This document shows positions 1-29,908 of a stretch of DNA of 29,908 bases, piece after piece; the first letter of the stretch is position 1, and each line of letters opens with the position of its first letter. Origin of the DNA: a virus; the IMG/VR virus record IMGVR_UViG_3300035633_001162, positions 1 through 29,908 of that record, one strand, 5' to 3'. The translations under genes and the position numbers were made by a program. Below the pieces are notes generated by a model that saw nothing but the letters and a program-made list of their open reading frames with translations, was not told where the DNA came from and did not search any database.

Positions 1-1899
1 AGCTAATGCTACGTTTTCAAATGCTTCAAGTTGTTCTGTATTCAATTTAGCAATTGAATCAGCCATCTTAGCAAATCCCTCAGCAGCTAGGTTTATACCA
101 GCACCAACACCAGCAGCAGCGAGACCTGCTCCTGCTCCAGCACCTAGTGCTTTAAGCCCACCACCAGCACCAGCTTTTAAACCACCAGCAGCACCACCTT
201 TACCACCTCCCATACCACCAATTTTAGGTAGAATGCTTTTAGCCATAGATATACCCTTGGTAACAAGTAGAGCAGCACCACCAAGTGCAACTGCACCTGC
301 AACTAAATTACCGCCAGTCTCTCCGAAAGATGGGATCATTTTTGTTAATGATTTAGCAGCATCTAGTACTGTTTCAATAACTGGACGAATAAATTGTAGA
401 ACAGCATTAATTCCATCTAAAAGAGGTAGTAGTGTCGCCTTAAATTCATTCATGGTATTTTGAAAGACCTTATCGAATGTTTGTGCATCTTTTGCACGAT
501 CTTCTAGTGATTTAGCTTGAGTTTCAAGTGCACGAGCTTCGGTAAGTGTAACTTTACCAATATCTTTTTGAACACCGTTTACGGTAACCATAAATCGACC
601 AGTTTCAGAGTTAAACTCAGCCATACCTTCTATAGCTTCACGTTGTTTTTCACTAAATCCAGAGCCAAGCATCTGTTGTTGAATACGTTGATTTTCAGCA
701 GTTGCTTCAGCCATTTGAAACATTTGCTCTGTAGTCATATTAAGTGCTTTAGCAGCCCCCTCAAGTCTATCACGGTCTGCTGGTGACATAAATTTTTCAA
801 ATGTACCATCAGCATTTTTTCTAAATGTGACAATACCTTTAGTCATTTCTTGAACTTTTTTAGAAAATTTAGCAGGGTCATTTCTAGATAAGAAAAGAAG
901 TTCAAATGGGTCTGATTTCGCAAAATTTCCACCCATCACTTGAAGGTTTGCCGCAAGCTCTACGGCCTTATCTAGTGTACGTGCATGTTCGGCTGAATCA
1001 ATCATCGCACCCATGTCAATACGAAACTTTTCAGCGTGTGTTGCCATCTCAGCAAAACCTTTAACACCTTGCTGAAAAGTAAATGTCTGAAGTTTTTTGA
1101 AATTACTTGAAACACTACGTAAAACCTTAGTTGCGTTGACACCCATTCGTTCACTTGTCTCTACCACACCAGCAACATATTCATTTGTTCTTGCAGCATC
1201 AATTCCCATTTTCTCGAATTCACCAGCTAGACGTGCTGCCCCGTCAACACCAAGACCAGTACCTTTTGCAATTTCAGTAATATTTATAAGCGCATCTGCT
1301 GTCATAGCACGAGCACGACCAGTCTCATTTGCAAAAACACTAGTAACTACACTTAAATCTTGTACAGACGCACCTAGACGAGCAGCAGCAGTAGATGCCT
1401 CATAAATATTTTGTCGAAAAGTGTTCGATTTTTCTCCAGCAAATCCAAGTTCCAATGCAGTACTTTTGATCGCCTCATCAGAATCCATTAAAAATTTAAA
1501 AATTCCAGAGTTTGCAATTTTACCATAAAGATTGGATGCTGCTTCGAGCATACTCACACGTTTTTTTTCTAATTGAACAGCCTTTTCTTGACGTTTGTTG
1601 ATTCTACCAAGCTCACTATATTCTTTCTTAAGATCACTTAAAGCTTTTTTACTGAGTTGATCTGATTTTTTGTCAAGCTCATGCATAGCTTCTTTCATTA
1701 GTGACATTTTTTCACTAATCAATCTTTTTTCAGCTTCAATTTTAAGTTGCTTTTGGTTTGTACGTAGTTGACCACTAATACTTTGCTCCATCTCTAGGTC
1801 AAGAGCAGCAGATCGTTCTTTTTCTCTTACAAGATTTTCGTATGTTTGAAGTATTTTCTGTGCATCATCAGCACTTCCGAAATTTCTTTCGTCAGCCAT
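1..1899 (-). CDS. Tail tape measure protein (3' end lies outside the window)
   Basis: This reading frame is open from an ATG at 1899 to the left edge (633 codons, no stop), so the C-terminal part is missing. It sets tail length and is probably ejected with the DNA. Residues about 1-115 are charged and look coiled-coil (runs of K/E/Q/L). The middle is helical with many A, T, G and M. Residues about 525-620 are a very Gly/Ala-rich hydrophobic stretch (GGMGGGKGGAAGG, then AGAGAGLAAAGVGAG), typical of membrane-interacting segments in tape measure proteins. It follows the gp26-like/chaperone pair on the same strand, the usual order (chaperone, then tape measure). A GTATTTATA motif lies 16 nt before the ATG. 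The family call rests on composition, length and position; no catalytic motif exists to check. Confidence 0.85.
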   Translation of the reverse strand, partial: MADERNFGSADDAQKILQTYENLVREKERSAALDLEMEQSISGQLRTNQKQLKIEAEKRLISEKMSLMKEAMHELDKKSDQLSKKALSDLKKEYSELGRINKRQEKAVQLEKKRVSMLEAASNLYGKIANSGIFKFLMDSDEAIKSTALELGFAGEKSNTFRQNIYEASTAAARLGASVQDLSVVTSVFANETGRARAMTADALINITEIAKGTGLGVDGAARLAGEFEKMGIDAARTNEYVAGVVETSERMGVNATKVLRSVSSNFKKLQTFTFQQGVKGFAEMATHAEKFRIDMGAMIDSAEHARTLDKAVELAANLQVMGGNFAKSDPFELLFLSRNDPAKFSKKVQEMTKGIVTFRKNADGTFEKFMSPADRDRLEGAAKALNMTTEQMFQMAEATAENQRIQQQMLGSGFSEKQREAIEGMAEFNSETGRFMVTVNGVQKDIGKVTLTEARALETQAKSLEDRAKDAQTFDKVFQNTMNEFKATLLPLLDGINAVLQFIRPVIETVLDAAKSLTKMIPSFGETGGNLVAGAVALGGAALLVTKGISMAKSILPKIGGMGGGKGGAAGGLKAGAGGGLKALGAGAGAGLAAAGVGAGINLAAEGFAKMADSIAKLNTEQLEAFENVALA

Positions 1900-1915
1900 G
1901 GTAAACTAGTTTAGG

Positions 1916-1924
1916 TATAAATAC
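1916..1924 (-). promoter_or_regulatory. Late-promoter-like motif GTATTTATA, tape measure gene
   Basis: On the minus strand GTATTTATA ends 16 nt before the tape measure ATG. It is one of ten coding-strand copies in the window, all before late-type genes. It lies in the 36-nt gap after the upstream small frame, so it could add late transcription of the tape measure gene alone. Confidence 0.55.
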
Positions 1925-1935
1925 TTGGGGAATGA

Positions 1936-2133
1936 TTATCGTCTTTTTCGAGTTGGGATACGACCTGCTGATTGTGACTTTCTGCTCATTTTCTCTTGTT
2001 CCGCTTTATGAGCATCTGCTTCTTCTTTAAGAAGATTTAGGTAATATCTACGTTTGTAGACAGGGATGTCTTCAATATATTCAGCATTAAAATGGCCATG
2101 TTTCGTCAAAAGGTAAGTCTCCTGCATGACCAT
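1936..2133 (-). CDS. C-terminal extension of tail assembly chaperone, probably made by -1 frameshift
   Basis: This is a 65-codon frame if begun at its first ATG, but it stays open without a stop upstream to the CCC at 2163-2161, inside the end of the gp26-like gene. Reading from there adds PKSLSGEVKK before the first Met. The encoded segment is basic at the end (KSQSAGRIPTRKRR). It has the motif EDIPVYKRRYYLNLLKEEAD, resembling the short 'minimal' chaperone frames that precede tape measure genes in other tailed phages. No clear ribosome binding site precedes the internal ATG. I therefore favour translation as a fusion with the upstream protein: 348 residues in frame 0 plus 75 in the shifted frame, 423 aa in total. 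An independent 65-aa protein, or a sequencing slip in the T9 run, are the alternatives. Confidence 0.7.
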   Translation of the reverse strand: MVMQETYLLTKHGHFNAEYIEDIPVYKRRYYLNLLKEEADAHKAEQEKMSRKSQSAGRIPTRKRR

Positions 2134-2172
2134 TTTCTTTACTTCACCGCTCAGAGACTTGGGAAAAAAAAA
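2115..2172 (-). promoter_or_regulatory. Programmed -1 ribosomal frameshift signal: slippery run plus stem-loop
   Basis: On the minus strand the sequence reads GTC GAT TTT TTT TTC CCA AGT CTC TGA. The T TTT TTC heptamer (2169-2163) lies in a run of nine T then three C, and is followed four codons later by the frame-0 stop. A shift of -1 at TTC continues as CCC AAG TCT into the 65-codon frame, with no stop. Two bases after the heptamer, AAGTCTC (2160-2154) is the exact complement of GAGACTT (2121-2115). Two further pairs beyond a bulged G give a 7+2 bp stem with a loop of about 28 nt. A slippery heptamer plus 3' structure just upstream of the tape measure gene is the classical layout of tail chaperone frameshifting. 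Confidence 0.7.
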
Positions 2173-3206
2173 TCGACACCAACAACTAATCTTGCATCAA
2201 ATTCATACCCATCTTTAGCTTTGAATCTGTAAGTCATGTCCACATCAGGTGATACTGCAATAATTTTGCTTTTGATGGTAATCGCATCACGTACAGGCAT
2301 TGCATCCACAAAACGTGAAATGTAATCACGATCTCTATTTCCTTCTATCTCAGTAATATGAGCCTTAAGCTTGAGTGTGGAATATTCATTATATTCCATT
2401 CCATATGCTTCTTGTGTTGCTTTGGCTCTTGCTTGTATAGTATCTTGCTCACCAGCAGTAAGTAGACGGAATTTAATGCGTTTTTTACGCATCGGAACAT
2501 CTACGGTAAACTCACCCATTTCATCTGGAAGCTCTTCAACCTCTTTGTAATTGAGTTTAGTTAAATCGCAAGTATTCTTGATTTTAGCACCAGTTCTAGG
2601 ATCAGCAACATTTACCTCATAATCAGCACCGTAAGATGATGCTCTTAGAAATAGAATGATTGCATTCTTATCTCCTTCAAGAAGATCGGCAGGATTTACA
2701 TTAGGAGTTTTTATCTTTCTCTTAAGGATCACATCCAACACTGTACCTGATTCGATCAATGATGGTGTTGTTAAAATATCTTCATCTTTTGAAGTAAGAT
2801 ATTCCACTTTCACTTCACTTAAACCATCCCTATAAAACATCCCTTTTGATGGAAGTTTTACGATCTCATAAACAATTGAAAGATCAGGATCGGTTTCTGT
2901 TGTGGCCTGTTGATATAAGGATTCCATATTCGATTTTGGTGGTTGTGGAGCGGAATGGGATTGTATCGGTGCACCATAGTTTTGTGGTGGTTGATACGTT
3001 TCTTTTGGCATTTGCTGACCCACAGATTCAGATTGGAGGGCTTGAATGGTTCTTTTTTCGGCCTCATCTAAATCAACACCACCGTCAACAGTTGCGTTTG
3101 GATTGGGTGTGTATGATGGTGTATAAGATTCAGGGTTATTTGGGTTTTGACCTTTAGCCTTATAAAAGTTTTCAAAATGCTTTCTTACTTCTTCTGGATT
3201 GTCCAT
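2151..3206 (-). CDS. gp26-like baseplate/tail assembly chaperone protein (frame-0 product)
   Basis: 351 aa. Residues about 1-100 are polar and disordered (many P, N, Q, S), with a charged start (NPEEVRKHFENFYKAKG). Residues about 108-345 carry the conserved part: EIVKLPSKGMFYRDG, then VKVEYLTSKDEDILTTP, LIESGTVLDVILKR, LEGDKNAIILFLRASSYG and FRLLTAGEQD. This pattern is known from the T4 gp26 baseplate family of T4-like phages. T4 gp26 is about 200 aa, so the N-terminal 100 residues are extra. The frame ends in DFFFPSL after a T9-C3 run, where a -1 shift would append 75 residues from the next frame. Together they would be the short and long forms of a tail assembly chaperone for the tape measure protein. 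The family assignment is from motif memory; the chaperone role is inferred from the frameshift and position. Confidence 0.7.
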   Translation of the reverse strand: MDNPEEVRKHFENFYKAKGQNPNNPESYTPSYTPNPNATVDGGVDLDEAEKRTIQALQSESVGQQMPKETYQPPQNYGAPIQSHSAPQPPKSNMESLYQQATTETDPDLSIVYEIVKLPSKGMFYRDGLSEVKVEYLTSKDEDILTTPSLIESGTVLDVILKRKIKTPNVNPADLLEGDKNAIILFLRASSYGADYEVNVADPRTGAKIKNTCDLTKLNYKEVEELPDEMGEFTVDVPMRKKRIKFRLLTAGEQDTIQARAKATQEAYGMEYNEYSTLKLKAHITEIEGNRDRDYISRFVDAMPVRDAITIKSKIIAVSPDVDMTYRFKAKDGYEFDARLVVGVDFFFPSL

Positions 3207-3246
3207 TTTTTTATATAAAAAATTATAATAATTTATGTTTTGTATT

Positions 3247-3255
3247 GATAAATAC
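3247..3255 (-). promoter_or_regulatory. Late-promoter-like motif GTATTTATC, gp26-like gene
   Basis: The minus strand reads GTATTTATC, ending 40 nt before the gp26-like ATG. It differs from the consensus only in the last base. It lies in the 127-nt divergent gap between this gene and phoH; the phoH side shows no copy of the motif on its own strand. Confidence 0.5.
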
Positions 3256-3333
3256 GGCGAATCAAAAAAATTTTAAATAAAAAAATCAAGATTTTTATCT
3301 AGAAATCGTATAATCTATTAGACGACACGATAG

Positions 3334-4116
3334 ATGCCGAAAAAAAACAAAACAAACACTTCTCTAGGATTCACTAAGAAAGGGGTGAAAGATGAGAAGA
3401 AAGAAATTATAAAGTCAATAATTACAAGGGACGTAAAAGTAGTTGGGAAGAATGAGAGTCAGAAAGAACTGATCAGATCATTTAAAGACAATGAAATTAC
3501 GATATGCACGGGTAAGGCTGGTTCAGGTAAAACATACCTTGCACTAGCCTATGCCCTTGATTTGTTGAGAAAGACTTCAAATTATTATCAGAAAATTTAT
3601 CTCATCAAATCGGTAACCACTCTGAAGGGTGAAGAGGTGGGTTACTTAAAGGGTAATCTTGAAGAAAAAATTAAGCCTTTCATGTGGAGTTTTACCATCA
3701 ACATGGAAAAAATGCATGAATCTCATGTAGTGGATCAGCTTCTTGAGGCTAAAGTTATTGAACCACTACCGCTTGCATTTGCACGTGGTGCTAGTTTAGA
3801 TAACTGCATCATTATAGCAGATGAAATGCAAAACATTAGTCTTGATAATTCTAGAACACTTTTAACAAGAATTGGTGAAAATAGTAAAATGATTCTTTTA
3901 GGTGATTCTAATCAAATTGACTTGAAAAATAAAAAAGAATCATCACTAGACACTCTCCTACAAATATTTGATGGGGTTGAAGGTATTGGAACCATCCGAA
4001 TGAGTGATGAAGATAAAAATGTCCGTAATCCAATTATTGATGTAATAGAAAGTAAATATGAGGAATACGAAAAATCTAAAATGCAAATAAGCAATGGAAG
4101 ACCAAAAGCAGCATAG
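3334..4116 (+). CDS. phoH: PhoH-like P-loop ATPase
   Basis: 260 aa, a PhoH-domain NTPase, common in T4-like phages. Its role in phage is not settled (RNA metabolism or phosphate stress have been proposed). Residues about 1-45 are a basic leader. The Walker A motif GKAGSGKT is at about 61-68, and Walker B is IIIADEMQN at about 155-163, with the DEMQN form typical of PhoH. SVTTLKGEEVGYLKGNLEEK matches the family's P(V)..GE..GFLPG..EEK segment. LLGDSNQID is the family's sensor-like motif near 192. It is the first gene of a tightly overlapping plus-strand operon (next gene overlaps by 23 nt). It lacks the GTATTTATA motif, which suggests early or middle expression. Confidence 0.9.
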   Translation: MPKKNKTNTSLGFTKKGVKDEKKEIIKSIITRDVKVVGKNESQKELIRSFKDNEITICTGKAGSGKTYLALAYALDLLRKTSNYYQKIYLIKSVTTLKGEEVGYLKGNLEEKIKPFMWSFTINMEKMHESHVVDQLLEAKVIEPLPLAFARGASLDNCIIIADEMQNISLDNSRTLLTRIGENSKMILLGDSNQIDLKNKKESSLDTLLQIFDGVEGIGTIRMSDEDKNVRNPIIDVIESKYEEYEKSKMQISNGRPKAA

Positions 4117-4408
4117 GCACGTTTACGTGATTTATATCGGAATCGGCAATGCCACCAATGAAGAGGAAATTGAGAAGGTTATCATGAAAGCATATGAGGC
4201 CACAAAAAATGTGATTACCACTCAAATGGGTGAGGTTATCTACTTACCAACCAGAGATGTTAGTTCTCGAATTGAATGTATTAATCCGCAGTATATCACC
4301 AGAGATGATCTTTTAAAGAAACATGATATACTGATGAGTGAACTTCATGAACACCTCGATCCAATTAATAAAGAACTTATTGAAAAGAATACCATAAATG
4401 AGCAGTAG
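4094..4408 (+). CDS. Hypothetical phage protein, 104 aa
   Basis: I do not recognise a family. The protein begins with a polar segment (MEDQKQHRH), then a hydrophobic beta-like strand (VYVIYIGIGN), an acidic helix (NEEEIEKVIMKAYEATKN) and a second strand (EVIYLPTRD), so it may be a small alpha/beta domain. The C-terminus is helical and charged. It overlaps the end of phoH by 23 nt and the next gene by 11 nt, so all three are probably translated from one message. The reading frame is clearly coding from its fit into the operon, but no function can be given. Confidence 0.65.
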   Translation: MEDQKQHRHVYVIYIGIGNATNEEEIEKVIMKAYEATKNVITTQMGEVIYLPTRDVSSRIECINPQYITRDDLLKKHDILMSELHEHLDPINKELIEKNTINEQ

Positions 4409-4784
4409 TAGCGAAGAATACGAAAGAATTCAAAAAGAAATTGAGGAAAAGCTAGAAGCTAATCCTTCATTAAAAGATGAAATTGAAGCCTATGTTGATA
4501 GAATTGAGGAGATTCTAGGATATAGTGTTGATCTACATGTTGTATACCTTGAAGGGGTTAGTGATTACATAGAAACACTAAATGAGTATGATGATATTGA
4601 AATATCAAAAGCAATGACACTTAGGCAATTCATTGATTTCTTGGATGAAGAAGATGAAAATCTTGAAGTGAACATAGACCCAATCTACTTAAAAAAAGGT
4701 ATCAACTCAATAAATAACATTTTACTTACTACGGTCGGTGACAAATTGATCATAGTACCCAAAATAAATGAAAAGGATGAGTAA
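4398..4784 (+). CDS. Hypothetical acidic phage protein, 128 aa
   Basis: Very acidic (many E and D), mostly helical in appearance: residues 1-40 are amphipathic (EYERIQKEIEEKLEANPSLK), the middle carries DDIEISKAMTLRQFIDFLDE, and the C-terminus has strand-like INNILLTTVGDKLIIVPK. No family recognised. It overlaps its neighbours by 11 and 17 nt within the PhoH operon. The acidity and small size would fit a DNA-mimic or accessory protein, but that is only a guess. Confidence 0.65.
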   Translation: MSSSSEEYERIQKEIEEKLEANPSLKDEIEAYVDRIEEILGYSVDLHVVYLEGVSDYIETLNEYDDIEISKAMTLRQFIDFLDEEDENLEVNIDPIYLKKGINSINNILLTTVGDKLIIVPKINEKDE

Positions 4785-5547
4785 AAAAACAATAGCAATC
4801 GACATAAACGAAGTCATTCGTGCATTATGGATGCAATTTGACCGTTATTATGTAGAAGAGTTTGGTGAGGAAGGTACTCCTGAAGAAGGGAAGGAATATG
4901 TGTATGATTTCTGGGAAAATTATGAATGGAAAGATACCGAAGAAACTATAAATTATCTTAATGAGGAATTACCTGATAATATAAATCCTCTCGACTATCA
5001 AATCGATAAAGAAACTGGTAAGGCTGCTGTAGACGGTATCGCTTTTTTACCTGAAAAAGAAAAGCTTACTGCTAGAGAAGTTTATAATCGTTTCATGTAT
5101 CAAGACTTTTGTTATGAAATATTTGGTTGTGCCCAAATGATGTATAAAAATAATGATCTTGATCTTCAAAAATTCTTTCTAAAGTATAATGACCAATTTG
5201 AGATCATTCTCTTTTCAAAAGAAAATTATTTTTCAATCCCATCTACATTGTTCTTTCTCTCAAAGTTCAAACCAAGAATTCAAAAGTACTTTTTTGTAGA
5301 TGAGGAAACTGAAATATGGGAACACAGTGATATTGTAATCACCACTAGCCCTAATCTTATTTCAAATAAACCAGTAGATAAAACTGTAATAAAAATCGAA
5401 CGACCATACAACACACATGTTAAGGGTGATTACGAAAAAATTCAAATCAAAGAATTAATCCCTAAGATGGATGATGATGGTAATGAAATAAATAACGATG
5501 AATTCGATCAATTGATCGGATATGAAAAAACTGAAGAAAATGGCTGA
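4768..5547 (+). CDS. Putative HAD-like phosphatase/nucleotidase-fold protein
   Basis: 259 aa from the first ATG; a second ATG at 4777 (MSKKTIAIDINEV) gives a more typical HAD start and a shorter overlap with the previous gene. The N-terminal strand TIAIDINEV looks like HAD motif I (DxD), with Asn in place of the second Asp. Residues about 145-225 contain FEIILFSKEN (a motif II-like strand ending in Ser), then SDIVITTSPNLISNKP and KTVIKIERPYNTH, resembling the motif III Lys and the C-terminal part of 5'(3')-deoxyribonucleotidase-type phage proteins. The middle has an acidic helical cap-like insert. If active, it would act on nucleotides or sugar phosphates, fitting the adjacent glycosyltransferases. 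The assignment is tentative, based on pattern only. Confidence 0.45.
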   Translation: MKRMSKKTIAIDINEVIRALWMQFDRYYVEEFGEEGTPEEGKEYVYDFWENYEWKDTEETINYLNEELPDNINPLDYQIDKETGKAAVDGIAFLPEKEKLTAREVYNRFMYQDFCYEIFGCAQMMYKNNDLDLQKFFLKYNDQFEIILFSKENYFSIPSTLFFLSKFKPRIQKYFFVDEETEIWEHSDIVITTSPNLISNKPVDKTVIKIERPYNTHVKGDYEKIQIKELIPKMDDDGNEINNDEFDQLIGYEKTEENG

Positions 5548-6709
5548 AGAAAATAGAGAACAACAATTACAAGTTGCTGAAAAAGAGCAAATTGATAAAG
5601 TAAGAGAATCATTATTGAGGATTTCAAATAAGAAATCGAAATTCTTGTTTTTCGTACCGTCTGCACCAAATCCATCAGCATCAGTGTACGAGATTTATTA
5701 TCATGCATATGTGGTAAATCAGATGGGTTTTGAAGTACGAATGTTGACCGATAGTGTTGATTATGAAATACCTGATTGGATTGAAGAGGAGCTTACCCAA
5801 ATGACCCATGAACCAATGGAGAGTGCTAGACTTTCAGTCGCACCAGAGGATGTTATGGTAATTCCTGAAATTTTCTCTAATGTAATGGAGCAAACAAAAA
5901 ACACTCCATGTATTAGAGTAGCATTCCTTCAATCAATCGACTACATGGTTAATGGGTTGGTACCTGCCACTGATTGGTCGTCATTTGGAATTAAACACGT
6001 TATTACCACATCACAAAATATGAAAGATTTTGTGGATGAGTTTTACGGTAAAAAATTCGATATCCATGTCTATAACGTTGGTATTCCTAAATACTTCTAT
6101 GATGATGGAAGTCCGAAACGTCCTGTTATTAGTGTCATTGGTAGAAACCCAAATGAGATATCTAAGATTATTAAACTATTCTATGCAAGATACCCTCAGT
6201 ATGGTTGGGTGAGTTTTGATTCTATGATCACTGAATCCAAACCACCAAGAGCACTTAGAAGAAAGGAATTTGCGGAAAGACTAAGAAAGAATTTTGCTTC
6301 AGTTTGGGTGGATAGAATTGCATCTTTTGGAACATTCCCTCTAGAGGCAATGGCATCAGGTTCGATTCCAGTGGGTATTGTACCAGACCTAGCACCAGAA
6401 TATTTACTTGAAACCGATAAGGAGGGTAACGAGCAATACGTTGAAAACTCTGGTGTGTGGACTAACGACATGTATGCACTACCACTACTAATTGGTGATA
6501 CTCTCACCTCATTTCTAGAGGATACGATTGGTGATGAGGTGTATGAGAAAATGCAATCAATCGCATCAAACTATTCTCAGGAAAAATCTAAAGAGCAGAT
6601 TGAAGGCATTTATGGGAATCTCCTTGATCAGCGAAAAAATTTATTTGTGAAAGCAGTAGAAGATTATGAAGCTGCACAGCCTAAAGAAGAAACTGTTGAG
6701 GCTGAATAA
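5522..6709 (+). CDS. Glycosyltransferase, GT-B fold (GT4-like)
   Basis: 395 aa from ATG 5522; a start at 5540 (MAEENREQ) would reduce the overlap with the previous gene from 26 to 8 nt. The N-terminal Rossmann part has FLFFVPSAPNPSASVYEIYYHAYVVNQMGFEV (residues about 41-72), a typical nucleotide-sugar transferase opening. The C-terminal domain has PVISVIGRNPNE, then VWVDRIASFGTFPLEAMASG and SIPVG, the E-x7-E-like donor-binding loop of GT-B enzymes. The acidic tail is low-complexity. Substrate cannot be read from sequence: candidates are modified DNA bases (as in T4), host surface sugar or virion protein. A second, GT-A type transferase follows 24 nt later. Confidence 0.75.
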   Translation: MKKLKKMAEENREQQLQVAEKEQIDKVRESLLRISNKKSKFLFFVPSAPNPSASVYEIYYHAYVVNQMGFEVRMLTDSVDYEIPDWIEEELTQMTHEPMESARLSVAPEDVMVIPEIFSNVMEQTKNTPCIRVAFLQSIDYMVNGLVPATDWSSFGIKHVITTSQNMKDFVDEFYGKKFDIHVYNVGIPKYFYDDGSPKRPVISVIGRNPNEISKIIKLFYARYPQYGWVSFDSMITESKPPRALRRKEFAERLRKNFASVWVDRIASFGTFPLEAMASGSIPVGIVPDLAPEYLLETDKEGNEQYVENSGVWTNDMYALPLLIGDTLTSFLEDTIGDEVYEKMQSIASNYSQEKSKEQIEGIYGNLLDQRKNLFVKAVEDYEAAQPKEETVEAE

Positions 6710-6733
6710 TCTTATATAAAAGAAATATGAAAA

Positions 6734-7540
6734 ATGAGTTTAACAGTAATTATACCAGTTCATGAAATCAATGATAGTGTAAAAGAATATCTATCAAATG
6801 CGATTAAAAGTGTAATCGAACAGAAATATTATGATGAAGTAAGGAAAGTGATGGTGGTGTTACCACCATCCATTGAAACCGATGTAAAGGAATTTGTGGA
6901 TGCTCTAAAAGAGGATACCATAGAACTAATCTATTGCATTAATGAAGGGGCGACTGATTTTCAGAGTCAAGTAAATAAGGGTGCAGAAAAGTGTGATACA
7001 CAATACTTTACTATTCTAGAATTTGATGATGAGATTTCACTTACGTTCTATAAAAATGCAGATAAACATATCACTTATTTCACTGACGTTGATTTATTCC
7101 TACCAATTATGGTTGAGGTTAATCAAAATAGTCAAGTTGAAAAAATGACCAACGAAACTGTATGGTCAAAATCTTTTGTGGGTGAGAATGGTGTTATGGG
7201 ATATCTAAACACCGATGCTTTAAACGCATATACCGATTTTAAAATTAGTGGTGCAATTTTTAAAACATCTGAATATGTTGGTTTAGGTGGGCTTAAAAAG
7301 AATATCAAGCTAACATTCCAATACGAATTTCTATTAAGAATGTTGAGTAATGGAATGAAAATTTATACCATTCCAAAAATCTCGTACAAACATCTTAATA
7401 TGAGAGATGGTGGTCTTTTCCATACATATGCTAACACTATGAATATGGAGGAAAGAAAGTTTTGGTTCGATGTAGCCAAAAGAGAAAGTAATTTCCCATC
7501 AGATAGAGAAATCGATACTTCATTATTGTCGGTAAAATAA
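6734..7540 (+). CDS. Glycosyltransferase family 2-like protein (GT-A fold)
   Basis: 268 aa. It begins with SLTVIIPVHEINDSVKEYL, the family 2 opening strand and loop, followed by YLSNAIKSVIEQKY (the usual 'ai.Svl.Q'). ATDFQSQVNKGAEKCDTQYFTILEFDDEI (about 75-102) matches the region leading to the acidic metal-binding motif; here it reads EFDDE rather than a plain DxD. Later motifs include GLGGLKKNIKLTFQYEFLLRML, like the acceptor-side ED region. It lies in the same operon as the GT-B enzyme and just before the sigma factor gene. Glycosylation target unknown. Confidence 0.65.
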   Translation: MSLTVIIPVHEINDSVKEYLSNAIKSVIEQKYYDEVRKVMVVLPPSIETDVKEFVDALKEDTIELIYCINEGATDFQSQVNKGAEKCDTQYFTILEFDDEISLTFYKNADKHITYFTDVDLFLPIMVEVNQNSQVEKMTNETVWSKSFVGENGVMGYLNTDALNAYTDFKISGAIFKTSEYVGLGGLKKNIKLTFQYEFLLRMLSNGMKIYTIPKISYKHLNMRDGGLFHTYANTMNMEERKFWFDVAKRESNFPSDREIDTSLLSVK

Positions 7541-7562
7541 TCTTAAAAGAACGAAATTATGA

Positions 7563-8324
7563 ATGGCAAGAAGAAGATCGAACAAAAAGCTATACTTTGC
7601 TGAAAGAGAAGAAAAGGCCGTTGTAGATTATAATAATGCTACTAGCGCAGATGAAAGGCATCGTATATATAATGAGATATTAAGAGAACCTTTCACAAAA
7701 ATGGTTGAATCCATTTTAAGAAAGTATCAAACACATATCGGTAATTATGACATCCATGAAGTAGAAGCTAATGCACTTTCGCATTTAGTTGAGCAAATGG
7801 TAAAATTTAATCCAGATAAAATTACAAAATCTGGACAAAGACCAAAGGCATTTAGTTACTGCCAAACCATTGTTCGTAATTTCTATAAAGATCATAGTAG
7901 GAAAAGTTACACTGAAAAGAAAACCATTCTTTCTTGGGAAGATCACTCATCTGATATTTTAGAGCAAAGCGAATATCTATATGAAATTGATAGTGACGAA
8001 AAAACTGATCTTGAGGAATTAATTGATATTGTGGTGATGCGTATTAGAGATCGTATTGATGAAGATGGGTCATTAAAAAAGAATGAAGTAATCGTGGGTG
8101 AGGCCATCATCAATGTTTTAAGTAATTGGCATGTGCTCTTCTTGGAGGAAACTCCCGATGGAAAGGTCAACAAAAAAATCACCAATAAGTATCAAAAGAA
8201 TAAAATTCTTCAGCTTCTTAAGGAACAAACTAGGTTGAATACCAAGGAAATACGAATGTCAATGAAGCCATTTAAAGAAATATACTATCTACAAAAGAAG
8301 GAGTTCTTTGAAGACGAGATATAG
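7563..8324 (+). CDS. gp55-like sigma factor for late transcription
   Basis: 253 aa, compared with 185 for T4 gp55. The segment NYDIHEVEANALSHLVEQMVKFNPDKITKSGQRPKAFSYCQTIVRNFYKDHSRK (about 58-113) aligns by eye with T4 gp55 around its sigma region 2 homology (GYTQSWKQEMIADGIE, then [21 protein letters not shown]). It retains the acidic helix, the F-N/D-P element and the aromatic '(K)AF.Y..(I/V)..(N/F)' helix that binds core polymerase and the -10 element. The C-terminal 100 residues are longer than in T4 and are basic/helical. Expected role: direct host RNA polymerase to late promoters. It is the last gene of the PhoH operon and directly precedes the first late operon, whose leader has GTATTTATA. 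Confidence 0.7.
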   Translation: MARRRSNKKLYFAEREEKAVVDYNNATSADERHRIYNEILREPFTKMVESILRKYQTHIGNYDIHEVEANALSHLVEQMVKFNPDKITKSGQRPKAFSYCQTIVRNFYKDHSRKSYTEKKTILSWEDHSSDILEQSEYLYEIDSDEKTDLEELIDIVVMRIRDRIDEDGSLKKNEVIVGEAIINVLSNWHVLFLEETPDGKVNKKITNKYQKNKILQLLKEQTRLNTKEIRMSMKPFKEIYYLQKKEFFEDEI

Positions 8325-8338
8325 AAATCAGTGGTGTT

Positions 8339-8347
8339 GTATTTATA
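8339..8347 (+). promoter_or_regulatory. Late-promoter-like motif GTATTTATA, first late operon
   Basis: GTATTTATA ends 12 nt before the ATG at 8360, in the 35-nt gap after the sigma factor gene. It would drive the six genes 8360-11762, which end at a hairpin. Confidence 0.55.
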
Positions 8348-8359
8348 TAAAAAAATATT

Positions 8360-8722
8360 ATGCCTAGAAAAAAACGACATAAGTTTAAGTTTGATGAAGA
8401 AAGTGTGAATAAACTTCTTCAGGAAATTTACGAAGATAGCCACAATATTCGAGCTAAAATAACACGACTTTTCAATAAGTGGGAGTCACAAGCTCAGGAA
8501 GGTGGTGAGATTGCTGCACTAGGGGATTCGATTGTTAAGTTGATCAATGCTGAGGCGAAAAACCAAGATCAGAAAATAATGCTACTTAAATACTTAAAAG
8601 AGGTAGTATTTGCTGAAAAGAAAGAAGGGTCAAGTCAACCTGATGTTGATATCAATGAAGAACAGAGAAACGCATTGCTTGATATTGCACAAAAAGCAAT
8701 GAATGAAAGTAATAAAAAATAA
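8360..8722 (+). CDS. Hypothetical late protein, 120 aa, helical
   Basis: A small basic N-terminus (MPRKKRHKFKF) precedes an almost wholly helical protein (SVNKLLQEIYEDSHNIRAKI, LGDSIVKLINAEAKNQDQK, LLKYLKEVVFAEKK). The last 30 residues are polar. I do not recognise a family. The helical repeats with 'D..IR' and 'KLI' bear a faint likeness to small terminase subunits of T4-like phages, but I would not call it one. It is first in the late operon and follows a GTATTTATA motif, which suggests a virion or assembly function. Confidence 0.65.
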   Translation: MPRKKRHKFKFDEESVNKLLQEIYEDSHNIRAKITRLFNKWESQAQEGGEIAALGDSIVKLINAEAKNQDQKIMLLKYLKEVVFAEKKEGSSQPDVDINEEQRNALLDIAQKAMNESNKK

Positions 8723-8726
8723 GTAG

Positions 8727-10037
8727 ATGGGTCTGGTAGATGATAAAAGGAATATTTTCACTGAAATTGCTGCATTAAGAGCTATTGCTGAAGGAGCTAA
8801 TATCCCTGACCCTTCAGCGATACTAGCATCAATTAATAATGGCCGAGATATTCTAAGACTTTTGCTGGATATCCTTATTACTGTTGTTGGAATTGAGGTA
8901 TTAAAACTTCTGATCGGAGAAATTATATCAAAATTTGTAAGAACTTCTGAAGATTCTCTAAAAAGAACACTAAAAAACCAAACAAAAGATTTTGATTCTG
9001 ATCAAGACCTACCACCAGATTTTGAAACTAATGGAGTAAGAGTACCAGTATCAGATATCGATGCAGAAGGTGATTTAAGGGTTGACCCCAATTCAGAACT
9101 TGGTGAGGTTTCCTATGGTGGTGGTGATAGTTTTGATCGAGCAGTTAGACAGGCGATTGAAAGTCCAAATACTGAAATACCTACTGGCGATGTTACTGTA
9201 GAATATGACCCAACCACTGATGAAATAATAATTCGTGGTAATGGTAGTCAATCTAAAGTAGGTGCATTCACTGATGCGTTTATCGATAATTTAACACTAA
9301 TTGCTGAGGCGGTTATTATCGCTAAAGTAATGGATACTTTATTCGGCACATCAACAGGGGAAAAAAATAAAACTAAATCTCAGTTAGTTGAAGAAGAGAA
9401 AATAAAACGCACACTTCAAAAAGCAATTGATCAGGAGGAAGATTTAGAAATTGATGATGATGAATTAAGAGATATTGAACAAACTGCTGAAGATGCATTG
9501 AATGGTGTAAATAGTCTTGATATTGGGTGTCAAATTCTTGATACATCATTACCTTTTAGTGGGGTAACTGAATTAATTGCTACTGTAACAGGATCAACCG
9601 ACCCAACCACCATTGGTAATGCATTCGATAAAACTCTAAACGATAGTTTCGATCCGACTGCTGAAGATCAAAGAGATGAGAATAAACAAGCGATAACAGA
9701 AGGATTTTTTAGTACACTAATCGCAGCTTTAGTTCTTGCACTTGTGGGTGCAATTAGTACAAGCCCACAAGTAAAAATTCTTTTCGGAATGATTGGTGTC
9801 TTTAGAACAGGTGTTGCTCAAATTGGAGACACTGTTCAATTCATTAGAGAAAATAGAAACTTAATTGACTGTCTAATCCAAGAATTAGTTGGTCAATTAC
9901 ATGAATTTATTTTTGAGATAGTAAAAAGAGAATTACTTAAGATAGTAATTGCAATCACTGTAATTATTATTAGAGAAAAAATAAATCAATTTATAGGGCT
10001 GTTGAGAAGTTTAATTAGAAGACCAGCAGCTAGTTAA
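8727..10037 (+). CDS. Large hydrophobic late protein of unknown function, 436 aa
   Basis: No family recognised. Hydrophobic segments occur at about residues 40-68 (LLLDILITVVGIEVLKLLIG), 185-203, 327-375 (TLIAALVLALVGAI, then ILFGMIGVF) and 398-425 (LLKIVIAITVIIIREKI). Acidic low-complexity regions separate them (EEDLEIDDDELRDIEQ). There is no N-terminal signal peptide, so the segments may be used inside a virion or in membrane penetration. The gene lies 4 nt after the preceding gene and upstream of the gp5-like gene, in an operon led by a late motif. A structural or DNA-ejection role is an inference from context. Confidence 0.65.
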   Translation: MGLVDDKRNIFTEIAALRAIAEGANIPDPSAILASINNGRDILRLLLDILITVVGIEVLKLLIGEIISKFVRTSEDSLKRTLKNQTKDFDSDQDLPPDFETNGVRVPVSDIDAEGDLRVDPNSELGEVSYGGGDSFDRAVRQAIESPNTEIPTGDVTVEYDPTTDEIIIRGNGSQSKVGAFTDAFIDNLTLIAEAVIIAKVMDTLFGTSTGEKNKTKSQLVEEEKIKRTLQKAIDQEEDLEIDDDELRDIEQTAEDALNGVNSLDIGCQILDTSLPFSGVTELIATVTGSTDPTTIGNAFDKTLNDSFDPTAEDQRDENKQAITEGFFSTLIAALVLALVGAISTSPQVKILFGMIGVFRTGVAQIGDTVQFIRENRNLIDCLIQELVGQLHEFIFEIVKRELLKIVIAITVIIIREKINQFIGLLRSLIRRPAAS

Positions 10038-10047
10038 TAATTAAATT

Positions 10048-10239
10048 ATGATAGTAGATAATAAATCACAAGGTAAGATTCAGGGTATGTATGTCATTGG
10101 TGATATAAAACAACCTGAACATGTTATAAGTATTGCTGTAACCAGCAAACCAAATAAAATTCAATCTCTTTTAACAAGACTTATTCTTGGTTGGAGATGG
10201 GTGAGCATTGAAAGAGCAAAAGAACTGGGAATTAAATAA
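10048..10239 (+). CDS. Hypothetical small protein, 63 aa
   Basis: Short frame in the late operon, stop and next start overlapping as TAATG. It has strand-like MIVDNKSQGKIQGMYVIGD and basic KPNKIQSLLTRLILGWRWVSIERAKELGIK. No family recognised. Coding status is supported by the tight spacing on both sides (10 nt before, 1-nt overlap after). Confidence 0.55.
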   Translation: MIVDNKSQGKIQGMYVIGDIKQPEHVISIAVTSKPNKIQSLLTRLILGWRWVSIERAKELGIK

Positions 10240-10646
10240 TGGCAATTGACTTTAATAGTATTGAATCGGTTATAAGTGGTGTAGAAAATGTTCTGGCGGT
10301 TCAAACGTCAGGTGTGGCTACTTCTGTGCCTTTACCTCTAATACTTGTTGGAGTTCCCCAGAGATCGGGGCTATCACCCGCTAAAATAGCGTCTAGGATT
10401 ATTGAGCGTAAGAGTGAGGCTGGTTTACCAGTTGGTGCTCTTCCCTCTGGTGGTGTCAGCCCTGATGAACTTATGGAAAGAATTCGAATAGAAGAAATTA
10501 TTAAAGCATTGCAACAAGAAGCTGTTATATCGGTGGCTGTACCACCCGGCATAACACTTACTGCTGCGGGTTCTAGTCCATCAGGGCCAGTGAATGTTTT
10601 TGGATCAACAATTACCCCAATAAAAGGATTTGGAGTTATTCAATAA
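10239..10646 (+). CDS. Hypothetical late protein, 135 aa, Gly/Pro/Ser-rich C-terminus
   Basis: Helical N-terminus (DFNSIESVISGVENVLAVQ), then a hydrophobic strand (VPLPLILVGVPQ), a helix with IASRIIERKSE, and a turn-rich end with PPGITLTAAGSSPSGPVNVF ending GFGVIQ. It looks like a small structural subunit. It is coupled by TAATG overlaps at both ends to its neighbours in the operon leading to the gp5-like gene. Not recognised; baseplate component is the natural guess from position. Confidence 0.6.
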   Translation: MAIDFNSIESVISGVENVLAVQTSGVATSVPLPLILVGVPQRSGLSPAKIASRIIERKSEAGLPVGALPSGGVSPDELMERIRIEEIIKALQQEAVISVAVPPGITLTAAGSSPSGPVNVFGSTITPIKGFGVIQ

Positions 10647-10882
10647 TGGATCATTTAAAAGAATATACTAACACTCAATTACTGAAATTAATTAATGATG
10701 CTAAAGCTGATCATGATGCAAAAAAAACATTGATCAAAACACATTTAGCAACAAACAGAGAACTCTTCCATAAAGCTATGGAAGCAGAAGAAACTATCAA
10801 TTCTGAATTAAAAGAACTTGAAGAAATTGAGAATAAGTATGTACGTCTAATGGAAGAATTAAGCAATAGACAATATGTTTGA
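10646..10882 (+). CDS. Small coiled-coil protein, 78 aa
   Basis: Nearly all helix with heptad-like spacing (LLKLINDAKADHDAKKTLIK, then EAEETINSELKELEEIENKY), ending LMEELSNRQYV. No family recognised. It starts in a TAATG overlap and ends 8 nt inside the gp5-like gene, so expression is coupled. Could be an assembly chaperone or tail-fibre-like accessory; unproven. Confidence 0.6.
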   Translation: MDHLKEYTNTQLLKLINDAKADHDAKKTLIKTHLATNRELFHKAMEAEETINSELKELEEIENKYVRLMEELSNRQYV

Positions 10883-11762
10883 AAAGAAGTACGTTCAAGA
10901 GTCTAGACCTTACAGGAGAGACACAATTAACAACAACGCATCGGTAAAAAATATTTACTGGGGTGAAGTTGTTTCTATTGATGATCCTACTGAAGGTGGT
11001 GTTATACGTGCCAGAGTTCCTGAGCTAGACACACAAACACCCAACCAAAATATACCATTAGCATATCCATTACTACCAAAATATTTTCATGTTTATCCGC
11101 AAGTTGGTGAAACTGTTCGTATTTTCATTGAAAATCCAGAGTACCCTCAAAGAAGTAGATTCTGGATGGGTAGCATCGTCTCCCAATTACAAAAAATTGC
11201 TTTTGAAGGTATTGAAACTGCACTTAACACAACAAACGTAGGTAGAGGTAGACCTGAAAAAGCACCTTCTGAATTTCCAGAAGCGCAAGGGGTGTTCCCG
11301 ACCATTGATCAAGTTGCCTTAATTGGTAGAAATAATACCGATATTATATTGAAAGACTCTGAAGTTCAAATTAGAGCAGGTAAACATGAGGTGGATAATG
11401 TTTTAAAATTAAACAGAGAAAATCCATCATCAATTAATATGGTTTTTGAACAAATAGGGTCAACCAATACCAGAAGTAGTACCATTATGCTTGCAGATAA
11501 AATAGCAATACTATCTCACGATGGTGATCCTAAGTTCAAGTCAACACAATTCGAACAAACTGATAGAGATAGAGTATTCAGTGATGGACATCCTATGGTT
11601 AGGGGCGATATACTTGTACGAGTTTTAGAGAGAATTAGACAAACAATTGTCAATCACGTACACCCATATCCGAAATTACCAGCAGATAAATCTAATTCTG
11701 TTCCAGAACTAGAAGCATTGGATTTTAATATCATTCTTCAGGAAAATATTGTTATTAATTAA
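10875..11762 (+). CDS. gp5-like baseplate spike/hub OB-fold protein without lysozyme
   Basis: 295 aa. Residues about 26-120 form the OB-fold of gp5/VgrG-type spike proteins: IYWGEVVSIDDPTEGGVIRARVPELD, then YPLLPKYFHVYPQVGETVRIF and RSRFWMGSIVS. The tail has an HVHPYPKLP segment, a His-rich turn often seen in phage baseplate proteins. T4 gp5 is 575 aa with a lysozyme domain and a beta-helix; here neither is present, so cell-wall cutting must be done by another protein. It is last in the late operon, followed 0 nt later by a hairpin terminator. Confidence 0.7.
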   Translation: MFEKKYVQESRPYRRDTINNNASVKNIYWGEVVSIDDPTEGGVIRARVPELDTQTPNQNIPLAYPLLPKYFHVYPQVGETVRIFIENPEYPQRSRFWMGSIVSQLQKIAFEGIETALNTTNVGRGRPEKAPSEFPEAQGVFPTIDQVALIGRNNTDIILKDSEVQIRAGKHEVDNVLKLNRENPSSINMVFEQIGSTNTRSSTIMLADKIAILSHDGDPKFKSTQFEQTDRDRVFSDGHPMVRGDILVRVLERIRQTIVNHVHPYPKLPADKSNSVPELEALDFNIILQENIVIN

Positions 11763-11784
11763 AAACAAAGCCATCTTTGTTTTT
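11761..11784 (+). terminator. Hairpin terminator after gp5-like gene
   Basis: AAAAACAAAG pairs perfectly with CTTTGTTTTT across a CCAT loop. It starts at the last bases of the gp5-like stop codon. The stem is AT-rich but ends in a T tract and is symmetrical. The IS insertion appears to begin within or just after the T tract. Confidence 0.6.
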
Positions 11785-11803
11785 ATAAGAATGGAGCGTA
11801 AAA

Positions 11804-11826
11804 CCCACAAATCTTTAGTTTGTGGG
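11804..11826 (+). repeat. Left-end IS hairpin (TnpA recognition site)
   Basis: CCCACAAA and TTTGTGGG pair perfectly around the loop TCTTTAG. The loop is identical to that of the right-end hairpin although the stems differ, which is the pattern expected for a shared TnpA binding determinant. Confidence 0.75.
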
Positions 11827-11842
11827 ATGTAAGCGACAAACG

Positions 11843-12256
11843 CTAACCTTGAGTGAGGATGTACTGCTTAATGGTATCTGGACTTGCTTCACCTATTGAA
11901 CAAACGAAATAACCATCTGACCAAAAGGTTCTTTCCTTCCAAAAATGCTTGAATAAGAATGACCTGTGAGATGAGTGCCAAATGTGATAGGTAGATTCTT
12001 GCTTTAACTTACGGACAATAGATGTGATAGAAAGACGAGATATGTAGCGAATAAGGAAGTGGATATGGTCAAGGTCACTTTCAAAGACTTCAATCTCAAA
12101 ATCTGAATTAGAAGTAATATTTAATAGAATAGACCGCATATCATCTTTTAACTGACCGACAAGTAACTTTTTGCGGTACTTACAAACAAAAATGAGATGA
12201 CACTTTAGGTAATGCTTTGAACGATTTGTGGAAATGTACTGTGATTTTTTAGACAT
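11843..12256 (-). CDS. tnpA: IS200/IS605 family Y1 transposase TnpA
   Basis: 137 aa, the normal length for this family. The HUH motif HIHFL lies at residues 64-68, and the catalytic tyrosine is Y132 in IKQYILTQ near the C-terminus. The opening NRSKHYLKCHLIFVCKYRKK and SITSIVRKLKQESTYHIW are standard IS200 TnpA sequence. It excises and inserts the element as single-stranded DNA via 5'-phosphotyrosine links. It is divergent from tnpB, with its ATG 94 nt from the likely tnpB start. All key residues are present, so the element may still move. Confidence 0.9.
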   Translation of the reverse strand: MSKKSQYISTNRSKHYLKCHLIFVCKYRKKLLVGQLKDDMRSILLNITSNSDFEIEVFESDLDHIHFLIRYISRLSITSIVRKLKQESTYHIWHSSHRSFLFKHFWKERTFWSDGYFVCSIGEASPDTIKQYILTQG

Positions 12257-12315
12257 ACTGGAGAATTTTTGTGAAAGTTTTTTACCCGAATACGGAAACT
12301 TTTACAAAAAATTCG

Positions 12316-12323
12316 TATTTTTG
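12316..12323 (+). promoter_or_regulatory. TAnnTTTG-like -7 element for tnpB
   Basis: TATTTTTG matches the Bacteroidota -7 consensus TAnnTTTG and lies 27 nt before the likely GTG start of tnpB. No convincing -33 TTG element was found at the expected distance, so the call is weak. Confidence 0.3.
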
Positions 12324-12350
12324 CATAAATGCAGACTATTCACTAATAGA

Positions 12351-13544
12351 GTGAAAACAATACATAGGACATATCGCTTTGAATTAAGACCAACACAGGA
12401 ACAAAAAGTGTTGTTGGACAAACATTTCGGATGCGTTCGCTATGTCTACAATCACTTCCTGAATGAACGTAAAGAGCAGTATCAGGCAAACAAAAAGTCT
12501 GATAATTACTATGTTCAAGCAAAAACTTTAACTGAATTAAAGAAGCAAGAAGAAACTATTTGGCTTAAAGAAGTTAATAGCCAAACATTACAGTTTGCTT
12601 TGAGGTCATTAGATACGGCATATCTTAACTTTTTTCGTGGTAATGCTAAGTTTCCAAGATTTAAGTCTAAGAAAAGAAAGAATGGTTTCACTGTGCCACA
12701 GCACACAAAACTAATTGACAGTAAAATTCACGTTCCAAAGTTCAAGGAAGGAATTAAATGTATTGTTCACCGTGAAGTAAAAGGTGATGTTGGTAAAATG
12801 ACTTTTTCCAAAACACCAACTGGAAGATATTTTGTATCAATCTTAACCGAAGAACAATATCAACCAAAAGAAAAAACTGGTGCTATTTGTGGTGTAGATT
12901 TAGGATTGAAAGACTTTGCTATTACTTCTGATGGAATAAAATTCAAGAACAACAGATATACAAAAAAATATGAAAGAGATTTAGCGAAAGCACAAAAACA
13001 CTTATCTCGTAAACAAAAAGGCAGTAGTTCGTTTGAAAAACAAAGACGAAAGGTAGCCAAGATACACGAGAAAATATCCAACACAAGACAAGATGTATTG
13101 CATAAGGTATCACATCAACTTGTTTCTGACTATGACATAATTGCACTTGAAGACCTTAATGTAAAAGGAATGATGAGCAATAGGAAATTGTCAAAACATA
13201 TAGCAGATGCAAGCTGGGGTACATTTGTGAGATTTTTAGAGTACAAAGCTGATTGGAACGATAAGCAAGTTGTTAAAATAAACCGCTTTTACCCCAGTTC
13301 AAAAACGTGTAACGTCTGCGGTTGGATAAATCAAGATTTAAATCTTTCAGTTCGTGAATGGACTTGCAAAAATGGACATCACTTAGATAGGGATGAAAAT
13401 GCTGCAAAAAACATTCTAAATGAAGGGTTAAAGATAATATCGTCAGGAACTGGCGATTACACGGGTGGAGCTATAAATAAGACTTCTTTCGAGAAGCATA
13501 AAGCTGTGAAACCCGAAGCTCATTTGTCTTTAGCAAATGGGTAG
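12351..13544 (+). CDS. tnpB: TnpB, RNA-guided RuvC-type nuclease of the IS element
   Basis: I choose the GTG at 12351 (397 aa). The frame also runs upstream to an ATG at 12228, but those 41 residues are not TnpB-like, while KTIHRTYRFELRPTQEQ is the standard TnpB opening. RuvC residues are present: D183 in GVDLGLKDFAI, E267 in IALEDLNVKGM and the LDRDENAAKNI motif at about 345-355. The zinc finger has C320 and C323 (CNVCGW) and C339, but the usual fourth Cys is replaced by NGHH, so a His may serve. TnpB with its omega RNA cuts DNA matching the sequence flanking the element next to a target motif, which favours retention of the element. The 3' end of the gene contains the right-end hairpin. Confidence 0.9.
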   Translation: MKTIHRTYRFELRPTQEQKVLLDKHFGCVRYVYNHFLNERKEQYQANKKSDNYYVQAKTLTELKKQEETIWLKEVNSQTLQFALRSLDTAYLNFFRGNAKFPRFKSKKRKNGFTVPQHTKLIDSKIHVPKFKEGIKCIVHREVKGDVGKMTFSKTPTGRYFVSILTEEQYQPKEKTGAICGVDLGLKDFAITSDGIKFKNNRYTKKYERDLAKAQKHLSRKQKGSSSFEKQRRKVAKIHEKISNTRQDVLHKVSHQLVSDYDIIALEDLNVKGMMSNRKLSKHIADASWGTFVRFLEYKADWNDKQVVKINRFYPSSKTCNVCGWINQDLNLSVREWTCKNGHHLDRDENAAKNILNEGLKIISSGTGDYTGGAINKTSFEKHKAVKPEAHLSLANG

Positions 13545-13549
13545 TTCAC
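13400..13549 (+). ncRNA. Probable omega RNA scaffold (limits approximate)
   Basis: In IS200/IS605 elements the TnpB guide RNA comes from the 3' end of tnpB and the right end, with the guide read from flanking DNA. Here this interval covers the last 48 codons of tnpB, the right-end hairpin and the short tail TAGTTCAC. The guide would then be the first 16-20 bases of the nuclease gene at 13550. This is from family knowledge; the 5' limit cannot be seen. Confidence 0.35.
13519..13541 (+). repeat. Right-end IS hairpin (TnpA recognition site)
   Basis: CTCATTTG pairs with CAAATGGG (one G-T wobble) around the loop TCTTTAG, the same loop as the left end. The hairpin lies within the last codons of tnpB and ends one base before its TAG stop. 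Confidence 0.75.
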
Positions 13550-14347
13550 ATGGTAAATATTCCTGACATTCCATCAAAGTTATTCACCACATTCAACGAC
13601 ATCGTTTTTCACGATGAACCACATAAATATTATCTAAAGGGTAGTGATAAACCGTTGACTTCGGTAACCACTATGGTTGGCCGTTACGAAAGCGAATTTC
13701 AAGAAGATCATTGGGCTGAAAAAAAAGCGATTGATTATGGGCTTACTTCAGAAGAAGTGAAAGCCTTTTGGAATTGGGATAATGCCAGAGCAACAACCAA
13801 AGGATCGCTAATTCACAATTACCTTGAGAATAGATTTTTAAATAAAAAGTTTCCATATGATCTTGATATGATATTAAACAATTTTGGTTGTGATGTCATT
13901 AAGCAGGAATATGATGTGACCCTACAACAAGCTGATGCTTTTGTTGAAATGTCCAAGAATAGACTTATACCAATTAAGGTTGAATATGTGGTATATGATG
14001 AAGAATTGCTACTTGCGGGTATGGTCGATATGCTCTTTTATAATGTAAAGATGAGAGAGTTTCAAATTTGGGATTGGAAGACAAACAAAAGATTTGATTT
14101 TGATAGTAGGTATGACATGTCAGGTAAGCTTAGTCTTTTAAAAGACAGCCACCTGAACCACTATTCACTCCAACTAGGTACATATAAATATATTATTGAA
14201 AAGCATACTGGGATAAAACTAGGGCAGTCGCATTTAGTTTGGTTTTCTAATTTGAGAGATGAGTTTAAAGTAATACCAACAAAAAATATGGATTACTACG
14301 TAAACATCATGCTAGAGGAACAAAAAGAGTTTGCACTTGCCGCATAA
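13550..14347 (+). CDS. PD-(D/E)XK superfamily nuclease
   Basis: 265 aa. Family features in order: residues about 15-45 DIVFHDEPHKYYLKGSDKPL leading to TSVTTMVGRY (the opening of RecB-like phage nucleases), GSLIHNYLENRF at about 84-95 (the H-x3-E helix), LAGMVDMLFYN at about 154-164 (catalytic Asp), IWDWKTNKRF at about 171-180 (D-x-K), and HYSLQLGTYKYIIE (the Q-x3-Y motif IV). The set is that of Cas4/RecB-type exonucleases. In a phage it may act in recombination or DNA processing. The ATG abuts the inferred right end of the IS element, so its original leader and promoter have been replaced by tnpB sequence. It is the only plus-strand gene here and ends at a bidirectional hairpin. Confidence 0.75.
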   Translation: MVNIPDIPSKLFTTFNDIVFHDEPHKYYLKGSDKPLTSVTTMVGRYESEFQEDHWAEKKAIDYGLTSEEVKAFWNWDNARATTKGSLIHNYLENRFLNKKFPYDLDMILNNFGCDVIKQEYDVTLQQADAFVEMSKNRLIPIKVEYVVYDEELLLAGMVDMLFYNVKMREFQIWDWKTNKRFDFDSRYDMSGKLSLLKDSHLNHYSLQLGTYKYIIEKHTGIKLGQSHLVWFSNLRDEFKVIPTKNMDYYVNIMLEEQKEFALAA

Positions 14348-14351
14348 AAAA

Positions 14352-14373
14352 AATGTGGCCCAGAGGCCACATT
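14352..14373. terminator. Bidirectional terminator between nuclease and tail tube genes
   Basis: AATGTGGCC and GGCCACATT pair perfectly over a CAGA loop, with an A8 run on one side and a T-rich tail on the other. It lies between two convergent genes, ending 34 nt from the tube gene stop. Confidence 0.8.
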
Positions 14374-14406
14374 CGTTCTTTTTCAACACGTGGTTGATAA
14401 GATATT

Positions 14407-14895
14407 TTAGAAGTTAAGGATACATCTCCATGGTTGGATAGTAAGCGAAATCATCGTAAGCTCATCATCACCCATGTCATTTTGACCAAAATCAATATCT
14501 GTAATCTGGCACTGCTCTAGTAACCATTTCTCAACTTCCACACCAGTAGGATCAAGTTGTTTGAGTAGTATATTCTTTTTATAACCAGCAGCGTAACCCA
14601 TTCTACCAGTTAATGATTCTACGTGAAGTCGAACCCATTCCATTAGCTGAATTGATGTTGACGGCCCGATTGGATCAAGGAAAGAAATTTCAAGAGAACT
14701 CCACTTATAACGACCAGCAACATATTGAGTTTCATTAATGAATGGAATTTCAACAGGGTTGATGTTTAGTGAAGGGCGTTTGAATGATTGAACTTTCCAT
14801 GTTTCAATACCAAGTTCATCAGCAAATTCGGCAACAAATCTATTATTTCTTTTTGGTTCGTAATCAAACGGGACACCTCTAAGAAGCTCTGCCAT
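14407..14895 (-). CDS. Tail tube protein, gp19-like
   Basis: 162 aa, matching the 163 of T4 gp19, which polymerises into the inner tail tube. Family-like segments: NRFVAEFADELGIETWKVQSFKRPSLNI, then NETQYVAGRYKWSSLEISFLDPIG and ISLTIQPWRC at the end, i.e. the beta-barrel pattern in which a 'tGp......' strand and W..(L/V).V.F.D follow. It lies directly after the tail sheath gene on the same strand (the T4 18-19 order) but behind a terminator and its own GTATTTATA motif, so it can be made in excess over sheath. Confidence 0.8.
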   Translation of the reverse strand: MAELLRGVPFDYEPKRNNRFVAEFADELGIETWKVQSFKRPSLNINPVEIPFINETQYVAGRYKWSSLEISFLDPIGPSTSIQLMEWVRLHVESLTGRMGYAAGYKKNILLKQLDPTGVEVEKWLLEQCQITDIDFGQNDMGDDELTMISLTIQPWRCILNF

Positions 14896-14927
14896 AATAT
14901 AAGTTTTTTTATTCTAAATTTATTATC

Positions 14928-14936
14928 TATAAATAC
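14928..14936 (-). promoter_or_regulatory. Late-promoter-like motif GTATTTATA, tail tube gene
   Basis: The minus strand reads GTATTTATA, ending 32 nt before the tube gene ATG and starting 15 nt beyond the sheath terminator hairpin. The layout gives the tube gene a private promoter. Confidence 0.6.
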
Positions 14937-14951
14937 TGTAGATAAAAAAAC

Positions 14952-14973
14952 TCACTGGGCCGAAACCCAGTGA
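14952..14973 (-). terminator. Terminator of the tail sheath gene
   Basis: TCACTGGG and CCCAGTGA pair perfectly over a six-base loop. On the minus strand the stem is followed by GTTTTTTT-like sequence (a T7 tract), a good intrinsic terminator, just past the sheath stop codon. Confidence 0.85.
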
Positions 14974-14980
14974 ATTATTT

Positions 14981-17716
14981 TTATGCAATATCATCGAATG
15001 AAGCCCCTGAAGGAGTAATGGTAAAGGTGATACCAATGAATTCAACAGCACGTGTTGGTTTCAGGAATATTTCACCAAATAACTCATTTCTATCTCTAGT
15101 TTCAGGAGTATTATTACTATCATCCATCTTAACTCTAAAGTCATCCAAACCTCTTTCTCTTCGGATTGTATCCAAGATAGGATTAGTTTGTGACAAGAAT
15201 TGGTCGATGGTGGTTTGATCGTTTTGTTCAAATACAAGTCTGATCGCAATGTTTGAAATAAGAACTTTTGCTTGAAGCAGAAGTCTTCTAACATTAATTC
15301 TATCAAGTGCAGACTCTCTAACCTGCATAGTTTTCTGACCAAAGATTGCAGTACCAACATCATTAAAGTCAGCCATAGGATTAATACGTCCTGCATACAA
15401 GATATCTCTTGCATCGAGTGACATTCTATATTTTGACTTAACAGCGTTCGTAACACCTCTTTGTAGACCAGCAGGTGCAAACCATGGGAATTTCACATTG
15501 TCAGTGAAAGCAATTGCTCTTACTACTTCTGCGGTAGGTGGGATAAATACCCTAACATTGTTTTCAGTGTCATTGAATTGAATCCATGGATAATATGTTG
15601 CAGAATAACTACTGTCAATATCAGCAGCATCAAATAAATCAACAATATCATTGGCAACAGTTACGTCTACTCTCTCACCCACAGAAAGCGGGATGTCAAT
15701 ATCTGGTGCATCAATAATATAAAGTGAATCAGTACGCTCTTCTTCTACCATTTCGATAGCGTCACGTACAAGACTTAAATTATCTGACCAGTTAAGAGCA
15801 GGTGTTGCAAATAAGTTGATAGTGATTTCTTCAGGGTTAGCAAACGTTCTGATTGCAGTTTGCCATGCTTGATAGTCATTAGAAGGAGTGAATCCGTCAT
15901 CAACACCATCAAATGGCCCGCCTTGTCTGAATAGATCACCATTGCTTCTTTCATTTCTATGTTCATCCCATCCACCAAATCCACCAGCAGGAACTAGTGT
16001 GAATTTACGAGAATTAACCTCGAAGTATGTGTCTGATTCAGCATTTACATCAGAGATGGTTCTGAATCTACCAGCACCCACTTCAAACTCACCAATTATT
16101 TGGTTACCATCAATAAAAATTCCAGTTGCACCTGAGTCCATGTGGAAACCTTTCGATTTCACAAAACCAGATTTTCCTTTGTAATTAAAGATGTTTTGGT
16201 TAAATCCTGATCCTCTAAGAGATACACCGTCATATCCTCTTTCAGATATACCAAGGAATACTCGGTTTAATCTATCATCAGGAGCATATTCAGTTTTATA
16301 GAAAATTCTAGGTGCAATACCAGCCTCGCTATTAGGAGTTGATGTTGCAGAAACAGCGTAATCTTTCTGTAGATACCCTTCAAAACCAGCAGGGAATGCA
16401 TCTTGTGGTGAATCCTCATTTAGTTCAAGCATTATGAATTCACTTCGTAATGGATAATCACCATTTGATGTACCGATTCTATTACCAATGAAGTTGGTTT
16501 CAGAACGTCTCATGGTACAACGAGTAAATGATTCTAGAACTGTTTGATTCTGGTCGGTATCATTAAAATCACGAACAAGGACATTAAATTCTTTTGTAAT
16601 AGGGTCAATGTTAGTGATTGAAATTTTTATTTCTTGATTTGCAGCGTTACCGTCAGAAATAGAAATGAATCTAAATAGTCTTTCTACCTCAGAACCACGA
16701 AGCTCTGAAACAACCCAAGGTGTTTCAGGTGTCTGGAACTGATCACGATAATCTGTAAACGAGTTACTAGTACCAACAATAACTTCAGTATTTACACCGT
16801 AAGCAAGTCCGTCAGCGTCTAGTTTTTTAATAAGGTCAGGAAAAATCTCCTCAACCCAAATCTTATTATTTTTTCCTTTTGGTTGGTTACCAATTACGTT
16901 TGGTAGGTATTCTCTTGAATTTGGATCAAGAGAAACAGTAAATGTTTCTGAAGTACTGTCAACAGAATTTGAAGCAACAATATTGAAGCTTCCAAAAAGA
17001 TCACCAACTCCTTGATTAGTATCGTTTGCTGATACCACTAATGAATCAGCTTCAAAAATGGTGTCAGGTGGGATATTTTCTTCATCTTGTACAAAAGCTC
17101 TTGAACGAATGGTTGCTAAAACCATACCTTCGTATTCTTGGAATGATGAAGCGGTGATTGTTGATGTTTTAGTATCAACAGTACCCACGCCATTATTAAT
17201 TGTTGTTGCAGTAAATTCTACCAGAACACCTTCAAATGTGGTGTCACTAACCTTGGTAAAGCCTGTGAAAGTTGATGCTTGGTCACCTACGAAATTCAAG
17301 GTTTGACCTAAATAGCTATTGCCTGAGAAAGCATCAGTGCCGTTAACAACACTAGTCACACCAGATGTGCTAACATCAGCACCAGCACTTAGTGTGAGCG
17401 ACCATGCAGTTCCAGCCTCGTATCCACTAAGACCCAAAACTCTTGTAACAAACAATTGACTTGATTCCTCAAGGTATGCATTGGCAACGTAAGGTAGTTG
17501 ATATCTTAACTGACCATTTGGAAATCTTAATGTACTTTGTCTTCCAAATCTAGTCTGGAATTGAGTCTGATCTTGAATAAATACGGGTTCAAACGCTGGG
17601 CCTTTCTGTGTTTCACCGACAACACCTAATGTTGTTACTCCTACGTTTCTAGTAACGAACGTCAGGTCTCTTTCTCTAAACTTTACTCCCGGTGAGGTAA
17701 ATACGAATTCAGCCAT
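14981..17716 (-). CDS. Tail sheath protein, gp18-like, large form
   Basis: 911 aa, against 659 for T4 gp18. The N-terminus FVFTSPGVKFRERDLTFVTRN is the conserved sheath opening ('sPGV...E.d'), followed by GVVGETQKGPAFEPVFI and a long variable middle (about 120-600) rich in beta-prone and D/N/T residues, the extra protruding domain region. The C-terminal third is conserved: TYYPWIQFNDTENNVRVFIPPTAEVVRA, WFAPAGLQRGV, then RINPMADFNDVGTAIFGQKTMQ and RINVRRLLLQAKV, ending LKPTRAVEFIGITFTIT. It forms the contractile outer tube around gp19-like rings. It has its own late motif 53 nt upstream and a terminator downstream. Confidence 0.93.
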   Translation of the reverse strand: MAEFVFTSPGVKFRERDLTFVTRNVGVTTLGVVGETQKGPAFEPVFIQDQTQFQTRFGRQSTLRFPNGQLRYQLPYVANAYLEESSQLFVTRVLGLSGYEAGTAWSLTLSAGADVSTSGVTSVVNGTDAFSGNSYLGQTLNFVGDQASTFTGFTKVSDTTFEGVLVEFTATTINNGVGTVDTKTSTITASSFQEYEGMVLATIRSRAFVQDEENIPPDTIFEADSLVVSANDTNQGVGDLFGSFNIVASNSVDSTSETFTVSLDPNSREYLPNVIGNQPKGKNNKIWVEEIFPDLIKKLDADGLAYGVNTEVIVGTSNSFTDYRDQFQTPETPWVVSELRGSEVERLFRFISISDGNAANQEIKISITNIDPITKEFNVLVRDFNDTDQNQTVLESFTRCTMRRSETNFIGNRIGTSNGDYPLRSEFIMLELNEDSPQDAFPAGFEGYLQKDYAVSATSTPNSEAGIAPRIFYKTEYAPDDRLNRVFLGISERGYDGVSLRGSGFNQNIFNYKGKSGFVKSKGFHMDSGATGIFIDGNQIIGEFEVGAGRFRTISDVNAESDTYFEVNSRKFTLVPAGGFGGWDEHRNERSNGDLFRQGGPFDGVDDGFTPSNDYQAWQTAIRTFANPEEITINLFATPALNWSDNLSLVRDAIEMVEEERTDSLYIIDAPDIDIPLSVGERVDVTVANDIVDLFDAADIDSSYSATYYPWIQFNDTENNVRVFIPPTAEVVRAIAFTDNVKFPWFAPAGLQRGVTNAVKSKYRMSLDARDILYAGRINPMADFNDVGTAIFGQKTMQVRESALDRINVRRLLLQAKVLISNIAIRLVFEQNDQTTIDQFLSQTNPILDTIRRERGLDDFRVKMDDSNNTPETRDRNELFGEIFLKPTRAVEFIGITFTITPSGASFDDIA

Positions 17717-17769
17717 GTGTATTTTTCTTTATAGTTGAAATTATTAGTTTTGTCAATATTGTATTTTTT

Positions 17770-17778
17770 TATAAATAC
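17770..17778 (-). promoter_or_regulatory. Late-promoter-like motif GTATTTATA, tail sheath gene
   Basis: Minus-strand GTATTTATA, 53 nt before the sheath ATG, the longest leader of the ten sites. It is back to back with a plus-strand copy 36 nt away, so the upstream halves of two divergent promoters overlap. Confidence 0.6.
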
Positions 17779-17814
17779 TTTACTTTTTGTCAAAATCTGT
17801 ATTTTAGTCAATTA

Positions 17815-17823
17815 GTATTTATA
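17815..17823 (+). promoter_or_regulatory. Late-promoter-like motif GTATTTATA, 689-aa gene
   Basis: Plus-strand GTATTTATA ending 22 nt before the ATG at 17846. An AGGAAA stretch follows, but it is about 15 nt from the start, too far for a normal Shine-Dalgarno site. Confidence 0.6.
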
Positions 17824-17845
17824 AAACACAGGAAATCGCAATTCA

Positions 17846-19915
17846 ATGAATAAATCCTATCGAATTAAGGTTGATATTGATCAACCGAGTACTCAAAACA
17901 TTAAACTAAAGCTTGAACAAGAAGTTGATCAGTTTGAGATTTTATCTCTAAAAATTGATCAAAAGGACGTTTATCAGAGCTTTAATTGCGAACATGGTGT
18001 GGTTGTGGGTAGAGTTATTGCGAATGAAGCTGTAGGGATACCAAATGCTAAGGTATCAGTCTTTATTCCTATTACTGATGCAGATAAACTCAGACCCGAA
18101 ATAAGAGCACTGTATCCTTATGAAAATCCAAGGGATACAAACACTGATGGTAAGAGATATAATTTACTTCCACGTGTGGGTAGGGTGCAGCCTGATGGTG
18201 CTGTAAGGCCACAGCAGCCCTTTGGGAGCTTCCCAACCAAAGAGGAGGTAGTTACTAATGAAACCGTACTGGAAGTCTATGAGAAGTACTACAAGTACTC
18301 TACGGTGACCAATGAATCTGGTGATTATATGCTTTTTGGTGTTCCCGTTGGAACGCAAACAGTTCACCTATCAGTTGATATACTTGATATTGGTCGCTTT
18401 TCAATGACACCAGCCACGCTTGTAACCAATCTTGGTTTCTCACCTAATTTATTTAATGAATCACTTACTGAGGTTAAAGAAAGTACAGACTTAGATGATC
18501 TCCCAAATATCGAAACACAGGAAATATCAGTTGATGTAATTCCTTTTTGTGGTGATGATGAAATATTTGACATCGGTATTACTAGACAGGATTTCAGGAT
18601 ACGTGCCCAGCTAACATCTACTTTTATTGTTTTTGGTAATACATTCACAGATAACGCAGAAGTCAATTTTTGGGGTGGTGATAGGGGTGATGGTGGTGTT
18701 GGTCAGCTTTATCGCCAAACAGGTGAACCATATCTCACTTCAAATAAAATATTAGGAACACCAGAAGAGACAATATATGAATTAAATAATAGTGTTTCAG
18801 ATACTAATGCCGATAACCTTAATTTCGATGAAAATGATGATTTGAGAATTTTATCTCGAAGTGAATATAGTCGATTTGTAAGAGATGGTGATTTTGTTTA
18901 CATCGTTCAATGTAATAGAAGAAAAATAATTACGGATGAGACTGGTCAAGAGGTTGTGGTACCCAATGATTTCACAGGTGGTGCTTTTACTGAATGGCGT
19001 GGTTTTATTACGATGGAATATAGTAGTGAAGAACTACCTACTGAGTTTAGAAAAGGTGGATTTAGAGATACTCAATTACGAACTATTCGTACAAGAATAA
19101 AAATACCTCAACAAGGTGATTTTGATGGAGAAGGTCATACTGCTGGTGATATTAATATGACTCGCAGATGGGCAAGGCAAAATTCCAGATTTGAGTTTGG
19201 TAAATTTTATAGTGTAGCTAGATTCCATAGCACTGTATTCAATACTAATGATGGTAATCCACCAGATAGATATGGTGGGAATTCTAATTCACCCGGCATT
19301 GGATTTATGAGTGCCGATGATGTTAATGATCCCACTCGTGATATTGGAGACAATGTTTTTTCTCTACGTCCAGATGATGGAGAAAATTTTCCTGTTAGTC
19401 AAACAAATGGTGGAAATCCATATTTTGGATCAAGGTGGCTTAATTTTTCTATTTTTCTAGGGGTATATACTTATGTAAATGAAGGGAATAATTTTACTGG
19501 TGGTATAAGAACAAACACTGCATCACATAAAGACTTTAGATCACTTGCACCTGTCAGAGAACCAGAAAATTCTCAAATTGATGGTAGTGTGGGTGCATTT
19601 AACTTTGATACAAAATATTTTGTAAGGAGTGATCTACAATGGACTGAATTTATGGAAGTTCCAGTTAACGATATTAATGTATTTGCTTCAATAAATACTA
19701 AAGGATTTGACTCATCAAGCACTAATTTAAGTGGTCTTGAAAATATCGGAAACTACTATAGATTATCAGATGGTAGACCTGTTAGAGGTACACCAACTAA
19801 CAGTGCTGGTGCTGGTCTTACTACATTACCAAACAATGATTCGAGGTATTACTTTTTTAAAGGATTTTCAACGTCAGATTGTATTCGCTTTCTTTTTGAA
19901 TTAGGGTTAGTATAA
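17846..19915 (+). CDS. Large putative virion protein with carboxypeptidase-regulatory-like domain
   Basis: 689 aa. Residues about 48-75 (CEHGVVVGRVIANEAVGIPNAKVSVFIPI) and about 155-180 (NESGDYMLFGVPVGTQTVHLSVD) are the two halves of a carboxypeptidase-regulatory-like beta-sandwich (G.V......PI..A.V, then G.Y.....P.G...V), split by an insert of about 80 residues. The rest is D/N/G/F-rich, beta-prone and unrecognised, with tracts such as WGGDRGDGGVGQLYRQTGEP. No signal peptide. Such domains occur in phage baseplate and fibre proteins and in Bacteroidota surface proteins. It lies between tail genes behind a late motif, so a baseplate or fibre component is likely but not shown. It ends at a strong bidirectional hairpin. 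Confidence 0.7.
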   Translation: MNKSYRIKVDIDQPSTQNIKLKLEQEVDQFEILSLKIDQKDVYQSFNCEHGVVVGRVIANEAVGIPNAKVSVFIPITDADKLRPEIRALYPYENPRDTNTDGKRYNLLPRVGRVQPDGAVRPQQPFGSFPTKEEVVTNETVLEVYEKYYKYSTVTNESGDYMLFGVPVGTQTVHLSVDILDIGRFSMTPATLVTNLGFSPNLFNESLTEVKESTDLDDLPNIETQEISVDVIPFCGDDEIFDIGITRQDFRIRAQLTSTFIVFGNTFTDNAEVNFWGGDRGDGGVGQLYRQTGEPYLTSNKILGTPEETIYELNNSVSDTNADNLNFDENDDLRILSRSEYSRFVRDGDFVYIVQCNRRKIITDETGQEVVVPNDFTGGAFTEWRGFITMEYSSEELPTEFRKGGFRDTQLRTIRTRIKIPQQGDFDGEGHTAGDINMTRRWARQNSRFEFGKFYSVARFHSTVFNTNDGNPPDRYGGNSNSPGIGFMSADDVNDPTRDIGDNVFSLRPDDGENFPVSQTNGGNPYFGSRWLNFSIFLGVYTYVNEGNNFTGGIRTNTASHKDFRSLAPVREPENSQIDGSVGAFNFDTKYFVRSDLQWTEFMEVPVNDINVFASINTKGFDSSSTNLSGLENIGNYYRLSDGRPVRGTPTNSAGAGLTTLPNNDSRYYFFKGFSTSDCIRFLFELGLV

Positions 19916-19921
19916 AATAAA

Positions 19922-19943
19922 AAAGCCCTCATTTGAGGGCTTT
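19922..19943. terminator. Bidirectional terminator between 689-aa gene and lipoprotein gene
   Basis: AAAGCCCTC and GAGGGCTTT pair perfectly over an ATTT loop, with an A-rich run before and T's after. It sits between two convergent genes. Confidence 0.85.
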
Positions 19944-19963
19944 ATGTTGGTAAATAATATGTC

Positions 19964-20524
19964 TTATTTAGTAAGACGATATATGGCACCAATTGGTTCA
20001 TTATCAAACTCTGAAGCAATCAATTTGAAATCAACATATTTATCTGAACCATCAAGGCTGTAGCCAACCAAATCAAATTCATCATATGTAGTTCCATTTG
20101 TGTAGGCATAGAATCCAATTGGTTCATCATCACTGTTATATTTCACAGTAACCAATTTTCTTTCTTCAAATTTATCAGGGGTACATGGATCAGTAAAAAT
20201 TACTACATATTCTGAACTATCGGCAGGTGTGCCAAAATATTGAGAAAGGTCAGTAGTTATTTCAGCATTTCGTCCTGAATATTGATCCTGCATAGAGGGG
20301 AATGGAAAATTTTCACCTTCCATAGACTCACAAGTGGTGTAAGTTACATCATTGTAAGTTGTGCTTTCCCATGTCCAGTCACCATCAAATTCACTGATAT
20401 CGAAAGGGAGTTGATTTTCAATAGGATCATCCATAGGAGTGATGTCCTCACCAGAGTCGTTACAAGAAGCCAGTGTAAGTACAACTAGTACAAATACGGG
20501 CAAAATTTTCAATAGATTTTTCAT
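19964..20524 (-). CDS. Predicted surface lipoprotein (phage-borne, lysogenic-conversion-like cargo)
   Basis: 186 aa. The N-terminus is a clear lipoprotein signal: two Lys/Asn residues, a hydrophobic core (LLKILPVFVLVVLTL) and the lipobox LASC with Cys at residue 21. Acidic residues follow the Cys (NDSGED), similar to surface-export signals of Bacteroidota lipoproteins. The mature part reads like a small beta-barrel domain: EFDGDWTWESTTYNDVTY at about 49-66, then strands such as EYVVIFTDPCTPDKF, VDFKLIASEFD and the end AIYRLTK, reminiscent of lipocalin-like lipoproteins. It stands alone on the minus strand between late plus-strand genes, with its own terminator. It may block receptors against superinfection, as T5 Llp does, or alter the host surface; no direct evidence. 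Confidence 0.75.
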   Translation of the reverse strand: MKNLLKILPVFVLVVLTLASCNDSGEDITPMDDPIENQLPFDISEFDGDWTWESTTYNDVTYTTCESMEGENFPFPSMQDQYSGRNAEITTDLSQYFGTPADSSEYVVIFTDPCTPDKFEERKLVTVKYNSDDEPIGFYAYTNGTTYDEFDLVGYSLDGSDKYVDFKLIASEFDNEPIGAIYRLTK

Positions 20525-20610
20525 AATTTTTTTTTGTTTTAGTTTTGAAATCTGCTCTTTTATACGAAAAATTTCTTAATTGGTAACAACTTTTATAAAA
20601 TAAATTGAGG

Positions 20611-20619
20611 GTATTTATT
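20611..20619 (+). promoter_or_regulatory. Late-promoter-like motif GTATTTATT, 390-aa gene
   Basis: GTATTTATT ends only 4 nt before the ATG at 20624. If it is a -10 element, the transcript would have no leader or begin inside the codon region; this is the closest spacing of the ten sites. Confidence 0.4.
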
Positions 20620-20623
20620 TTAT

Positions 20624-21796
20624 ATGGATAATCAGGATAAGTTTCAGTTACCAAGTGCACGTAATGTAGATGCTGTTGATGTTGATACTTTTACTAAAGT
20701 TGAATTCAATAGAAATGTAAAACCAATTATTGAATACGACATCACCAATGTATTAAATGTCACTGAGGTCTTTGATGATGAAAGACAGAATACAGACAAC
20801 TATCGTTTTTTTGGTGAAATTGAATACATATCACCACTAAGTAATCGTCCAAGAAATTATAATAGTATCGAAGATATATTTACCATACCTGAAACGGGTA
20901 CTGGTAATTTAAAGGATGTGTTTAGTGATTTTAGGTTTTACTTGGTTAAAGCAGTTCCACCAAGCGGAATAACACTATCTGATGGGGTAAGCACATCAGA
21001 TGGTTTTGTTAATTTAGGTGGTACCATATATAGAAAAGATTATGAAGTAATAACTGAACTTAGTGATTTTGATGTTTTTAATGCGGGATTTGCCGCTAAT
21101 ATTTTTGGTGAAAGACAACAAGGTTTTATAGTCTCCAGAGACATTGATCTACTTAATGACATTGATGGTCTAAACTTCCCGATAACTGACATTTACATTT
21201 ATGCTGAATATAGAACCAGTAATGGTGAGACCATACAAAGAAGAACTTATAATAGTAATGGCGAGTATTCGGGTCTTGAAAATTTTACAAGACCAACTCT
21301 TAGTAGAGGTGATGTTCTGGTGGGTGATACTATTGACTATGATCAAGCAAATTTCACATATACCAATGTGAGTCGAATGGAATTTAGAATTGATACAGTT
21401 ACACCAAATATCAAATTACTATATAATCCATTTATACCTATTAATATTAGAACACTGTCTGATGATCTGGAACAAGTCAATACTGGCAGCACTTCCGTTG
21501 AAGATGTTGCGAACATTCCATTTTATGCGGTACCTATTGATAATGATGGTAATGTTGTATGGAGAAACCTATTACCAAAAGGTATTATCGATCCACTGAC
21601 ATTTGAAGGAAATAGTTTTCCATTTCTAAATCAAAGACACTACGTATTTAAAAATATAATAGTGGCAATAACACCTGATTTAAGTGACGGTACCACTGCA
21701 TCGCTATTTAGTCAGATTGAGTATAATCCTAACACGGTAGCCTTCATTCAACCTGTAGAAGATACTGATCTTGAAGATATTGGTAAGAAATGTTAA
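20624..21796 (+). CDS. Hypothetical late protein, 390 aa, probable structural protein
   Basis: No family recognised. It is beta-prone and rich in D, N, T, F and Y, without signal peptide or coiled coil: RFFGEIEYISPLSNRPRNYN at about 61-80, YRKDYEVITELSDFDVFNAG, DIYIYAEYRTSNGETIQRR, PFYAVPIDNDGNVVWRN. The composition resembles its neighbours (17846 and 21790 genes), so the three may form one structure. The stop overlaps the next start (7 nt), giving coupled translation. A tail fibre, baseplate wedge or decoration role is inferred only from location and a late-type motif in the leader. Confidence 0.65.
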   Translation: MDNQDKFQLPSARNVDAVDVDTFTKVEFNRNVKPIIEYDITNVLNVTEVFDDERQNTDNYRFFGEIEYISPLSNRPRNYNSIEDIFTIPETGTGNLKDVFSDFRFYLVKAVPPSGITLSDGVSTSDGFVNLGGTIYRKDYEVITELSDFDVFNAGFAANIFGERQQGFIVSRDIDLLNDIDGLNFPITDIYIYAEYRTSNGETIQRRTYNSNGEYSGLENFTRPTLSRGDVLVGDTIDYDQANFTYTNVSRMEFRIDTVTPNIKLLYNPFIPINIRTLSDDLEQVNTGSTSVEDVANIPFYAVPIDNDGNVVWRNLLPKGIIDPLTFEGNSFPFLNQRHYVFKNIIVAITPDLSDGTTASLFSQIEYNPNTVAFIQPVEDTDLEDIGKKC

Positions 21797-22581
21797 TAAA
21801 GGAAAAAATAAGGTTTGACGGGCAAAGCAAAAACATAAAATTGCCGATATCCGCTAATTTCCAATTAGGTGGGTTATCTGAATCAATAGAAGATTTCATA
21901 GAAGAAGAATTAGGGTTATCAATTAATCCAGCAGATGATCTGGAAAAGTTTAGATATTTATTAGAACCCACTAGCGTTCAGTATGAATTTAAATTCTATA
22001 ACGGCTCAACGCATAGTGATACCCTTACTAATGCAGGATTTACGACTGGAGAAATTAATGATAATGACTCTAAAGTTCTAAGTAGTTTTTATATTATACA
22101 AATCTACGATAACACCAATGTAAATAATCAGACGTTGTTACATAGTGGTTATTTTAATGGTTTTGATTTCTCTGCAAATGGAAGTTCATCTGACTATACC
22201 CTAGATAACGATGATGAATTCACTAGTCTTTACCTCCCACAAAATTTCATTGAAACCATTACTGGTGGTACCACTTTTGTTTACGCACGATTTTTCTTTT
22301 ATAGTGCAAAAACTGGGCAGTTAAAAGTATTTCTTAATGAAGATAATGAGGGTAGAAGTGATCTAGAAAAGTTTTTGTTTCGAGTTAGGGTCGATGTTGA
22401 CGCTAAAACATACACATACGTACTTTCTACTTCTGAAGCAGTAAACACCACCCTTGATATTAAAGAAACAACAAATACTGAGTACACTAATAAAATCAAT
22501 GATACACTTGAATCACAGAACAACGAAACGCCAAATCCAACGCAAGGTGTTGAATTTCAAAGTGATGGTAATTATCAATAA
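21790..22581 (+). CDS. Hypothetical late protein, 263 aa, probable structural protein
   Basis: Unrecognised. After a short basic start (MLIKEKIRFDGQSKNIKLP) comes QLGGLSESIEDFIEEELGLS, then a beta-rich middle (SVQYEFKFYNGSTHSD, SFYIIQIYDNTNVNNQTLLH, GTTFVYARFFFYSAKTGQLK) and a polar, disordered tail (NNETPNPTQGVEFQSDGN). It is translationally coupled to the 390-aa gene. It ends 2 nt from the stop of the convergent minus-strand gene, with no terminator hairpin between them. Confidence 0.65.
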   Translation: MLIKEKIRFDGQSKNIKLPISANFQLGGLSESIEDFIEEELGLSINPADDLEKFRYLLEPTSVQYEFKFYNGSTHSDTLTNAGFTTGEINDNDSKVLSSFYIIQIYDNTNVNNQTLLHSGYFNGFDFSANGSSSDYTLDNDDEFTSLYLPQNFIETITGGTTFVYARFFFYSAKTGQLKVFLNEDNEGRSDLEKFLFRVRVDVDAKTYTYVLSTSEAVNTTLDIKETTNTEYTNKINDTLESQNNETPNPTQGVEFQSDGNYQ

Positions 22582-22583
22582 GA

Positions 22584-23252
22584 CTATTTAATAATTCCAG
22601 AAAGCACTTTTGGTAGGAACTCTTTAGCTGCCGCAAATATCTCAGCACCTTTCACACCACCAAGACCACCTTCAATGGCCGCAAGACCAGCTTTACCAGC
22701 TTGAGCAGCACCAACAGCAGTTTGTACCGATGATATACCCAACGCAACTGTTGCAGCAAGTATAATTGCAGTAGCAGCACCTTTATAAAACTCCTCACTT
22801 TTATTAGGGTATAACTTCTTTAGACCAGCAGCAACAGTACCTTCATAGGCGTGATGTATCTTATGACCAACCTTACTAGTTTTTTCACCAAATTTCTTGA
22901 GAGTTTCACTATCAACCCTTTTACCGACTTGAGCTAAACCCTTTCCCATCATATCTATAATTTTAGGTGCAGCTAATGCAGCACCACCAAGTAGCATACC
23001 AAGACCAGCCTCACTAATTTGCATGCTTTCTTCAATTTCGAGTTCACCATCTTTATCACCAACTTTCTTACCAAGATTTGGTAAATCTTTAACAGTATCA
23101 TCCATTACCCTTTTTAGTTGAGTTTCCAGATCAGCTTCAAATTTAGGATCGTCTGCAATTTGTGCTAATTCAGAGTCGTCTTCGTAGATTCCAGACACTT
23201 CTTTAATTCTCTGAATATTTTCTAATAAGATTTTTTGACTGTCTTTTGCCAT
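22584..23252 (-). CDS. Gly/Ala-rich hydrophobic late protein, 222 aa
   Basis: Residues 1-75 are acidic and helical (QRIKEVSGIYEDDSELAQIA). Then come hydrophobic stretches with small-residue spacing: SEAGLGMLLGGAALAAPKII at about 80-99 and AATAIILAATVALGISSVQT plus AVGAAQAGKAGLAAIEGGLG at about 158-198. This looks like glycine-zipper membrane segments, as in ejection or pore-forming virion proteins. No signal peptide. A late motif lies 13 nt before the ATG. It follows the gp15-like gene on the same strand. I do not recognise a family; DNA ejection is a guess from composition and context. Confidence 0.6.
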   Translation of the reverse strand: MAKDSQKILLENIQRIKEVSGIYEDDSELAQIADDPKFEADLETQLKRVMDDTVKDLPNLGKKVGDKDGELEIEESMQISEAGLGMLLGGAALAAPKIIDMMGKGLAQVGKRVDSETLKKFGEKTSKVGHKIHHAYEGTVAAGLKKLYPNKSEEFYKGAATAIILAATVALGISSVQTAVGAAQAGKAGLAAIEGGLGGVKGAEIFAAAKEFLPKVLSGIIK

Positions 23253-23265
23253 AATAGTATTTTTT

Positions 23266-23274
23266 TATAAATAC
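23266..23274 (-). promoter_or_regulatory. Late-promoter-like motif GTATTTATA, 222-aa gene
   Basis: Minus-strand GTATTTATA ending 13 nt before the ATG at 23252, in the 30-nt gap after the gp15-like gene. Confidence 0.55.
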
Positions 23275-23282
23275 GTCCTTGG

Positions 23283-24056
23283 TTAGGATAAATCCACACC
23301 AAGACGTGGTTTTCTGGTAGTTTTTGTTATTTCAAAGTTTTCTTGTTTTTGAATAAATCCTTTACATAAGATGGTGTAGTTACTTACAAAAAGTTTATCC
23401 CCGTCAATGTTTTGAATAGTTTTATCAGCCTCATCATTACTCTCAAGCATAATTGGCATTGGGTATTCTTTTACAAAAAGATAGCCTTGCAGGGAAGCAA
23501 ATGTGTTTTGGATTTTTTCATCGTAATCATTTACATCAACCCTATATTTAGTGAAAAATCTTATATCATAGTTCAGATCGATATTGGTGGGTTGTGGAAT
23601 TTTAAATCGGTAATTTATCTGTTGACCTTCTTCAAATACAGGTACATCTACATAAGTGAAAGTTCTGTTCTGTGCTACATTATATCGATTACCCATCCTA
23701 GTACCTTTGACAGGTGCCGATCTTTTCATGGTAATATATGGTGTTGGTACGTTTTTATCCTCATCCATAAGTTTCCATGTTTTTGAAAATTCACCCCACC
23801 TATCATTCTCCAAATAGATAACAGGAAGCTTTTTTCCATCAATTGCAATTTGAAGCTCACCTTCATCGAGAAATCGCTTCATTTCTCGATCAATATCTTC
23901 TATCTTTACTTCTTTAGGTAGATAAGTGGTGTCGATGGTGGTATTATTCAATAGCTCCTGAACACGTTTATCACCGAATTGTAAAAATTCACGACCAACT
24001 TCAACTGGATTAGTGACAATATCGAATTTTGTTTTCTTTTTCTTTGGTAGAGCCAT
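23283..24056 (-). CDS. gp15-like tail terminator / sheath stabiliser
   Basis: 257 aa (T4 gp15: 272). Pattern match by eye: LPVIYLENDRWGEFSKTW resembles 'IPVxY..(K).(H/R)(F/W)..(K)..KW', PTPYITMKRSAPVKGTR the strand 'LPRI...L....', and IPQPTNIDLNYDIRFFTKYRVDVNDYDEKIQNTF at about 160-193 the gp15 signature '(N)PSPI.M.YELSIFTRYEDDM.QI.EQI'. The C-terminus RKPRLGVDLS is basic and short. gp15 caps the finished tail and joins it to the gp13/gp14 neck, encoded 2.6 kb away on the same strand. Late motif 10 nt before the ATG. Confidence 0.6.
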   Translation of the reverse strand: MALPKKKKTKFDIVTNPVEVGREFLQFGDKRVQELLNNTTIDTTYLPKEVKIEDIDREMKRFLDEGELQIAIDGKKLPVIYLENDRWGEFSKTWKLMDEDKNVPTPYITMKRSAPVKGTRMGNRYNVAQNRTFTYVDVPVFEEGQQINYRFKIPQPTNIDLNYDIRFFTKYRVDVNDYDEKIQNTFASLQGYLFVKEYPMPIMLESNDEADKTIQNIDGDKLFVSNYTILCKGFIQKQENFEITKTTRKPRLGVDLS

Positions 24057-24066
24057 TGATTTTTAA

Positions 24067-24075
24067 TATAAATAC
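24067..24075 (-). promoter_or_regulatory. Late-promoter-like motif GTATTTATA, gp15-like gene
   Basis: Minus-strand GTATTTATA ending 10 nt before the ATG at 24056. It is in a 52-nt divergent gap shared with the metabolic operon starting at 24109. Confidence 0.55.
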
Positions 24076-24095
24076 TAGATTTAGATAAGTTTTAA

Positions 24096-24103
24096 TATAT
24101 TTG
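24096..24103 (+). promoter_or_regulatory. TAnnTTTG-like -7 element before metabolic operon
   Basis: TATATTTG fits the Bacteroidota -7 consensus and ends 5 nt before the ATG at 24109, which would imply an almost leaderless transcript. No clear -33 TTTG is visible, so it is weak support for early host-sigma transcription. Confidence 0.25.
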
Positions 24104-24108
24104 CTACT

Positions 24109-24456
24109 ATGATAGTTGAAAGAACTGTTCATCACGATGATGATAAAACTGTGGGATACATTGAATGTATCTTTGACTCATCGAGCATATTACTTACCAC
24201 CTATTTTCCAAAGACGAAAATTCTATATGTTTCATTTAAAAGAGGAATGACATATAGGTATGATAATGTGGATCAACAACTATATGATAATTTTGAAAAA
24301 GCGGATTCACAGGGTAAGTTTTTTCAAAAAGAAATAAAAAATAATGACTCTTTACCCTATTCCAGAGAATTTGAACTTTTTGAGATAGAAAAACGGGAAG
24401 CAGAGAAAAAAATAGCAGAATGGAAGGAAAAACAGGAATCACCACTGAGCAGCTAA
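24109..24456 (+). CDS. KTSC-domain protein
   Basis: 115 aa. Residues about 24-84 fit the KTSC domain: SSSILLTTYFPKTKILYVSFKRG, TYRYDNVDQQLYDNFEKADSQGKFFQKEIKN, that is 'S..l....Y......L.V.F..G..Y.Y..V...........A.S.G.yf...I'. The domain is small and found in phages and beside some enzymes; its function is not established. The tail is a charged helix (EIEKREAEKKIAEWKEKQES). It is first in the operon with dUTPase and thymidylate synthase and overlaps the next gene by 37 nt. Confidence 0.7.
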   Translation: MIVERTVHHDDDKTVGYIECIFDSSSILLTTYFPKTKILYVSFKRGMTYRYDNVDQQLYDNFEKADSQGKFFQKEIKNNDSLPYSREFELFEIEKREAEKKIAEWKEKQESPLSS

Positions 24457-24758
24457 TCAACCAAATTTCTTTATTGCAGAAAGCACTTGAATTTTATGCT
24501 GAATTAGATAACTATAATGTTACTGATGGGCAGAATCAAGCGATGATTATGCTGGATAAGGGTGCTCAGGCACAATATGCTTTGTCACAGATTAATAATA
24601 TGAATGTGCAGGCCGAAGAAATGTTGAAAATGGCTGAAGATGCACTGGATCAACTAAATGAAGCATCTAATGACTTTATGAGTGAAAGCGATTTACTTGG
24701 TCAAGTAAAAGATTTAACCGAAATTTTAAAAAAATACAAAAACACCGATGGAAATTAA
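24420..24758 (+). CDS. Hypothetical helical protein, 112 aa
   Basis: Almost all helix: LINQISLLQKALEFYAELDNY, then NQAMIMLDKGAQAQYALSQI, EEMLKMAEDALDQLNEASND and LLGQVKDLTEILKKYKNTDG. The 'LQ.AL.FYA....Y' segment is a motif seen in various short phage proteins. Function unknown. It overlaps the KTSC gene by 37 nt and the dUTPase gene by 11 nt. Confidence 0.65.
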   Translation: MEGKTGITTEQLINQISLLQKALEFYAELDNYNVTDGQNQAMIMLDKGAQAQYALSQINNMNVQAEEMLKMAEDALDQLNEASNDFMSESDLLGQVKDLTEILKKYKNTDGN

Positions 24759-25200
24759 ATTCATAAAACTCAATGAGGATGCTGTTGCACCAACAAGAGC
24801 ACACGAGACCGATGCTGGCTTTGACATGACAGCAACATCGGTCAAAACTGAAAATAAGTTTGTTGAATATGGAACTGGTATTGCAGTAAACATTCCAAAA
24901 GGATATGTCGGTTTAATTTTCCCACGTAGCTCAGTTACAAAGCGTGATTTAATGCTTAAAAACTCAGTAGGTGTGATTGATAGCGGATACCAAGGTGAAA
25001 TTCGTTTTAGATTTAAACCATTTCCTGAAGAATCATTTCGTGCGGGTAATGATATAGCGTATAATGGTAATTTCTATGAAGTTGGTGATCGCATAGGACA
25101 GATAATTTTTCAAAAATTACCTGAAGTTACTTTAGTTGAGGTAGAAAGTTTTGAAGAAAGCGAAAGAGGAGATAATGGTTTTGGTTCAACAGGTAATTAA
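24748..25200 (+). CDS. dut: dUTP diphosphatase (trimeric dUTPase)
   Basis: 150 aa, standard length. All five dUTPase motifs are visible in order: AGFDM (motif 1, about 23-27), PRSSVTKRD (2, about 54-62), GVIDSGYQGEI (3, about 69-79, with the catalytic Asp), GDRIGQIIFQ (4, about 112-121) and RGDNGFGSTG (5, about 140-149). It converts dUTP to dUMP and pyrophosphate, keeping uracil out of phage DNA and feeding thymidylate synthase, which is encoded two genes on. Complete and apparently active. Confidence 0.95.
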   Translation: MEIKFIKLNEDAVAPTRAHETDAGFDMTATSVKTENKFVEYGTGIAVNIPKGYVGLIFPRSSVTKRDLMLKNSVGVIDSGYQGEIRFRFKPFPEESFRAGNDIAYNGNFYEVGDRIGQIIFQKLPEVTLVEVESFEESERGDNGFGSTGN

Positions 25201-25206
25201 GTAAAG

Positions 25207-25395
25207 ATGAAAAGCGGACAATCAGAAAGAAGACAACGAGTACTTGATTTTTTAAAGCATCAACTTGAAGTTGGTAAAAAGCCTGAAAAAGTCAATGGAA
25301 AAACAGCGACCAAGCTGGTTGATTTAACACCAGCAGATCGTAAACGAATTGAATATGATATTAAGGTATTGGAAACTAAGTTAAAGGGTGGATAA
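25207..25395 (+). CDS. Hypothetical small protein, 62 aa
   Basis: Basic and helical: SERRQRVLDFLKHQLEVGKK, a middle with NGKTATKLVDLTPADRKR, ending IEYDIKVLETKLKGG. Possibly nucleic-acid binding from charge alone; no family recognised. It lies 6 nt after dUTPase and overlaps the GTG start of thymidylate synthase by 8 nt, so it is probably a real coupled gene. Confidence 0.55.
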   Translation: MKSGQSERRQRVLDFLKHQLEVGKKPEKVNGKTATKLVDLTPADRKRIEYDIKVLETKLKGG

Positions 25396-26428
25396 ATCAT
25401 ATCAACAGCAGTATGCCGAGATTTTAAGAAAACTCGTTTATACCCCACAAAAAGTATCTACAAGTAGAGTTGGTGATGTGCGGAGTAATTTTGTTGAGAC
25501 TATGCGTGTAGACATGACAAAAGAGTTTCCTCTCATGGATGTTAAGCATGTTTCATTTAAGAACGTACTTCACGAACTTCTTTGGTTCATTAGGGGTGCC
25601 ACCAATATTAGATATTTGGTAGAAAATGGATGTAATATCTGGAACGATGATGCATATAGATATTATGTAGATAAGTATGCTAAGTTTGAAAGATATTATG
25701 TAGATAAGCATGAAAAAAATAAGATGCCAGTTTCTAAAGAAGAGTTTTTATCTCGTGTTAAAAATTCTGATTTGATACGAATACCTTTATTGGGTGGTGG
25801 GGCTAAAATCTATTATTACGGCAGCCTTGATAAAGTTTATGGCTACCAATGGAGATCATTTAATGGTGGAGTGGATCAACTTGCTAATGTTATTGATACA
25901 CTTGTTAATAACCCATCAGATCGCAGAATGATCGTGACTGCACATAATCCAGATGATCTAAAAAGGGGTGATGTTGCATTACCTTCGTGTCACAACTACA
26001 TGCAATTTTATACAATACCAATGACTGCAACTCAAAGAGAGAGATATGGTGAGGTATTGGGTTACGAGCCAGAATACTTTGTATCATTGTATTTTAATAT
26101 TCGATCAAACGATTTCTTTTTGGGACAACCATATAATATGCCCTCTTATGCTCTTCTTTTAATGATGATCGGTAAGGTAACTGGGTATGTGCCTTTGGAG
26201 CTTGTGTGTAATGCTGTTGATTGTCATTTATATGATGCACATATGGATGCTGCTCAACAATGGCTTGATAGATATGCTGAAAAATATTCGGACAGGGAAG
26301 AATTCAGCTATTCTACTGCTAATGTGAAAATAAATAATAAGTCAAATATTGATGAATTTGTTTTTGATGATTTTGAGCTTAAGAACTATAAACCAGAATC
26401 AAAAATAAAAGCACCTCTGCTTACTTAA
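25388..26428 (+). CDS. thyA: Thymidylate synthase (ThyA type)
   Basis: 346 aa from a GTG start, longer than the usual 264-280. It makes dTMP from dUMP with methylene-tetrahydrofolate. Recognised motifs: FPLMDVKHVSFKNVLHELLWFIRG at about 46-69, VYGYQWRSFNG at about 149-159, the catalytic Cys in LPSCHNYMQFY at about 196-206 (usually LPPCH), RSNDFFLGQPYNMPSYALL at about 234-252, and DCHLYDAH near 275. The extra length is mainly residues about 88-145, between the conserved N-terminal helix and VYG, including a duplicated RYYVDK. Partner of the dUTPase upstream. No dihydrofolate reductase gene is in the window. A cluster with the host synthase would be redundant, as is normal in T4-like phages. 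Confidence 0.92.
   Translation: MDKSYQQQYAEILRKLVYTPQKVSTSRVGDVRSNFVETMRVDMTKEFPLMDVKHVSFKNVLHELLWFIRGATNIRYLVENGCNIWNDDAYRYYVDKYAKFERYYVDKHEKNKMPVSKEEFLSRVKNSDLIRIPLLGGGAKIYYYGSLDKVYGYQWRSFNGGVDQLANVIDTLVNNPSDRRMIVTAHNPDDLKRGDVALPSCHNYMQFYTIPMTATQRERYGEVLGYEPEYFVSLYFNIRSNDFFLGQPYNMPSYALLLMMIGKVTGYVPLELVCNAVDCHLYDAHMDAAQQWLDRYAEKYSDREEFSYSTANVKINNKSNIDEFVFDDFELKNYKPESKIKAPLLT
25658..25708 (+). repeat. Direct repeat inside thyA (33-nt period)
   Basis: AGATATTATGTAGATAAG occurs at 25658-25675 and again, unchanged, at 25691-25708. The spacing is 33 nt, so the encoded RYYVDK motif is repeated in frame after 11 residues. The bases between the copies are less alike, so it looks like an ageing tandem duplication. 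Confidence 0.85.
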
Positions 26429-26700
26429 TGGAATGGATAGTTGTCATTATACTTTCAGTAGTAGTACTATTTTTGTCACTTGCCTTACATCGCATTTCAA
26501 AAAAATTAGATAAGGTTACTGACACAATAGATACTATTGCTGATAAGGCAACTTATCTTTCAGAAAAAGAAAAAGAATTTCTGGTGTTCGCAATTGACAT
26601 GTATATCGAATATGCGGAAGAATTAGAAATTCATGGTGCCGATAAGCATCAGATTATTGTTAATCAACTGACAAAAATTAAAGAGAAAAACTTAAACTAA
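26428..26700 (+). CDS. Small membrane protein, 90 aa
   Basis: The N-terminus WIVVIILSVVVLFLSLALH is a single transmembrane segment (about residues 3-21) with no lipobox. The rest is a charged cytoplasmic-type helix (RISKKLDKVTDTIDTIADKA, then KEKEFLVFAIDMYIEYAEEL). It starts in a TAATG overlap with thyA. An anchor or host-membrane interaction is possible. I do not recognise a holin or spanin in it. Its last 9 nt overlap the convergent gp14-like gene. Confidence 0.6.
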   Translation: MEWIVVIILSVVVLFLSLALHRISKKLDKVTDTIDTIADKATYLSEKEKEFLVFAIDMYIEYAEELEIHGADKHQIIVNQLTKIKEKNLN

Positions 26701-27249
26701 TTTATCGTCAGATAAATATGGCGTAACATCCTCTTTTACTGGTACTGCAAGTACACGTTTCCAGTAAGCTCTAAATCCCGCTCTAGAATTTTGTGTAGTA
26801 TCAGTAACATTCTGAGCATTTTCTACTTCATAGTATCTTGGGCGATCACCCGAAGGATTATACTCGATAATATCACCTCTATTAACCTCAGTACCTTTCT
26901 CTTCAAGTTCTTGAAGGTATAGTCTAGCAACAAGGTTACCAGTATCTTCTCTAACAAGACCACCTTCACTACCCGCATACTGACTTTGATTATTATCCTC
27001 AATGTCTACCATAGCATCTAGCTCAACAGGAGTGAAGAACTTCTTATCTTTTGGTTTGGCTTGACCGTAAAGATCGTGTGATTTTGTTTCAATGATATTT
27101 ATTCTATAGAGTTTGATTTTGAATTGTACGTCCTGTTGTAAATAATGACGACCATAACTTAAATCAAGATTAAAAGACTCCTCTGACATAAAAAGTCCAT
27201 AACGACTTTGTTCTCTATCAATCGATTTGTTTTTCTTGCTTCTGGCCAT
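26692..27249 (-). CDS. gp14-like neck protein (tentative)
   Basis: 185 aa, against 256 for T4 gp14, which with gp13 closes the filled head. Matching pattern: a basic N-terminus then DLSYGRHYLQQDVQFKIKLYRINIIET, DKKFFTPVELDAMVDIED, and EVNRGDIIEYNPSGDRPRYYEVENAQNV at about 121-148, similar to the gp14 segment '...GDlI(Y/E)......f.I..V'. The call rests mostly on the order: gp13-like upstream on the same strand. It is coupled by a TAATG overlap to the 168-aa gene. The late motif for this operon lies upstream of the gp13-like gene. Confidence 0.5.
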   Translation of the reverse strand: MARSKKNKSIDREQSRYGLFMSEESFNLDLSYGRHYLQQDVQFKIKLYRINIIETKSHDLYGQAKPKDKKFFTPVELDAMVDIEDNNQSQYAGSEGGLVREDTGNLVARLYLQELEEKGTEVNRGDIIEYNPSGDRPRYYEVENAQNVTDTTQNSRAGFRAYWKRVLAVPVKEDVTPYLSDDKLV

Positions 27250-27755
27250 TAGTCTTTATTTTGGTATTCAGGATCACATTCATGAACCTCATAATTCTTT
27301 ATTGCTTTTAAATTCCATACACATCCACTATCAACATCCCAACTAGTAAACATGGCAACGCTTCTAAATTCAGGCGTATAACTGAACATTCTACCATCAG
27401 GCAATTCAATACCATCATAATCTTCTGCAACTCTTGGCCAATTAATATAATACATATACCCACCATCATCAATGCCATATTTTTCTACAAAGAGCTTTGC
27501 AGCAAGCTTACTTTTTAAAATCAAAATATTTGACATGTCTAGCTCAATTCGAATATCGTATTTTTTCAACCATTCAGGCATTCCATAACTACACCATTTT
27601 TTCCAGTCATCATCAATTTCATACCATAAGCCTTTCGGTTTCATATCAGGCTCTTGTTGATAAACCCTATTTAGATCAAGACTAGGTTCGTCAGAATTGG
27701 TGCTTCTGACGACTTCCTGTAATTCTTCCAGTATGATTTTTTTTAGATTTAACAT
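27249..27755 (-). CDS. Conserved-looking protein of unknown function within neck operon, 168 aa
   Basis: Not recognised with certainty. After a helical start (MLNLKKIILEELQEVVRSTN) comes a compact domain with many aromatics: KPKGLWYEIDDDWKKWCSYG at about 39-58, IRIELDMSNILILKSK, YYINWPRVAEDYDGIELPDG at about 103-122 and MFTSWDVDSGCVWNLKAIK at about 135-153. The W/D/G-rich 'G(L)WY...W', 'YDGIE' and 'WDV.SGC(V)W' elements look like a small enzyme-like domain seen in other phages, possibly ADP-ribosyltransferase-like, but I cannot verify it. It is coupled by TAATG overlaps on both sides, between two neck genes, so it is made with virion proteins. Confidence 0.65.
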   Translation of the reverse strand: MLNLKKIILEELQEVVRSTNSDEPSLDLNRVYQQEPDMKPKGLWYEIDDDWKKWCSYGMPEWLKKYDIRIELDMSNILILKSKLAAKLFVEKYGIDDGGYMYYINWPRVAEDYDGIELPDGRMFSYTPEFRSVAMFTSWDVDSGCVWNLKAIKNYEVHECDPEYQNKD

Positions 27756-28873
27756 TAATATGACATTATTGGGAATTGTGGTGGTTGATATCCACGTTCT
27801 CTATTCACATTTTCTGCAATTGATGCCCTATCAGCAGTAAGCTGAACTTGTGATATTTTCTGTAATGATTCAAATATTTTTGTTCTTGTTTCTTCCTTCA
27901 GTTTTTCCCCAGCTTCACCAAACATTCTATAGTCCATCTGAAGTTGTTTGTCAACAGAACCAACATCACCACTAAAAAATCCTCTGATACGAGACATGGC
28001 AACCATAGACTTCGCAAAGAAAAGATCACGAATTTGCTGTCTTGCAACTTGATTCACATTGTCCCATTTAAGTAAATTAACAGGAGAATCTGATGGTAAT
28101 TTCACTGTATCATCGTTTAGTTCTAAACATTTATCACGATCACCGTCACTGGTGTCATAATACCAATACCATACTTTCCTACCAGCATAGTGTTTTCCAA
28201 ATCGATCACGAATTTCATTCCTTGTGCCGGGTATTGGATAAAGATGAAGAATTTTTCTACCATCTTCTAAACCCGTGATTCTATAGGTAAGTTCTGACTG
28301 TAGTATTCTTTCCTTTGTGCGTCTATCCTGTGCGCTTAGAAGCAACGAATAGGTTGGTTGGACATATTGTGCAGGACGACCCATATAAGACCACCCGAAC
28401 GATCCAGATGCCCAATTGGTAAGGGCAAATGGGTCTACTAAACCCTGATCAATTGATGGTGGTGTTTCCCACAACACTTCATTGATCTCACGATTGGCAG
28501 GAATTATGTAGTGTTGTGTGTTAGCAGATGTTACAATGAAATCTCTTTTTAGCTCATAGGAGTTCGATGCAGGAGCATTTGTACCTAAACCCACTTGTTT
28601 TGAATAAGCAAATGTGAAAGATTTCATAAAATTGTTAGATTTGGTGGTAAATGCTGTCACAAACTCATTTTCAGACAGGTCTAAACCCTGTAGACCAACC
28701 CATTGCTGTTCAATCAACCATTCATTCAAATATGAAGAATAGTCTTCTAATGCCATTTCGAAAAATGAATCGAGTTGCTCGTCAGTTAATTCGAAAGGTC
28801 TCTGGGGAAAGCCAACTTCGTGTTTTAGTTGTCTATACAATTTATTTCGATCTGCTGTTGAAATTAGACGCAT
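27755..28873 (-). CDS. gp13-like neck/head completion protein
   Basis: 372 aa, T4 gp13 is 309. The N-terminus KLYRQLKHEVGFPQRPFELTDEQLDSFFEMALEDYSSYLNEW has the 'lG.P...iELTdeQld..i..Al..y' opening typical of T4-like gp13. The body is mixed alpha/beta with many aromatics (QHYIIPANREINEVLW, AGRKVWYWYYDT). The C-terminus is helical: RQQIRDLFFAKSMVAMSRIRGFF, then YRMFGEAGEKLKEETRTKIF and a final PPQFPIMSY. gp13 and gp14 seal the portal after packaging. First gene of the minus-strand neck operon; a GTATTTATT motif is 36 nt upstream. Confidence 0.65.
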   Translation of the reverse strand: MRLISTADRNKLYRQLKHEVGFPQRPFELTDEQLDSFFEMALEDYSSYLNEWLIEQQWVGLQGLDLSENEFVTAFTTKSNNFMKSFTFAYSKQVGLGTNAPASNSYELKRDFIVTSANTQHYIIPANREINEVLWETPPSIDQGLVDPFALTNWASGSFGWSYMGRPAQYVQPTYSLLLSAQDRRTKERILQSELTYRITGLEDGRKILHLYPIPGTRNEIRDRFGKHYAGRKVWYWYYDTSDGDRDKCLELNDDTVKLPSDSPVNLLKWDNVNQVARQQIRDLFFAKSMVAMSRIRGFFSGDVGSVDKQLQMDYRMFGEAGEKLKEETRTKIFESLQKISQVQLTADRASIAENVNRERGYQPPQFPIMSY

Positions 28874-28909
28874 AATGTTATATTTACTTTTCAGTGTAAA
28901 ATCCTCTTT

Positions 28910-28918
28910 AATAAATAC
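28910..28918 (-). promoter_or_regulatory. Late-promoter-like motif GTATTTATT, neck operon
   Basis: Minus-strand GTATTTATT, ending 36 nt before the gp13-like ATG. It lies 14 nt from the plus-strand ATG at 28933, so this divergent gap is shared. Confidence 0.5.
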
Positions 28919-28932
28919 TTAAAAATCACACT

Positions 28933-29217
28933 ATGAATCAAATCAAATACGATCTACAGAAAAATGATGAGGGTGGCCTTAGTGTAGTGATCGAAAATGA
29001 CATAGCAGGTAAACAAGAAGATATCTACGCAATCTTCCAACTGACCAACGCAATGCTCGATAATCTGATCGATACCCACGAACATACTGAGGATGTGGAA
29101 GAACAGAAATATTTTAAAAGATTAATAGGATGTAGTAATTTTGTAAAGGAAGTGTCAGAGAGTCTGGAAGAACGACTATTGGCAATAATGAAATATCAAA
29201 ACGCAAGAGACAACTAA
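28933..29217 (+). CDS. Hypothetical protein, 94 aa
   Basis: Acidic and helical (GKQEDIYAIFQLTNAMLDNL, EHTEDVEEQKYFKRLIGCSN, EVSESLEERLLAIMKYQN), after a strand-like start (NQIKYDLQKNDEGGLSVVIE). No family recognised. It ends 1 nt before the helicase start, so the two are an operon. Confidence 0.6.
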   Translation: MNQIKYDLQKNDEGGLSVVIENDIAGKQEDIYAIFQLTNAMLDNLIDTHEHTEDVEEQKYFKRLIGCSNFVKEVSESLEERLLAIMKYQNARDN

Positions 29218-29218
29218 G

Positions 29219-29908
29219 ATGGCCAAAAAAATAAAATTAGCGTTTAAGCCAACACCAGAACAAAGGAAAATATTCGATGAAGTAAAAAAGGCCAAAAATA
29301 ATCTTTTAATTGAAGCAAGAGCAGGTTGTGGGAAAACCACAACCTTGGTAGAGGCAACTAAAATGTTACCTAAGCTCAATATAAAAGGTAAAGAGAATGA
29401 TATTATTTTCCTTGCATTCAATAAGCATATTCAACTAGAGCTTCAGGAGAAGCTTGCCAGTAACATCAAATGTATGACCATGCATGGTGTTGGTCTTGGT
29501 GTTTTACTTAATGCACACAAAAGCGATTTACCTGTTAACAAAAGAATCGACAATAGTAAGATCGATAAAATTTTATCTAAGAAAAAAAAGGTAGGGAATC
29601 TTGCTGCCGAATTCGATGGTGATCAAGAGGACACTAATCAATATCTAAATGAGTTAAAAAAATTCATTGATAAGTGTAGACTAACTTGTACTGTTGAGAA
29701 GAAATGGATGAGGATGATTATCGAAAAATACGATATCATGCTTAACGCCAATGATGATGAAGATATTAAAAGGGCTAAACAAGTTATTGAAGAATCGTAC
29801 AGAGATCGACAAACTTTTGATTTTGTGGATATGGTCTTCCTACCAGCCTTTGATACAAAACTTATATTACCACAAAAGGATTCCGTTATAGTTGATGAAT
29901 GTCACGAT
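29219..29908 (+). CDS. SF1 (UvrD/Dda-like) DNA helicase, N-terminal 230 residues
   Basis: Open from ATG 29219 to the right edge; the C-terminal half is missing. PTPEQRKIFDEV at about 11-22 is the Q-motif-like start ('t.eQ..i...'), EARAGCGKTTTLVEAT at about 33-48 the Walker A (GxGKT), IIFLAFNKHIQLELQEKL at about 62-79 motif Ia, CMTMHGVGLGVL at about 85-96 motif Ib-like, and VIVDECHD at the edge is motif II. Most UvrD-type proteins read DEAQD here; this reads DECHD. It would unwind DNA in replication or recombination, as Dda and UvrD do. The motif II substitution and the missing half limit a finer assignment. Confidence 0.8.
   Translation, partial: MAKKIKLAFKPTPEQRKIFDEVKKAKNNLLIEARAGCGKTTTLVEATKMLPKLNIKGKENDIIFLAFNKHIQLELQEKLASNIKCMTMHGVGLGVLLNAHKSDLPVNKRIDNSKIDKILSKKKKVGNLAAEFDGDQEDTNQYLNELKKFIDKCRLTCTVEKKWMRMIIEKYDIMLNANDDEDIKRAKQVIEESYRDRQTFDFVDMVFLPAFDTKLILPQKDSVIVDECHD

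Follow-up and report, generated by a model that had tools for sequence, protein, structure and literature searches.

On its minus strand, the window (the whole viral DNA stretch analysed, 29,908 nucleotides) carries a locus that very probably encodes a TAC-N/TAC-NC tail chaperone pair of the lambda G/GT type, made by a -1 slip, in a T4-like (gp26-family) contractile-tail phage; this reading rests on sequence comparison. A programmed -1 frameshift adding a C-terminal extension to a gp26-family chaperone had been proposed from the letters of the locus. It is strongly supported by the comparative evidence: a universal heptamer, a -1 frame that is under coding constraint and lacks a start codon ahead of the stop, a gp51-like extension and a modestly chaperone-like fold. 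Overlap, heptamer, coding constraint and homology are established by this comparison.

Layout, predicted products and surroundings of the locus

1-1899, minus strand: probable tape measure gene, assigned by position and Gly/Ala-rich composition; extends beyond the window edge
1936-2163, minus strand: gp51-like C-terminal extension ('T'), read in the -1 frame; fused to the gp26-like part it forms TAC-NC
2087-2134, minus strand: window-specific hairpin AAAATGGTCATG..CATGGCCATTTT, -19 kcal/mol, z -3.0
2131-2133, minus strand: first ATG of the -1 frame, an alternative internal start; ATG in 55/60 relatives
2151-2153, minus strand: frame-0 stop TGA; most relatives have TAG, over Leu-Ala codons of the -1 frame
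2151-3206, minus strand: gp26-like gene, 351 aa, short chaperone form (TAC-N, 'G')
2160-2154 with 2121-2115, minus strand: originally predicted stem AAGTCTC/GAGACTT, beginning 2 nt past the heptamer
2169-2163, minus strand: slippery heptamer T TTT TTC, within T9-C3 (2172-2161), from sequence and relatives
2172-2164 and 2163-2161, minus strand: T9 and C3 of the T9-C3 run, from sequence

The gp26-like gene ends in frame 0 with GAT TTT TTT TTC CCA AGT CTC TGA, three sense codons separating TTC from the stop TGA (2153-2151). A ribosome slipping by -1 at T TTT TTC would enter an open frame that begins at 2163 (PKSLSGEVKKMVMQETYLL...) and is closed by a stop at 1936; the predicted fusion product has a junction peptide across DFFFPKSLSGEVK. 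The 65 codons given for this ORF are its length from the first ATG (2133). Frame end, T9-C3 run and entry into the -1 frame agree with the original prediction, the letters of its stem included.

The majority of ribosomes would halt at TGA and yield the short, gp26-like form (TAC-N). A minority would slip by -1 at T TTT TTC, the Phe-tRNAs re-pairing on UUU UUU, and would then read past the stop and add a helical gp51-like extension of ~75 residues, giving TAC-NC. If the roles match those of lambda G/GT, TAC-N would form a coat on the tape measure protein, and the extension of TAC-NC would bring in tail tube subunits. These roles, like the slip on U UUU UUC and its rate, are deduced.

Tail chaperones made by -1 frameshift are reportedly known from lambda (G/GT) and P2 (E/E+E') (Levin 1993; Christie 2002; Xu 2004). 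The slip heptamers are G GGA AAG in lambda and T TTT TTG in P2. Shared with the window are a short gene, a heptamer near its end, an extension without an early start and, presumably, a position before the tape measure gene. The window chaperone is not known to be related in sequence to lambda G/GT or P2 E/E+E'.

The gp26-like ORF matches PF12322 T4_baseplate (E 6.7e-8; 32.9 bits against a gathering cut-off of 24.5; residues 113-333) and phrog_150 baseplate hub (E 5.4e-8). Its AlphaFold model (pLDDT 91) suggests, modestly, a chaperone-like fold. Tail assembly chaperones are its closest counterparts in the PDB, the best 3 of 14 VIA-align matches being YqbN 3klu (Z 5.8), HK97 chaperone 2ob9 (Z 5.2) and PICI ORF19 5ir0 (Z 4.3); Z-scores of 5-6 are modest, and Foldseek gives E 1.1 against 2ob9. 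The extension matches phrog_634 'baseplate hub assembly catalyst' (gp51) at E 0.003, an individually weak match that recurs at E 0.1 or better in 11/54 relatives (best 2.6e-4). In profile-profile comparison, the extension of the clade matches that of cyanophages at 1.2e-4; in hhalign, it matches that of the immuto/Mel-JY01 group described below at 1.2e-13, the alignment running from the slip site onward.

The locus had been placed directly before the tape measure gene. ORF 1-1899 does come directly after it, and its identity is by position: it has no significant tape-measure match and matches the annotated tape measure protein of Flavobacterium phage immuto weakly (E 0.037). An annotated tape measure gene stands at the matching place in immuto and, with one ORF between, in Cr30.

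The host is probably a member of the Bacteroidota, because the nearest named relative is a Flavobacterium phage and the window contains a Bacteroidota-like lipoprotein signal. This signal (MKNLLKILPVFVLVVLTLASCNDS) belongs to a small protein encoded between tail genes (19964-20524); it hints at the host, and the protein may be a surface factor. The phage structural region also contains an IS200/IS605-type insertion (11843-13544), with TnpA (PF01797) on the minus strand and TnpB (PF01385, PF07282) on the plus strand. The tail sheath protein (14981-17716) is unusually long, 911 aa, with a PF17482 C-terminal domain.

Relatives, reading register and coding constraint

Profile-based scans of IMG/VR viral contigs give 80 loci that belong to the clade of the window. 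Of these, 61 are distinct and readable; 60 were scored for codon use, start codons and T-run length. Relatives are found by such scans only: the window's two single proteins find none in the viral contigs, and the extension alone as tblastn query has no match in phages. The overlap with an open -1 frame is kept in 61/61 distinct loci, as is the heptamer, T TTT TTC or T TTT TTT. The site consensus is GA[T/C] TTT TTT T[T/C]C CC (61 distinct loci). Where the third codon is TCC, GAT precedes the site, so T TTT TTT stays; where GAC precedes it, the third codon is TTC, so T TTT TTC stays. At the site, the first two Phe codons read TTT in 60/60, whereas 19% of the Phe codons elsewhere in these genes are TTC (naive P 1.7e-11). 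Of the 60 scored loci, 51 have a T9 run and 9 a T8 run.

The main doubt about the original prediction was that a sequencing or assembly error in the homopolymer had split one continuous gene. The T9 run at the site lends itself to this, and one related locus, L019, has an in-frame fusion with T8-G. The doubt is removed by the 61 distinct relatives, which come from many independent samples, have about 51-64% protein identity and share the register unchanged; overlap and slippery heptamer in all of them exclude a homopolymer error. As a general explanation, sequence error is already refuted, and for the locus it is scarcely conceivable. In L019 (3340-3370), both parts lie in one frame (GAG TTT TTT TTG CCC); this implies either that a shift is needed to make the short form or that the record contains a homopolymer error. 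This fusion appears in its own record only, and biology and sequence error are indistinguishable there.

Runs of ~9 T can cause RNA polymerase slippage. Transcriptional slippage on T8-T9, which would give mRNAs in both frames with no ribosomal slip, is in keeping with the run lengths of the clade but is unlikely: cyanophage-type relatives have T6-C only, and the codon register of the heptamer survives shortening of the run. The conserved downstream RNA structure and the upstream SD-like motif described below fit ribosomes and would be superfluous for a polymerase.

Purifying selection acts on the -1 frame, and does so already upstream of the first ATG. It contains no ATG, GTG or TTG ahead of the frame-0 stop in 60/60 clade loci. 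The five codons between this stop and the usual ATG, mostly GEYKK, have pN/pS 0.16 in the -1 frame of the clade against 3.7 (frame 0) and 3.4 in the other frames. Downstream of the ATG, pN/pS in the -1 frame of the clade is 0.20.

Very unlikely is a pair of separate proteins, with the extension translated alone from its ATG (2133) and no fusion product. It would account for the presence of this ATG in most relatives, with an A-rich leader upstream as in Bacteroidota, and for the annotation of cyanophage gp51 as a separate short gene. Against it, the codons ahead of the ATG are conserved as -1-frame protein (LAGEYKK, at the low pN/pS given above), and the ATG is missing in 5/60 clade loci (L133, L135, L137, L150, L155). 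A start codon is likewise missing within the first 20 codons past the slip site in 36/71 loci of the immuto/Mel-JY01 group, and an ATG within the first 18 codons in 13/79 cyanophage-type loci. Separate initiation would also leave the heptamer unexplained. The extension is modelled as helical (pLDDT 86), and its predicted first helix begins upstream of the ATG and spans it. As an addition to the fusion, given the ATG in 55/60, initiation at this codon is possible.

RNA elements flanking the slip site

Alignment of relatives keeps the T-run and the -1 frame but not the stem AAGTCTC/GAGACTT. Its letters are present in the window; across relatives, a mean of 3.3/7 pairs remains, and the stem is complete in 2/59. 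It is also absent from the minimum-energy fold of the window and was rejected as a conserved element. The window-specific hairpin (2087-2134) stands about 28 nt past the heptamer.

The clade has a two-helix structure 8 nt downstream of the heptamer, TTAGCG/CGCTAA enclosing TGGTC/GACCA. In alignment A5, 90.1% of cells are paired versus 86.2 in shuffled alignments; slid versions of the structure, used as controls, reach at most 37%. Double changes number 40 versus 16.6 shuffled (0/500 shuffles as high), kinship among loci inflating such double-change and covariation counts. Third-position pairs covary at 15/66 (GC 31, AU 15) and 36/57 (CG 28, UA 12). Covariation at these synonymous third positions is not explained by protein coding; it carries the weight because the structure was derived from individual folds of the same sequences, which favours it. 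RNAalifold gives no consensus structure on the clade alignment. The window keeps the structure partly, with 3/8 outer and 6/8 inner pairs, and lacks the outer helix.

An SD-like motif lies 8-10 nt upstream of the heptamer in 79/79 cyanophage-type loci. It is absent in 56/60 loci of the window clade.

T4, cyanophages and the direction of the shift

T4 has 26 and 51 as two separate, divergent genes. Residues 17-171 of gp51 resemble gp26 (pairwise blastp 2e-6). The cyanophage extension has its counterpart in gp51 residues 208-245 (E 1.2e-7), and the cyanophage short form has its own in T4 gp26 (2.8e-12). Since gp51 consists of a gp26-like part plus the same extension, it resembles the long form, and T4 gp26 the short one. 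Like the window products, they have the PF12322/phrog_150 short part and the phrog_634 extension, the long form being a short-type domain plus extension. T4 differs from the window in having two separate divergent genes; in the window, and likewise in cyanophages, both parts share a single overlapping locus with a -1 shift. That T4 is without a known frameshift, as the original prediction had remarked, is explained by gp26 and gp51 being separate genes. Reviews of T4 list both as hub assembly chaperones (PMC3004832), and a 2016 review describes the G-T frameshift as conserved 'except T4' (PMC5009743).

The link from gp26 to the tail chaperones, earlier regarded as new, was already published: according to papers citing it (PMC10885494, PMC12846349), the work of Vladimirov, Gautam & Davidson 2022 (Virology 566:9-15) identified the chaperone genes of T4-like phages. 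In some T4-like phages, a short gene and a second, longer fused gene reportedly take the place of the frameshift (PMC10885494, citing Vladimirov 2022). PMC12846349 cites -1 signals of the poly-T type for the TAC-N genes of T4-like phages. Frameshifted tail chaperones, and gp26 and gp51 as chaperones, are of a known kind. The window locus is a further frameshifted chaperone, and the change of shift direction is the least expected part. With it, an uncultured group of T4-like phages, whose hosts are probably Bacteroidota, joins the tail-chaperone frameshifters. The finding also accounts for a short ORF that is miscalled or cut short in automatic annotation (e.g. 36 aa in immuto), and it fits T4 gp26 and gp51 as short and long forms of a single chaperone.

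Kyanoviridae gp26/gp51 (S-PM2, P-RSM4, DSL-LC02) share with the window a T TTT TTC -1 shift into a homologous extension. They differ from it in having a single codon between heptamer and stop and in the upstream SD-like motif; in cyanophage-type loci, NNT TTT TTC, one codon and a stop occur in 79/79. The heptamer is T TTT TTC also in Straboviridae phage phiAS5 and in Atu_ph07, T TTT TTT in Melnitz-2 and XacN1, and T TTT TTG in RHph_N34. Vandenendeviridae and Andersonviridae are likened by description: a -1 shift at poly-T (GTTTTT) is predicted in their contractile-tail phage chaperone gene (PMC12846349).

The nearest family with both domains at the same junction is a sister group, that of Flavobacterium phage immuto and Microcystis phage Mel-JY01 (L020-L092 except L046, L002, L003, L005). 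It shifts by +1 (or formally -2), whereas the window shifts by -1. The site is [T/C]TT-T(GG/AC/AT)-CC in 72/74 distinct loci, and its CTT-T and TTT-C forms fit +1 better than -2. In the maximum-likelihood tree of the gp26-like part, the -1 clade of the window (support 100/100) is nested in +1 loci; starred branches give at least two changes of shift direction wherever the root lies, several long branches leaving deeper joins unsure.

It is rather probable that, within one family of homologous chaperones, the direction changed at least twice at one junction with both protein parts kept. The -1 clade of the window would lie inside a +1 grade that adjoins -1 lineages (XacN1/Atu_ph07, cyanophages); T4 would have swapped the shift for two genes, and the slip aid would have gone from the upstream SD-like motif of cyanophages to the downstream two-helix RNA of the window clade. 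No description of the +1 group or of the direction change was found in the literature, Vladimirov 2022 being represented by the papers that cite it. The -1/+1 swap at a fixed junction offers a natural series for asking how recoding signals can evolve while the ratio of the two products is kept.

In immuto, the extension of the +1 group is unannotated or mis-started (annotated e.g. as 36 aa). Near this group, L046 has the extension in the -1 frame past a long spacer, with its own ATG, and may have switched to separate initiation. Det7 (L098), Vibrio D504 (L099) and Cygsa01 (L012) have a gp26-like gene followed by a gp51-like ORF in the -1 frame; there is only TTTTC at the gene end and no heptamer, and Cygsa01 has a TAATG stop-start overlap. 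This arrangement possibly reflects reinitiation or a weak slip.
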